Source of the DNA: a virus | Direction: 5' to 3' (one strand) | Virus record (IMG/VR): IMGVR_UViG_3300025736_000039 | Coordinates: 1 to 49,958 of that record | DNA: 49,958 bases | Part shown: one piece after another, positions 1-49,958 of the stretch | Layout of the letters: every line of letters begins with the position of its first letter | How positions within the stretch are numbered: the first letter of the stretch is position 1 | Notes under the pieces: generated by a model | Databases searched by the model: none | The model's input: the letters and a program-made list of their open reading frames with translations, nothing else | What the model was told of the DNA's origin: nothing | Made by a program: the position numbers and the translations under genes

Positions 1-45
1 GTCGCCAGAGCGCTATGGTCTGGTACTATCGGTATCATTAAGTAG
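1..45 (+). CDS. possible 3' end of an upstream gene (partial)
   Basis: Frame 1 is open from the window edge to a TAG at 43-45 and reads VARALWSGTIGIIK. These 14 codons are richer in GC and more protein-like than the AT-rich non-coding DNA that follows. That suggests the tail of a gene beginning outside the window. The stretch is far too short to assign a family, and it could be chance. Confidence 0.3.
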   Translation, partial: VARALWSGTIGIIK

Positions 46-290
46 GGCCAACATTATCTCATAACTATATGATAGCACTATCCTTTATTCATTTGAGTAT
101 TGTTTCAACTATCCATAATATACCTTATCAGAAGCATACCATAATTTAATCTAACTAGGAATACCTATTACGTTAACTATATGGTGTAACCTATTGAAAT
201 CGTTCATCTTTTCCCCATGTAAATAATCTTTACAGTTCGAGATTCCGTGATATAGATTGAGGTGGGTGGCATACCTATTATCCCTATCAT

Positions 291-378
291 ATTGATTTTA
301 AACGGTAAAACTATGGTATAATATAATATGGTACAATATAATAATATTGATTTTAAAAGGTAAAACTATGGTATAATA
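291..378. repeat. direct repeat, 33-bp unit, two copies
   Basis: A 33-bp unit beginning ATTGATTTTAAA and ending CTATGGTATAATA occurs at 291-323 and 346-378 with one mismatch (C versus A). Each copy is followed, 4 to 18 bases later, by TATGGTACAATA plus an AT tail. The TATGGTAT words inside resemble -10 elements, so the repeats could also be promoter-like or protein-binding. Confidence 0.7.
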
Positions 379-484
379 GATAATATTATTTTATAGTATG
401 GTACAATACAATAATATGGTAATAAAAACATGTAATTATAAAAACTATGGTAAATGGTAATAGAAATATCTAAAGGCACAAAAT

Positions 485-539
485 ATGGTATATTATAATG
501 GTATATTATAATGGTATATTATAATGGTATATTATAATG
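485..539. repeat. tandem 13-bp iterons (ATGGTATATTATA), four copies
   Basis: ATGGTATATTATA begins at 485, 498, 511 and 524 without spacers, and a fifth partial copy begins at 537. The four copies are identical. Perfect short tandem iterons in a gene-free AT-rich region are typical of initiator-binding sites at replication origins, but replication slippage alone could also produce them. Confidence 0.8.
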
Positions 540-562
540 TGTGCGCCGCTCACTAATAGATG

Positions 563-637
563 TATTTATAGGTAACTCTATTTATAGGTAACTGTATTTA
601 TCTATTTATAGGTATCTCTATCTATTTATAGGTATCT
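563..637. repeat. 15-bp iteron-like repeats (TATTTATAGGTAWCT), four copies
   Basis: TATTTATAGGTAACT occurs at 563-577 and 579-593, and TATTTATAGGTATCT at 603-617 and 623-637. A more degenerate relative (TATATAGGTAATTCT) follows near 673. The start-to-start distances of 16, 24 and 20 bp are irregular. That suggests individual binding sites rather than one slippage product. Confidence 0.75.
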
Positions 638-782
638 ATATCTATTCATCTCTATATGTAGTTCTATATATGTATATAGGTAATTCTATTACTCTATGTA
701 GATTATTGTTTCTTTTTTCTCTGCTCCCGGCTTTTTTCTATTAATAAAAGTGTTTTATACGTGGGGAAAGTTGACTTTAACC

Positions 783-810
783 TTGACAAAAGGATAAAAA
801 GGTGTATTAT
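783..810 (+). promoter_or_regulatory. sigma-70-type promoter for the methylase operon
   Basis: The -35 box TTGACA (783-788), a 16-bp spacer and TATTAT (805-810) lie just upstream of the first plus-strand gene. The predicted start near 817 gives a short leader that contains the GGAGG ribosome-binding site at 836-840. Confidence 0.7.
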
Positions 811-844
811 TGATAACTATGGTGTATGATAATACGGAGGATAA

Positions 845-1531
845 ATGAAATATCAAGGATCAAAGAATCGTTTAGCGAGAGAAATATTACCTTTTATTGA
901 TGATGAAACAAGCCCAATAGTAGATTTATTCTGTGGTGGGGCTAATTTTATTGATAAGGTGTCTAATAATCGTGTAAGAATTGCCAATGATAGTCATCAG
1001 TATTTAATATCCTTTTTAAAGGCGTTACAGAATGGTTGGGAGCCACCAAAAGACGTGTCTGAGGAGTATTATAAGTATATAAAGAACAATCAGGGTATTA
1101 TAGAACCACATTTAGTTGGTTATGTTGGTTTTAACCTATCTTATGGTGGAAAATGGTGGGGAGGATATAGTAGGGACAAATTAGGTAAACGTAATTATGG
1201 AATGGAATCATATAATAACGTACTAAAACAAGCACCTAAATTAAAGGGAATTGAATTCACTAATTTAGATTATCGAGATGTTATCATTCCTATTGGCTCT
1301 ATCGTTTATTGTGATATTCCTTATTATGGTACTACTGGTTATAAAGGAAAGTTTAATTACGATTCTTTTTATTCTTTTTGCCGCGAAATAGGGAAAACTA
1401 ATAAGATATTTATAAGTGAATTTAATATGCCTAATGATTTTAAGTGTATATGGCAAAAAGAGCGGGTTACAAGTTTAACGAAGAATACTGGATCTAAAAA
1501 GAATTATGAGAAACTATTTATCTTAAAATAA
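845..1531 (+). CDS. Dam-like DNA adenine N6-methyltransferase (D12 class)
   Basis: This 228-residue protein resembles D12-class adenine methylases, which transfer a methyl group from S-adenosylmethionine to the N6 of adenine in DNA. The N-terminus MKYQGSKNRL is the usual family opening. DLFCGGANF (27-35) is the SAM-binding motif, and CDIPYYGT (156-163) sits where the catalytic DPPY normally is, so the second residue is I instead of P. The middle part, with NLSYGGKWWGGY (97-108), is the likely target-recognition region. ACGGAGGATAA precedes the ATG. It opens the plus-strand operon behind its own promoter. Likely roles are protection from host restriction or marking of phage DNA. Specificity cannot be read from the sequence. 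The family call is firm; activity is inferred. Confidence 0.88.
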   Translation: MKYQGSKNRLAREILPFIDDETSPIVDLFCGGANFIDKVSNNRVRIANDSHQYLISFLKALQNGWEPPKDVSEEYYKYIKNNQGIIEPHLVGYVGFNLSYGGKWWGGYSRDKLGKRNYGMESYNNVLKQAPKLKGIEFTNLDYRDVIIPIGSIVYCDIPYYGTTGYKGKFNYDSFYSFCREIGKTNKIFISEFNMPNDFKCIWQKERVTSLTKNTGSKKNYEKLFILK

Positions 1532-1570
1532 CCCAGTATATCATTATAATGGCGGGAGAAAAAGAGCTAA

Positions 1571-1598
1571 AGGATGAAACCATAAGGATGAAACCATA
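1571..1598 (+). repeat. 14-bp tandem duplication in the leader of the radical SAM gene
   Basis: AGGATGAAACCATA occurs twice head to tail (1571-1584 and 1585-1598), just upstream of the AAGGAG ribosome-binding site. Each copy contains a tiny frame ATG AAA CCA TAA, but AGG touches the ATG directly, so translation from it is doubtful. Replication slippage is the simplest origin. Confidence 0.7.
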
Positions 1599-1613
1599 AG
1601 GAGTAGAATAGTA

Positions 1614-2579
1614 ATGAATGTATTATTAATTGATGCTGACTCAAAGATACCTAATTTAGCTTTAATGAAATTATCTACATATTACAAGGGAATTGGAGCC
1701 AATATAAGTTTAGTAAGACTAAATCTATCTTATTATCCAACGAGAAAGCGTGTATATTATGTTGTTCCACCTGGATATGACAAGATATTTTGTAGTGTTA
1801 TATTCTTAGAATCATATAATTACATTTTGCATGACAACAACGTAGAATTTGGTGGAACTGGTTATAGTTTATCTAAAGAGCTACCTAATGAGATAGAGCT
1901 ATTGGAGCCTGATTACTCTTTATATGGTGATAACGATGTTTCTTATGGGTTTATTAGTAGAGGATGTATAAGGAATTGTTCTTTTTGTTTCGTCCCGCGA
2001 AAAGAAGGCACAATACACCAAGTTAATTCTATTAATAATATAGTAAGGCACAATAAAACCATGTTTATGGATAACAACTTTTTGGCGTTACCTAATCACA
2101 AGGAATTACTACAAGAATTAGTAGATAAAAAGATAAAATGTCAGTTTAATCAAGGATTTGATATAAGATTAATAGATAATGAGAACTCCTTATTACTATC
2201 GAAGCTAAAGTACTTGGGGAACTATATATTTGCGTTTGATAGTTGGTCATATATAAGTTTAGTGGATAAAAAGCTAGAATTGTTGGATTGGCGGAAACCC
2301 TGGCAATTAAAGTTCTTTGTTTATTGTAATCCCGAGATGACCATAAGTGAAACGATAAATAGGCTAAATTATCTAAGGGATAATTGTTGTTTGCCTTATC
2401 TAATGAGAGATATAAGTTGTTGGGAAAGTGATAAGAAACATTTTTATACTGACCTAGCTGCTTGGTGCAATCAACCTAACTTGTTTAAAAAGATGTTATT
2501 TAGAGACTTTTTATACAAACGTCATCCAAAGAATAAAGAAAGGCAACAATCATCATATAAGATATATCTTAGTAAATAG
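1614..2579 (+). CDS. radical SAM superfamily protein
   Basis: This 321-residue protein carries the [4Fe-4S]-binding radical SAM motif in RGCIRNCSFCFVPRKEG (about 114-130), with the canonical CxxxCxxC spacing. The N-terminal 90 residues (opening MNVLLIDADSKIPNLALMKL) resemble the cobalamin-binding-like Rossmann half found in B12-binding radical SAM proteins, although no clear DxHxxG motif is visible. Members cleave SAM to a 5'-deoxyadenosyl radical and carry out difficult C-H chemistry on small molecules, RNA or protein. The substrate is unknown here. It lies 82 bases after the methylase and could belong to a nucleic-acid modification pathway, which is inference only. The ribosome-binding site is AAGGAG. 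Confidence 0.8.
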   Translation: MNVLLIDADSKIPNLALMKLSTYYKGIGANISLVRLNLSYYPTRKRVYYVVPPGYDKIFCSVIFLESYNYILHDNNVEFGGTGYSLSKELPNEIELLEPDYSLYGDNDVSYGFISRGCIRNCSFCFVPRKEGTIHQVNSINNIVRHNKTMFMDNNFLALPNHKELLQELVDKKIKCQFNQGFDIRLIDNENSLLLSKLKYLGNYIFAFDSWSYISLVDKKLELLDWRKPWQLKFFVYCNPEMTISETINRLNYLRDNCCLPYLMRDISCWESDKKHFYTDLAAWCNQPNLFKKMLFRDFLYKRHPKNKERQQSSYKIYLSK

Positions 2580-2850
2580 TTATATTATCTTAAATAGTAT
2601 GAGGATTCGTTACCGCGAAAATAATCATGTTATTTAATCATGTTATTAAATCGTAATTAATTGCGAGTAATGTATTGATATTTGTTTATAATCGTCACAT
2701 ATTACGATTAATAGAACAGATTTATTTTAGAAATGACTTGATAGATAAAGCTTGATAGGTAAAATTGATAGAAATGACTTGACAACGCCGTCCCTTTGTG
2801 GTATAAATTATGTGTTGTTGTGAAACGAAATCCAATTGAAAGGACGAATA
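2580..2850. other. intergenic region upstream of the ligase gene
   Basis: About 270 bases without a gene. The sequence is AT-rich and contains the near-repeated phrase AAATGACTTGA at about 2730 and again at about 2771, the second copy overlapping the -35 box of the ligase promoter. TCATGTTATTTAATCATGTTATT near 2624 is a short direct repeat. No terminator with a clear U-tract was seen after the radical SAM gene. Confidence 0.5.
2779..2807 (+). promoter_or_regulatory. sigma-70-type promoter for the DNA ligase gene
   Basis: TTGACA (2779-2784), a 17-bp GC-rich spacer and TATAAA (2802-2807) form a near-consensus promoter about 45 bases upstream of the ligase start codon. Confidence 0.75.
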
Positions 2851-3792
2851 ATGTTACAGATTAAACCTGCTAGGGCCAAAGATGGTGCTTCTACTCGTTG
2901 TAATAAGGAAGGTAATTTAATTATTAATGACAGTAGTTATTTTGCGGAGCAGAAATTAGATGGAAGGCGTTTCTTATGTCATTTTGGTAATAATTTACCT
3001 GTTTCTTTTACTTCCCGCCATAAATCTAAAGGTAATGGATTATATATAGATCGTGCTATTAATGTTCCTCATTTACATCCTACAATAGATACGTTTATTG
3101 GTTTAACAATTATTGATGGCGAAATTATGCATCCTAATGGAAGGAACGCTACAGGATCTTGTATGGGCGCTAGTGAAGATAAAGCACTAGCCTTCCAGGA
3201 GGAAAATGGTAAGGCTTTTTATTATCCTTTTGATATTCTTTATTATAATGGTGAAGATGTACGTGATTTACCTTATTTCCGTCGCCGGGACTTATTACTT
3301 CATATCATGAAAGTAGTTAATAATAAGTATTGGAAGCTTCCGCTATCCACATATGATTCTAATGAAGATATGACAGACTTTTATGATCGTCTTATTAGTG
3401 ATGATGAAGAAGGTGTTATTATAAAGTCTAAGTATACATCTTATGGTAAAGATTGGTGGAAATGGAAATGGGATAATACAGTTTCCGTTATTATTACTGG
3501 TTTTACAGAAGGTAAAGCTGGTAAATATGAGGAAATGATTGGAGCTATTGTATTTGGTGTTTATGATAATGGTAAAATTATTGAAATTGGTCAATGTTCA
3601 GGTATGACAGATGAGGAACGTAAAGATTTCACCGATAATCAAGATTACTATTTAGGTAAGGTTATTGAGGTAAGAGCACAAGAGATTACTAAGAATAATA
3701 GATTAGGTCATCCACGTTTTCTACATGTTAGAGATGACTATAGCCTTGATAATTGTACTTGGGATTCTGTATTATCTGCATTTACTCGATAG
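2851..3792 (+). CDS. ATP-dependent DNA ligase
   Basis: This 313-residue protein matches nucleotidyltransferase-superfamily DNA ligases, which seal nicks using ATP. EQKLDGRR (33-40) is motif I, with K35 the residue predicted to be adenylylated. TIIDGEI (86-92) is motif III, EEGVIIKS (186-193) is motif IV, and KWKWDNT (204-210) fits motif V. An OB-fold-like C-terminal domain follows (VSVIITGF onward). The length is typical of small phage ligases. The ATG at 2851 is preferred over the upstream TTG at 2836, because AAAGGA lies at the right distance before 2851. It has its own strong promoter and likely serves replication or repair of phage DNA. Confidence 0.92.
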   Translation: MLQIKPARAKDGASTRCNKEGNLIINDSSYFAEQKLDGRRFLCHFGNNLPVSFTSRHKSKGNGLYIDRAINVPHLHPTIDTFIGLTIIDGEIMHPNGRNATGSCMGASEDKALAFQEENGKAFYYPFDILYYNGEDVRDLPYFRRRDLLLHIMKVVNNKYWKLPLSTYDSNEDMTDFYDRLISDDEEGVIIKSKYTSYGKDWWKWKWDNTVSVIITGFTEGKAGKYEEMIGAIVFGVYDNGKIIEIGQCSGMTDEERKDFTDNQDYYLGKVIEVRAQEITKNNRLGHPRFLHVRDDYSLDNCTWDSVLSAFTR

Positions 3793-3822
3793 AAAGAAAT
3801 ATATAGAAAGGAATAGATAGAA

Positions 3823-4158
3823 ATGAGTAGAATGATTGGGGAATACTACAAAATTTGCCGTGATAATGTGTTTGCAAACACCTATTTACAAGCTTTTAAT
3901 AAAAGTCATGGCAATCCAACAGATAAGGAACTCGAACGACTAGTTTGGACTGCATTAATATTAAATACAACTATTTATAGAGATGAATTGACGCATGAGC
4001 AAACCGTTTTATTCCATAAGGCACTATTATCTGGAGATGTTATTAAATTAAATGCTGTTTTAAATAAAGTTGTGGCGGAGTTACTAAAAACAAAGGAGCA
4101 GGAACTTCCTTGTTTATATACTGAGCAGTATTATTTATATAATAAAAAGGATAAATAG
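3823..4158 (+). CDS. hypothetical protein (111 aa)
   Basis: This small acidic protein is predicted to be mostly helical and begins MSRMIGEYYKICRDN. No domain, signal peptide or membrane segment was recognised. AAAGGAATAG lies upstream of the ATG. Its TAG stop is one base before the next start, so the two genes are probably translationally coupled. It lies downstream of the ligase in the same transcription unit; function unknown. Confidence 0.75.
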   Translation: MSRMIGEYYKICRDNVFANTYLQAFNKSHGNPTDKELERLVWTALILNTTIYRDELTHEQTVLFHKALLSGDVIKLNAVLNKVVAELLKTKEQELPCLYTEQYYLYNKKDK

Positions 4159-4159
4159 A

Positions 4160-4468
4160 ATGACAGAAGCACTAGAAAAAGAAGGATTACAATTATTAAA
4201 AGATATAGAACATTATAATATTATACATTGTGCTAAGGAATTTAGATTAGAAGAGATAATTTTAAGCATCCATGAGAAAGCATATAATGCTTATAATATT
4301 GGTTTAGGTAATTTAACTACTATAACTAAACAGCACGATCATATGTATAATTATTGTTTTAAATTTAGCTGCCTAATAAAAGGCGAAATGAAGCAGAATA
4401 TTGTACAAGCAGATACATTTGAATGTTATGATCGTCTTCTAAGAAACTGGTTATTGAATGTTACGTGA
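4160..4468 (+). CDS. hypothetical protein (102 aa)
   Basis: The protein begins MTEALEKEGLQLLKDIEH and looks helical and soluble, with scattered Cys and His but no metal-binding spacing. AAAAGGATAAATAG precedes the ATG, and the gene directly follows the previous one. No family was recognised; its real status rests on the ribosome-binding site, coding density and operon position. Confidence 0.72.
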   Translation: MTEALEKEGLQLLKDIEHYNIIHCAKEFRLEEIILSIHEKAYNAYNIGLGNLTTITKQHDHMYNYCFKFSCLIKGEMKQNIVQADTFECYDRLLRNWLLNVT

Positions 4469-4494
4469 TAAATATACTTTAATTTTTCTTATTC

Positions 4495-4516
4495 TCCCGC
4501 CGGTTTATGGCGGGGA
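4495..4516 (+). other. GC-rich intergenic hairpin built from TCCCGCC / GGCGGGG
   Basis: TCCCGCC (4495-4501), a 7-base loop and GGCGGGG (4509-4515) form a strong stem in an AT-rich gap, just upstream of the AAAGGAGG site at 4524-4531. No U-tract follows on either strand, so it is not a standard terminator. Its arms are the genome-wide GCGGGA motif in opposite orientations. It may act as an RNA processing or stability element for the downstream genes. Confidence 0.6.
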
Positions 4517-4537
4517 AACCTTAAAGGAGGATAAATA

Positions 4538-4654
4538 ATGAAGGTTCATATTATCATATCTAATTATAAAGATTATACAAGTGAGGGACAAGGAATTAAC
4601 TCCGTTTATTTCTCTTATAAAAAGGCGGGATATGGAGAAAAAGAGTTTAAATGA
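4538..4654 (+). CDS. small hypothetical protein (38 aa)
   Basis: A 38-codon frame starts at ATG 4538 behind a near-perfect AAAGGAGG site and reads MKVHIIISNYKDY onward. Its TGA stop overlaps the next start as ATGA, the usual sign of translational coupling in this genome. The start MKVHIIISN resembles the openings of small phage proteins built on one beta-alpha unit, but no family could be assigned. Confidence 0.65.
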   Translation: MKVHIIISNYKDYTSEGQGINSVYFSYKKAGYGEKEFK

Positions 4655-5151
4655 AAATAAATACTAAAAACTCAATAGAAGCAATAAAGAATACCTTTCC
4701 TTATCCAGTTATAAATCTTATAACATATCCTAATGTAGAAGTACTTAATTTTTTAACTCAATTAGTTTCTCATTGTCGCTCCCGCGTTATATTCGTTGAA
4801 AAAGATTATTGTTATTATGATTTAGACTTACGGGATATTTTTATAAGTAATCATATTTCTAGTAATGAATGGTTAACTGCTTCTGTTTGTCATGAATTAG
4901 CTCATCATATGCAAATGAATTATTATATTGATGATCCACGAACTAGTTTTAATAGAGATTGGGAATTTGAACGCGAAGCAGTTAAGTTATCTTATTGGAT
5001 TTATAAGAATTTTATTCCAGAGGAATTGATAAAGATCAATTATAGTAGTTTTAGAGCATATGAGAAAAATAGCGTTGATTACAAGTGTTTAAAACAAAAA
5101 TGGAATACGATTAGAAACGAAAAACGGCGGGAGAAGAAAGAGGTAAAATGA
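4651..5151 (+). CDS. HExxH zinc-metallopeptidase-like protein
   Basis: This 166-residue protein contains HELAHH (81-86), the HExxH zinc-binding and catalytic motif. EFEREA (105-110), about 25 residues later, could give the third zinc ligand, as in ImmA/IrrE-type peptidases. The genes on both sides overlap it by ATGA, so it is made together with the 38-residue protein and the HNH endonuclease. Known ImmA-type enzymes cleave regulators or repressors; the target here is unknown. No signal peptide is present, so it is cytoplasmic. The tail is strongly basic (RREKKEVK). The motif is clear; the subfamily is inferred. Confidence 0.7.
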   Translation: MKINTKNSIEAIKNTFPYPVINLITYPNVEVLNFLTQLVSHCRSRVIFVEKDYCYYDLDLRDIFISNHISSNEWLTASVCHELAHHMQMNYYIDDPRTSFNRDWEFEREAVKLSYWIYKNFIPEELIKINYSSFRAYEKNSVDYKCLKQKWNTIRNEKRREKKEVK

Positions 5152-5675
5152 TTAAAGAATCTAAAATTGCAGGAGCATTAGTAACCATTTTTAATAAGGG
5201 CTATCATATTAATAATGGTGATGTTATTAGTTCTACAGGTAAGGTACTAAAATTACGAAAGGATACTCGTGGTTATCTCACCTTTAGCTGTCGGCCATAT
5301 CCTAGATCTGTTGACCAGAATAATTATCGTATTCCAGTTCATCAATTAACGGGTTATCAGAAGTATAAAGATGATATTTTTGGTGATGATATAGCTATTA
5401 GACATTTAAATGGGGATAAATCCAATAATACAGCGGACAATATCGCCATTGGATCACAATCCGATAATATGATGGATCGTTCACCAAAGGATCGTTTAGA
5501 ACATTCATTAAAAGCGGCGGGGAAAAGGAGAAAGTTCACAGATAATACAGTAAATAACATAAAACAAGATAGAAATAATGGAATGACATATAAAGATATA
5601 ATGCTAAAGTATAATATTACATCTAAGAGTTCCTTACATTATATACTTAACACTGAATATCAAACATCTAAATAA
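5148..5675 (+). CDS. HNH endonuclease with C-terminal helix-turn-helix (homing-type)
   Basis: This 175-residue protein has an HNH_3-like nuclease core: VHQLTGYQKY (64-73) and IRHLNGDKSNNTADNIAIGS (83-102) supply the conserved His and Asn positions. The C-terminal part (about 126-175) looks like a resolvase-type helix-turn-helix, with MTYKDIMLKYNITSKSSLHYIL. This layout is typical of free-standing phage homing endonucleases that nick DNA near their own gene. It overlaps the metallopeptidase gene by ATGA and is the last gene before the bidirectional terminator. The variant motif GCGGCGGGGAAAAGG inside it suggests long residence in this genome. Confidence 0.85.
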   Translation: MIKESKIAGALVTIFNKGYHINNGDVISSTGKVLKLRKDTRGYLTFSCRPYPRSVDQNNYRIPVHQLTGYQKYKDDIFGDDIAIRHLNGDKSNNTADNIAIGSQSDNMMDRSPKDRLEHSLKAAGKRRKFTDNTVNNIKQDRNNGMTYKDIMLKYNITSKSSLHYILNTEYQTSK

Positions 5676-5697
5676 AATATATATAACCAACAATAAA

Positions 5698-5723
5698 AGC
5701 CGGGTTTCCCCGGCTATATTTTT
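5698..5723. terminator. bidirectional rho-independent terminator between converging operons
   Basis: AGCCGGG (5698-5704), loop TTTC, CCCGGCT (5709-5715) is followed by ATATTTTTG on the plus strand and by TTTTATTG on the minus strand. It separates the plus-strand operon ending at 5675 from the minus-strand operon ending at 5793. Confidence 0.9.
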
Positions 5724-5792
5724 GAACAATTTTTGAATACAATTATTATCTAAAGTAACGTTAAACAGTACTTTCCTTGATTAATGTAATTA

Positions 5793-6020
5793 TTATGTTA
5801 CTATTGATGATAGTTGTTTTATGTTACTTATATGGAATTTTTCTTCTCTCCCGCCGATATTCACAATAAGTGTATTATCCTCGTACTCATAAGTAGGCAT
5901 ATTTGGGCCGTAAATAGGGATAGAATAGACGAACGAGTCATTATCCTCGGTAATGTGTGCGATACATTTATAATCAAGGCCAAGGGCTTTTGTTAAGACA
6001 TCAAATGCGTTCATTTTCAT
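5793..6020 (-). CDS. hypothetical protein (75 aa), end of the minus operon
   Basis: The protein begins MKMNAFDVLTKALGLDYKCI and continues with short beta-strand-like segments such as DDSFVYS-type and NTLIVNIGG, suggesting a small beta-rich fold. It overlaps the end of the GGQ gene by 20 bases. The start could be codon 1 or codon 3. No family was recognised. It is the promoter-distal gene of a long minus-strand operon and ends about 70 bases before the terminator. Confidence 0.65.
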   Translation of the reverse strand: MKMNAFDVLTKALGLDYKCIAHITEDNDSFVYSIPIYGPNMPTYEYEDNTLIVNIGGREEKFHISNIKQLSSIVT

Positions 6021-6357
6021 CTACCCACTTTCCATCTTCTTTATATTCTATTTTAATGTTTGTTTCTTTCATTGAATTTTCAATTCTATCATCTAATCCA
6101 TCTAATTTTGCTGTAAATAATTTAACCCACATTTTAAACTTGTTAGATTCACCCATTCTACGCCAAGCGCGTTTTCTATTTGTATTCCAGCTTCTTTCCT
6201 CCCGGCATTCTCCAACTGCTCCTGAAGGTAAATGGGTAAATCTTGATCCTGATTCGGTCTTATTTTGTTTTTGTCCACCTTTACCGCCACATCTAAATTT
6301 ATCTTCTCTAATATCCTTATGTTGTGGCGTTAAACTATAAAATTTTTGTCTGCTCAT
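6001..6357 (-). CDS. stand-alone peptide chain release factor (GGQ, RF-1 domain) protein
   Basis: This 118-residue protein is essentially one catalytic domain of class-I release factors. GGKGGQKQNKTESGSRFTHL (24-43) contains the universal GGQ (27-29), whose Gln arm triggers peptidyl-tRNA hydrolysis in the ribosome. It is followed by the usual PSGAV (44-48) and the RSWNTNRKRAWRRM region (55-68). The codon-recognition domains of RF1/RF2 are absent, as in the rescue factors ArfB (YaeJ) and RF-H. The short acidic C-terminus lacks the long basic tail ArfB inserts into the mRNA channel. It probably frees stalled ribosomes or peptidyl-tRNA during infection. The domain call is firm; the role is inferred. 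Confidence 0.9.
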   Translation of the reverse strand: MSRQKFYSLTPQHKDIREDKFRCGGKGGQKQNKTESGSRFTHLPSGAVGECREERSWNTNRKRAWRRMGESNKFKMWVKLFTAKLDGLDDRIENSMKETNIKIEYKEDGKWVDENERI

Positions 6358-6368
6358 TTATTTATCCA

Positions 6369-6719
6369 TTAGTCCCACAAGTCATAATAATATTTAACAA
6401 ATAGATCTAATCCTTCTTTAACCTTATTATCATATTCTGCTTTAGCCTTATCATCTCTGAAGTAATTATCGGGCTTTAACTCATTATCATCTAACAATAT
6501 TTCAAACGGAAAGCACATTTTATCAGTTATATTATCCCACTCCTCCGCCGAAACTCCCATAGGAGTTGAATGTTTATTTCTATTTTTAAACACTTTTAAT
6601 CGTGGAACAATAAATTCTGCTATTGAATATGATAATCCCCATATTTCTTTATCAGAATGTCCACGAGTTATCTTTTGCCAAAGATATTTGATTTCATCTG
6701 TATCAAAACTAAAAACCAT
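6369..6719 (-). CDS. conserved phage-type hypothetical protein (116 aa)
   Basis: The ATG at 6719 is preferred over one at 6731, because GAGGGATAAA precedes it at proper spacing while the upstream ATG has AAAGG touching it. The protein begins MVFSFDTDEIKYLWQ. It has an aromatic-rich C-terminus (GLDLFVKYYYDLWD) and a middle with PRLKVFKNRN and AEEWDNITDKMCFPFEI. Small cytoplasmic proteins with this kind of ending occur in several large phages, but I know no function for them. It lies directly upstream of the GGQ gene. Confidence 0.72.
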   Translation of the reverse strand: MVFSFDTDEIKYLWQKITRGHSDKEIWGLSYSIAEFIVPRLKVFKNRNKHSTPMGVSAEEWDNITDKMCFPFEILLDDNELKPDNYFRDDKAKAEYDNKVKEGLDLFVKYYYDLWD

Positions 6720-6761
6720 TTTATCCCTCATCCTTTTTAGTTGTATTATGAATAGTAAGTA

Positions 6762-6995
6762 TTATTTTAGTCTTCCTAATGTATCTTGTATATTCTTTAA
6801 TAGATTGATTTCTCTTTGTGTTTCCCGATCATATTTATCTTCATCGTATGGACACGTATTTGGAAAATATTGTGCCATATTTATAGCCACAGATTTATCT
6901 TTTCTATCGTGTATATTATTACTTATATTAGTAGCTTCTTCTTTTAGTACCCGCCGAATAATATTACATTGTTTTTTAATTATCTTTATTATCAT
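6762..6995 (-). CDS. small basic hypothetical protein (77 aa)
   Basis: The start at 6995 is chosen because AAGGTTAAAA precedes it; an in-frame TTG at 7010 is less likely. The protein opens MIIKIIKKQCNIIRRVL and is rich in Lys, Arg and Asn, with no membrane segment or metal motif. It overlaps the end of the upstream gene by 20 bases. Function not recognised. Confidence 0.6.
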   Translation of the reverse strand: MIIKIIKKQCNIIRRVLKEEATNISNNIHDRKDKSVAINMAQYFPNTCPYDEDKYDRETQREINLLKNIQDTLGRLK

Positions 6996-7329
6996 TTTTA
7001 ACCTTAACAAATTCTATATCATAATCATCAACTACTCCGCTCTCCCAATCACGACTTTGATTAGTGACAGAAAGTTCATATAAAGCGTTATGTTCTGGAT
7101 ATTCTATTGGAGGACCATTATCATACGTGTATTGGTTCATTTCATCTAAACTTTCTATCAACCAATCGCATACTTCACATCCAGGACAAGATAATCTTTT
7201 TTGTGGAACCATTGTTTCCTTATAAATATAATGACCTTTAGCATTTTTAAAATAGTTCTGTTTAAACTTATATATTTTACCTTTACAATCGTTTATCTTT
7301 TCATTTGTTTCTATATTTTTAAATTTCAT
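6976..7329 (-). CDS. hypothetical protein with CPGCxxC cysteine cluster (117 aa)
   Basis: The protein begins MKFKNIETNEKI. RLSCPGCEVCDWL (45-57) contains CxxCxxC, a plausible metal site or redox cluster. It is acidic toward the C-terminus (WESGVVDDYDIEFVKVKND). AAAGG precedes the ATG. A gap of 61 bases separates it from the macrodomain gene, and that gap holds GCCGGGAGGAGAAG, a variant of the genome-wide motif. No family assigned. Confidence 0.68.
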   Translation of the reverse strand: MKFKNIETNEKINDCKGKIYKFKQNYFKNAKGHYIYKETMVPQKRLSCPGCEVCDWLIESLDEMNQYTYDNGPPIEYPEHNALYELSVTNQSRDWESGVVDDYDIEFVKVKNDNKDN

Positions 7330-7390
7330 AATTACCTTTTATTTGCCGGGAGGAGAAGAAATATCCTTTAAAACTAAATAATAAAACATC

Positions 7391-7804
7391 TTAATCATCC
7401 GGTAGATAAACATCTAAATATCCCTCCTTATTATAATATGTCTCAATTAAAGATTTAACTTTGTCCCAAGGTAATCCACCAAGTCCGCAACCAATTGCTG
7501 GCATAGCAATACTACATTTTTTATATCTTAACATATCTATTAATCCTTCTTCTATATATGATAATTTTGATGGGTATTTCCAGTGTTCTTTAGTAGGGAA
7601 TAATATTATATTATCTATTATTGTTACTTTTCCTACTTTTATTTCTCCCCGCGAACATTTATATTTGTATTGTTCAAACATATCTGGATATTTATATTTA
7701 AAATGCGCAGCTAATCCTTTTCCCATAACTCCAACAGTATTAACTGGATTAACAAGATAATAACAATTAGAGTCAAATATATCACCATTTATATAATTAA
7801 TCAT
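7391..7804 (-). CDS. macrodomain protein (ADP-ribose binding or hydrolysing, DarG/TARG1-like)
   Basis: This 137-residue single-domain protein shows the macrodomain pattern: MINYINGDIFDS (1-12), NPVNTVGVMGKGLA (19-32, the ADP-ribose loop) and AIGCGLGGLPW (103-113, the phosphate loop). The VNTVGVMGKG form is that of ALC1/DarG-like macrodomains, several of which remove ADP-ribose from DNA or protein. The start at 7804 is preferred because GAGGATA precedes it; further upstream ATGs would lengthen the overlap with the previous gene. In a phage it could counter ADP-ribosylating defences such as DarT, or process ADP-ribose metabolites. The family is firm; the substrate is inferred. Confidence 0.88.
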   Translation of the reverse strand: MINYINGDIFDSNCYYLVNPVNTVGVMGKGLAAHFKYKYPDMFEQYKYKCSRGEIKVGKVTIIDNIILFPTKEHWKYPSKLSYIEEGLIDMLRYKKCSIAMPAIGCGLGGLPWDKVKSLIETYYNKEGYLDVYLPDD

Positions 7805-8084
7805 TATCCTCATAATACCCAACAATATTACAAATTTCATTAAGAAGTTCGTAACCAGATTCATTAAGAACATCCTTTTCAATGATACTTTCGTCTGTTG
7901 TAATCTGATTATCTTCGATATATCCTTTGCATATATCCCATAATGCCCCTAATTTATCATTCTGTTCTTTTATATCGTTTATATAATCGTGCATTAGCAT
8001 TATTTTCTCTGTTATTTGGTCGTTTATAATATCATCTATATCTTCATTAATTTCTTCTTTTCGTTCGTTCCCGCGATTATACAT
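7797..8084 (-). CDS. acidic hypothetical protein (95 aa)
   Basis: This strongly acidic, probably helical protein begins MYNRGNERKEEINEDIDDI and ends NEICNIVGYYEDND. GGAGGTTTAATCG lies before the ATG. It overlaps the genes on both sides by 8 bases, consistent with coupled translation. Its charge and small size would suit a nucleic-acid mimic or a partner protein, which is speculation. No family recognised. Confidence 0.68.
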   Translation of the reverse strand: MYNRGNERKEEINEDIDDIINDQITEKIMLMHDYINDIKEQNDKLGALWDICKGYIEDNQITTDESIIEKDVLNESGYELLNEICNIVGYYEDND

Positions 8085-8370
8085 CGATTAAACCTCCAAG
8101 ATCGTGCATAATTGTTTTAAGTTTTCTATCTAGTCCGCGCCTCGCGGTTGTTGAACTTGAATAATCCTCTGTAAGATAATAAAACTTAGATTCACCACAA
8201 ATTAGACAAATTGCTGTTTCCCAATTATCAAGTTCGGAGTTATGAATAAGACATGTTAATATATCATTCTTATTTAACTTAATAGTTTTAGTATAAATAA
8301 TACTATCATGTATTGTGTTATCAAAACTATTACCAACACAAGATTTCGTTCTAACCCACTTGTTTTCCAT
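8077..8370 (-). CDS. small paralogue-family protein A (97 aa)
   Basis: The C-terminal segment DYSSSTTARRGLDRKLKTIM (about 70-89) aligns with DYSKSSSAKRGAERQLAKLL in the protein at 9213-9527. Both have a preceding core of short beta strands with a conserved Trp (NWETAICL versus NWFATISF). CLICGES could contribute to a metal site but only two Cys are close. AAGGAACC precedes the ATG, and the frame overlaps the phosphoesterase gene by 20 bases. The fold suggests a small beta-sheet plus C-terminal helix. Function unknown. Confidence 0.7.
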   Translation of the reverse strand: MENKWVRTKSCVGNSFDNTIHDSIIYTKTIKLNKNDILTCLIHNSELDNWETAICLICGESKFYYLTEDYSSSTTARRGLDRKLKTIMHDLGGLIDV

Positions 8371-8863
8371 AAGGTTCCTTTACTTTAAGTAATTCATTAA
8401 CTTCATTAATGCTGTAAGGTTTATAATCGTTTGTGTCTACTCCAACATCTATACTTTTACCAATCCCATCGAATTTTCCATGTTCATGTCCGAATAAATG
8501 GCGGGAGCCGTAATAAGAGAAATGCCAATAAACATGAGGAAAATGACTTAACCATAACTTATGTTCTTTAAGATAATAAACTTGTTTAACCCATCCCCAA
8601 TTAAGGTTTCTAATAGCACTATGATCGTGGTTTCCTTGAATTAATATCTTATTACCTTTTAACTTATTAAATACACTTACAATTGCCGGATCTCTATCAT
8701 TACCAAAATCACCAAGATGATAAACAATATCGCCGGGAGAAACAAGAGAATTCCAGTTATAAATCAAACAATCATTCATATCATTAATAGAATCAAAAGG
8801 ACGATTACAATACTTTATAACATTTTTATGACTAAAATGCGTATCAGCAGTAAACCAGATCAT
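8351..8863 (-). CDS. calcineurin-like metallophosphoesterase
   Basis: This 170-residue protein has every core metallophosphoesterase motif: ADTHF (6-10, DxH), GDFG (51-54), GNHD (77-80), H107 in LSHFPH, and GHEH (125-128). These residues bind two metal ions and hydrolyse phosphoesters. Short phage and bacterial members of this type act on nucleotides, cyclic nucleotides or RNA ends; the substrate cannot be told here. AAAGG precedes the ATG. It lies in the accessory operon with the macrodomain and GGQ genes, so processing of signalling or modified nucleotides is an attractive idea but inferred. Confidence 0.9.
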   Translation of the reverse strand: MIWFTADTHFSHKNVIKYCNRPFDSINDMNDCLIYNWNSLVSPGDIVYHLGDFGNDRDPAIVSVFNKLKGNKILIQGNHDHSAIRNLNWGWVKQVYYLKEHKLWLSHFPHVYWHFSYYGSRHLFGHEHGKFDGIGKSIDVGVDTNDYKPYSINEVNELLKVKEPYGKQVG

Positions 8864-8875
8864 GATATAATACCT

Positions 8876-9220
8876 TTAGTTAAGTGCGGATATTGCGATT
8901 CCTTGAAAGTAGCCTACAACTAGATTATGTGATGTTCTAGCTATTGAATCAGAAAATATAATATCATAACCAAGTTTTACCCGTTCAAGTGCTTTTCTAT
9001 ACTTTCTATTCTCTTCTTTAAGTTGTCTAAATTCAATAGTTTGTCCATCTTCTGGAATATCCCTTAGTTCTGTAATTGATTCCATAAGAGATCCAATACC
9101 ACATTTGGGACAATAGGTATAATTTTCAAACCACCACCAAGTACCATGAATTACGTATTCTTCTTCATTAATAGTTGACCATTTAAGACATCTTGGACAT
9201 TTTGCTTCTTGATCACACAT
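8876..9220 (-). CDS. zinc-ribbon protein with C-terminal helix (114 aa)
   Basis: CPRC (8-11) and CPKCG (38-42) form a four-cysteine zinc ribbon separated by an aromatic insert (GTWWWFENYTY). A helical part follows (FRQLKEENRKYRKALERV), possibly a short coiled coil. GGAGAAGATA lies before the ATG. Similar restriction-alleviation (Lar)-like and other phage ribbon proteins are common, but this one cannot be placed. It overlaps the upstream gene by 8 bases. Confidence 0.75.
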   Translation of the reverse strand: MCDQEAKCPRCLKWSTINEEEYVIHGTWWWFENYTYCPKCGIGSLMESITELRDIPEDGQTIEFRQLKEENRKYRKALERVKLGYDIIFSDSIARTSHNLVVGYFQGIAISALN

Positions 9221-9527
9221 TATCTTCTCCGGCCACTAATTTATGTAATAGTTTAGCTAATTGTCGTTCTGCGCCTCTTTTAGCACTACTTGATTTAGAA
9301 TAATCTTTTTTAGAATATTTAAATACAATAGTATTATAGACAAAACTAATAGTTGCAAACCAATTACCAAATTCGTCATTAAAAACATGACCTGTTAGTA
9401 AGTTATCCTTTGGTAATACAATAAACTTATAATATTGTATTCGTAGGAATCCATGATCGTTCCATATATTACTTAGGCATACTTGCTTCTTTTTGATTGT
9501 CCAGCCGTCTTGACCTATAACGTTCAT
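9213..9527 (-). CDS. small paralogue-family protein B (104 aa)
   Basis: The protein begins MNVIGQDGWTIKKKQ and ends with DYSKSSSAKRGAERQLAKLL, a segment shared with the protein at 8077-8370 and more weakly with its upstream neighbours. The body is beta-rich (FGNWFATISFVYNTIVFKYS), and the end is a basic helix with the pattern AKxxAExxL. AAAGGAGAAG precedes the ATG, and the start overlaps the previous stop as TAATG. The family looks like a repeatedly duplicated small fold; function unknown. Confidence 0.7.
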   Translation of the reverse strand: MNVIGQDGWTIKKKQVCLSNIWNDHGFLRIQYYKFIVLPKDNLLTGHVFNDEFGNWFATISFVYNTIVFKYSKKDYSKSSSAKRGAERQLAKLLHKLVAGEDNV

Positions 9528-9796
9528 TATTCTTCTCCTTTAACTTCTTTCATTGCATCAATCATTAGTTTATTATATGTATATATACTTTTTAAAATGA
9601 ACTCTTTTATCCTCTCCGCCGATTCCTTTTTCGCGGCGGGAAGAGAGGAGGCTTCTAAAAATTCATCAAAATAACTATAATCAGAAGATAAAGATAACCT
9701 ATAAACATCAGCTTCATCTTTTAAAACAGCAGTAATATGATTATTAAATTTACGTTCCCAATGACGTTCAGTTCCTACTTTAACCCATTTAACCAT
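9527..9796 (-). CDS. small paralogue-family protein C (89 aa)
   Basis: The protein begins MVKWVKVGTERHWERKFNNH. After a short beta-rich body (AVLKDEADVYRLSLS) it has AAKKESAERIKEFILKSI, the same AKxxAExxI helix pattern as its downstream neighbour. TAGGAGATAATA lies before the ATG. It is coupled to both neighbours by short overlaps. The DNA contains CGCGGCGGGAAGAGAGGAGG, one of the clearest copies of the genome-wide motif. Function unknown. Confidence 0.68.
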   Translation of the reverse strand: MVKWVKVGTERHWERKFNNHITAVLKDEADVYRLSLSSDYSYFDEFLEASSLPAAKKESAERIKEFILKSIYTYNKLMIDAMKEVKGEE

Positions 9797-10067
9797 TATT
9801 ATCTCCTATTTCGTTAATCCAATTAACTAAACTGTTTATCTTTCTCTTACATAATAACTTAGCTTTTACCTTCCTTTTGTTTGGTTCCGCGATATTATCG
9901 GCACATAAATACATTCTTCCCGTTGAATCTTCAACAATTATTCTATAATACCAATAATCATACCTATTAAATAAGATATTACGAAATTGACAATTGCTAC
10001 TAGCTTTCATAATACTTATATAATAAGTTTCTTTATCAACCCATTGTAATCGTTTAGCTACAACCAC
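9789..10067 (-). CDS. small paralogue-family protein D (92 aa)
   Basis: A GTG start at 10067 is preferred because GGAG lies six bases before it; an upstream GTG at 10079 has no visible site. The protein begins MVVAKRLQWVDKETYYISI, has an aromatic beta-rich middle (YDYWYYRIIVED) and ends in a basic helix (KVKAKLLCKRKINSLV). The layout matches the three similar small proteins downstream, although identity is low. It overlaps the end of the ribonucleotide reductase gene by 14 bases. Function unknown. Confidence 0.62.
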   Translation of the reverse strand: MVVAKRLQWVDKETYYISIMKASSNCQFRNILFNRYDYWYYRIIVEDSTGRMYLCADNIAEPNKRKVKAKLLCKRKINSLVNWINEIGDNNG

Positions 10068-13000
10068 TTGTTGCTCCACAAGTTGTGCAGGAATGACAGG
10101 CGCCCGCTCTAACCATTATTCTACCACATTCAGGACATGGTGGAGAATCCTCTTGGCTAACATCAATTTCAACACTATTATCGTCCTCCTTTTCTTCCAT
10201 AACTTGAATAGAATTATAGCTCAAAGAATCCGATTTGTCAACGAAAGTTTTACCAATATAGCGGAAAATATAATCATAAATACTCTTGGCGAACGGAATA
10301 TCTTTGTTTCGTGTCATTCCGGCCGGTTCAAACCGCATATGACTAAATTTCTTTACAATATCCTCTAAAGGAACTCCATATTGTAATCCTAATGAAGTCA
10401 TTGTAGCGAACCCATCCATAAGGCCCGAAACGGTTGAGCCTTCCTTGCTCATAATAATGAATAATTCGCCGGGAGAACCATCAGGGAAAAGCCCAATAGT
10501 AATATATCCTTCATGTCCAGCTACATTAAACTTATGAGTAATAGCTTTACGTTCATCTGGTAATCGTTTACGTATACTTTTATTAGTAATCTTTATTTCT
10601 TTAGTAACGATAGTTTCTTTAGTTTCTCCCGCCTTTTTATTACTTAATGGTTGAATCTTTTTACTATTATTACGATAAACAGTAATAGATTTTAATCCCA
10701 TTTCCCACGCTTTAAAATAAATATTATAAATATCCTCAACAGTAGAACTTTCGGGAATATTTATTGTTTTCGATATTGCCCCGGAAAGAAATGGTTGAAC
10801 TGCGTTCATCATTTTCATATGACCAATAGCGGAAATTGATCTACCATTCCTATTAAGCGCGCAATCAAAGATAGCTAAATGTTCTTCTTTAACATCATCC
10901 AACGAATTGTAACCTAATTTATCTAAGGCGATTTGAACGCTTTTATTAGGAATCTCTATATCACCTCCGCCGGATAGTTTTTTATACGTTGTAAGTGCTA
11001 TTGATGGCTCAATTCCAGTTGTATCACAATCCATCATAAACCCAATAGTTCCACAAGGCGCTAATAATGTTACTTGGGCATTTCGTGTACCTGATTCCCC
11101 AATTCTTACATTAGTATCTACCCAAGAAAAATGTGCATCATTATTTCCATCAAAATAAGGCAAACAATCACAATATTTTTGGTGTTGGTTCATTATTTCG
11201 TAAAAAGATGTCTTATTATCGTCAAACATCTTAAATTGTCCACAATATTTAGCTAGATTAGCACTAGTTTTATATGCGTAGGAAGTCATTAAAGATGTAA
11301 TATAAGCAATAAGATTACATCCTTTATCGGAATCATAAGGAATAGCGCGGCGGAGAAGGAAAGAGCCAGCATTACTATAACCAAGACCTAAAGGACGATA
11401 TAAACTACTATTCTCTGCAATCTCTTTAGTTGGGTAGCAACTATTATCAACTAAAATATCTTGTGCTAAGATAATATGACTGATGGCTTTCTCAAAGCCA
11501 GTATTATCAAATGTTTTACCTATCATTTGATGTTCATCGAATTTTATTAGATTTAACGATGCAAGATTACAAGAAGAATCGTCAATGAAGCTGAATTCGC
11601 CGCAGTTATGTGTGATTACTCCTTCAATAACTCCCCAATGTGTTAAGGGTTCTGTAAAATCATATACTTTATGTAATCCTTCTACTTTTTTTACTGAGGC
11701 TACATAATATCCTCTTGAAACAATTAATTCTTCTAGTCTTATTTGTTTATACTTCTGAACAAAGGAAATATTTGAGGCAAAACTAAGAATATCGGAGAAT
11801 CTACTAATATTTACATCGTAGCTCTCCTTACATAAGTATTCACCATTATCAAATTTAACTTTTGTTGGCTTATTAGTTGTCAAATATGCTGAAATATTAA
11901 ATCGTAGATGTAATAACTTAATTAAATTATCTGCCAAATCTTTACAGGTAGTTTTGAATCCTACTCTTGCTTTCTTTATCACACAACCATTAGCTGTATA
12001 AAGGCCACACAGGAAAGAAGCAACATCTTTATCTGATACATTTATAGCAAATACCCATGATGGTATATTACGATAAGGTAGTTGTTCCGCACTCAATCTA
12101 AAATGCTTGGCAATATTCAGGCTATACCTAGAGTACACTTTATGACCGTTTAGTTCACCATCAGGGATATACTCTAGCATTTCAAGATCTTTTTTTCCAA
12201 TATTTACTTCTAATCCTTTATGTGCCTTAGAATTTAATCTTCCTGTGTTTTCATCACCTTGAATAAAACCGGCCAACAACAATTTGTCATCATTGTCAGA
12301 TACATCTTTAATCTTATAAAAAGGCATAATTCTTTTATGAGCTAAATCTTTTGCCTTACATGATGATCCATCATTCAGCATAAAATCATGATCTGGGGTA
12401 AATAACAGAGGACTTTTATTCTGCTGGTGACTAAAGTTAATACTTACTAATTCTTTTTCGCCTGTGTAAGTAATATCACTTCTTACTTTATCGCCATCTT
12501 TATTAATTATTTCTACTTCTTTCGCAACAAGATCCTCAATTTTCTTGTCTCCATCAGATGTTTTAATCATCATACTTCCTTGAATACAAGGATTAACATT
12601 TTTAATCTCAAAAGAATTACTACATGTATTCCATTTATTAGTATTATCGTGGAATATAATGCCTGGATCGCCACATTTCCATGCGGCTTTAGCTGCTCGC
12701 ATTAAAATATCTTTAGCCTTATGTGTTTCTGATACATTACCTGTTGTTATTTCTAATGTATTCCATTCTTTGTTGTCCCGCGCTGCTTTCATAAACTTAT
12801 CGGTTACACGAATAGAATGATTACTATTTTGGAAAAATACAGATTCATACGCTTCACCATTAAATGAACCATCATAGCCTTGTTTAATTAGTGCGTTTGC
12901 TTTTTCTTCCTCTTTAATTTTACAATTAATAAAATCTACAATATCGGGATGATCGCAGTTTAACATTACCATTTTAGCGGCACGTCTTGTCTTCCCGCCC

Positions 13001-13689
13001 GAGCGGATTGAAGCAGCAGTAACATCATAAATTTTCATCCATGATAATGGACCAGAGGCTTTCCCGCCTCCTTTAACATACTCCTTTGAGGAACGTAAAC
13101 TACTTAAATTAACGCCTGAACCAGACCCACCTTTAAAAATTAACCCTTCTTTTTTCACTAAATCTAAAATTGATTCCATATTATCATTAACGGAATTTAA
13201 GAAACATCCTCCTGCTTGTGCAAATTTCTCGTTTCCAACATTAAACCAAACAGGAGAATTAAATGAAAAATATTGATTAACTAATAACCACTTTAATTCA
13301 TCTTTAAAAATCTCTAGTGATTCCCCATTATAGTATCCTTGATTTAATCCCCAACCAGCAATTGTATCTACTACTCTTGTTATTAGGTCTTTTAAAGAGT
13401 ATTCTCTTTCTTCTGTTCCTAGTTTCCCGCGAAAATATTTACTAGATACAATATTAACTGCATTATCACTCCAAAAATCAGGAAAAATTACATTATCTTG
13501 TTCAAAGATAGGTTTATCTTTATTACCTTTAATAATTGCATCACGAAATGTCCAATTAATCTCGGAATCCCATTCCTTTAAATCTTTGGTAAAATATCTA
13601 GTTACCTCAATTGTTCCTTTACATTTTTCTGGATTAATAGAAAAAGTTCCATTATCATTCTTGTATACATCTACTTTACTATCTGACAT
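10054..13689 (-). CDS. nrdJ: adenosylcobalamin-dependent (class II) ribonucleotide reductase, intein-interrupted
   Basis: This 1211-residue precursor (883 residues after splicing) reduces ribonucleotides to deoxyribonucleotides using a B12-derived radical. Seen in order are FNSPVWFN (143-150), GGCFLNSV (160-167, first redox Cys), GGSGSGVNLSSLR (187-199), NP|CGEF at the intein junction (active-site Cys696), the CNLASLNL segment, RPLGLGYS, and TLLAPCGTIGF with the second redox Cys. A TSCPD domain follows, then a zinc-ribbon tail with CPEC and two further CxxC pairs, a typical NrdJ ending. The ATG at 13689 is used because AAAGG precedes it; it overlaps the upstream stop as TAATG. Carrying NrdJ makes phage dNTP supply independent of oxygen and of host class I enzyme. 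The identity is firm. Confidence 0.95.
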   Translation of the reverse strand: MSDSKVDVYKNDNGTFSINPEKCKGTIEVTRYFTKDLKEWDSEINWTFRDAIIKGNKDKPIFEQDNVIFPDFWSDNAVNIVSSKYFRGKLGTEEREYSLKDLITRVVDTIAGWGLNQGYYNGESLEIFKDELKWLLVNQYFSFNSPVWFNVGNEKFAQAGGCFLNSVNDNMESILDLVKKEGLIFKGGSGSGVNLSSLRSSKEYVKGGGKASGPLSWMKIYDVTAASIRSGGKTRRAAKMVMLNCDHPDIVDFINCKIKEEEKANALIKQGYDGSFNGEAYESVFFQNSNHSIRVTDKFMKAARDNKEWNTLEITTGNVSETHKAKDILMRAAKAAWKCGDPGIIFHDNTNKWNTCSNSFEIKNVNPCIQGSMMIKTSDGDKKIEDLVAKEVEIINKDGDKVRSDITYTGEKELVSINFSHQQNKSPLLFTPDHDFMLNDGSSCKAKDLAHKRIMPFYKIKDVSDNDDKLLLAGFIQGDENTGRLNSKAHKGLEVNIGKKDLEMLEYIPDGELNGHKVYSRYSLNIAKHFRLSAEQLPYRNIPSWVFAINVSDKDVASFLCGLYTANGCVIKKARVGFKTTCKDLADNLIKLLHLRFNISAYLTTNKPTKVKFDNGEYLCKESYDVNISRFSDILSFASNISFVQKYKQIRLEELIVSRGYYVASVKKVEGLHKVYDFTEPLTHWGVIEGVITHNCGEFSFIDDSSCNLASLNLIKFDEHQMIGKTFDNTGFEKAISHIILAQDILVDNSCYPTKEIAENSSLYRPLGLGYSNAGSFLLRRAIPYDSDKGCNLIAYITSLMTSYAYKTSANLAKYCGQFKMFDDNKTSFYEIMNQHQKYCDCLPYFDGNNDAHFSWVDTNVRIGESGTRNAQVTLLAPCGTIGFMMDCDTTGIEPSIALTTYKKLSGGGDIEIPNKSVQIALDKLGYNSLDDVKEEHLAIFDCALNRNGRSISAIGHMKMMNAVQPFLSGAISKTINIPESSTVEDIYNIYFKAWEMGLKSITVYRNNSKKIQPLSNKKAGETKETIVTKEIKITNKSIRKRLPDERKAITHKFNVAGHEGYITIGLFPDGSPGELFIIMSKEGSTVSGLMDGFATMTSLGLQYGVPLEDIVKKFSHMRFEPAGMTRNKDIPFAKSIYDYIFRYIGKTFVDKSDSLSYNSIQVMEEKEDDNSVEIDVSQEDSPPCPECGRIMVRAGACHSCTTCGATSGCS
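11605..12588 (-). mobile_element. LAGLIDADG-type intein inserted in the NrdJ active site
   Basis: Residues 368-695 of the precursor are a 328-residue intein beginning CIQGS and ending THN, precisely splitting NP|CGEF. Splicing residues are intact: Cys1, TPDH of block B (64-67), the final His-Asn, and Cys+1. Two LAGLIDADG-like motifs mark a homing endonuclease: LLAGFIQGDE (104-113), with the acidic residue present, and FLCGLYTANG (192-201), where N replaces the usual D. The second site may weaken cleavage, although this variant is also seen in other reductase inteins. Its DNA lacks the GCGGGA/TCCCGC words common in the flanking exteins, which fits later arrival. Confidence 0.93.
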
Positions 13690-13900
13690 TAACAAACCTT
13701 TCCGTGTTTATATGAACGTGTTTTATTATATTCCTTCGTATTTTCTATTCTGTTAATTATATCTTCGGGATCTTTAATCTCTAAATAATATCTTACTTGT
13801 AGCTTATAATTAACCCAAGTGAGATAATCATTCCAAAACAGAACCGTTTATATTGTATTTTATATCTATCGTTTTTATTCTTTAATATTCTATATTTCAT
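13689..13900 (-). pseudogene. small gene split by a -1 frameshift at TTTT (about 70 aa)
   Basis: From ATG 13900 (one base after the previous stop) the frame reads MKYRILKNKNDRYKIQYKRF and then FCFG before running to an early stop. Stepping back one base at the run of four T (minus-strand view of 13835-13838) opens WNDYLTWVNYKLQVRYYL and continues to HGKVC. Its TAA overlaps the nrdJ ATG as TAATG. Together the two parts resemble small phage proteins of the pattern MKYRI..YKIQ.K.FFFW. Either one T was lost recently, or ribosomes slip on G TTT TGG. No function is known. Confidence 0.55.
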
Positions 13901-13901
13901 A

Positions 13902-14279
13902 TTAATCTATTAACCTCATTTGTCCTTTTTTCTCTAACCATTGTTTGTATAGATAAGTATCTTGTAACTTTACATCTTTTTGTGCCGCGATACTAATATC
14001 ATCTGTAACAAATATTAATGTATCTTTATACATAAATGGATTATCATAAAACCATTCTTCTTTATAAATAACTCCATCTTTTCCATTCCCGCCACTATTA
14101 GAATCTACGTTAACCTCTATATCATATTTTAAATCATTAATAAGCCATTCATCGTTTTTTATTATCTTCTCTGCCGCGCCACTATTTTCTGCCCAAACGT
14201 GAAACAATCTACTATTTTCAATCTCAATACTAATAATATATTTCTTTAAAAGTTTAACATCTTCTTTTCGTTCTTCCAT
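13902..14279 (-). CDS. hypothetical protein (125 aa)
   Basis: The protein begins MEERKEDVKLLKKYIISIEI and has the look of a small alpha/beta protein: ENSRLFHVWAENSGAAEKII is reminiscent of the helix-strand unit found in many small phage proteins. AAAGGAAATTAAT precedes the ATG. It is divergent from the lone plus-strand HNH gene, with 53 bases between them, and lies upstream of the frameshifted gene and nrdJ. No family recognised. Confidence 0.7.
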   Translation of the reverse strand: MEERKEDVKLLKKYIISIEIENSRLFHVWAENSGAAEKIIKNDEWLINDLKYDIEVNVDSNSGGNGKDGVIYKEEWFYDNPFMYKDTLIFVTDDISIAAQKDVKLQDTYLYKQWLEKKGQMRLID

Positions 14280-14298
14280 ATTAATTTCCTTTAATTAT

Positions 14299-14326
14299 TT
14301 GACTTAATATAACATTCTGTTATTAC
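14299..14326 (+). promoter_or_regulatory. possible promoter for the lone HNH gene (leaderless transcript)
   Basis: TTGACT (14299-14304), a 16-bp spacer and TATTAC (14321-14326) point rightward. Initiation about seven bases later would fall on or next to the ATG at 14333, which has no ribosome-binding site. That would make the transcript leaderless. Confidence 0.4.
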
Positions 14327-14332
14327 TATCTT

Positions 14333-14572
14333 ATGTCTTATCGTAAACTAGCGTTAAAGAGTTATCCACATTGTTGTGATATTTGTAATTATTGTACGTA
14401 TGTTCAAGTTCTTGAGGTTCATCATGTAGATTTCGATCATAACAATAATAGTATTCACAACTTACAAATACTTTGTCCAACGTGTCATAAAGAAATTCAT
14501 GTAATGAATAAACAAATGACTGAAACTGATATGATTGAAATAGAAGCACTAATTAACTCCAATGATTGGTGA
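14333..14572 (+). CDS. small HNH endonuclease, inserted on the opposite strand
   Basis: This 79-residue protein is a minimal HNH nuclease: CDIC (15-18) and CPTCH (48-52) form the zinc-binding cysteines, LEVHHVDFDHNNN (27-39) holds the catalytic His-His, and IHNLQILC (41-48) the Asn. It is the only plus-strand gene between 5793 and 16272. Its last 24 bases overlap the tail of the HD-phosphohydrolase gene on the other strand. No Shine-Dalgarno is seen. It contains none of the GCGGGA motifs, although at 240 bases that is weak evidence. A homing or moron-like insertion is likely. Confidence 0.85.
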   Translation: MSYRKLALKSYPHCCDICNYCTYVQVLEVHHVDFDHNNNSIHNLQILCPTCHKEIHVMNKQMTETDMIEIEALINSNDW

Positions 14573-15088
14573 GTTACTAGTAAGCCTACTAAATTCATAT
14601 AAGAATGCTTCTTTAATAATCTTATTTTCCATTGGAACGATTTTAGTAGTAAATGGTTCTACTTTCCATCCCCAATCTATATCATGATTTAATAGATCTC
14701 TTTTTTCTGTATATAAGCATCTATTATCCATTTCTCTTACTTCTTCCGGCATTTTATAAGCCAAATTAAATTTCTTACAAACTGCTGCCATAACATAATC
14801 TTCGATTTCCCTATAAATCTTCATATCATTAGATCGTTTTAGTGGTCTAGCAATATCAGCTATATAAGCTTCGCTTGCATCATGTAATAATCCCCATAAC
14901 TTATTTTGTGGGGAGCAGAAATAAGAAACAATAATAGAATGTTGCCCAACAGAATAAAAATCTCTTGTATGTCCCGTAAACCTACAGATATTAGATAATG
15001 CGTGAGCAATATCAATAATACTAATATCGTCGGGAGAAGGATTAAGAGGATCAAATTTAATACCAGAATATGTTTGTATCCAACTCAT
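14549..15088 (-). CDS. HD-superfamily phosphohydrolase (YfbR-like nucleotidase)
   Basis: This 179-residue protein has the HD-domain metal ligands: H50 in SVGQH, HD at 69-70 in LLHDASEA, and a later D in EMDNR (about 122-126). IARPLK (79-84) is typical of YfbR-like 5'-deoxynucleotidases and their phage relatives. The ATG at 15088 is preferred over the upstream start at 15103, because GAGGA lies eight bases before it. Such enzymes dephosphorylate deoxynucleoside monophosphates. Next to nrdJ, it probably helps shape the nucleotide pool, for example by degrading unwanted dNMPs. The family is firm; the substrate is inferred. Confidence 0.87.
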   Translation of the reverse strand: MSWIQTYSGIKFDPLNPSPDDISIIDIAHALSNICRFTGHTRDFYSVGQHSIIVSYFCSPQNKLWGLLHDASEAYIADIARPLKRSNDMKIYREIEDYVMAAVCKKFNLAYKMPEEVREMDNRCLYTEKRDLLNHDIDWGWKVEPFTTKIVPMENKIIKEAFLYEFSRLTSNSPIIGVN

Positions 15089-15092
15089 TATT

Positions 15093-15299
15093 TTATTCCT
15101 CAATAATACTTGTTAATATTTCTTTGTACTTATGCCAGAATTGATCGTCATCTTTAGCAAGTTCTAATAGTTTTATTAATGTTTTCCCAAGAAATTCATT
15201 TGTACTAAAATAAGCTTCCATTTCTACTACAAGATTAACTGCTTCATCTGTAGTTAAAGTATCAAATAATTCGTCTTTATGAATTGTAATAGTTAACAT
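15093..15299 (-). CDS. small acidic hypothetical protein (68 aa)
   Basis: The protein begins MLTITIHKDELFDTLTTDEA and is predicted to be mainly helical, with an acidic tail. A strong AGGAGGAAAGA lies before the ATG, and the gene has its own promoter at 15335-15363. It ends four bases before the HD gene starts. The opening resembles small phage proteins that begin with a beta strand followed by helices; no function assigned. Confidence 0.72.
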   Translation of the reverse strand: MLTITIHKDELFDTLTTDEAVNLVVEMEAYFSTNEFLGKTLIKLLELAKDDDQFWHKYKEILTSIIEE

Positions 15300-15334
15300 T
15301 CTTTCCTCCTATTTAAATCGAATCAACTGAATCT

Positions 15335-15363
15335 AATCTACAATAATTTTATCGTTTTGTCAA
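15335..15363 (-). promoter_or_regulatory. internal minus-strand promoter
   Basis: Read on the minus strand: TTGACA (15363-15358), a 17-bp spacer and TAGATT (15340-15335), followed by the AGGAGG site of the next gene. The gap 15300-15359 contains nothing else recognisable. It would allow separate expression of the HD, nrdJ and later genes. Confidence 0.6.
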
Positions 15364-15536
15364 TGAAAAACTTTAATTTCTTCCTCCGCAATTCCGCATT
15401 CCTCCTTCGGAATCAGCAATTCCGATTGGCACATTATACATGTAAATGCTAGGAAATCATCATCTTCAAAACTATCGTTTGGAATTGCTATTTGGCTTCC
15501 GCAAAATGGACAAAACATCATATTCGATTCTTCCAT
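15360..15536 (-). CDS. short zinc-ribbon protein (58 aa)
   Basis: CPFCGSQ (9-15) and CIMCQSE (33-39) form a four-cysteine zinc ribbon in a very short acidic protein. The start at 15536 is preferred because AAGGACTAATA precedes it. It overlaps the larger zinc-ribbon gene by 65 bases in another frame, an unusually long overlap for this genome. The stop reaches into the -35 box of the next promoter. Such ribbons usually act as protein- or nucleic-acid-binding modules; the partner is unknown. Confidence 0.68.
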   Translation of the reverse strand: MEESNMMFCPFCGSQIAIPNDSFEDDDFLAFTCIMCQSELLIPKEECGIAEEEIKVFH

Positions 15537-15960
15537 TATTAGTCCTTCCTGTTGATATAAATCCACAAGATGTGCATCTTGTTATAAAGAATGCTATATT
15601 CTCTTGTGATTTATATATGTATGATTTATTATCTTCTTTTCCACATCCCCGGCAATTATATTTAACATTAGAATCAATAATACGTGTATTATTAGGTAGT
15701 TTTAATGATAATGATTCTTTATCTCGTAATTTATTAAATACAAAATGTTGTGGTTCTATCTTTCGTTCTGTTGTTGATAATGCTCCACAGTTATTACATC
15801 TAATAACTCCATGTACTATTTGTAAACCATCAACAGGTTTATTGCAAATAAATTCTATAATTTTAACATCTCCACGACAAAAATAACAATTAAGTTTAGA
15901 TTTTCGCGGGAACAAAGAGGAGGAAAATTCTATTCCATGTATAGGTAAATACTTAATCAT
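15472..15960 (-). CDS. multi-zinc-ribbon protein (162 aa)
   Basis: Four CxxC pairs are visible: CYFC (25-28), CNNCG (55-59), CRGCG (101-105) and CTSCG (128-132). They are arranged as two zinc ribbons joined by a linker rich in charged residues. The N-terminus is MIKYLPIHGIEFSSSLF. The C-terminal 20 residues, in the overlap with the next gene, are basic (RKPNSNSKR). It may bind nucleic acid or recruit host proteins; no named family recognised. AAGGTTGAAGTTTTA precedes the ATG, a rather long spacing. Confidence 0.7.
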   Translation of the reverse strand: MIKYLPIHGIEFSSSLFPRKSKLNCYFCRGDVKIIEFICNKPVDGLQIVHGVIRCNNCGALSTTERKIEPQHFVFNKLRDKESLSLKLPNNTRIIDSNVKYNCRGCGKEDNKSYIYKSQENIAFFITRCTSCGFISTGRTNNGRIEYDVLSILRKPNSNSKR

Positions 15961-15993
15961 TAAAACTTCAACCTTATCATATAAATATATTTA

Positions 15994-16272
15994 TTATATA
16001 CTTGTACTAAGTAACTTTATCATATCAGTAATTTCCGCATATTTATCTTCAGCATAGACAAGAATTATGTCTAAATCATCAAACAAATCGCTTTCATGTG
16101 CTATAATTATATCGTTAGTCCCAAGAGTTATTTTGTGTTTTATAATCAAATAGAATTGATTTAAATCTGTTTTAATTATATATAACTTACTATATTTACA
16201 GGTATTATCAACAAGAATTTCGCCCTCATATCTTGTTTTCTTTTCATTCCATGTTATATCAAACGTGTTCAT
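15994..16272 (-). CDS. hypothetical protein, first gene of the minus operon (92 aa)
   Basis: The protein begins MNTFDITWNEKKTRYEGEIL and alternates short beta strands, with a DLFDDLDIILVYAED acidic stretch. It sits directly behind the strongest minus-strand promoter and a perfect AAGGAGG site. It is therefore probably among the most highly expressed products of the operon. First genes behind strong early promoters in phages often interfere with the host, but no motif shows this here. Confidence 0.72.
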   Translation of the reverse strand: MNTFDITWNEKKTRYEGEILVDNTCKYSKLYIIKTDLNQFYLIIKHKITLGTNDIIIAHESDLFDDLDIILVYAEDKYAEITDMIKLLSTSI

Positions 16273-16292
16273 TCTTTCCTCCTTATTTTGTA

Positions 16293-16321
16293 ATCATAAT
16301 ATATTTAACTGTAAAAGTCAA
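16293..16321 (-). promoter_or_regulatory. strong sigma-70-type promoter for the minus operon
   Basis: Minus strand: TTGACT (16321-16316), exactly 17 bp, TATGAT (16298-16293). A start near 16286 gives a leader of about 14 bases that contains AAGGAGG before the ATG at 16272. It is the best-matching promoter in the window. Confidence 0.82.
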
Positions 16322-16337
16322 GAGGAAAAGAAATTAT

Positions 16338-16365
16338 TTGACTCTATATATGTAATAGGTATAGT
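16338..16365 (+). promoter_or_regulatory. sigma-70-type promoter driving a short terminated transcript
   Basis: TTGACT (16338-16343), a 16-bp spacer and TATAGT (16360-16365). Transcription would begin near 16372 and meet a strong terminator at 16393-16418, before any gene. Confidence 0.7.
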
Positions 16366-16371
16366 TGAAAT

Positions 16372-16418
16372 ACATCCTTTCCTTCTCCTCCAGCCCCCAG
16401 CTTTTGGGGGCATTTTTA
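16372..16418 (+). ncRNA. candidate small RNA or attenuated leader with anti-Shine-Dalgarno sequence
   Basis: Between the promoter at 16338-16365 and the terminator lies a 5' segment of about 20 bases containing CCTTTCCTTCTCCTCC (16376-16391). It is complementary to purine-rich ribosome-binding sites. CTCCTCC (16385-16391) is perfectly complementary to GGAGGAG at 16481-16487, the ribosome-binding site of the next gene. Either a small RNA of about 47 bases is released, or read-through transcripts fold so that the site is masked. No coding frame is present. The RNA itself is inferred. Confidence 0.5.
16393..16418 (+). terminator. rho-independent terminator
   Basis: GCCCCC (16393-16398), loop AGCTTTT, GGGGGC (16406-16411), then ATTTTTA. 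It is strong and oriented for plus-strand transcription from 16338-16365. Confidence 0.85.
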
Positions 16419-16440
16419 GTCTAAGTTTTTTAAAAAATTG

Positions 16441-16469
16441 TTGACTTTTTGGCCGGAACCAAGTAAGGT
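16441..16469 (+). promoter_or_regulatory. promoter for the three small genes before the terminase
   Basis: TTGACT (16441-16446), a 17-bp spacer and TAAGGT (16464-16469). The -10 is poor but resembles the TAAAGT and TAAGTT boxes of the other promoters in the virion module. Confidence 0.5.
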
Positions 16470-16493
16470 AGAAAAATAATGGAGGAGGAAATA

Positions 16494-16691
16494 ATGCTAT
16501 CTGATAAGCAGAAAATAAGGAAATTAATGTTAGCGATAAAGCCAATTAGTGAAATGTATGAGGAATTAAAAGAATTAGGTATTGAGACTGATTTCTTATT
16601 ACAGTTTGGATCTGTTTGGTTATCAGACGAAACAATGTTTCACATAAATCATATTTATAATCAAATTAAAAAGGATGAAAGTAATGTATGA
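16494..16691 (+). CDS. hypothetical protein (65 aa)
   Basis: The ATG at 16494 is chosen because GGAGGAGGAAATA lies just before it; the ATG at 16479 precedes that site and would translate through it. The protein begins MLSDKQKIRKLMLAIKPISE and is helical and soluble. It starts the plus-strand unit ahead of the terminase. A small terminase subunit would be expected near here, but the product is too short and lacks an obvious DNA-binding helix-turn-helix. Function unknown. Confidence 0.7.
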   Translation: MLSDKQKIRKLMLAIKPISEMYEELKELGIETDFLLQFGSVWLSDETMFHINHIYNQIKKDESNV

Positions 16692-16908
16692 CACAACCGA
16701 ATTGTTAAAACTGTATGAAAAACAACGTGTTCTTAGTGATTTAATAGAAGATAATAAATTAGAATTAGCAGGAATAAATCACGCAATAACGAAAGAAGCT
16801 AATAAGCTAACACTTGAAAATGTTAAAACACAACTGGCTGGAACAAGTTTTGGTAATATTTTGTCATCATTATTCGGCGGCGAGAAAAAAGAAGAAAAAG
16901 ATAACTAG
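16684..16908 (+). CDS. helical hypothetical protein (74 aa)
   Basis: The protein begins MYDTTELLKLYEKQRVLSDL and is predicted to be a coiled-coil hairpin (heptad-like through residue 50), ending with a Gly-Gly and a charged tail (GGEKKEEKDN). The start overlaps the previous gene by 8 bases. The site AAGGATGAAAGTA is somewhat distant. Function unknown; position alone makes it a weak candidate for a packaging accessory. Confidence 0.68.
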   Translation: MYDTTELLKLYEKQRVLSDLIEDNKLELAGINHAITKEANKLTLENVKTQLAGTSFGNILSSLFGGEKKEEKDN

Positions 16909-16937
16909 CGTTAACTAAAGATAACTAAAGGAGAGTA

Positions 16938-17147
16938 ATGACAATAAATCTATCTATTGGTAAGTACAATTTCCGCGCACCAGATAAGAAAGAAAGAAAT
17001 AAACTAAGAAAAGAATGTAACTCAGTTGGAATAGATCCATTAGAATATTATGCTTCTTCATTATCTGTTGATAATATTAAATTAGATTGTTTGTCATTAA
17101 AAGATAGAAAGATTGTTGAAGAGACAATATATCAGTTACTTAGTTAA
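16938..17147 (+). CDS. hypothetical protein (69 aa)
   Basis: The protein begins MTINLSIGKYNFRAPDKKER. A basic segment (KERNKLRKECNSVGIDPLEYYASS) could form helices that bind nucleic acid. AAAGGAGAGTA precedes the ATG, and a terminator follows closely. No family match was recognised. As the last of three small genes before the large terminase subunit, a role in packaging or gene control is possible but not shown. Confidence 0.68.
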   Translation: MTINLSIGKYNFRAPDKKERNKLRKECNSVGIDPLEYYASSLSVDNIKLDCLSLKDRKIVEETIYQLLS

Positions 17148-17169
17148 TTAAATATTCCTCCTTTATTTT

Positions 17170-17195
17170 ACCCGGCCCTTTGGTCGGGTATTTTC
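17170..17195 (+). terminator. rho-independent terminator after the small genes
   Basis: ACCCGGCC (17170-17177), a short CTTT loop, then GGTCGGGT (17182-17189) with one G-T pair, followed by ATTTTCG. It separates the small-gene unit from the terminase operon. Confidence 0.82.
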
Positions 17196-17229
17196 GTTTG
17201 AATTAAAATAATTTACTAAAGTAATTTAT

Positions 17230-17258
17230 GCATACTAAACAATATTAGTTTAGCGTGC
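17230..17258. promoter_or_regulatory. inverted repeat upstream of the terminase gene
   Basis: GCATACTAAAC (17230-17240) and GTTTAGCGTGC (17248-17258) form an interrupted inverted repeat around AATATTA; its inner 6-bp arms are perfect. A further TTAGTTTAGGA lies at 17263-17273, and TTACTAAAGTAA near 17214 is another palindrome. The cluster fits an operator or packaging-signal region. Confidence 0.5.
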
Positions 17259-17327
17259 TAATTTTAGTTTAGGATAGCGTTTTGGCGATCATTCCAATGG
17301 ATGATATACTTCGTTTGTTAAAATAAT

Positions 17328-17355
17328 TTGACAATTTAAGTAAAATCTATAAGTT
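17328..17355 (+). promoter_or_regulatory. virion-module promoter upstream of the terminase
   Basis: TTGACA (17328-17333), a 16-bp spacer and TAAGTT (17350-17355). AATAATTTGACAA at the -35 is shared with the promoter at 46941. The -10 is weak, as in the other promoters of this class. Confidence 0.6.
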
Positions 17356-17387
17356 AGGTCTGTAATAAGAATAACTAATGGATACTT

Positions 17388-19121
17388 ATGTCTATATACA
17401 ATGAAAATAAGAATTTAGCGGAAAAAGCGGCGGAGGAAGGAAAAAACGCCGTTAATAATACTAATAAACTATCTAACGATGATATGTTTAATCTAGCAGA
17501 AGTAGTCGTTAATTTTAGTGAAGTATTAACAGGCGATAAATATAGAAGTTATCAAAAACCATTTGCACTAAGAATAGCTTATTCATTATTAGTACAAGAT
17601 GCTAAGACTGTAACAGCATTACTAGCCAGGCAGTCAGGGAAGTCGCATACAGTTGCTATGATTTGTAGTGGAATTGTTGTTTTAGTTCCATTATTTTGCA
17701 AATATATAAAAGATAAAAGAATACAGAAGTTTAAATCTGGTGTTCATGTTGGCGTTTTCGGTCCAACCAATGATACGGCTGCGCCGTTATATCTTCGTAT
17801 TAAAAAATTAATGTTTAGTGATGATGCAATAAAAATTGTAGCCGATGATCCAGATTTAGCAATGGATTTAGAACCTTATAAAGATAGAAAAGTTATAACA
17901 CTTCCAAATGGAAGTTTTATATCTATTGTTAGTTGTGGACCAAACTCTAAAATTGAAGGTAAAACACTTCATCTAACATTAACAGATGAAAGCCAAGATA
18001 TTTCTAATACTAAATATCGTAAATCAATCTGGCCGATGACAACAGAAACCGCCGGTTCACGTATTTGTATTGGCACACCTACTTATGTTAAAAATTGGTT
18101 TTACGAAAGAATCCAACAAAATAAAGATAAAGATTTATTACTTAAAGAGAATAATCTTAAAAGTAGATTGCATTTTGAACATAATTATATAGACATTTCT
18201 GCTGTTAGTGAAAATTATGCACAAAGTATTGAGGAAGCTATTGAGGAATTAGGATTTGAATCAGAAGAGTTTAGATTAAGTTATAGATTAGAATGGTTAC
18301 TTGATAGAGGTCATTTTATGACCAAAGAAGTATTAGATAATGCTGCTTATATTAAATCTAAGGATTCTAATAATATAGATAAGTTAGGACATATTCTTAG
18401 TTCTTTTCATTGCTCCGGCAAAATTGAACAGGCTAATCTTGATGATTCTTGTATTGTTGCTATTGATATTGGTAAATCTGTTAGTTCAACTGTTGTAACA
18501 GTTGGTAAAATATGGACAGATGCTAAATTATATTGCGGCCCAAAAAAGGCGCATAATCTAAGAAGAAGAGTTCATATTATAAACTGGTTAGAACTATTTG
18601 GCGATAATCATGAATTACAATATTTAAAGATAATGGATTTTCTTAGTAACTTTAATGTTGTTAAAGTTATTGTTGATGCAACTGGTAAAGGTGATCCAAT
18701 TCATGAAAGATTCCAAGCTGAATTTGAACCTCAAGGAATTGAAGTAGTTCCTTTTAAGTTTAGTAAGCAATCTAAGCATGATGGATACACATTATTATAT
18801 CAGGAAATTTCAAATAGAAGATTAACTTGGCCGAAGGCAAAAGCAACATATTCTGATAAAACACATAATTTCTATACACAAATGCTGGGATTAGAAAAAA
18901 TATGGACTGATTCTGGTCATATGTTAGTACAAAAAAGTGCTGATAACTCGAAAGCTAAAGATGATTATCCTGATAGCGTTATGATGTTAAGTTGGTTAGC
19001 TAATAAAGAGTTTAAACATGAGGTTGAACAATTTGATATTAGTCCTTATATACAGACGCCTCGTCGTGCATATATTCGAGGAAATGAACTAATAGGTAAA
19101 CAAGTTAGAAAAAAATGGTAA
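17388..19121 (+). CDS. terminase large subunit
   Basis: This 577-residue protein is the packaging motor ATPase and nuclease. ARQSGKSHT (80-88) is the Walker A motif, and LTLTDE (196-201) is Walker B with the catalytic Glu. The nuclease domain follows, with acidic residues in VAIDIGKS (D360), KVIVDATGKGD (D430) and KDDYPDS (D526/D529). It cuts concatemeric DNA and drives it through the portal encoded next. The ribosome-binding site is weak. No clear small subunit was identified just upstream; the three short genes at 16494-17147 are the only candidates. The family is firm. Confidence 0.94.
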   Translation: MSIYNENKNLAEKAAEEGKNAVNNTNKLSNDDMFNLAEVVVNFSEVLTGDKYRSYQKPFALRIAYSLLVQDAKTVTALLARQSGKSHTVAMICSGIVVLVPLFCKYIKDKRIQKFKSGVHVGVFGPTNDTAAPLYLRIKKLMFSDDAIKIVADDPDLAMDLEPYKDRKVITLPNGSFISIVSCGPNSKIEGKTLHLTLTDESQDISNTKYRKSIWPMTTETAGSRICIGTPTYVKNWFYERIQQNKDKDLLLKENNLKSRLHFEHNYIDISAVSENYAQSIEEAIEELGFESEEFRLSYRLEWLLDRGHFMTKEVLDNAAYIKSKDSNNIDKLGHILSSFHCSGKIEQANLDDSCIVAIDIGKSVSSTVVTVGKIWTDAKLYCGPKKAHNLRRRVHIINWLELFGDNHELQYLKIMDFLSNFNVVKVIVDATGKGDPIHERFQAEFEPQGIEVVPFKFSKQSKHDGYTLLYQEISNRRLTWPKAKATYSDKTHNFYTQMLGLEKIWTDSGHMLVQKSADNSKAKDDYPDSVMMLSWLANKEFKHEVEQFDISPYIQTPRRAYIRGNELIGKQVRKKW

Positions 19122-19141
19122 CAAACTAAGGAATAAATATA

Positions 19142-20740
19142 ATGGCATTTGGATTCAATTTCTTTAATACACCTTTTCAACTTGAAAAAAAAGATGACGA
19201 GAAGAAATCTAATAGTTATTTGGATTTAGATATTCTTTACGCCGATGTTTCGGAAATTGAAAAACAACGCGCTTATAAATATAAAGAATTCTGGAAAATG
19301 TATCGCGGGGACCAAACAGAAATAGATCCTGAAAATAATGATTATACAATACCAATAGTAAACTATTGTGATGCATTAGTTCGTAGACATGTATCTTTCC
19401 TTTTTAAAAATGGATTTGATATTATTATCCCTGATAATCCATCAACGGATATTGATGAATCAAAAGATAAAGACTTTATTAAAGTAAAATTAGATGAAAC
19501 TTGGCAAAAGAACCTTAAACTAAATTGGATAATTGAATGCGGAGTTACAGGGTTTGTAACTGGTGATGTTTTTATTAGAGCTTCCTGGGAAGCTAATGAT
19601 CCATTTGAAGATCCTTTTGTTAGATTAGATGTTATTCCATCGGAATTTTGTTTTCCAGAATTCGGCGGCCCAAAAGGAGTGGACCGAAAGAAAATGGATA
19701 AACTAACTATCATATTCCCAAAATATACACATATGCCTTCGGCAAATCAAGATCCTGCTGTAGAAATTCATAAAGAAGTTTGGACAAACGAAAAAGTAGA
19801 ATATTATATAAATAATACACTTATAGAAGTTAAATCATTCACAAATGAATTAGGTGAAATTCCTGTAATTCATATTGCTAATTATCCTATTCCAGGAGAA
19901 TATTATGGTGAATCTGATTTAAAGAATATTACGGTTTTACAAAAAGAACTAAATAATAAAAATACAGATATATCTGAAATTATTAATTATCATGGAGCAC
20001 CATTAACAGTATTTGAAGGCGCTAAAATTGGTAATATCGAAATAGGTCCAAATAGAACCATTTCTACTCCTGAAGGATCAAAAGTATATAACCTTGAAAT
20101 TAAAGGCGATTTAGGCGCTAATTTATCTTATTTAGATAGATTACAAAAATATATATTTGAGTTAACCGATACACCGGATTCCGCATTCGGTCATGGAGTT
20201 AATGGCAGTGAAAAACAAAGTGCTGCCGCTTTAACTATGGAATATTTACCAATGATGGATAAGCGCCTTGTTAAAGAAGGCCAATATGGAGTTGGTTTTA
20301 AGAAACTTAATAGATTAATTTTAGTAATTACTGAAAAGTTTGATAATGAATTTAAAAAGGAAATGGATGCTTTAGGAAACTCTAATACTAGATATAAGAC
20401 GGAAATTGTATTTCCAGAACCATTCCCACGCGATGAATCATTACAATTAGAACGAATTGAGAAGAAAATTGAACTTGGTATTATGTCTCGTAAAAGTGCT
20501 CTAATGGAATTAGGTCATGGCGAGACAAAAGCACAAGAATTATTAGATGAAGCAATGGCGGAAAAGAAAGAATTAATGGAGATGCAAATGGAAAGTCAAT
20601 TTGCTATTGATTCTAATAAGTTAAATTTGGCGGGAAAAAATAAAGGAAATCCAGGTAATAAAGGAAATCCTAATCCTAAAAGACCTAATCCAGATGTACA
20701 AAGTGAAAAAGCATCATTAGCAGCAAGTAAGAAGGCATGA
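19142..20740 (+). CDS. portal protein
   Basis: This 532-residue protein lies immediately after the terminase and has portal features: a Tyr/Trp-rich N-terminus (EFWKMYRGDQ), the central YYGESDLKNITVLQKELNNK region, and a long C-terminal helical arm. Twelve copies form the DNA gateway at the capsid vertex. It resembles SPP1 gp6-like portals. The C-terminal 40 residues are a low-complexity tail of Gly, Asn, Pro and Lys (GNKGNPNPKRPNP). It overlaps the next gene by ATGA. Family assignment is confident. Confidence 0.9.
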   Translation: MAFGFNFFNTPFQLEKKDDEKKSNSYLDLDILYADVSEIEKQRAYKYKEFWKMYRGDQTEIDPENNDYTIPIVNYCDALVRRHVSFLFKNGFDIIIPDNPSTDIDESKDKDFIKVKLDETWQKNLKLNWIIECGVTGFVTGDVFIRASWEANDPFEDPFVRLDVIPSEFCFPEFGGPKGVDRKKMDKLTIIFPKYTHMPSANQDPAVEIHKEVWTNEKVEYYINNTLIEVKSFTNELGEIPVIHIANYPIPGEYYGESDLKNITVLQKELNNKNTDISEIINYHGAPLTVFEGAKIGNIEIGPNRTISTPEGSKVYNLEIKGDLGANLSYLDRLQKYIFELTDTPDSAFGHGVNGSEKQSAAALTMEYLPMMDKRLVKEGQYGVGFKKLNRLILVITEKFDNEFKKEMDALGNSNTRYKTEIVFPEPFPRDESLQLERIEKKIELGIMSRKSALMELGHGETKAQELLDEAMAEKKELMEMQMESQFAIDSNKLNLAGKNKGNPGNKGNPNPKRPNPDVQSEKASLAASKKA

Positions 20741-21450
20741 TATATCTTGATGTAGAGAACGCTGATCCTTATATACAGAATTTAGGTAATAGAATATTAC
20801 GAGATGGAATAGAGAATATATTATTATATAAACTTAGTTCTTCTTATCGCTCCCGCGAAAAGTTAACATTCTTACCCATAGATATAGCTAATAATCCAGA
20901 CGATAAAGTTGAAATATTAAACAATTATAAATTAACTATTATATTATATATAAATTCCCTTGTACCAGAATTATTAGAGAAAACTCGTTATGCTTATGAA
21001 TCAGTTTATCCTGAAATAGTATTTAATAAAGATATTAAGAATAATTTTAGTACTGAGGAATTTTACGGGAAAACATTAGAGGAACGATTAGATAATAGAA
21101 TATCCTTATTGGAAACACAACTAGATAATTCGCCGGGAGAAGAAAGAAGACTTATAAATAATGAACTAACATCATTAGATAAATCACTATTAGTATTTAC
21201 ATCAGTATTAATATATTCAGAATTAAATAGAATAGATAAACAATACTTAGAACGAACATTTAAAGATAATGATATAGAGATGGCATTTTGGCGATTATCA
21301 CCCTTTCATAAATGGTATGGCGGAAATGAAATATGTGAGGTTTATGCAAATAATACAGGAAATGGTGCTAGAGGATTATATTATGTTAGTGAATTACCCG
21401 CTAGACCTCACCCTAATTGTGCGTGTTATCTTGAACCGTCATTTATATAA
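20737..21450 (+). CDS. minor head protein (Mu gpF / SPP1 gp7-like)
   Basis: This 237-residue protein overlaps the portal gene and ends with LPARPHPNCACYLEP. The HPNCxC signature is typical of minor head proteins of the Mu F / SPP1 gp7 type. These accompany the portal into the procapsid and are injected or retained with DNA. The N-terminal two thirds are helical. The order terminase, portal, minor head, scaffold, capsid supports the call. The DNA carries TCCCGCGAAAAG and GCCGGGAGAAG, two copies of the genome-wide motif. Confidence 0.82.
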   Translation: MIYLDVENADPYIQNLGNRILRDGIENILLYKLSSSYRSREKLTFLPIDIANNPDDKVEILNNYKLTIILYINSLVPELLEKTRYAYESVYPEIVFNKDIKNNFSTEEFYGKTLEERLDNRISLLETQLDNSPGEERRLINNELTSLDKSLLVFTSVLIYSELNRIDKQYLERTFKDNDIEMAFWRLSPFHKWYGGNEICEVYANNTGNGARGLYYVSELPARPHPNCACYLEPSFI

Positions 21451-21473
21451 TATATGTAATTTGATAAAAAAAT

Positions 21474-21501
21474 TTGACAATCATAAATAACTATGTAAAG
21501 T
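21474..21501 (+). promoter_or_regulatory. virion-module promoter ahead of the scaffold and capsid genes
   Basis: TTGACA (21474-21479), 16 bp, TAAAGT (21496-21501). The box pair and spacing are the same as at 26589-26616. It leaves a leader of about 70 bases. Confidence 0.65.
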
Positions 21502-21574
21502 TTCTGTACATACCCATTATAACATAATGATGATAGCGGGTCAAGTGAAATATAACTAGTAAGGAGATAAACTA

Positions 21575-21778
21575 ATGGCAAGATCAGCAGGAAAAGTTCC
21601 CGGTGGGAGCGTCACAGGTGTCCCAGGTCGTCGGGGTAAATTAGAGAGTTTCAGTAAGCCAGCATTACGCGCCGATGAAGCTATTGCAGGTTCACCATCT
21701 GAAAAGGCTAATACTATTGAGCAAGATGGTGAAGGCGATAAGAGTAACCAAAAACCCGTCAAAGATTCAAATAGCTAA
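21575..21778 (+). CDS. small Gly/Ser/Lys-rich hypothetical protein (67 aa)
   Basis: The protein begins MARSAGKVPGGSVTGVPGRR and looks disordered throughout, with a basic first half and polar second half. AAGGAGATAAACTA precedes the ATG. Its DNA is clearly richer in GC than its neighbours. It is the first gene behind a virion-module promoter, ahead of the scaffold. It could be a small capsid-associated or internal protein; no homologue recognised. Confidence 0.65.
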   Translation: MARSAGKVPGGSVTGVPGRRGKLESFSKPALRADEAIAGSPSEKANTIEQDGEGDKSNQKPVKDSNS

Positions 21779-21793
21779 GAAGGAAAGTAATCA

Positions 21794-22567
21794 ATGTCAG
21801 AAGAAAAAAATCAAGACCCGACAAACGAAGTGGATCAAGTAGCTCTTGAAGCAACAATTCAAGCAGAAGTAGAAAAGCGTACAAATGCAAAGCTTGATAA
21901 GATTCGCCAAGACGAGAAGAACTCTCATTTAGGTAGAATTGAAAAAGCGCAGGATCGGGCAGAAAAGTTAGAAGCAAAGCTACAAGAAGCTGATACACAA
22001 CGTTCTGATTATGAAAAGAGATACCAGGAACTTACCGAGAAAATGGAAGCACAAAGTTCGGCGGAAAAAAGAGAAGATTATACAGATAATCAAAAGCAAC
22101 TACTTTCAGAACTTGAACTATTAAAAAATAATAATGATAAACAACAGGCATTACATCAGGAAACTACAACTCGATATGAACAAGAGTTACAAAGTGTAAG
22201 AGAAGAAGCAACAAATCGTATTAAAGAGTTTGAATTACGCGCCGCTAAAGAGAGATTGATTAGAGAAACCGGTGTTACTGATGTCTTCCAATCGCTATTA
22301 TCTGGTGATACAGTAGATGAGCTAACTAGCTCCGCTTTAAAGGTTAAAGAAATGCAAGATAATTATAATAATAATCTTCTTTCACAACTTTCGGCGGAAA
22401 AAGAGAAGGTCACTAAAGAAACCTTACAAAACTCTTTAAACCCATTAGCGCCATCAACTATGCCATCAATTCAAGACGGTGACTATAAACCTATAGATAG
22501 AGAAGCTTTACGAAAAATGGATAAAAAAGATCGAGAAGCTTATCTCAACAAAACTAGACCTAAATAA
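21794..22567 (+). CDS. capsid scaffolding protein
   Basis: This 257-residue, highly charged protein is predicted to be coiled coil over about residues 10-150, with an acidic N-terminus and a basic C-terminus (MDKKDREAYLNKTRPK), the hallmark of scaffolds. Its place between minor head protein and major capsid protein fits. It directs procapsid assembly and is removed before packaging. AAGGAAAGTAATCA precedes the ATG. The sequence family is not unique, so the call rests mainly on composition and position. Confidence 0.82.
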   Translation: MSEEKNQDPTNEVDQVALEATIQAEVEKRTNAKLDKIRQDEKNSHLGRIEKAQDRAEKLEAKLQEADTQRSDYEKRYQELTEKMEAQSSAEKREDYTDNQKQLLSELELLKNNNDKQQALHQETTTRYEQELQSVREEATNRIKEFELRAAKERLIRETGVTDVFQSLLSGDTVDELTSSALKVKEMQDNYNNNLLSQLSAEKEKVTKETLQNSLNPLAPSTMPSIQDGDYKPIDREALRKMDKKDREAYLNKTRPK

Positions 22568-22584
22568 GAACATAAGGAGAACTA

Positions 22585-23568
22585 ATGGCAGACGTATTTG
22601 CTGGTTGGAGTACAGCTAAAGACTTAGTTGCAATTCCAGAGGCACAAAGAGATCACTATAGCGCACAGATTGAGCATCTTGCTTTACCAAGAATGCCCTT
22701 TCAGGACTTTGCAACTTTTAAAACCGAACTATTAAAAAACCCTGGTGATACTATTGTATTCACTAAGTTTGCTGATATTAGTGTTGGTGGACCACTTGCC
22801 GAGCAAGATCCTATTGAAGTTACTAATATGGAAGCCGACCAGTATTCTATTCAGGTTGGTGAATGGGGCGGCGGTGTTGGTATTACCAATAAGCTTAAAG
22901 ATCGTTCCTGGATTGATATGGTTGAAGAAGCCACAACTCTGTTAGCTCGTGATTATTCCGTTACTATTACTACCGCTTTCCGTAATACTATTGAAGGTGC
23001 TACTAATACTATTTTTGCTAATGGCCGTGCAAGTCGCGCATTACTACAAGGTAGTGTTGATTACTTCAATGCCGATCTAGTACATGAAGCTCGTGAGCAG
23101 CTTGTTGGCGCTGATGCAATGCCTTTCATGGGTGATAATGGTCAAGAATTCTATGTTTGTTTCTTACATTCACATCAAACCCGTTATCTTAAAACAGATC
23201 CAGAACTAATGGCAGCTAATAACTTCCATCAAACCGGCTTACCATTTACCGGCGCTGTTGGTATGTGGGATGGCGTTGTCTTTATTGAAACAGACTTTAT
23301 GTCTAATGGTGCCGGAACAGTTATTACTAATAAGTATGGCTATAGTGCTGCATTAGATGATGCCGCTACTGCTGGTGCTGCTAATGCTGATGTTTATCGC
23401 GCTGCCTTTGTTGGCGATAATTCCTACGCACAAGCGTGGGCATTAAATACTGAACTTCGTCAGAATGGTATTGAAGATTTCGGTCGTAAGATCAAGTTCG
23501 CTTGGTACGCAATCACTGGTTTCGGTTTAGTTAATGACGATCATGTTGTTCTAGCAGAAACCGTTTAA
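22585..23568 (+). CDS. major capsid protein (N4-gp56 family)
   Basis: This 327-residue protein matches the N4-gp56-type HK97-fold capsid proteins: PRMPFQDFATFKTEL near residue 35, KNPGDTIVFTKFADIS (52-67), and the conserved GEWGGGVGITNKLKDRS stretch around residue 97. It forms the icosahedral shell. Codons here are more GC-rich at third positions (GCC, CGC, GGC) than in the flanks, as expected of a very highly expressed gene. ATAAGGAGAACTA precedes the ATG. Confidence 0.92.
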   Translation: MADVFAGWSTAKDLVAIPEAQRDHYSAQIEHLALPRMPFQDFATFKTELLKNPGDTIVFTKFADISVGGPLAEQDPIEVTNMEADQYSIQVGEWGGGVGITNKLKDRSWIDMVEEATTLLARDYSVTITTAFRNTIEGATNTIFANGRASRALLQGSVDYFNADLVHEAREQLVGADAMPFMGDNGQEFYVCFLHSHQTRYLKTDPELMAANNFHQTGLPFTGAVGMWDGVVFIETDFMSNGAGTVITNKYGYSAALDDAATAGAANADVYRAAFVGDNSYAQAWALNTELRQNGIEDFGRKIKFAWYAITGFGLVNDDHVVLAETV

Positions 23569-23601
23569 GCCACAATAAAACAATAATAAGGACTGATAAT
23601 A

Positions 23602-24018
23602 ATGGCTAGACCACGAAAAAATAGTAAGAAAACCTCCGGTTCTGATAATAAAGAACCGGAGGTTCTTATTGCTCAAGATGATACTACTATTGAAGAAGTA
23701 GCATCCGATAATGAAGTTGATGTAAAAGATGTACTTGATAAATCAACTGATAATGAATTAACTGAAAGTGAACCTGTTACGGAACCAGTTATGGAAGCCG
23801 TATTAGCAACAGAAGTACAACCAAAAGAGGTTGACGATCTAGTTATTGCTAATAGAACCTGCTCGGTTCGTTATGGTAAACCATTTTATTTTGAAAAAGA
23901 TAAACTATACCGATTACGTATGAATGTTGCAGAATATTTTGTTGGTAAACATACGGTTCGACCGGCTACGCACAAAGAAGTTGGCGAACTACAGCATTCT
24001 GCAATTACACAACACTAA
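23602..24018 (+). CDS. hypothetical head protein after the capsid gene (138 aa)
   Basis: A basic N-terminus (MARPRKNSKKTSG) is followed by a long acidic, probably disordered stretch to about residue 80 and then a short folded domain (RTCSVRYGKPFYFEKDKLYRLRMNVAEYFV). Small proteins of this type often follow N4-gp56 capsid genes and may decorate the head or join the neck, but the role is not established. A stem formed by ACCTCCGGTT and AACCGGAGGT occurs inside the gene at 23631-23664. Confidence 0.7.
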   Translation: MARPRKNSKKTSGSDNKEPEVLIAQDDTTIEEVASDNEVDVKDVLDKSTDNELTESEPVTEPVMEAVLATEVQPKEVDDLVIANRTCSVRYGKPFYFEKDKLYRLRMNVAEYFVGKHTVRPATHKEVGELQHSAITQH

Positions 24019-24021
24019 ATA

Positions 24022-24813
24022 ATGGCAGATATAAACAGAATAATAAGAACAGTTAGACGACTTGTTAATGATCCGAATCCACCGGACGATATTAGCTTAT
24101 CAATCGTCTATACTGATTCTGTTTATATCGATGCCGTTAATTTTGGTTTAGATAAACTTAATTTAGACTTACGTAATGTTAACGAATTTGGGACAAATCC
24201 ACCTTGGACAATTTCATCGTTACCATCTGAGTTAACTTTTTTAATAATTAAATTAGCCGCTATTCTAATGGCACAAACTAGAATGACTGAATCCACCGAT
24301 AAAGATAACGGCGGGGACGGAAGTATAGCAGAAATAGACGTACCTAATTTAAGAGTTAAAGAAGCAGTTAATACAGATCTATCTGGTTCAGGTAAATGGT
24401 CTGAATTAGCTGATAAATTACAAGATGAATATGATGGTGAAATAGATAGAATAGTTCCTGATACTCCTCCATTCTTAGGAACGGCTACATCATCAACCGT
24501 ACAACGGTTTAATTATGCTACTAAAAGTATGTCTAAATATTCTTTAGATGTTAATCCTGATAGTACTACTTTAAGTATTAGTTATACTTTAGGAGTAGTT
24601 TCTTTTTCTTGGGCTGCCGTTTATTTCGATAGTTTCTTAAAATATGAAATTTATTTAGATGATGTAAAAGTTGTAACCGAATATGATAATCATACTGAAA
24701 GTATCTCTGTAAGCCAAACTTTAAGTGTAGGTAATCACACAGCTAATATTCGTGTGTATAATGGGAACTTCTTATATTCCACAAGTGCTGATACAACATT
24801 ATCGGTTGTGTAA
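24022..24813 (+). CDS. head-tail connector fused to an Ig/FN3-like domain
   Basis: The N-terminal 150 residues are helical (MADINRIIRTVRRLVNDPNP) and match the position and look of gp6/gp15-type connector proteins that dock on the portal. Residues 175-263 are beta-rich (STTLSISYTL, LKYEIYLDDVKVVTEY, VSQTLSVGNHTANIRVYN) and resemble a fibronectin or Ig-like surface domain. Such domains are thought to bind surface sugars or cells. The next gene starts within the stop codon (TAATG). The connector call is by context; the Ig-like call is by strand pattern. Confidence 0.72.
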   Translation: MADINRIIRTVRRLVNDPNPPDDISLSIVYTDSVYIDAVNFGLDKLNLDLRNVNEFGTNPPWTISSLPSELTFLIIKLAAILMAQTRMTESTDKDNGGDGSIAEIDVPNLRVKEAVNTDLSGSGKWSELADKLQDEYDGEIDRIVPDTPPFLGTATSSTVQRFNYATKSMSKYSLDVNPDSTTLSISYTLGVVSFSWAAVYFDSFLKYEIYLDDVKVVTEYDNHTESISVSQTLSVGNHTANIRVYNGNFLYSTSADTTLSVV

Positions 24814-25259
24814 TGGGACTAACAATAGCAAAAATAAAAGCAAAACTAAACCAGTATATGACAATAACATCTGGTGGTTTTGCTGATGAAATATATGTAA
24901 CTAAATTTTCAACCGTTGTTGAAAACAATTCATTATATAAAGGTCATGGAACAAAAACGTATGATGATCCAGTAGAAACTATTGGTAGAGTTATTATAGA
25001 ACCAAGCGATCAAGTAGCTAGTTTAATTGGTAGTACAGAACGATTTGATGCTGCTTTTCTTTGGACCCGCGATGAATTAGTTAAACAATTTCCTACACTT
25101 GGGGAAAACTTATGGATTACTACTAATGATATAATTGTATTTAATATGAATGAATATAATTTATTTAGAGTTTATCCAACTGGAAAAGTACAAGAGGAAT
25201 GTTTATTATTTATTGGTTTAGCATTAACACCTCGCGGGAAAAAGAGGAATGCACCATAA
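24813..25259 (+). CDS. head closure (neck) protein
   Basis: This 148-residue protein begins MGLTIAKIKAKLNQYMTITS, is beta-rich and fits the length and order of head-completion proteins (SPP1 gp16-like) that seal the connector. It overlaps both neighbours by TAATG. CTCGCGGGAAAAAGAGG near its end is a clear copy of the genome-wide motif, reading PRGKK in this frame. The assignment rests on gene order, not on a recognised motif. Confidence 0.65.
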   Translation: MGLTIAKIKAKLNQYMTITSGGFADEIYVTKFSTVVENNSLYKGHGTKTYDDPVETIGRVIIEPSDQVASLIGSTERFDAAFLWTRDELVKQFPTLGENLWITTNDIIVFNMNEYNLFRVYPTGKVQEECLLFIGLALTPRGKKRNAP

Positions 25260-25864
25260 TGGCAGTATTCAAAGTAACAATAAATGATGAATGGATGTTA
25301 TTCGATCATGCATTAGAAAGGTTCGCTAGAAGAGGTGTTGTCGGAACTGAAGTAGAACATAGTTTTAAATTGTTTATTAAAAAGCTACATAGAACCGTTA
25401 AGAATACTATTAGAAATCCTATTGGAACTGTTGGTGTTTTAGCATTATCAGGTTCAAGAGGTAATCCTACTATGTCAAAAGGCGGCGGGACAATAGGAAG
25501 AAGGCAAAGATACCAAGGTAGACATAGATTAGCTAAAAAATATTCTACAACACCTTTATTTAGAACAGGTAAGTATCATAACAATATTATGGCTTCTGTT
25601 CAATATACAAATCATAAAATAATTGGTAAGGTGTTTGTTAATCCAAGTGAGAAAGAAATATACACCACAAAGGATGGAACAGCACATGTAACTGATTTAT
25701 ATAAAGTTGCTTATGGAATAGAATTTGGCCGTCCTGGATTACGTCCTAGACCTATTTGGGGACCAATATTCCAACGATCACAAACTTGGACATCATTTAA
25801 AAAGGTGATGAATTCTGAATGGTTCGATCAAATAAGTATGACTATGGGACCGGGGTTTGACTAA
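25259..25864 (+). CDS. neck / tail completion protein (HK97 gp10-like position)
   Basis: The start is ATG 25259, inside the previous stop (TAATG); a longer frame beginning upstream would overlap the neighbouring gene and lacks a site. The 201-residue protein is very basic in the centre (GTIGRRQRYQGRHRLAKKY). It contains YGIEFGRPGLRPRPIWGPIF toward the end, which recalls minor tail proteins of the HK97 gp10 type. These connect head and tail. The call depends on order plus this segment. Confidence 0.68.
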   Translation: MAVFKVTINDEWMLFDHALERFARRGVVGTEVEHSFKLFIKKLHRTVKNTIRNPIGTVGVLALSGSRGNPTMSKGGGTIGRRQRYQGRHRLAKKYSTTPLFRTGKYHNNIMASVQYTNHKIIGKVFVNPSEKEIYTTKDGTAHVTDLYKVAYGIEFGRPGLRPRPIWGPIFQRSQTWTSFKKVMNSEWFDQISMTMGPGFD

Positions 25865-26565
25865 TGAGTGAAATATTCAAAAAATATGACTTAGTTGATG
25901 TTCAAATTGCAATAGTTGGAAAATTAATGTCTTGTTTTCCTTTATCAGATAGAACAGATGTTGAAGTTTTTATGCAATATCCAGGCGTTGAAGTATATGA
26001 TTATGAAAGATTTCCTAGTGTTAGTGTTAGACACGTACAAGATGTTCCATTATGGGAAGCTTATTATGGTTTTGATAAAACCGTAGTTGGCCGGGACCAA
26101 GGAGCAAATGGATATATAACAGAAATAGAAGAACAGCAGTCTGAACATCTTAATATTCTATATACAATAACAGCATTTTCATTAGATCCAGCACAACACC
26201 AAGAAATGATATATAGAATTAGAGAAAAATTAGGTGTTAGACCAGTTTTTGAGATGAAACATTTAGCTTTTACCGAAGGTAATAAAACAGTTTATCCAAC
26301 TGTTCAAGGACTTAATCAATATTTTGATTCAGCAGTTTGGGATTCATCCGCAGGAGAAGCTACTATTGATAAACAACAAGTTATCTATCAATCTGATTGG
26401 GAATATAATGTTTGGGCAGATATATATAAACACGATATATTTGTTAATCCAGTAACAAAACAAATAGACTTTAGTTCTTATATTACAGAAAATGATCCTA
26501 GCGTAGAAAACGCGGAGGACCAAGAAAAGACATTAAGTAAAGTAATAGAAATAGAAGAAGAATAG
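25864..26565 (+). CDS. tail terminator-like protein
   Basis: This 233-residue protein, coupled by TAATG to the neck gene and followed by the sheath gene, occupies the slot of tail terminators. These cap the growing tail tube and bind the neck. The sequence has PSVSVRHVQDVPLWEAYYG and a beta-alpha order consistent with that fold, and ends with an acidic tail. No diagnostic motif was recognised. AGGAG-type coupling is weak; translation probably depends on the upstream gene. Confidence 0.65.
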   Translation: MSEIFKKYDLVDVQIAIVGKLMSCFPLSDRTDVEVFMQYPGVEVYDYERFPSVSVRHVQDVPLWEAYYGFDKTVVGRDQGANGYITEIEEQQSEHLNILYTITAFSLDPAQHQEMIYRIREKLGVRPVFEMKHLAFTEGNKTVYPTVQGLNQYFDSAVWDSSAGEATIDKQQVIYQSDWEYNVWADIYKHDIFVNPVTKQIDFSSYITENDPSVENAEDQEKTLSKVIEIEEE

Positions 26566-26588
26566 TAATAGAAGAATAATAATATAAT

Positions 26589-26616
26589 TTGACAGTAAAT
26601 ATAATTTGTGTAAAGT
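26589..26616 (+). promoter_or_regulatory. virion-module promoter for sheath and tube genes
   Basis: TTGACA (26589-26594), 16 bp, TAAAGT (26611-26616), identical in boxes and spacing to the promoter at 21474. The leader of about 65 bases carries GGAGG before the sheath ATG. Confidence 0.65.
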
Positions 26617-26687
26617 AAGTATACATAAGCGGCAGAAAAATAATAATTATATGAGCCGACTGACTAAAAACAATACGGAGGCTTCAT

Positions 26688-28535
26688 ATGGCAAGAAACT
26701 ATATCACACCGGATACTTATATTGAGGAAATAGACCAATTTCCTACTAATTTAGCCGGAGTATCTACATCAATTCCTGTAATTTATGGTACTACCGAATG
26801 GGGTCCAGTAAATACACCAACTAGAATAAAAACAGATTTTTCCAGATTCCGTTCAGTCTTTGGAACATTCCAAACTACATCACAAATGGCGTATCAAGTA
26901 AAAGCATTCTTTGATGAAGGTGGACAAGAATGTCTGATTAATAGAATCGCACATTATACCGATCCAACCGTATTAGATGATGTAGCTGCTACTAAAGCTA
27001 GTTATACTATTCTAGGTAAAAGTGGTTATGGTTATAATGCTTCTATTACCTGTGAAGGTAAATATTATGGCGTACTCGGTAATAGATTATCTATTACATT
27101 AGCAGAAGATCCAGTTAAAACATCATTAGGTGCTGGAGATGATTTATCTAGTGGTGGAGCCGTTAGCGGTAATTCATATATTGTTGTTCCATCATTATAT
27201 GGTTATGTTAAGAACATGACTCTTTTACTTAATGATGCTAGTGGTTATGAAACTGCTATTATCTCTCGTACTGAAACTGTTAGTGGAGAAAATAGAATTA
27301 TCTTAGATGGACCATTAGATAATACATATGATTATGCAACTACAACTATCCGATCAATGGAATTTACTCTAAATGTATTTTTAGATGGAGTTCTAATTGA
27401 AACATTCGCGCAACTATCTACATATGATCAAGCTAGTAACTATTTCGTTACTGTTGTAAATGATACTTATGGCGGATCTGGTTATGTCTCATTAATTGAT
27501 ATTGGTACAGATGTAATTCTTGATGATTTCCCAGAAGATATTACGACTCAAGCAGCTTTATCTGGCGCTACCGCCGAAACCATCGGATTAACTAATTTAG
27601 ATAAAATTGGTTCTTCATCTGGTTTAAACGGTTTATACGCAATGGATAAGGTTACTGGTATTGCGTCATTAGCTTGTTTCCCAAATGTTAATTCAACTGT
27701 CCAAACATCTGCCCATGCTTATTTTGAAAATCGCGGCGATATTTTATTTGTTGGCGGAGTTCCACAAGCCGACGTAGATTTATCAATGACTAGTATTACT
27801 ACTGTTGATTCCGCCATTGAATGGCGACAAAAAGCAGGATTTAGCTCTAAATACGGTTCATTATTCTTCCCTTGGATTGATGTTGATGATCCAATTGGCG
27901 CTGGTAGCGCACCTACTAAAGAGATTGATCCTGTTGGTTCTATGTTAGGACTTATGGCGCGTGTTGATAGTAAACCTGCTCCTGATGGTGGAGTTTGGGC
28001 TTCCCCTGCTGGTCCTGGCGCTGATTTTGGTAAATTAAAGTTTGCTAGAGGTGTCGCCTATAAGGTTGCTAGAAATGATAGCGAAGCTGGCGCTCTTAAT
28101 GAAGCTGGTATTAACGCATTACTATTATTATCTCCTGGCGGAGTAACCGCGTGGGGAATTAACTCGTTATCTAATCTTGCTATTTGGCGACAATATCCAG
28201 TAGTTCGATTATTTATCTACTTAGAAGAAACTGTTAAACAGCAAACAGAGTTTGCTTTATTCCGTGGTAATAACACTCGTTGGTGGGATCTATTACGAAC
28301 CGCCGTTAGTAACTTCCTAGATGGAGTTCGTATTAATGGTGGATTAGATGGCGCTACTAGAGATGAAGCATTCTTTGTTAAAGTAGGTATTGATGATGGC
28401 GTTATGACTAATGATGATGTTGTTAATGGTCGCCTAATCGGAGAATTTGGTGCTAAACCAACTCGATCAAGTGAGTATATCATTTGGCGTGTAACACAAA
28501 TAAATACTGGTGAAAGCACCGTAGAATCAATATAA
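26688..28535 (+). CDS. contractile tail sheath protein
   Basis: This 615-residue protein matches phage tail sheath proteins: the opening with YITPDTYIEEIDQFPTNLAGV, a variable middle, and the conserved C-terminal half with GINALLLLSPGGVTAWGINSL and the final attachment arms (FFVKVGIDDGVMTNDDVVNG). The sheath shortens to push the tube through the host envelope, so this gene defines the phage as a contractile-tailed one. CGGAGG precedes the ATG. The family is firm. Confidence 0.93.
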   Translation: MARNYITPDTYIEEIDQFPTNLAGVSTSIPVIYGTTEWGPVNTPTRIKTDFSRFRSVFGTFQTTSQMAYQVKAFFDEGGQECLINRIAHYTDPTVLDDVAATKASYTILGKSGYGYNASITCEGKYYGVLGNRLSITLAEDPVKTSLGAGDDLSSGGAVSGNSYIVVPSLYGYVKNMTLLLNDASGYETAIISRTETVSGENRIILDGPLDNTYDYATTTIRSMEFTLNVFLDGVLIETFAQLSTYDQASNYFVTVVNDTYGGSGYVSLIDIGTDVILDDFPEDITTQAALSGATAETIGLTNLDKIGSSSGLNGLYAMDKVTGIASLACFPNVNSTVQTSAHAYFENRGDILFVGGVPQADVDLSMTSITTVDSAIEWRQKAGFSSKYGSLFFPWIDVDDPIGAGSAPTKEIDPVGSMLGLMARVDSKPAPDGGVWASPAGPGADFGKLKFARGVAYKVARNDSEAGALNEAGINALLLLSPGGVTAWGINSLSNLAIWRQYPVVRLFIYLEETVKQQTEFALFRGNNTRWWDLLRTAVSNFLDGVRINGGLDGATRDEAFFVKVGIDDGVMTNDDVVNGRLIGEFGAKPTRSSEYIIWRVTQINTGESTVESI

Positions 28536-28547
28536 GGAGAATCATAA

Positions 28548-29063
28548 GTGGCAACGTTATCACGAGACGCATATAGAGTAGAAAACTTTCGGTTTACGGT
28601 TACTGACACAACCGTTGGTTCTGGAACTATGGGGCAAGATATAAAATGCTCAAAGATAACAGGATTAAATCAGAAAGTTGAAGAAATAGCGTGGCGAGAA
28701 GGTAATCAAGCGGAAATCCAGCATAAACAACCTGGGCAAATGATGTTTGATGATTTAACAATTGAACGTCCAATGCAACCTTCTAGCACCGACGCTGACG
28801 TTAATTTCTTCCTAGATTGGTTTAAACTAGGTGCTGATGTTCAACAAACACCGTTTGTAAGTAAAGCAGCCGGGGATAATTTTAGTTATCGTAAAGACCT
28901 AGAGATTGCTGTTTTAGATAGAACCGGCAGCAAAGCACGCCGTTATAGAATTGTTAACGCATTTGTAAAAGAACGAACTGTATCCGATCTTGACGCATCT
29001 GCTAATGAGATTCTTAAAGAAACATGTGTAATTGCAATTGAGTATATGGAAGAAATCAAATAA
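28548..29063 (+). CDS. tail tube protein (T4 gp19-like)
   Basis: This 171-residue protein starts at GTG 28548 behind AAGGAGA. Residues FRFTVTDTTVGSG and CSKITGLNQKVEEIAWREG match the gp19-like tube family (conserved also in extracellular contractile injection systems), as does the later EIQHKQPGQMMFDDLTIERP. Rings of this protein form the inner tube inside the sheath. It directly follows the sheath gene and is followed by a hairpin that may reduce read-through. Confidence 0.92.
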   Translation: MATLSRDAYRVENFRFTVTDTTVGSGTMGQDIKCSKITGLNQKVEEIAWREGNQAEIQHKQPGQMMFDDLTIERPMQPSSTDADVNFFLDWFKLGADVQQTPFVSKAAGDNFSYRKDLEIAVLDRTGSKARRYRIVNAFVKERTVSDLDASANEILKETCVIAIEYMEEIK

Positions 29064-29085
29064 TAATAACCTGTGTAATAATAAA

Positions 29086-29103
29086 CCCCTACTAATGTAG
29101 GGG
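29086..29103 (+). terminator. weak terminator or attenuator after the tube gene
   Basis: CCCCTAC (29086-29092), loop TAAT, GTAGGGG (29097-29103), followed by TAATTAAT with few U. It likely lowers expression of the downstream genes relative to sheath and tube. Confidence 0.6.
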
Positions 29104-29137
29104 TAATTAATCATAAAACAATAATAAGGAGAAAATC

Positions 29138-29932
29138 ATGTCAGGAAATCATGTAATAGGAATGGAAATCAATTTACCAGTTGGTATTGAAAAAGATGGG
29201 GTTATTTATAAGAAGTTAACTCTTGATCGTAAACGTGGCGTTGATGATGAAAATATGTCATCTTCTGAATGTGAAAATAATGGTCAGAAAGCTTCCTCTA
29301 TTCTTCTCCGCCGGGCTATTCAAGAATTTCCGGGGATACTAGAAAGAAAGCCTAATCCAAATCAATTAATTCCTGAAGATATTGTATTAGAAATGACAGA
29401 ACCAGATAGAGCTACTTGTATCGTAGAAATCCTATCACAATATCCTGATGCTGTTACAACTACAACTATTCCTTGTCAACAACAAACATGTGATCTTTCT
29501 TATACATTTAGTACTAATAAAAAGGATTTAGAATTTACTGAGTTTGATCCTGATGTTCCAATGCAATTTGAACTAAATGATGGCGTTATTATTAATGGCA
29601 CAGAATGTTTTATTTGCGAACTACGATTATTAACAGGATTACAAACAGAAGAATTAGGTGAAATAGGTAAAATTAATGCTAAGAATCTTCCGATTATTCA
29701 AACGGCTAATCTATTCTATGCAATAAAATCTATTGATGGACTTCCTATTACAAAAGACGTGATAAGAAATATGACCTCAGATGATAGAATTGATCTTAGT
29801 ACTTATATTATGAAAAATACACCTGGATATAATCTATTTATTGAAGAAAAATGTAGTTGTGGTGGGGAAGTTATTGGTGTAATTGATGTCGCAAATTTTT
29901 CCGGTACTCGGCGGAAGACCAAGAAAAAGTAA
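29138..29932 (+). CDS. tail assembly chaperone / baseplate-type protein
   Basis: This 264-residue protein lies between tube and tape measure, where tail assembly chaperones sit. CQQQTC near residue 113 and a C-terminal KCSCGGE form four cysteines that could bind zinc. The helical middle and overall layout recall the T4 gp26/gp51-type group found in contractile systems. AATAAGGAGAAAATC precedes the ATG. Its stop overlaps the next small frame as TAATG, within GAAAAAGTAATG, a possible slip site. The role is inferred mostly from position. Confidence 0.65.
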   Translation: MSGNHVIGMEINLPVGIEKDGVIYKKLTLDRKRGVDDENMSSSECENNGQKASSILLRRAIQEFPGILERKPNPNQLIPEDIVLEMTEPDRATCIVEILSQYPDAVTTTTIPCQQQTCDLSYTFSTNKKDLEFTEFDPDVPMQFELNDGVIINGTECFICELRLLTGLQTEELGEIGKINAKNLPIIQTANLFYAIKSIDGLPITKDVIRNMTSDDRIDLSTYIMKNTPGYNLFIEEKCSCGGEVIGVIDVANFSGTRRKTKKK

Positions 29933-30093
29933 TGAAGAACCTAATGCGACAAGTAATGGCTTTCGCACAAAGGTATAAATGGACTTATAACGATGTAATA
30001 GAATTAGAAGATGACCAAAGGATATATTTATTTGATGAGCTAATGAAAGTTATAGAACACGAAAAAGACGAAATGGATAAGGCGAAACGATAA
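29932..30093 (+). CDS. small second chaperone frame (53 aa)
   Basis: ATG 29932 overlaps the previous stop (TAATG). The frame reads MKNLMRQVMAFAQRYKW onward and ends DEMDKAKR; it is helical and charged. It lies in the -1 frame of the preceding gene. It could be made by re-initiation, or by -1 slippage on G AAA AAG, which would yield a longer fused chaperone as in lambda G/GT. A terminator follows at once. Confidence 0.65.
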   Translation: MKNLMRQVMAFAQRYKWTYNDVIELEDDQRIYLFDELMKVIEHEKDEMDKAKR

Positions 30094-30105
30094 GGCCAAA
30101 CAATA

Positions 30106-30140
30106 AAAATACCGATTAAGATGATTGATCGGTATTTTTT
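30106..30140 (+). terminator. rho-independent terminator before the tape measure gene
   Basis: AATACCGAT (30108-30116), an 11-base loop, ATCGGTATT (30128-30136), then TTTT. The stem is good. No promoter was seen between it and the tape measure gene, so partial read-through must be expected. Confidence 0.8.
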
Positions 30141-30167
30141 ATAAAGGAATATAAGTAAGGTAACATA

Positions 30168-33122
30168 ATGGCTGGCGCTAGTAGAATACTAACAATTCAA
30201 ATGGTTTTAAACGCACGAGGCGTTGTTACTAGCACTCGTACTATTAATAATGAGTATAAGAAATTAGTTAATACTGTTACAACTGGTGGCGCTAAGATGG
30301 CTGCTAGTTCTAAGAAAAATACTGATAAGATGGATAAGGATCAACGTAGATTGCAAGCTATGATGCGTGCAACTGTTGTTGGTTTATCAACATCTATGGC
30401 CGCTAAATTTATTGGTCAAGGAATGGTTACTCGCCTAATTAAACCTGCTTTGCAGGGTTTTTCTGATATGCAATGGCGAATGAACGAAGTAGGTTTTGTT
30501 GCTAAAGTAACTGGACAAGAGTTTGAGGATTTAGCAGAATATATTAGAAAATTTGCGTCATCATCTTTATTTAATATTACACAAACACAAGACGCAATGT
30601 ATCAATTAGCATCATCTGGACTAAGTGTCCAAACATCTATGGATGCAATGTTGCCATTACATGATTTAGCTATTTTCACGAACCAATTAGAAAATACTGC
30701 TGAAGTATCACGATTACTAACTGGTACTTGGTTAAAATTTGGTAAAGCTACTAGTATGGGGAATATTGCTGATATAATGGCCGCTATGGTTAAAACAGCA
30801 AAAATGGATCCACAGAATTTAATGCCGTTTATGCGTGCGCTTGGTGCAATGCCCGCTATTGTAAATACATCAGTAGCGGAAGTAGCCGCTATTGGTGGCG
30901 CATTACGTAATGTTGATGTTATGCCAGCACAAGCTGGTCAATGGATGACACAAATTACAGACAGATTTATTAAATTAGAAGAAATGCGTGCTAAATATAA
31001 AGCTATGGTTGGCAATAAAGAAGGTCGGTTAGCTAGATATATAGAAGGTCTTGGATTAGATCCATCAAAACTTCCAAAAGGATTAAAAACATTACGTGCT
31101 GGTGGCGCGATTAGAATTGGTTCTATTTTAGAAAGTATAGACGCATCTGCATTTCATCAAACAGGACCAAAGAAAGGACAATTTAAAGGCATAATCGCTG
31201 GATTAGAATCCTATGCCAAAGGTATTAAAAAAGCAAAAGGTAATTTAGAGAAACAGATAGTTACGCAAGTATTGTTTGGTAAACAGGCTAGATATGTGTT
31301 AGAAATTATGAAAAAGTTTACTAATGAAGGCTTCAAAGGAATGACGGAAGCCTCTAAAGAAGGCTTTGCTGCATTAAAAGATTATGTTACATACTTAGAA
31401 GGATCTACCGGAGTTTTACATGATTTCGCGGAGAAACAAAAAGAAACAACTAAAGGATTATATAAATTAGCCGAAGCTGTATATGACACAATCCATAAGG
31501 TATTTGGTAAAGGAATTATGGGCGTTAACTCGTTATTAGTTGCTATAAGAGGGTTAGGTGGAGTTATATCTGATTTCCAGAATAAATTCCCGGTTCTTAA
31601 TTCGGCTTTTACGTCCTTTATAGCTTATCTTGGAGTTGGCTTATTAGCTTTAGGAGCAATAGGAACAGCATTGTTTGGTTTTATGGCTTCTATGACATTA
31701 ACGATGTGGTATACAAGAAGCGCGGGCAACGAGTTTATGACATTAAAGGCTTCTATAGAATTATTTACTAAACATTTAGCAAGTGCTCTTGATCCAATGT
31801 TAGCATCTTTTGGATTATCTGTTGGTAGAATTGGATTATTATTAAAGTTTGGATTGGTTGGTGGAATTATATTTGCTATTGCTTATTTATCTAACTTAGG
31901 CGGAATGGCTGATTGGGTTGGGGAAAAAATAAGAAACGCTAGAGTAGTACTACAAGCATTATCAGAACAATTATCAGTTGGTACAATAAGCGAAGAGACA
32001 GAATTATCTATGTATAGAACACAAACCGAAGGTTGGTTTGTGATACTAATGGGTTTACGAAATTTCTTGTCGTCTGTATGGACTGGAATAAAACAAGCCG
32101 CCGGAGTATTTAAAAGTATAACTGGACCATCGATGGAAATGTTTATAAATATGTTGCAACGAGTATTTGATAAGTTGTTATCATTCGTTGGATTATTCGT
32201 TGGGACAGAAAAAGCAGGGCTTAACTTAGGAAGAATGTTCTCAATAATAACAATACCTTTAGGAATACTATTTAATGGTTTTATATATTTATTAACCATG
32301 GGATTAAACGTAATAGAAGTATTTCTTGAACTAGCTAATTATTTAAATTTAGGTATTCCTCTTATGTATGGTTTCGCTCTTGCATTGAGTATTACAGTGA
32401 CTAAATTAGTATTAATACGTGCAGCCTTCTTTGCTTTTGCAATAGCAATCAAATTAGAGGCTTTGTGGATGAAACGTGCAATATATTGGACATATGCGTA
32501 TAAGATAGCTGCTGGAATTCTAGAAGGGGTTGTATGGGCGTCGATTAAACTTTTTGCGCTAATGACTGGTAAAATAAAGTTAATGGCAATATGGAATGGT
32601 ATATTAGCTGCCGCGAACTGGGTATTAGATGCATCATTTTTACCATTACTGCTAACTATAACGGCTGTTGTTGCTGTTGTATTGTTAGCTATTTGGGGAC
32701 TAGCAGAATTATGGGGTTGGATTACGGGTAAAGATTGGTCAATAGATTTTAGTATCGGGGATAAATTAATAGGAGGACTAAAGAACCAGATGGTTGGTGG
32801 GCAAGTTCCAGGAATGCAACAAAGTTATCATATGCCAAAAGGCGACTGGTTATCTACTATGGGATCTCCTGGATCATTACCAACTAGTAATGCACAATTA
32901 GACTCATTTACACCTAAATATGGTGATAATAAAAGTGATTTGTCCGCATTACGATCACTAAGTACAAGAGGCTCTACCTCATTTGGGGACATAAATATTT
33001 ATGTTGATGAGATGAATACAGATAGCGATATAGAAGAAGTAGTCAAAAAACTAGAGCAGCGACTGGAAGACCTAGAATTTGAATCTAAAAAAGATCAATA
33101 TCATTCGAGGCGTTTACGATAA
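30168..33122 (+). CDS. tail tape measure protein
   Basis: This 984-residue protein begins with a TP901-type tape measure region: NARGVVTSTRTINNEYKKLV, then SDMQWRMNEVGFVAKVTGQEFEDL and the ASSGLSVQTSMDAMLPLHDLA stretch. Several long hydrophobic segments follow (for example VGLLALGAIGTALFGFMASM near residue 490 and LPLLLTITAVVAVVLLAIWG near residue 830). These are likely to insert in the host membrane. Its length sets tail length and predicts a moderate tail. The C-terminal 40 residues are a charged helix (DSDIEEVVKKLEQRLEDLEF). AGGTAACATA lies before the ATG. The next gene starts inside the stop. Confidence 0.9.
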   Translation: MAGASRILTIQMVLNARGVVTSTRTINNEYKKLVNTVTTGGAKMAASSKKNTDKMDKDQRRLQAMMRATVVGLSTSMAAKFIGQGMVTRLIKPALQGFSDMQWRMNEVGFVAKVTGQEFEDLAEYIRKFASSSLFNITQTQDAMYQLASSGLSVQTSMDAMLPLHDLAIFTNQLENTAEVSRLLTGTWLKFGKATSMGNIADIMAAMVKTAKMDPQNLMPFMRALGAMPAIVNTSVAEVAAIGGALRNVDVMPAQAGQWMTQITDRFIKLEEMRAKYKAMVGNKEGRLARYIEGLGLDPSKLPKGLKTLRAGGAIRIGSILESIDASAFHQTGPKKGQFKGIIAGLESYAKGIKKAKGNLEKQIVTQVLFGKQARYVLEIMKKFTNEGFKGMTEASKEGFAALKDYVTYLEGSTGVLHDFAEKQKETTKGLYKLAEAVYDTIHKVFGKGIMGVNSLLVAIRGLGGVISDFQNKFPVLNSAFTSFIAYLGVGLLALGAIGTALFGFMASMTLTMWYTRSAGNEFMTLKASIELFTKHLASALDPMLASFGLSVGRIGLLLKFGLVGGIIFAIAYLSNLGGMADWVGEKIRNARVVLQALSEQLSVGTISEETELSMYRTQTEGWFVILMGLRNFLSSVWTGIKQAAGVFKSITGPSMEMFINMLQRVFDKLLSFVGLFVGTEKAGLNLGRMFSIITIPLGILFNGFIYLLTMGLNVIEVFLELANYLNLGIPLMYGFALALSITVTKLVLIRAAFFAFAIAIKLEALWMKRAIYWTYAYKIAAGILEGVVWASIKLFALMTGKIKLMAIWNGILAAANWVLDASFLPLLLTITAVVAVVLLAIWGLAELWGWITGKDWSIDFSIGDKLIGGLKNQMVGGQVPGMQQSYHMPKGDWLSTMGSPGSLPTSNAQLDSFTPKYGDNKSDLSALRSLSTRGSTSFGDINIYVDEMNTDSDIEEVVKKLEQRLEDLEFESKKDQYHSRRLR

Positions 33123-33811
33123 TGACAGTAATAAATAAATTATCTAATTATACCGGACATACTAATGTTAGGGGATTTCTAGGTAAAATAGAGAAAACTA
33201 GTGTTAGGACTTATTCCTTTCAGTTTAATCCTAGTGAACTTAATATTAGAGAGAAGACTAAATGGGATCTTCTTTCTCTTCCCGGCAATGACTTACCAAT
33301 TGCAACATTCTTACACTCTGATCCTACAAGTATTCAGTTCTCGTTATTTTTAGAAGCAGTAGAACCGTCAACAACAATGACAGCACAACGAACTACACAA
33401 GGAACGTTTAAAGGTGTTCTACAAGATATTGATGCATTATCAACATTTCTACGATCAGATATTAGGAATGAAACATATTCTGCTTCTAGTCGATTTAACT
33501 CTGCTGTTCCTATTATATTAGTATTAGGTCCACTTGTATATAATTGTGTATTAGGAGAAGTAGGAACTAAAATAACTCATTGGTTTGAGAATCTTACGCC
33601 TTCCCGCGCAACAATAAGCCTAAAACTAACACCTGTTTCAGAAGATGCTGAAACCGATTACTTAGAGTTACAAGATAAGATTCTTAGAACGACTCCTATT
33701 ACTCCTGTTATAACAAATGAAGATTATCAAAGTTATGTTTCACAAAGAGTTTGGTATTCTGATGATGTTGTAATAACGGATGATGAGAACTATACACCAA
33801 CGGCGGAATAA
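33122..33811 (+). CDS. baseplate hub-adjacent tube protein (contractile injection system tube type)
   Basis: This 229-residue protein contains YSFQFNPSELNIREKTKWD (about 31-49), the opening typical of the contractile injection system tube / LysM-linked baseplate proteins. These connect the tube to the hub. Unlike many relatives it has no LysM domain of its own; the next gene may supply that function. The start overlaps the tape measure stop. TCCCGCGCAAC at 33602 is a genome-wide motif copy, lying in a different codon frame from the others. Confidence 0.78.
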   Translation: MTVINKLSNYTGHTNVRGFLGKIEKTSVRTYSFQFNPSELNIREKTKWDLLSLPGNDLPIATFLHSDPTSIQFSLFLEAVEPSTTMTAQRTTQGTFKGVLQDIDALSTFLRSDIRNETYSASSRFNSAVPIILVLGPLVYNCVLGEVGTKITHWFENLTPSRATISLKLTPVSEDAETDYLELQDKILRTTPITPVITNEDYQSYVSQRVWYSDDVVITDDENYTPTAE

Positions 33812-33851
33812 ATACACCCAACGGTGTAATAAACATAGGTGGAATAATAAC

Positions 33852-34115
33852 ATGATTGATTATTTTGAACAAAAAGACAGACAACAAATAGAGATTAATG
33901 GTGAATTATATTTATTACAGGATATATATTCACCAACTAAGGCGGAAAGAGTTAAAGGAGTCATAACACCGGCTGGATTTCGTGTTGTCCAATTCTCTTG
34001 GGAATTCTATAATGATAAAGAAGCTTGGTGGGATTTATGTATACAGAATCCACAATTCCTTTATCCATTTGATATTGAAAGACAAAATAGAAATATAACA
34101 ATACCAATATACTAA
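33852..34115 (+). CDS. gp53/LysM-like baseplate protein (87 aa)
   Basis: The ATG at 33852 follows AGGTGGAATAATAAC; the longer frame from 33780 would overlap the previous gene and has no site. The short protein begins MIDYFEQKDRQQIEINGELY and ends with FLYPFDIERQNRNITIPIY. The closing Yp.di..gn.i.IP pattern is shared by tail protein X, LysM-like and gp53-like baseplate components. It probably stabilises the hub-wedge contact. The family is likely rather than certain. Confidence 0.7.
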   Translation: MIDYFEQKDRQQIEINGELYLLQDIYSPTKAERVKGVITPAGFRVVQFSWEFYNDKEAWWDLCIQNPQFLYPFDIERQNRNITIPIY

Positions 34116-34145
34116 AATAATAATAACAATAATAATGGGATAATA

Positions 34146-35564
34146 ATGGCATATATTGATACAAGTATAATGAGAACTCCTTATTGGGGAATTTACATAG
34201 AAGGAAAGAGAATTCCTGTTGAATTAGAACGGTTATTAGTAAACGTAAGTACAACCGGAACATTAAGAGAACGTGATTATGCTACATTAACCTTTATTAA
34301 CGAAGGTTATATTATTACTAATTTTCGTTCAAAAGAGAACTCATATTTATTTGCTAAGAATAGAAAAGTAGATATTCTTATTGGTTATAAAGACTTACAT
34401 CAAGCGTTTAATTATGTAATTGATAGCATTGAAACCTCTTATCCAAAAGATGGTTTACCACAAGTAAATATGAAATTATTAGATGTCACAACAAAATATG
34501 ATAAACTAAACTGCAAAAATAAGTCTTATACTGGAACATTCTACCAGATTATTAAACAACTTGGTGATGAGAATGGTTTTGGTGTTATTGTAGATGTGAT
34601 TGAAAAGGATTACGTTGAGACATTCACATCTATAAATAAATCATATTTTCAATTATTACGGCAAATATCTCAAACTTATGGATATAGATTTAAGATAAAA
34701 GACAAGACATTAGTTTTTAGATTGATAAATTCTGTTGTATTAGATACTCCAAATGAGCCGCGTTATAATCTATATTACAAAATGGGTGATAATTCAATCA
34801 CATCATTTAAAGCAAAGACTAAGAGGACAAAAAGAGGGAAGAAATCTGAAACAGCTAAATTAATTGGAGTACTTAATTTTGATACAGGACAATCAACTGC
34901 GCTAACAGATGAGGAATTAGACGGAACAATCTATGAGGAAACAGCGGAAACGGGTGTTTTCCGATCAGAAGCACCAAAATCAGAAGCACCAAAAGGAGAA
35001 TTTGTTTATATTTATGGTAAAGGGCAATCAAGTGAAATTGAGGCACAGTTTACTACTGAATTAGAGCCAAAACAAATAGAAGTTATTCAAGAAGATGCAC
35101 AGAATAAAGAAGAAGCTGCGCATAAACTAACTAAACAAAAGAACACAGCTAAAAAAGATTATGATGCAACTATAGATTGTACGTTTGTTGATCCTTTTTT
35201 ATATGAAGGTGTTAAGATAACGTGTAATGGATTAGATTTTAGAGATAATGGAATATATATTATTGTCGAGCGTGAAATATCTATGAGTAAAGATTCCAGA
35301 CCAAAACTAATATTAAGAGTAAATAAATCTAGTATATCAAAGCCAAAGAAAGAAGAAGTACCTAAAGTATCTAATGGAGAAGAAGCTATCCCAACAGATG
35401 TATTTACAGGTGAACCAAAACCAATGATACTTCGCTATGATTATGAACAATATTTTAAAGATTTTAAAACGGTTACTCCTGTTTATAATGAGGTAAAACA
35501 AGAAAAATCAGAATTTAAAGATGATAGTTCTGCTACAAAATCTAAACCAAAATCAAGGCAATAA
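34146..35564 (+). CDS. baseplate hub protein (gpD / gp27-like)
   Basis: This 472-residue protein resembles late control protein D / T4 gp27-type hubs: an N-terminal beta domain with TLTFINEGYIITNF, then YKDLHQAFNYVIDSIETSYP, and a FTSINKSYFQLLRQISQTYGYRFKI segment typical of the second barrel. Three copies form the ring above the spike. The C-terminal 70 residues are low complexity and rich in Lys, Ser and Glu (KSKPKSRQ). The next gene, encoding the spike, begins two bases after the stop. Confidence 0.82.
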   Translation: MAYIDTSIMRTPYWGIYIEGKRIPVELERLLVNVSTTGTLRERDYATLTFINEGYIITNFRSKENSYLFAKNRKVDILIGYKDLHQAFNYVIDSIETSYPKDGLPQVNMKLLDVTTKYDKLNCKNKSYTGTFYQIIKQLGDENGFGVIVDVIEKDYVETFTSINKSYFQLLRQISQTYGYRFKIKDKTLVFRLINSVVLDTPNEPRYNLYYKMGDNSITSFKAKTKRTKRGKKSETAKLIGVLNFDTGQSTALTDEELDGTIYEETAETGVFRSEAPKSEAPKGEFVYIYGKGQSSEIEAQFTTELEPKQIEVIQEDAQNKEEAAHKLTKQKNTAKKDYDATIDCTFVDPFLYEGVKITCNGLDFRDNGIYIIVEREISMSKDSRPKLILRVNKSSISKPKKEEVPKVSNGEEAIPTDVFTGEPKPMILRYDYEQYFKDFKTVTPVYNEVKQEKSEFKDDSSATKSKPKSRQ

Positions 35565-35566
35565 TA

Positions 35567-37078
35567 ATGTATTTCTTTCCGGCAATATATAAAGGACAAG
35601 TTTATGAGTCTATTGATCCTGAACAAAGGAATAGAATAAAAGTTATTTGTCCTATTGTAACGGGTTCCGTTACAGATCCTTTAGCTAATTGGGCTTATCC
35701 TAACCCGTTTTTTGGTGGGTCTAATGGTAATTATGGTGGAATATTTCCACCTGAAGATGGGGATTTTGTATTTGTTCAATTTATTGATGGCGATATAGAA
35801 AGTCCTGTTTGGAGTCCTGGCCCTTGGCCTAATAATACAGAAGCTAATGCTGTTCCAAGACATGCTAGAGGCGCTCCTGATAATGAAGATATTAGGGAAT
35901 ATGAAAATATTCCTAAAAGTAATTATCGTGGGGAATATGGACAAGTAAGAATGATAAAGACTCCTAGCGGACATTCGTTAGAGTTAGACGATACAAAAGG
36001 TAATGAAAGAGTTAGCTTATATCATAAAGTAGGTTCTTTTATAGAATTCATCTCCGATGGATCTAAACATGAATCTACATTAGGTAAAAGTATTCAATTT
36101 ATTTCTGGCGGGACAAACATAAAAAGAAATGATAGTTATAAAGAAGTAATATTAGGTAATAGAGAGTTAGAGATAAGTAAAGGGGAAAAGAAAGTAGTTA
36201 ATGGAGCTACTACAGATGATAATGGTAATATGGTTTCTGGTGATTATTTCTATTTAGGAGAAGTTAAGTATTCTGTAGGTAAACTTTCTTTTTCCTCCGC
36301 CGCCGATGAAAAAAGAGATGTAAGTGGAAGTATGATTTATACTTGCGCGGCAAACAAAAAGGAAAGTATTGGAGGAAGTAAAACTACATTAATAAATAAG
36401 AACGAATATAAACAAGTAATGGAGAACTCTTTTAATGTAGTTCAAAATTCAAGTGATAAAGAAGGAACTGGTCAAGCATATTTATTACGAGTTCTTAATG
36501 GAGTTATGACACATATTTGCACAACCGATCCAATTAATAAAGCTGGTTATATTGATATTGATCCAACTAATAATATTACTAGAATCTATAATGGCCTTTT
36601 ATCAAGTGTTGATGATATTGTTAATCAAAGTACTTCTTCTCAAGGTTCCGGCATTATTATTGAACAAAGTAAATTAACATTACACGCTTTAACTGAACTA
36701 CTAATAAAAACTAAAACTATTAAACTAGAAGGTGAAACAGAAATAATCATTAAAGCGCCTACAATTAATATAGATGGAAATTCTGAGGTAAATATTGGTT
36801 CTCCTGATATAAATATTGAATCAACCGGTAATGCTAAATTTACTGCTACTACTAACGCAGAAGTCGGCGGAACAGCAAAAACAGATATAAAAGGAGCAGA
36901 GATTAATTTAGGATTAGGAACTAATGCTATATTATTAGATACATTTATAGATATATTAGGGCCAATATTAACCGCGTCAGTTGACACTTACGGAAAACCT
37001 ACTATGCCAAGTGCTATGGCGGGTCTACAGGCAACTAAATTATTATATATGACCTCAACAGTAAAGACACAATTATAA
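35567..37078 (+). CDS. central spike protein (gp5 / VgrG-like)
   Basis: This 503-residue protein has an N-terminal OB-fold of the gp5 type (YKGQVYESIDPEQRNRIKVI onward, with GGIFPPEDGDFVFVQFIDGD). HSLELDDTKGNERVSLYHKV (142-161) follows, the VgrG/gp5 strand that leads into the trimeric spike. The C-terminal part has short strand repeats (IKAPTINIDGNSEVNIGS, DINIESTGNAKFTATT) typical of a triple-stranded beta helix. No lysozyme domain is present. It punctures the host envelope. The call is strong. Confidence 0.85.
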   Translation: MYFFPAIYKGQVYESIDPEQRNRIKVICPIVTGSVTDPLANWAYPNPFFGGSNGNYGGIFPPEDGDFVFVQFIDGDIESPVWSPGPWPNNTEANAVPRHARGAPDNEDIREYENIPKSNYRGEYGQVRMIKTPSGHSLELDDTKGNERVSLYHKVGSFIEFISDGSKHESTLGKSIQFISGGTNIKRNDSYKEVILGNRELEISKGEKKVVNGATTDDNGNMVSGDYFYLGEVKYSVGKLSFSSAADEKRDVSGSMIYTCAANKKESIGGSKTTLINKNEYKQVMENSFNVVQNSSDKEGTGQAYLLRVLNGVMTHICTTDPINKAGYIDIDPTNNITRIYNGLLSSVDDIVNQSTSSQGSGIIIEQSKLTLHALTELLIKTKTIKLEGETEIIIKAPTINIDGNSEVNIGSPDINIESTGNAKFTATTNAEVGGTAKTDIKGAEINLGLGTNAILLDTFIDILGPILTASVDTYGKPTMPSAMAGLQATKLLYMTSTVKTQL

Positions 37079-37281
37079 TGAGTGTATTAGATAATAAAGA
37101 ACGATTAAAAACAGAGATTACTACTGATATTGCTACTGCTTTAGGTCTGGCTTTTCCTCTCACACCGGATTCATCTGATTTAGAAAAGATCGCGGGAGCC
37201 ATAAGTGAAGGAATAGTAGACAATATCTTACAATACTTAATAGATAATACACAAGTAGACGATGACGGAAGAATAACCTAA
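37078..37281 (+). CDS. small acidic protein in the baseplate operon (67 aa)
   Basis: The protein begins MSVLDNKERLKTEITTDIAT and ends QVDDDGRIT, with a helical middle. The start overlaps the spike stop (TAATG), and its own stop overlaps the next start in the same manner. It could be a chaperone or minor baseplate part. No family recognised; the coupling to structural genes is the main evidence that it is real. Confidence 0.65.
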   Translation: MSVLDNKERLKTEITTDIATALGLAFPLTPDSSDLEKIAGAISEGIVDNILQYLIDNTQVDDDGRIT

Positions 37282-37439
37282 TGACTATACAAAAGATAAA
37301 CTTTGACAAAATAGTGAAAGGTATTAAGATTATTATTGAAAATAGAATGTTATTAATGAGTAAAGATATAGAGAATAAGAAAGATTCATTTCTTAGTACA
37401 CAAGAAGAGATGAATTTTTGGGTAAATAGAGGAAAATAA
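37281..37439 (+). CDS. small basic protein in the baseplate operon (52 aa)
   Basis: ATG 37281 lies in the previous stop (TAATG). The frame reads MTIQKINFDKIVKGIKIIIE onward and ends directly before the next ATG at 37440. It is helical and basic. No family recognised. Its tight packing between structural genes argues that it is expressed. Confidence 0.6.
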   Translation: MTIQKINFDKIVKGIKIIIENRMLLMSKDIENKKDSFLSTQEEMNFWVNRGK

Positions 37440-38870
37440 ATGGCTAAATGGTTAGAATTTAGTTTAGAAACATTATATCCAGAAGGTATGGATGAATTAG
37501 TTTCCTTTATGTCTGCAACTGCGGAGAAGCTAAATGATCTTCTTTCTACTACCGCCGAAATAATTAGAATATCCGGCAATCTAGTTAAAGGTGTTGTTGA
37601 TGTTGAAGGTGAATTATTACAAGGATTATTGGATTCTGTTCAGAATCAAATTGACGACTTAACATCTGCTGGATTTTATATTATTTGGCATATGCCAACA
37701 ACACCATTAAATACTAGAAAATTCTATGAATTTTTAGATGATTTAGCGGATAGTTTTGATGATAATGATGATAAACAAAGACCACAATTCAGTGAAGATG
37801 CTTATATGGGAGCTTTAGTATTAGCAGCAGCTTTTCCTACTTATACAGAATTAGCTGATTGGGTTGAATCATTTGTTAATCTAATGTTAGATGTTAATGT
37901 TTCATTATCACGAAAGACATTTATTGATCCTGATGGATTAGATGCTAAAAGTATAGATGACTATTTTGATGCTGATTCTGCTCAATCTGGTAAGAAACCT
38001 GATTGGACTAGAGGTGGAATTATTGATATTAATAAATCATTCGGAGAAATGTTAATATTATTATCTAATTTTATTGAATCTTTCAAAGGCATTGAATCAA
38101 CACAAGAAATAGCGGATACATATGCTGATTTTATTATAGCAAAAGCGGAAAATATGCAAATATTGGCTAATAGATTAGAAGTGTTATTAAATAGTATGAC
38201 ATTAGCGTTTGGACAAACTGGTATTTATGCCTTACCAATTTTAGGTCAAGGCGGAAATAAAATGGTTCAAAGTGCTTTAAGAAATAGAAGTGGTGATCCA
38301 TCGACTATTAAAACATCATCACAACGTTCTAGTAGTAAAGCTATTCAAGCTTTAACCGATACTTATGCTGAAGTAAGTGAATTACCAAGTGGTTCTTCTT
38401 CTTTTCCCGCTGGGGAACCAAGAGAAGAAACATTAAATGCTAAATTAGATGCGGAACAATCATTAAAAGATTTGGAGAACCGAATAGCTAATAATAGTAC
38501 GAATAGATATGGAAACTCTTTAAATGTATCTAAAGCGATAACAAACGCCATAAACGATGAAGAAGTATCATTCGATGTATTAACAGATAAATCTTATGAT
38601 GATAATGGAAATCCAACTAGTAACTATAAAGATCAAAAAGCCGGATTAAATTTTGAACCAACAGAAGCACCTGATTTTGTTAACTTAGAACATTTTGCCG
38701 CTGGTTTAATGATATTAACTGGTGGACCTTCACCAGAACCAGCAAATGCTTTATTGAATCTATTTGGTATTACAGGTGCTTTGGCTAAAGCGGCTGAAGT
38801 AGGTATTTTAAATATTGGCGAACAAGGTGGATATATTACAAGTATAACAAGTGGTGAAAATAATGAGTAA
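37440..38870 (+). CDS. large unassigned baseplate-region protein (476 aa)
   Basis: The protein begins MAKWLEFSLETLYPEGMDEL and is mainly helical for its first 300 residues, with LYPEGMDELVSFMSATAEKL. There follows a charged, low-complexity middle and a Gly-rich hydrophobic C-terminus (LFGITGALAKAAEVGILNIG). Its place between spike and gp25-like wedge suggests a structural part or an ejected protein. No domain was recognised. Many contractile phages have a similar-sized protein of unknown role at this place. Confidence 0.7.
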   Translation: MAKWLEFSLETLYPEGMDELVSFMSATAEKLNDLLSTTAEIIRISGNLVKGVVDVEGELLQGLLDSVQNQIDDLTSAGFYIIWHMPTTPLNTRKFYEFLDDLADSFDDNDDKQRPQFSEDAYMGALVLAAAFPTYTELADWVESFVNLMLDVNVSLSRKTFIDPDGLDAKSIDDYFDADSAQSGKKPDWTRGGIIDINKSFGEMLILLSNFIESFKGIESTQEIADTYADFIIAKAENMQILANRLEVLLNSMTLAFGQTGIYALPILGQGGNKMVQSALRNRSGDPSTIKTSSQRSSSKAIQALTDTYAEVSELPSGSSSFPAGEPREETLNAKLDAEQSLKDLENRIANNSTNRYGNSLNVSKAITNAINDEEVSFDVLTDKSYDDNGNPTSNYKDQKAGLNFEPTEAPDFVNLEHFAAGLMILTGGPSPEPANALLNLFGITGALAKAAEVGILNIGEQGGYITSITSGENNE

Positions 38871-39237
38871 ATCAACATTATTCCCAATGAGAGTTAGTGC
38901 TAATAAAAGTATATTATTTCGTAATAATCCGGCAGCTAAAGTAAACCTTATTGCATCATGTTTATTAACGGCTGTTGGGGAACGCGCGGACGATCCAGAA
39001 AAAGGAACAATAGGAGATACTTACTTATTTAGACTAATACATGATGGAAACGAAGCACTAATAAAATACTTAATAAGAACAAGATTAGGAAAATCATTTC
39101 CGACAATTAGAGTGGAAAAAATAGATCTTAAACAAGATATTTACAGAGAAAAAGTAAGACTAATAGGCGAGATAAGCTATCTCGATTTAGAATATAGCAC
39201 ACAAGGAGTAGTGAGTGTAGAACTCGCTAAAGAATAA
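38863..39237 (+). CDS. baseplate wedge protein gp25-like
   Basis: The ATG at 38863 lies inside the end of the previous gene (AATGAGTAA); the upstream in-frame ATG at 38851 is less likely. The 124-residue protein has SANKSILFRNNPAAKVNLIA and EVRL-type strand patterns resembling gp25/gpW-like wedge proteins (IDLKQDIYREKVRLIGEISY). It joins the sheath end to the wedge and initiates sheath assembly. Followed at once by baseplate J, the usual order. Confidence 0.78.
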   Translation: MSKSTLFPMRVSANKSILFRNNPAAKVNLIASCLLTAVGERADDPEKGTIGDTYLFRLIHDGNEALIKYLIRTRLGKSFPTIRVEKIDLKQDIYREKVRLIGEISYLDLEYSTQGVVSVELAKE

Positions 39238-39239
39238 AT

Positions 39240-40985
39240 ATGCCCATATCTATATCAGGCGAAGAGATTACTATTGATTTAACTAATAGAAGTTTTACGG
39301 ATTTACAAACGGATGCTATAGATTTAGCTAATCAGTTGTTTCCAGAATGGGATACAAATGATTATGATCCAGCAATTGTATTATTAGATTATGAAGCACG
39401 ATTAGGTGCTGGTTTATTCTTTATGGTTGATAGACGAGCAGAAGAAGCTTATCCAGCTACATTAAGGTTAAAACAGTCATTATCAAGAATTGGTAAAACA
39501 TTTGGTTACGATTATAATCGTGGTTCAACTGCAAGTGTAAATATAACCGTTACAACTAATGCTGCTGGAACTATTCCTAAATATCTAGCTGTTGGTAATA
39601 ATCCAACTCCTGTTGATCCATCATTACGATACGAACTATTAGAAGATTATACTGCTCCGGCAGCAGGATCTTTTGTGTTAACGTTTCATCAAGGAACAGT
39701 TTATGAAGATGAAATATTAGGCACATCTAGTGGTAAACCAGAACAATCCTTCACAATATTTAGAACACCTATTTCTATAACTAATGGTAATCCTTATGTA
39801 GTTGTAGAAGTATATGAAGGCACGGCTTGGTATCAATGGGAATTAAAAGGTGATTTCCTTAATTCATCGGATACATCAAGACATTTTGTAACGGAATTCT
39901 TAGAAACTGGCGAATTAAAAATCACCTTTGGTGATAATATTAAGGGTAAAATTCCGCCACAAGGAAATAGTAATATAAGAGTAACTTATAGAGTTGGGCG
40001 GGGAACAGATGGAAATAAACCTGCTCCTAATACAATAACAACTATATTAGATAATAAAGGATCAACTATAATTGATTCTGTTATTAATTTAACTAGACCT
40101 TCTGGCGGGGCTAATGAGAAGTCTTTAGTAGATGCAAAAAAAGAGTTTCCTGCTGTTGTAGCAGCTAATGATAGAGTTATTATATATGATGATGCAGTTG
40201 CGTTATTAGCTTCTGCTGGTATTGGTATTAGTAAGGCTTTAGCTTATAGAGGCAATGGCCCATACGAGTTTGTTACAGTTATAGCTGCCGAAGGCAGTAA
40301 TCCTATTCCTACAGGTTATTGGAACCCTTATTTAGAAGTCGGTGAAGGCATCATAGGTGCCGCTGGAGCGTACTTATTAGATAAACTAGGTGGTGGGTAT
40401 ATCTTAAATATTAAACCGGCTGTTCCTGTATATGTTATAACAGAAATTAATACCTTAGTGAATAATAGAGCTTATAGAAGTAGTGTTCGTATTGCTTTAT
40501 CTAGTAATTTGTCTACCTTTTTGTCTCCCGCGACTTATACATTTGGGCAAACAGTAAAACTAAACGAATTAGCTCAATTAGTAGAAAATACTGTAGGCGT
40601 CAATAATAGTGATTCTATTGTATTCTATAGATTACCAAGAGCAAGATTAACATCCGGCACAGATGTTGCCTTATTTACTGAATATGCGGTTTCAAATAAT
40701 ATTACAGAACAAGATTGGTTAATTGAATATACCGGAACAAATACATTTAAGGTAACAGGATCAGTTACCGGATTACAGATTAATACTGGTACTTCCGGTA
40801 CATTATATAAAACAGACAATAATGCCTTACAATTTAAACTAACTAATAAAGTTGGTTCAGTTGGAAATACTGCTATTAAATACACAATTAAAACAAGCGA
40901 TTATTTAGGCAATATTACTACAGACTCAGATGAAATAATCGTAGAAGGAACTACACAACTAAATATAAGTGGTGGATTAGGTTAA
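39240..40985 (+). CDS. baseplate J-like wedge protein (gp6-like)
   Basis: This 581-residue protein matches the baseplate J / gp6 type: early FPEWDTNDYDPAIVLLDYEA and RRAEEAYPATLRLKQSLSRIGKTFGYDY, then FVTEFLETGELKITFGDNIKGK with its PPQGNSNIRVTYRVGRGTDG continuation. It forms the wedge arms that transmit the contraction signal. It follows gp25 and overlaps the next start by TAATG. Several GCGGGG and TCCCGC copies lie in it. The family is firm. Confidence 0.9.
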   Translation: MPISISGEEITIDLTNRSFTDLQTDAIDLANQLFPEWDTNDYDPAIVLLDYEARLGAGLFFMVDRRAEEAYPATLRLKQSLSRIGKTFGYDYNRGSTASVNITVTTNAAGTIPKYLAVGNNPTPVDPSLRYELLEDYTAPAAGSFVLTFHQGTVYEDEILGTSSGKPEQSFTIFRTPISITNGNPYVVVEVYEGTAWYQWELKGDFLNSSDTSRHFVTEFLETGELKITFGDNIKGKIPPQGNSNIRVTYRVGRGTDGNKPAPNTITTILDNKGSTIIDSVINLTRPSGGANEKSLVDAKKEFPAVVAANDRVIIYDDAVALLASAGIGISKALAYRGNGPYEFVTVIAAEGSNPIPTGYWNPYLEVGEGIIGAAGAYLLDKLGGGYILNIKPAVPVYVITEINTLVNNRAYRSSVRIALSSNLSTFLSPATYTFGQTVKLNELAQLVENTVGVNNSDSIVFYRLPRARLTSGTDVALFTEYAVSNNITEQDWLIEYTGTNTFKVTGSVTGLQINTGTSGTLYKTDNNALQFKLTNKVGSVGNTAIKYTIKTSDYLGNITTDSDEIIVEGTTQLNISGGLG

Positions 40986-42658
40986 TGAAATCTACTGAAC
41001 TAGTATATTTTACAGTTAAACCATTAATCGCGGGACAAGGAATAAAACTTTCCTGGAAATATCAAAATGTATCCGCAGATGAATATGGATATACATATGA
41101 TTATGATGGATATGATAGTTATGGTTACGGTTATCCAGGAGATATAATTTGGTCAGGTAGAGTTGCTTGTATTAAACGCCAACATGGTTTTCCTAGACGA
41201 CCAGATGATAATGAATCTGTATTATTATTTGATATTACAGTTGATCCAACTAGTGTTGAGGAACAATATTTTATTGACGATGGCTTTAATTATGATGGAT
41301 CTATTGGAGGAGCGTTACCAGTAGATTTAGGTGTTGATTGGCCTTATGATCCTGGTTATGGATTAGCTGGTGGAATCAATTACTATTATGTATTAATATT
41401 ATATGATATTAATGGTGACATTCAGGTTTCTCCCGCGATAAATTTTCAATCAGCATATTCTTATTCAAATTGGGATCATCACCAATGGTATCTTGATAAT
41501 CTGCCTTCACATTATATTAGATATGATAATGGAACAATTGATTCTATGACTAATACAATTGGCACGTTTTTTGATAGTTTGAAAACTGATTGTGACCAAT
41601 TAGAATATCTTTACGATATTGAGAAATCTGATGAATCATTATTAGAATTAATTGAAGGAACGTTTAATTGGCCTTCCGATTATAATTTAGATCCTAAAGT
41701 TCGGCGGGAGGAAATAAAAAAGGTTTCTGCTTATATAAATAAAAAAGGAAGAATAGATACATTAAAAGACATAATAAGCTTCGCTTATAATATTGATCCT
41801 TATATTAGATTAGGTTGGAAGCATACAATATTTGCTAATTCTGCTAATTCCCCTTATTTTAAGCCCGCCGCTGTTAGTAATAATCTATATGATTTTGTTG
41901 GTGATTATGATTGGGGATATGATTATGGTTATTGGTCATATACATATGATACTGATTATGGTTATGCTTGGTTAGAAGAATCGCAGAATCCAGGATTTGG
42001 TTCTTTACCTTTTGGTGGCGGACCATTTGGCGGAACTGGATTAGATGGCGGAATATATGGACCTTATTATGTATATAAAGAATTAGGCGAATTATCAGTA
42101 ACATGTATACAATTACCCGCCGGAGTTACTTATACTCAAAATGATACATCTGTATTTCGTGCTGGTGATATTCCTACTGATAATGATTTCTTTAAAGGGA
42201 TGCGATTGGAGACTGATGATGGACAGTGGGCCGACATTGCTCTTTATATTGCTTCTAGTCGTTTATTGGTTTTGGACAGACAATTAACACTTACTACAGA
42301 TAACTTTGTTAAAATCTATTTAGGCGTTCCGGCCTTAACTGGTTGGTTAGCACAAGATTTTAATAATAACTATTTTAATGTTGAACAATCAATTATGCGT
42401 ACAAATGGTTATGCAGAACCTTTTGGAGTTAACTCATTAGTATTTAAATATAGGGCCTCAAGTATAGAGGAAAATTTGACATTAAAGAATACACTTGATA
42501 AGTTACAAAAACTAAATACATCGTTTATACCAGACTTTAATGATGTACGATTAGTAATAAGGTTTTTTGGTGAAAGCCAAGATACCAATGTATCGTTAGA
42601 TGAATGGGATAGTGAAAACATAAGTAGTTTGGTTCAATTCCCCTACTACTTTAAATAA
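40985..42658 (+). CDS. tail protein I (P2 gpI)-like baseplate protein with Tyr/Gly/Asp-rich inserts
   Basis: Of 557 residues, about 160-290 (LPSHYIRYDNGTIDSMTNTI, LLELIEGTFNWPSD, RREEIKKVSAYINKKGRIDTL) match the P2 tail protein I type. These proteins attach the fibre to the wedge. Two stretches are very rich in Tyr, Gly and Asp: YGYTYDYDGYDSYGYGYPGD (about 33-53) and VGDYDWGYDYGYWSYTYDTD (about 305-324). Overlap with the baseplate J gene is TAATG. The family assignment is good for the middle part only. Confidence 0.78.
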   Translation: MKSTELVYFTVKPLIAGQGIKLSWKYQNVSADEYGYTYDYDGYDSYGYGYPGDIIWSGRVACIKRQHGFPRRPDDNESVLLFDITVDPTSVEEQYFIDDGFNYDGSIGGALPVDLGVDWPYDPGYGLAGGINYYYVLILYDINGDIQVSPAINFQSAYSYSNWDHHQWYLDNLPSHYIRYDNGTIDSMTNTIGTFFDSLKTDCDQLEYLYDIEKSDESLLELIEGTFNWPSDYNLDPKVRREEIKKVSAYINKKGRIDTLKDIISFAYNIDPYIRLGWKHTIFANSANSPYFKPAAVSNNLYDFVGDYDWGYDYGYWSYTYDTDYGYAWLEESQNPGFGSLPFGGGPFGGTGLDGGIYGPYYVYKELGELSVTCIQLPAGVTYTQNDTSVFRAGDIPTDNDFFKGMRLETDDGQWADIALYIASSRLLVLDRQLTLTTDNFVKIYLGVPALTGWLAQDFNNNYFNVEQSIMRTNGYAEPFGVNSLVFKYRASSIEENLTLKNTLDKLQKLNTSFIPDFNDVRLVIRFFGESQDTNVSLDEWDSENISSLVQFPYYFK

Positions 42659-42673
42659 TCAGGAGAATAATCA

Positions 42674-45600
42674 ATGGGAACCGCGACTCCAAATGTAAGT
42701 GCTAATACTTTTGATGCAACTAGATTCTTTCAGAAAGTAATTCAATTACAAAATCAAGCCTTAACAGATTATGATTATAACGAAAGTCAAGACTTACTTG
42801 TCTATAGAGACTTTTTACTAAATAAAGCTCTTTTTTCCTCCGGCGCAAGAATAGAAAATGGTTTTAGATGTTCCACTATTTTCCCAACACCGGCGGCAAA
42901 TAACTTTCTATCTTTATTGGGCTATGCTATTATTAACGGAAGCGTTATATATAACGATACCTCTTGGTATTACAACGCATTTAATAATGCTGGATCACTA
43001 ATAGATTCAAGTTATAGCAATAGAGTTGATGATGGAGTTATCTCAAGTACAAATAATATTAGTTTAGAAATTACTGATGTAAATAAAGATTGGAATTCAT
43101 ATCATGATCTAACTAGTTGTCGTGTTGTAATGACATCTGGTTCCGAAATAGGTAATGTTTTTAATATTCAAGGTACTTGGCAAAATGGTTGGTCAAGTAA
43201 TAAGTTACGATTAGGTAGTTTAGGATCATCTGGAGGTATCAGTGTAAATGATACTTATGTTATATTACCACCAGTATTAACTACATTTAATACATCATTT
43301 GCTAATACAGAAAGAAATGATGTTATTTATATTCAGTTAATGTTTAGTTATATTAACTCTGATGAAGAAGATTATTTACCTTCTACTTCTAACTTTGAAA
43401 CATCGCAACGATTAAAAATGCATTGGTGCGTAAGAGTAGCAGAAGGATCTGAAACGGCTACTGGATCTATGATTGATGGAGTTGTTCCAACTAATCAAGG
43501 ATCAGATCAATATGATACTGTTTACTTTAAATTAGCCGATTTGGTAAGAGATGATGGCGATACTACTATTAATACTTCTGAGATGACAATGGTTGATGGA
43601 GTTGTTATTGATTTTGCGGAATTAAGCCAAGAAATTAAAAATGCGCGGGAGAGTGAATGGGGCGGAACATATACAAATTTAGATAATAGACTAGAAGCTA
43701 TAGAAGATGTATTAGCAGCATTACCAATAAAGAACGGTAATTTTGAACAAGGCTCAACGGTAGGTTCAGATATAACTGGTTGGTTTATTAATTCTAATGG
43801 TGATACTCCTACAACAGCCTTTAAATTAGATAACGCTTCCCCTTATTCTGGTAAATATTGTCTTAAGATAGATCATTCTGGTTTTAATAAGAGCCTACCT
43901 GTTACTTCTTCTTTAAGTAGTTATCCCTTTTATATTTCTCCCGGCGCTAAAATAAAATTATCAGGTTTTACTAAAACAGACTCAACTGCAACAATTAATA
44001 TTTATTTAGACGAATTTACAGAATCACAAGGATGGTTTGATACGCCTAACACATCTACGGCTATTTTAGTAAGTAATACAACTGCTTGGGCCGAATCAAC
44101 ATCCGAAATAACATTACAAGATGACTCAAAATGGGCGCGGGTGAGAATAAAGGCTGCTAATCAAGAAGTAGATAAAGATGTATACATTGATTCAATAAAA
44201 GGAATATATATAGAAGGTGGTGAATCTTTTGCTAATACAGAATTTAATCTGGTAGAAACGTTTAGTGATAACTTTAATAATGGATCAAAATTATGGATCG
44301 GTGAATTTAATTCTATTTATCCTTTTGAAATAGAAACACATGCTAGCGATATAAGCAATCTAAAAATTACAGTTGGTTCTGATAATCCTATTTTTAGTAG
44401 TGTTCCTATAAGTATTGGTTCGACTAGTGAACTAGATGATTTCTTAAATATTTCTATGGAAGTTAGATATGATAATACTGAAATAAGGAATCTTTCTGGA
44501 CAAGATAAAGGACCAGGATATTATGTTGAATTTTTAGACTCTGAACTAGAAACACTATCAACATCTACAGAACTACTTTGTGTCACATTTGATAACGGAG
44601 AGCAAGTATACGTTACGAATATTAATAATCCTGATAATACGGATTATAATATATATTCATCTTCGTTTGAGGTACCGAAAAATACTGAATTTTACAGAAT
44701 AGTATTTATAACAAACGGTTTTTCCGGTATAGCTTATTTTAGAAATATAAAAATGTTTCGTGTTAGTAAGCAAATTAACCTAAATAAGAACGTGTTTAAT
44801 ATTCTTGATAATGGTGAATTTGGTTGTGGTTATGGTAATAATGCTAGTTCCGATCCGGCACGAAATACCTTCTCTATTGACCATTGGGAATTAGAAGAAG
44901 AAACAACTAGTCAAGTAATCCATTGGGTTAAAGGTTCGGCTAAGTATGGTGATAGACATTTATTATTTGATTTTACTAGTATACCCGACACCGATTCTGT
45001 CAGAACAGTTTACGCTAGAAATTATCTTACGACAAATATTACACAAGAAATGCGTAGAACAGGAATTACATTAGAATTCTATTACAAATTTTCTGATCGA
45101 ATTGACGATTATCTCACCGCAGAACTCGACTTATTAGATTCAACAGGTACTAGTGTAGCGGCACCATTAAATTTTTATACCGCTAGTACTGGAACCGATG
45201 TAGCATCTTGGACTAAAGCAACCGTTTCAACAGCTATATCAGATAATGCCGTTAAGATTATGGTTAGACTATCCGCTAGTGGAGTTAGAACGCCAACTAC
45301 CGGGGCTAATCTAACATATAAGGCATATTTTTCCGCTATCTCATTATGGTGTCAAACATCATCTATTCCATCATGGAATAACGAATTAACTGATAATTTT
45401 GCACTAGATCATAAGGTTTCATATGAGTCAACATCAGGAGCGCATAAAAGCCTAACTTGGGAAGGTGATTATACTATAAGTACCGGACCAAGTTATAAAA
45501 TGTTTGAATCAATTGAACTAAATAGTTCTAAACTACGTGGTTTTTATGATGATGACGTATATTGGATAACACTAAATGCTGACACTAATGGACTATCTGG

Positions 45601-46924
45601 ATGGGCTAAAGACACAACAGCAAAAAACTCTAGTGCCTTGTACTTAGACGACGATGAGTTTAAAGTTCGTTTTCATCCATCCGGCGGAGGATTCGGCGCT
45701 TGGTCAGATAAATTGTCAGTTAATTTATCAACTGGTGCTACTACTATAACAGGTAGTTTATCGGTTACAGGAGCATCAACATTTAATGATGATGTTGTAA
45801 TATCTGCTGGTAAAGATTTAGCTATTGGTGGAACATTAGAAGTTGATGGGATATCAACATTTAATGATGATGTTGTAATATCTGCTGGTAAAGATTTAGC
45901 TATTGGTGGAACATTAGAAGTTGATGGGATATCAACATTTAATGATGATGTTGTAATATCTGCCGGTAAGGATTTAGCTATTGGTGGAACATTAGGCGTA
46001 ACAGGCGCTACTACATTAGGAAGCACATTAGCTGTTACAGGAATATCCACATTAAATAATGTTGTTAATATTATTGGCGTTTCTTCTCATTTATCCATTG
46101 GTGGTAATTTAACTGTAACCGGTACATCGACATTAACAGGAGATGTATCTCTTAGTAATGATATATTATTAACAACAGGGAACGAAATTAAGCTAGGTAA
46201 TAGCCAAGAAGGTAGAATTTATTATGATGGTTCTGAATTAGTACTAAGTTCTAATAGCGGTTCTGATAATATAAGACTTATTGGCGATATTATTACCAAT
46301 AATAATATTTATATGGATTCTGATTCTACAAAGTTAAGATTTGGTGAGGATCAAGATTTTTCTATATATTTTAATGGTACAGATCTTGTAATAGAACAAG
46401 ATGTTGGTTCTGGTGTTATTAAACTTGATCAAGATATTCAAATAGTTGGTGATATTACATCAGTACAAGGTATAACAACAACATTACATTCAGTAATTCG
46501 TGTATTACCGGCTACTATAGCCATGCCAGAACCGGTAACACAAGGAACACCAGGATCAGGATTAGGCTGGGAAATAAGAAGAGACACAAATAGGATTTAT
46601 TGGCAATGTAATGATATTAATACAGAAGTATATTACCCAATTACATTACCAATAGGAGCAGTAATTACTGATATAACGATTAATTATTTAGTACCATCCG
46701 GTACTATGACATCAAGGCTTTATCAGGATGCTAATGATAGTTCATCCTCAACATCTGATTTTATCTCCGGTGCATCTACATCTTGGGCAACAATGTCAAT
46801 TACAGGGCTTTCTATAGCAGTTGTTAGTACTATGAATTATAATCTTTCTATCGTTGCTTCCGCCGCCGATTCCAAAGTAGGTGCAGTTGAAATTACATAT
46901 AGCCAAACAAATCTATTGGGATAA
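42674..46924 (+). CDS. large tail fibre / receptor-binding protein (1416 aa)
   Basis: The protein begins MGTATPNVSANTFDATRFFQ; residues up to about 340 resemble the baseplate-attachment part of phage fibres. Next come two jelly-roll-like regions of the carbohydrate-binding type: NGNFEQGSTVGSDITGWFIN (about 355-375) and NILDNGEFGCGYGNN (about 710-725). The C-terminal part has GISTFNDDVVISAGKDLAIG-type repeats, and then a beta-rich tip. It probably recognises surface sugars. AGGAGAATAATCA precedes the ATG. It is the longest gene in the window and ends the baseplate operon. Confidence 0.82.
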   Translation: MGTATPNVSANTFDATRFFQKVIQLQNQALTDYDYNESQDLLVYRDFLLNKALFSSGARIENGFRCSTIFPTPAANNFLSLLGYAIINGSVIYNDTSWYYNAFNNAGSLIDSSYSNRVDDGVISSTNNISLEITDVNKDWNSYHDLTSCRVVMTSGSEIGNVFNIQGTWQNGWSSNKLRLGSLGSSGGISVNDTYVILPPVLTTFNTSFANTERNDVIYIQLMFSYINSDEEDYLPSTSNFETSQRLKMHWCVRVAEGSETATGSMIDGVVPTNQGSDQYDTVYFKLADLVRDDGDTTINTSEMTMVDGVVIDFAELSQEIKNARESEWGGTYTNLDNRLEAIEDVLAALPIKNGNFEQGSTVGSDITGWFINSNGDTPTTAFKLDNASPYSGKYCLKIDHSGFNKSLPVTSSLSSYPFYISPGAKIKLSGFTKTDSTATINIYLDEFTESQGWFDTPNTSTAILVSNTTAWAESTSEITLQDDSKWARVRIKAANQEVDKDVYIDSIKGIYIEGGESFANTEFNLVETFSDNFNNGSKLWIGEFNSIYPFEIETHASDISNLKITVGSDNPIFSSVPISIGSTSELDDFLNISMEVRYDNTEIRNLSGQDKGPGYYVEFLDSELETLSTSTELLCVTFDNGEQVYVTNINNPDNTDYNIYSSSFEVPKNTEFYRIVFITNGFSGIAYFRNIKMFRVSKQINLNKNVFNILDNGEFGCGYGNNASSDPARNTFSIDHWELEEETTSQVIHWVKGSAKYGDRHLLFDFTSIPDTDSVRTVYARNYLTTNITQEMRRTGITLEFYYKFSDRIDDYLTAELDLLDSTGTSVAAPLNFYTASTGTDVASWTKATVSTAISDNAVKIMVRLSASGVRTPTTGANLTYKAYFSAISLWCQTSSIPSWNNELTDNFALDHKVSYESTSGAHKSLTWEGDYTISTGPSYKMFESIELNSSKLRGFYDDDVYWITLNADTNGLSGWAKDTTAKNSSALYLDDDEFKVRFHPSGGGFGAWSDKLSVNLSTGATTITGSLSVTGASTFNDDVVISAGKDLAIGGTLEVDGISTFNDDVVISAGKDLAIGGTLEVDGISTFNDDVVISAGKDLAIGGTLGVTGATTLGSTLAVTGISTLNNVVNIIGVSSHLSIGGNLTVTGTSTLTGDVSLSNDILLTTGNEIKLGNSQEGRIYYDGSELVLSSNSGSDNIRLIGDIITNNNIYMDSDSTKLRFGEDQDFSIYFNGTDLVIEQDVGSGVIKLDQDIQIVGDITSVQGITTTLHSVIRVLPATIAMPEPVTQGTPGSGLGWEIRRDTNRIYWQCNDINTEVYYPITLPIGAVITDITINYLVPSGTMTSRLYQDANDSSSSTSDFISGASTSWATMSITGLSIAVVSTMNYNLSIVASAADSKVGAVEITYSQTNLLG
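45776..46003 (+). repeat. 78-bp in-frame tandem repeats in the fibre gene
   Basis: Units start at 45776, 45854 and 45932 (26 residues each). Units 1 and 2 are identical in DNA; unit 3 differs by two bases before it diverges after about 66 bases. The lack of silent changes points to recent expansion. Confidence 0.9.
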
Positions 46925-46940
46925 TAATAGCTTAAATAAT

Positions 46941-46968
46941 TTGACAAACTATGAATACTAAATTATAT
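46941..46968 (+). promoter_or_regulatory. virion-module promoter ahead of the lysis-type genes
   Basis: TTGACA (46941-46946), 16 bp, TTATAT (46963-46968). AATAATTTGACAA is shared with the promoter at 17328. A perfect TATAAT at 46980-46985 lacks a matching -35 and is probably not used alone. Confidence 0.55.
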
Positions 46969-47030
46969 TTTCCATACCGTATAATACATACGAGATAACG
47001 ATAATGTTATAACCCTGAAAAGGAGAAACA

Positions 47031-47366
47031 ATGGCCGATAAACTAAATAATTCTGATATTCAGAATGCCATACAAGGTGGTGCTGCATTACGCCGAGTGA
47101 TTAATACTTTAAGTGGATTAGGTCCAGATGCTAAACCATATTCATCTGAAAGTATTATAACATCCGAAGAAGTAACTGGAACAGGTGCCCCACAAGATAT
47201 TTCACACGATTTAGGTGTTGATCCTGATGTTGCACTTCCTATTTGGACTACAATTGGTGGGAGCGGAGTAACTTATGTAGAAAACTCTACATCTGCTACA
47301 AAGATTAATGCGACCATTACAAGCGGAGCTAAATGTATTCTGTTACTAATCTCTGTTCCTGAATAA
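47031..47366 (+). CDS. hypothetical protein (111 aa), possible minor virion protein
   Basis: The protein begins MADKLNNSDIQNAIQGGAAL. A helical N-terminus is followed by a beta-rich part ending in a hydrophobic strand (CILLLISVPE). The final 60 residues, with DISHDLGVDPDVALPIWTTI, are of the kind seen in small beta-sandwich virion proteins. AAAAGGAGAAACA precedes the ATG, and it heads its own transcription unit. Function unknown. Confidence 0.68.
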   Translation: MADKLNNSDIQNAIQGGAALRRVINTLSGLGPDAKPYSSESIITSEEVTGTGAPQDISHDLGVDPDVALPIWTTIGGSGVTYVENSTSATKINATITSGAKCILLLISVPE

Positions 47367-47372
47367 TACGTT

Positions 47373-47762
47373 ATGAATGAAGCCGAAATCCAAGTTATAA
47401 TGGCACGGACTGTGGAACGACTTGATGGAGTACTAGCCAGACTAGATAAAGTAGATAATAAACTTGACCATGTGAGTGATAAGATGGAGAAAATAAATGT
47501 CCGTCTTATAAATGTTACCGATAAGGAAGAGTGTATAAAGACTAATACTAATTTCGATAGGAGATTAACTGCTATTGAAAATACTAAAAACGCTTTTCCA
47601 AAAAATGTGCAAGGATGGTTAACGTTAGTAATGACAGTTATTATGTTAGCCTCCTTACTTGTTGCCGCCGTAGGTTTTGCGGCGACAAAAAAAGGAATAA
47701 TTTCTAATGAATTACTTTCAGAGGAAATTATACAACAAACAATAGAAACAGGAGACGAATAA
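47373..47762 (+). CDS. coiled-coil membrane protein, holin-like (XhlA type)
   Basis: This 129-residue protein has an N-terminal coiled coil (ARLDKVDNKLDHVSDKMEKI) and then one strong membrane segment (LTLVMTVIMLASLLVAAVGF, about 83-102) with a polar end. This is the plan of XhlA/hemolysin-type phage membrane proteins that work with holins. It lies near the end of the virion module, where lysis genes often are, but no endolysin is visible in the window. The topology is seen; the role is inferred. Confidence 0.65.
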   Translation: MNEAEIQVIMARTVERLDGVLARLDKVDNKLDHVSDKMEKINVRLINVTDKEECIKTNTNFDRRLTAIENTKNAFPKNVQGWLTLVMTVIMLASLLVAAVGFAATKKGIISNELLSEEIIQQTIETGDE

Positions 47763-48124
47763 TGTCCGTAAAACTCGGAGTACAACAGTCAAGAATTTAT
47801 GCTGCCGCTTCAACTGGTGTTGCTTATACAGTGGATCAGTTAGAGGAATTTGCCAAAGAATTTAGTTCTAACGCCGTTTTAGAAACCCCAGGATCACTTA
47901 TTAATCCAGATTCCTTTGTTCATTATATTGTTCAAGGATTATGTGAATATACTTACTTTGCTCCCGCAATTGCTATTGGTGGTGATCTTACCGATATTGA
48001 TGATTGGCGCTTTTGGAAGGTTGCGAGTCCAACCGTAACTGCTGGTCCAGTTGTAACCACTTATCAGATTCCATATCGTCATGGATATAGTAACGAAACT
48101 GCTGTTGCCCCTGCTGGCTATTAA
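47762..48124 (+). CDS. hypothetical protein (120 aa)
   Basis: The protein begins MSVKLGVQQSRIYAAASTGV and has a hydrophobic centre (LCEYTYFAPAIAIGGDL) without a clear membrane helix. Its start overlaps the previous stop (TAATG). The high content of Gly, Ala and Tyr suggests a small beta-rich structural protein. It is the last gene before a strong terminator. No family recognised. Confidence 0.65.
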   Translation: MSVKLGVQQSRIYAAASTGVAYTVDQLEEFAKEFSSNAVLETPGSLINPDSFVHYIVQGLCEYTYFAPAIAIGGDLTDIDDWRFWKVASPTVTAGPVVTTYQIPYRHGYSNETAVAPAGY

Positions 48125-48134
48125 TCATTAAATG

Positions 48135-48165
48135 AATGCCTCCTTAATTGGGGGCATTTATTTAT
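48135..48165 (+). terminator. rho-independent terminator ending the virion module
   Basis: AATGCCTCC (48135-48143), loop TTAATT, GGGGGCATT (48150-48158, with one T-G pair), then TATTTAT. It separates the structural module from the glycosyltransferase frame. Confidence 0.82.
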
Positions 48166-48177
48166 AATAATAATAAT

Positions 48178-49958
48178 ATGAAGAAAACTACCCATATAAT
48201 CAAATCAAATATAAGTTCTAAATGGGGAAAATTCGTACAACAATTTAGGTCTTATTATCCATCCGTAAAAGATGTCGATAATATTATGTTGACCGAACCT
48301 ATAAAGATTGTAATTCCTTACAACTTATTTCCAAAAAATACAAAAACTAAAATTAGTGCTAGAATTATTCTTCATGTAAATAGCAAGAATCAAGTGGACG
48401 ATTCTAATTTTGATTTAATTGCTAGTAGATGTAGACTTATTGTAGTTCCTGATACTGATGTAAGAAGTCATGTACAAAAAAGGAATCTTGGTGTTCCAAT
48501 ATATGTTATTAAGTTAACTGATCTTGAATTATGGGGAACTGTTGTTTCCTTTAATCCATCAAATCCTCATGTCCCGCAAGAAATAGAGATTCATCCAAGT
48601 AAAGCAAATTATAAGAAACGTGTTTATATTCCAGAGATGGCACGAGTAAATCCTTGTAATTGGGACGAGGAAATAATATTATTAGCGGATCGTCCCGATT
48701 GGGCATTTGGTAGGATAGTTGAAAGAGTTTATGATAAATTTAATAATAATTATAAACTAAAAAAGAAATACTCATTTACTGATAAAGAGAATAAAAGAGG
48801 AATAACCTTTTGGTGGAAACAACATAATGGATTCCACCATAAGAATAAAAGTGTTGTATGCCTTTTTGACGAACTAAGTTGGCAAGATTCAGATGTTTCC
48901 TTTATGGCTAATAATTATTTAGCTATTGCTGTTAGTAATAGGCGAATACGAAAACGAGTAGTAAACAATAAAGTAGTTCAAGAAAAGAATATTCCTGTAT
49001 ATGATATTCCTGATGGAGTTGATACTTCTTTCTTTTCTCCCGCCGAAAAAAGACCGTTAAAATATAAATTACAAATAGGTTGGTGCGGAAATAGTAAATT
49101 AAACTTCTTTGGTTTTACCGATATTAAAGGATTTGAAATCCTTAAACAAGTTGCAGCGGCAACTACAGATATAGCTGATTGGCATTTTGTTGATAGGGAA
49201 ACTAATGGTATTCCTTTCACAAGTATGCCTAATTTTATGAGATCATTAGATATTATTACTTGTGCATCTATTGGTGAAGGAACGCCTAATCCAATATTAG
49301 AAGGATTATCTTGTGGATTATTAGGATTATCAACGGAAGTTGGCTTATTACCAGAATTACAGGATGATGGTTGTATTGTTGAAATCGTTGATCGAACAGT
49401 TGAATCGTTTGTTTCTGCAATAAAGAACATTAATAAAAATAGAGATATTTTGGCGGAGGCCAGAAAAAAGAATCCACTTATAATGAAAGAGAAGTGGGAT
49501 TGGTCAAAAACAGTCAATAATTATAAAAATATACTTGATTTCTTACGTCAGGATATAAAAATAATAAATAAAAACACTGATTATGATTCTGAGAATATAT
49601 GTCTTCTAGCGGATACTAGAAAACATGTATTCCATAGGATAACAACAAGAGTTGAGGATGCATTCAAAAATTCGTTTAAATTAAAGAAATGTTATTCTGT
49701 TGATCGTATGACGCATTATAAAGGGGTTGCTTTCTGGTGGAAAGATATTACTAAATTTCTATATCCTAATCTTTGTGCTGTTATGTTATATGATGATAGA
49801 TTATGGAAAAATAGTGATATTATAGAGATCGTTAATAACGATGTTAAATGTTTTGGTGTTGCAAATAAAAAAATATATAATAAACTAATAGCTATACCTA
49901 GTGTTATTAATAAGGATATTCCTGTATTATTAGTACAAGATGGGGTTGATACATCTTT
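48178..49958 (+). CDS. multi-module glycosyltransferase-like protein (runs off the window)
   Basis: An open frame of 593 codons from ATG 48178 to the window edge has no stop. Its first 165 residues are unassigned. The next part is a GT-B-type glycosyltransferase module, with GWCGNSKLNFFGFTDIKGFE (about 302-321) and the nucleotide-sugar motif EGTPNPILE (E367 and E375, E-x7-E). From about residue 475 a second copy of the same module begins: LLADTRKHVFHRI matches LLADRPDWAFGRI about 308 residues earlier, and GVAFWWK and GVDTSF recur. No Shine-Dalgarno is visible. It probably transfers sugars to a virion protein, to phage DNA or to a host surface glycan. Module identity is good, target unknown. 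Confidence 0.8.
   Translation, partial: MKKTTHIIKSNISSKWGKFVQQFRSYYPSVKDVDNIMLTEPIKIVIPYNLFPKNTKTKISARIILHVNSKNQVDDSNFDLIASRCRLIVVPDTDVRSHVQKRNLGVPIYVIKLTDLELWGTVVSFNPSNPHVPQEIEIHPSKANYKKRVYIPEMARVNPCNWDEEIILLADRPDWAFGRIVERVYDKFNNNYKLKKKYSFTDKENKRGITFWWKQHNGFHHKNKSVVCLFDELSWQDSDVSFMANNYLAIAVSNRRIRKRVVNNKVVQEKNIPVYDIPDGVDTSFFSPAEKRPLKYKLQIGWCGNSKLNFFGFTDIKGFEILKQVAAATTDIADWHFVDRETNGIPFTSMPNFMRSLDIITCASIGEGTPNPILEGLSCGLLGLSTEVGLLPELQDDGCIVEIVDRTVESFVSAIKNINKNRDILAEARKKNPLIMKEKWDWSKTVNNYKNILDFLRQDIKIINKNTDYDSENICLLADTRKHVFHRITTRVEDAFKNSFKLKKCYSVDRMTHYKGVAFWWKDITKFLYPNLCAVMLYDDRLWKNSDIIEIVNNDVKCFGVANKKIYNKLIAIPSVINKDIPVLLVQDGVDTS

Follow-up and report, generated by a model that had tools for sequence, protein, structure and literature searches.

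At the junction of two oppositely oriented gene blocks, a promoter (P1) is predicted to drive a non-coding RNA of about 47 nt whose 5′ end is complementary to the translation start of the following gene (gene 1). We tentatively favour reading the locus as a leader directed against the initiation region of gene 1, comparable to the streptococcal csRNAs or to the leader of T4 gene e, while placing this somewhat short of an even chance. P1 is the best-supported part of the locus, and is more credible than first claimed. The observation that drew attention to the locus was confirmed, and its interpretation is partly supported.

Genome context and features of the locus

The window (the whole stretch of viral DNA analysed, a virus record of 49,958 bases) has a GC content of 32%, and the presence of a tail sheath gene indicates a contractile-tailed phage. 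Genes between about 7.4 and 16.3 kb run mostly leftward and include a class II ribonucleotide reductase, a dNMP phosphatase and a phosphoesterase. From 16.5 kb the genes run rightward, with three small genes of unknown function followed by terminase, portal, major head protein, tail sheath and tape measure. The locus occupies the 206 bp divergent gap from the leftward gene 15994–16272 to gene 1, which matched no protein family. Its features are:

16293–16321, minus strand: divergent promoter of the leftward gene 15994–16272, TTGACT-17-TATGAT, found by promoter scan
16338–16365, plus strand: promoter P1, TTGACT (16338–16343)-N16-TATAGT (16360–16365), 10/12 consensus, found by promoter scan
16371–16375, plus strand: TACAT, common to three promoters of one class; predicted start at A16372, 7 nt after the -10 box
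16373–16388, plus strand: 5′ arm, anti-initiation-region segment CAUCCUUUCCUUCUCC, pairing with 16481–16496
16376–16391, plus strand: pure pyrimidine tract CCTTTCCTTCTCCTCC, of a composition unique in the window
16393–16418, plus strand: intrinsic terminator, GCCCCC hairpin and ATTTTTA; an orphan, with no plus strand gene immediately upstream
16441–16469, plus strand: candidate promoter P2, TTGACT-N17-TAAGGT, weak; start expected near 16476, between the arms
16481–16496, plus strand: 3′ arm, comprising the gene 1 Shine–Dalgarno sequence (SD; AGGAGG, 16483–16488) and AUG (16494–16496)
16494–16691, plus strand: gene 1, 65 aa, function unknown; alternative in-frame ATG at 16479

Elsewhere in the window, the ribonucleotide reductase gene (10054–13695) carries a LAGLIDADG domain within its barrel domain, probably an intein, and a small HNH endonuclease ORF on the plus strand (14333–14572) lies within the leftward block and overlaps the end of the dNMP phosphatase gene. 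A tandem repeat of about 78 bp (45775–45995; nearly three copies, 97–99% alike) is found within the gene for a 1416 aa protein (42674–46924).

P1 belongs to a class of three promoters

The pattern TTGACW-N16-TAWAGT-N5-TACAT occurs without mismatch at exactly three plus strand sites of the window (16338–16375, 21474–21511 and 26589–26626), against 0.07 expected, and no further sites appear at up to two mismatches. The value of 0.07 overstates the surprise somewhat because the pattern was written after its three sites had been seen. Even so, the exact register over 38 bp shared by the three sites is hard to reach by chance. The two sister promoters stand ahead of structural operons, one before a head-region gene and the other before the tail sheath gene, so P1 probably fires together with the structural genes. 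The transcript start ACAU is itself a feature of the class, and its CAU is thus not independent evidence for pairing with an AUG. At 21474–21544, two strong promoters overlap face to face (TTGACA-16-TAAAGT on the plus strand and TTGACC-17-TATAAT on the minus strand).

A predicted short RNA with an unpaired leader

The RNA predicted from P1 extends over about 47 nt, from A16372 to around 16418, and has no start codon ahead of the hairpin. Its leader reads ACATCCTTTCCTTCTCCTCCA. The hairpin, GCCCCCAGCTTTTGGGGGC at 16393–16411, has 8 pairs, six of them G-C, and is followed by ATTTTTA; this terminator is beyond chance, and strong terminators are few in the window. By prediction, the terminator hairpin (-15 kcal/mol, z -3.1) is the only structure that the RNA forms, and the first 21 nt of the transcript stay unpaired. 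Reading and scanning bore out the promoter, the transcript of about 47 nt and the strong terminator of the original prediction. The Rfam search of the window gave no RNA family match above the gathering score.

Within the leader lies the tract CCTTTCCTTCTCCTCC; no other 16-mer on either strand of the window is all pyrimidine and contains 9 or more C. The CTCCTCC at 16385–16391 is by itself not beyond chance, with three plus strand copies in the window. The proposed mimicry of the 16S rRNA 3′ end is not supported beyond CCUCC, and CCTCC is present in 20 copies on the plus strand.

A promoter with an immediate terminator, placed ahead of the small genes and the terminase-portal-capsid block, resembles the lambdoid pR′-tR′ arrangement (PMC6606751), and would suit a late transcript that is stopped until a phage antiterminator acts. 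We consider this unlikely. A -10-like pause element is a defining part of Q loading at the late leader (PMC6606751), but none is present in the first 29 nt of the P1 transcript (best 3/6), and neither of the two sister promoters has a nearby terminator. The gene 1–3 set closes with its own terminator at 17169, and a separate TTGACA promoter at 17328 serves the terminase. No antiterminator, and no recognised Q, was found among the proteins of the window scanned against PHROGs, in a record that may be a fragment.

Predicted pairing of the leader with the start of gene 1

GGAGGAG at 16481–16487 overlaps the strong SD of gene 1 and is complementary to CTCCTCC, as originally noted, but the pairing is longer than that 7-mer. 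Positions 16378–16388 pair with 16481–16491 over the SD (11 bp, one G-U), and CAU (16373–16375) pairs with the AUG at 16494–16496 (3 bp). The duplex, CAU-CC-UUUCCUUCUCC (16373–16388) with GGAGGAGGAAA-UA-AUG (16481–16496), has a predicted energy of -19.5 kcal/mol, and an unguided repeat finder recovered the same 16 nt arms as an inverted repeat (81%).

With the ribosome-binding site (RBS) of gene 1 held fixed, the observed energy was matched by 11–28 of 1000 dinucleotide-shuffled leaders and by 6 of 2481 other 55 nt windows of the genome. Base-shuffled leaders gave p 0.004, or p 0.03 when the CAU of the promoter class was left out. The pairing is therefore modestly beyond chance (p about 0.002–0.03), for a locus picked after the fact. 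Among the gene starts examined, the RBS of gene 1 is the best target of the leader, followed by those of the leftward genes 15299 (-16.7 kcal/mol) and 16272 (-15.8 kcal/mol). The gene 1 RBS finds similarly good partners at a few other plus strand positions. A second anti-SD-like stretch, ATTCCTCCTTTATTTT, is found at 17155–17190, ahead of the terminator of the gene 1–3 set, and pairs with the gene 1 RBS at -17.5 kcal/mol.

The original prediction extended to a wider damping of translation from strong GGAGG sites, which is energetically possible (-16.7 and -15.8, vs -19.5 for gene 1) but gained no independent evidence. A related scenario, in which the RNA of about 47 nt is made with the structural genes and acts broadly in trans, hiding the gene 1 start as well as those of the leftward genes 16272 and 15299, which read AGGAGGAAAGAAUG, and so helping to switch off that block, appears quite improbable.

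Another explanation places the function of the tract on the minus strand, where it reads GGAGGAGAAGGAAAGGATG and would supply the RBS and start codon of an ORF of 13 codons situated before the leftward gene 15994–16272. Two divergent RBS-ATG modules are mutually complementary by construction, and AGAAGGAAAGGATG is identical at 12 of 14 positions to AGGAGGAAAGAATG, which forms the RBS and start of leftward genes 16272 and 15299. On the other hand, the ORF has 13 codons, encoded by the AT-rich stretch of P1; the promoter scan showed no minus strand promoter upstream of the ORF, and the leftward promoter (16321–16293) is downstream. The chance that this explanation is correct seems slim.

Predicted masking of the ribosome-binding site and candidate promoter P2

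In RNA that starts at P1 and reads through the terminator, the SD of gene 1 has a predicted unpaired probability of only 0.04–0.07, compared to 0.80–0.85 in RNA started at P2, while the accessibility of the AUG is predicted to be the same in both. Masking of the SD by read-through RNA, as had been proposed, is thus seen in the predicted folds, but it is mostly an effect of composition. Equal masking was given by 30% of shuffled leaders of the same composition vs 2% of random leaders of genome-like composition, so it owes more to the presence of the pyrimidine tract than to the order of its bases.

The second promoter of the original prediction retains its TTGACT and its suitable placement, but it is weak. 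Its -10 box, TAAGGT, matches at only 3/6 positions, which explains why the promoter scan did not list it. P2 is no more than plausible, given that intergenic TTGAC sites of the plus strand are generally followed by a suitably spaced TANNNT box. The spacer of P2 (16441–16469) includes an inverted repeat, TTGG-CCGGAA-CCAA, that is a possible operator, and TTGACTTTT of P2 recurs in the leftward promoter at 16321–16313.

The share of shuffled leaders that mask the SD equally well is also what would be expected if the locus were an insulator or attenuator with no role for base pairing. The terminator would then keep transcripts from P1, and any stray rightward ones, from reaching P2 and gene 1. The pyrimidine tract would be a lead-in of the type that precedes other terminators of these phages, and the SD complementarity would follow from composition. 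This explanation is well within reason, although it too falls short of being probable. Against it, the tract of P1 is unique, no other long pyrimidine run in the window being as rich in C, and the order of bases within it still contributes to the pairing (p 0.004–0.03). In addition, P1 makes no coding RNA, and a promoter with all of its output stopped needs another reason. We lean slightly to the anti-initiation leader over the insulator because P1 is real by its class, its entire output is non-coding, and the only free segment of that output fits the start of gene 1 best of the starts examined.

Related viruses

The collections searched yielded no relative that extends across the locus. Among the viral contigs searched, gene 1, gene 2 and two leftward genes have no relatives, nor do gene 1, gene 2 and the 92 aa leftward gene among the phages searched, and an exact scan for the leader returned no matches in the collection searched. 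Two contigs carry an identical terminase but break off before the locus is reached. The next terminase relatives are about 38–43% identical over the aligned protein, and the genome contigs provided only relatives of 32–34%. Upstream of the terminase in the 14 distant relatives checked, there is no promoter-terminator cassette of the P1 kind.

In five relatives (L011, L023, L030, L031 and L032), the terminator just upstream of the terminase is preceded by 25 nt that are 60–80% pyrimidine, and in three of these five the lead-in contains CTCCT. The lead-ins pair with the next start no better than shuffles, and those starts do not have a strong SD. The terminator at 17169 in the window also has a pyrimidine-rich lead-in in this range, TTCCTCCTTTATTTT. 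Pyrimidine lead-ins that occur without SD pairing support the insulator explanation based on composition, and it is possible that they are a general feature of these phages; the set of five is small, was noticed during searching, and is treated as a lead. Another pyrimidine-rich lead-in directly before an intrinsic terminator is found at L087:955.

Comparison with known systems

The CiaR-dependent csRNAs of streptococci are short intergenic RNAs running from promoter to terminator (51–202 nt), with unpaired anti-SD and anti-AUG stretches (PMC3091779). The P1 RNA resembles them in presenting CAU plus CUUCUCCUCC, predicted to be unpaired, in a short terminated intergenic RNA. It differs in its length of about 47 nt, in having one hairpin rather than two flanking stem-loops, in the lack of the TTTAAG-N5-TTTAAG repeat of the CiaR promoter from P1, and in being encoded by a phage with an adjacent gene of the same strand as its best target.

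In the T4 genes e, soc, 49 and I-TevI, a helix hides the SD in RNA started upstream, and a promoter between the arms provides RNA with a free SD (PMC3014915, PMC2988022). As in e and I-TevI, the SD of gene 1 is predicted to be hidden only in the upstream-started RNA. P2 is rightly placed for the inter-arm promoter, but has a weak sigma70-like box and is not a T4 late promoter. Unlike T4 e and I-TevI, the arms here are 92 nt apart with an intrinsic terminator between them, so that masked RNA would arise only via read-through. The c4 RNA of phages P1 and P7 is an antisense RNA that pairs around an RBS to block translation, with pairing segments thought to be in loops (PMC12197685). Pairing around an RBS is likewise predicted here, but from a 5′ tail that is single-stranded and belongs to a far smaller RNA. 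The locus appears to work like the csRNAs and like T4 e and I-TevI, and is assigned to neither group.

Proposed mechanism and significance

From the promoters and their class, the terminator, the arms and the predicted folds, all of which are read directly from the DNA, we infer expression, timing, functional pairing and P2 activity as follows. P1, as one of a three-member class, would make the non-coding RNA of about 47 nt, with its terminator hairpin beginning 21 nt past the start, and the free 5′ end (CAU and anti-SD) would be directed against the initiation region of gene 1. When transcription reads through the terminator, this end would fold onto the SD and block translation of gene 1, and the released RNA could block gene 1 in trans as well. 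RNA started at P2 would not include the 5′ arm and would be translatable. Gene 1 and the small genes downstream would then be kept low while P1 dominates, and come on once P2 fires.

If the anti-initiation leader is not correct, the locus would be a warning that pyrimidine-rich lead-ins ahead of terminators yield false anti-SD RNAs. If it is correct, a csRNA-like anti-start RNA and a masked start of the T4 type, with its internal promoter, would be joined in less than 160 bp, with the terminator between the arms, and SD masking would be in use at a switch point by a phage far from the models.
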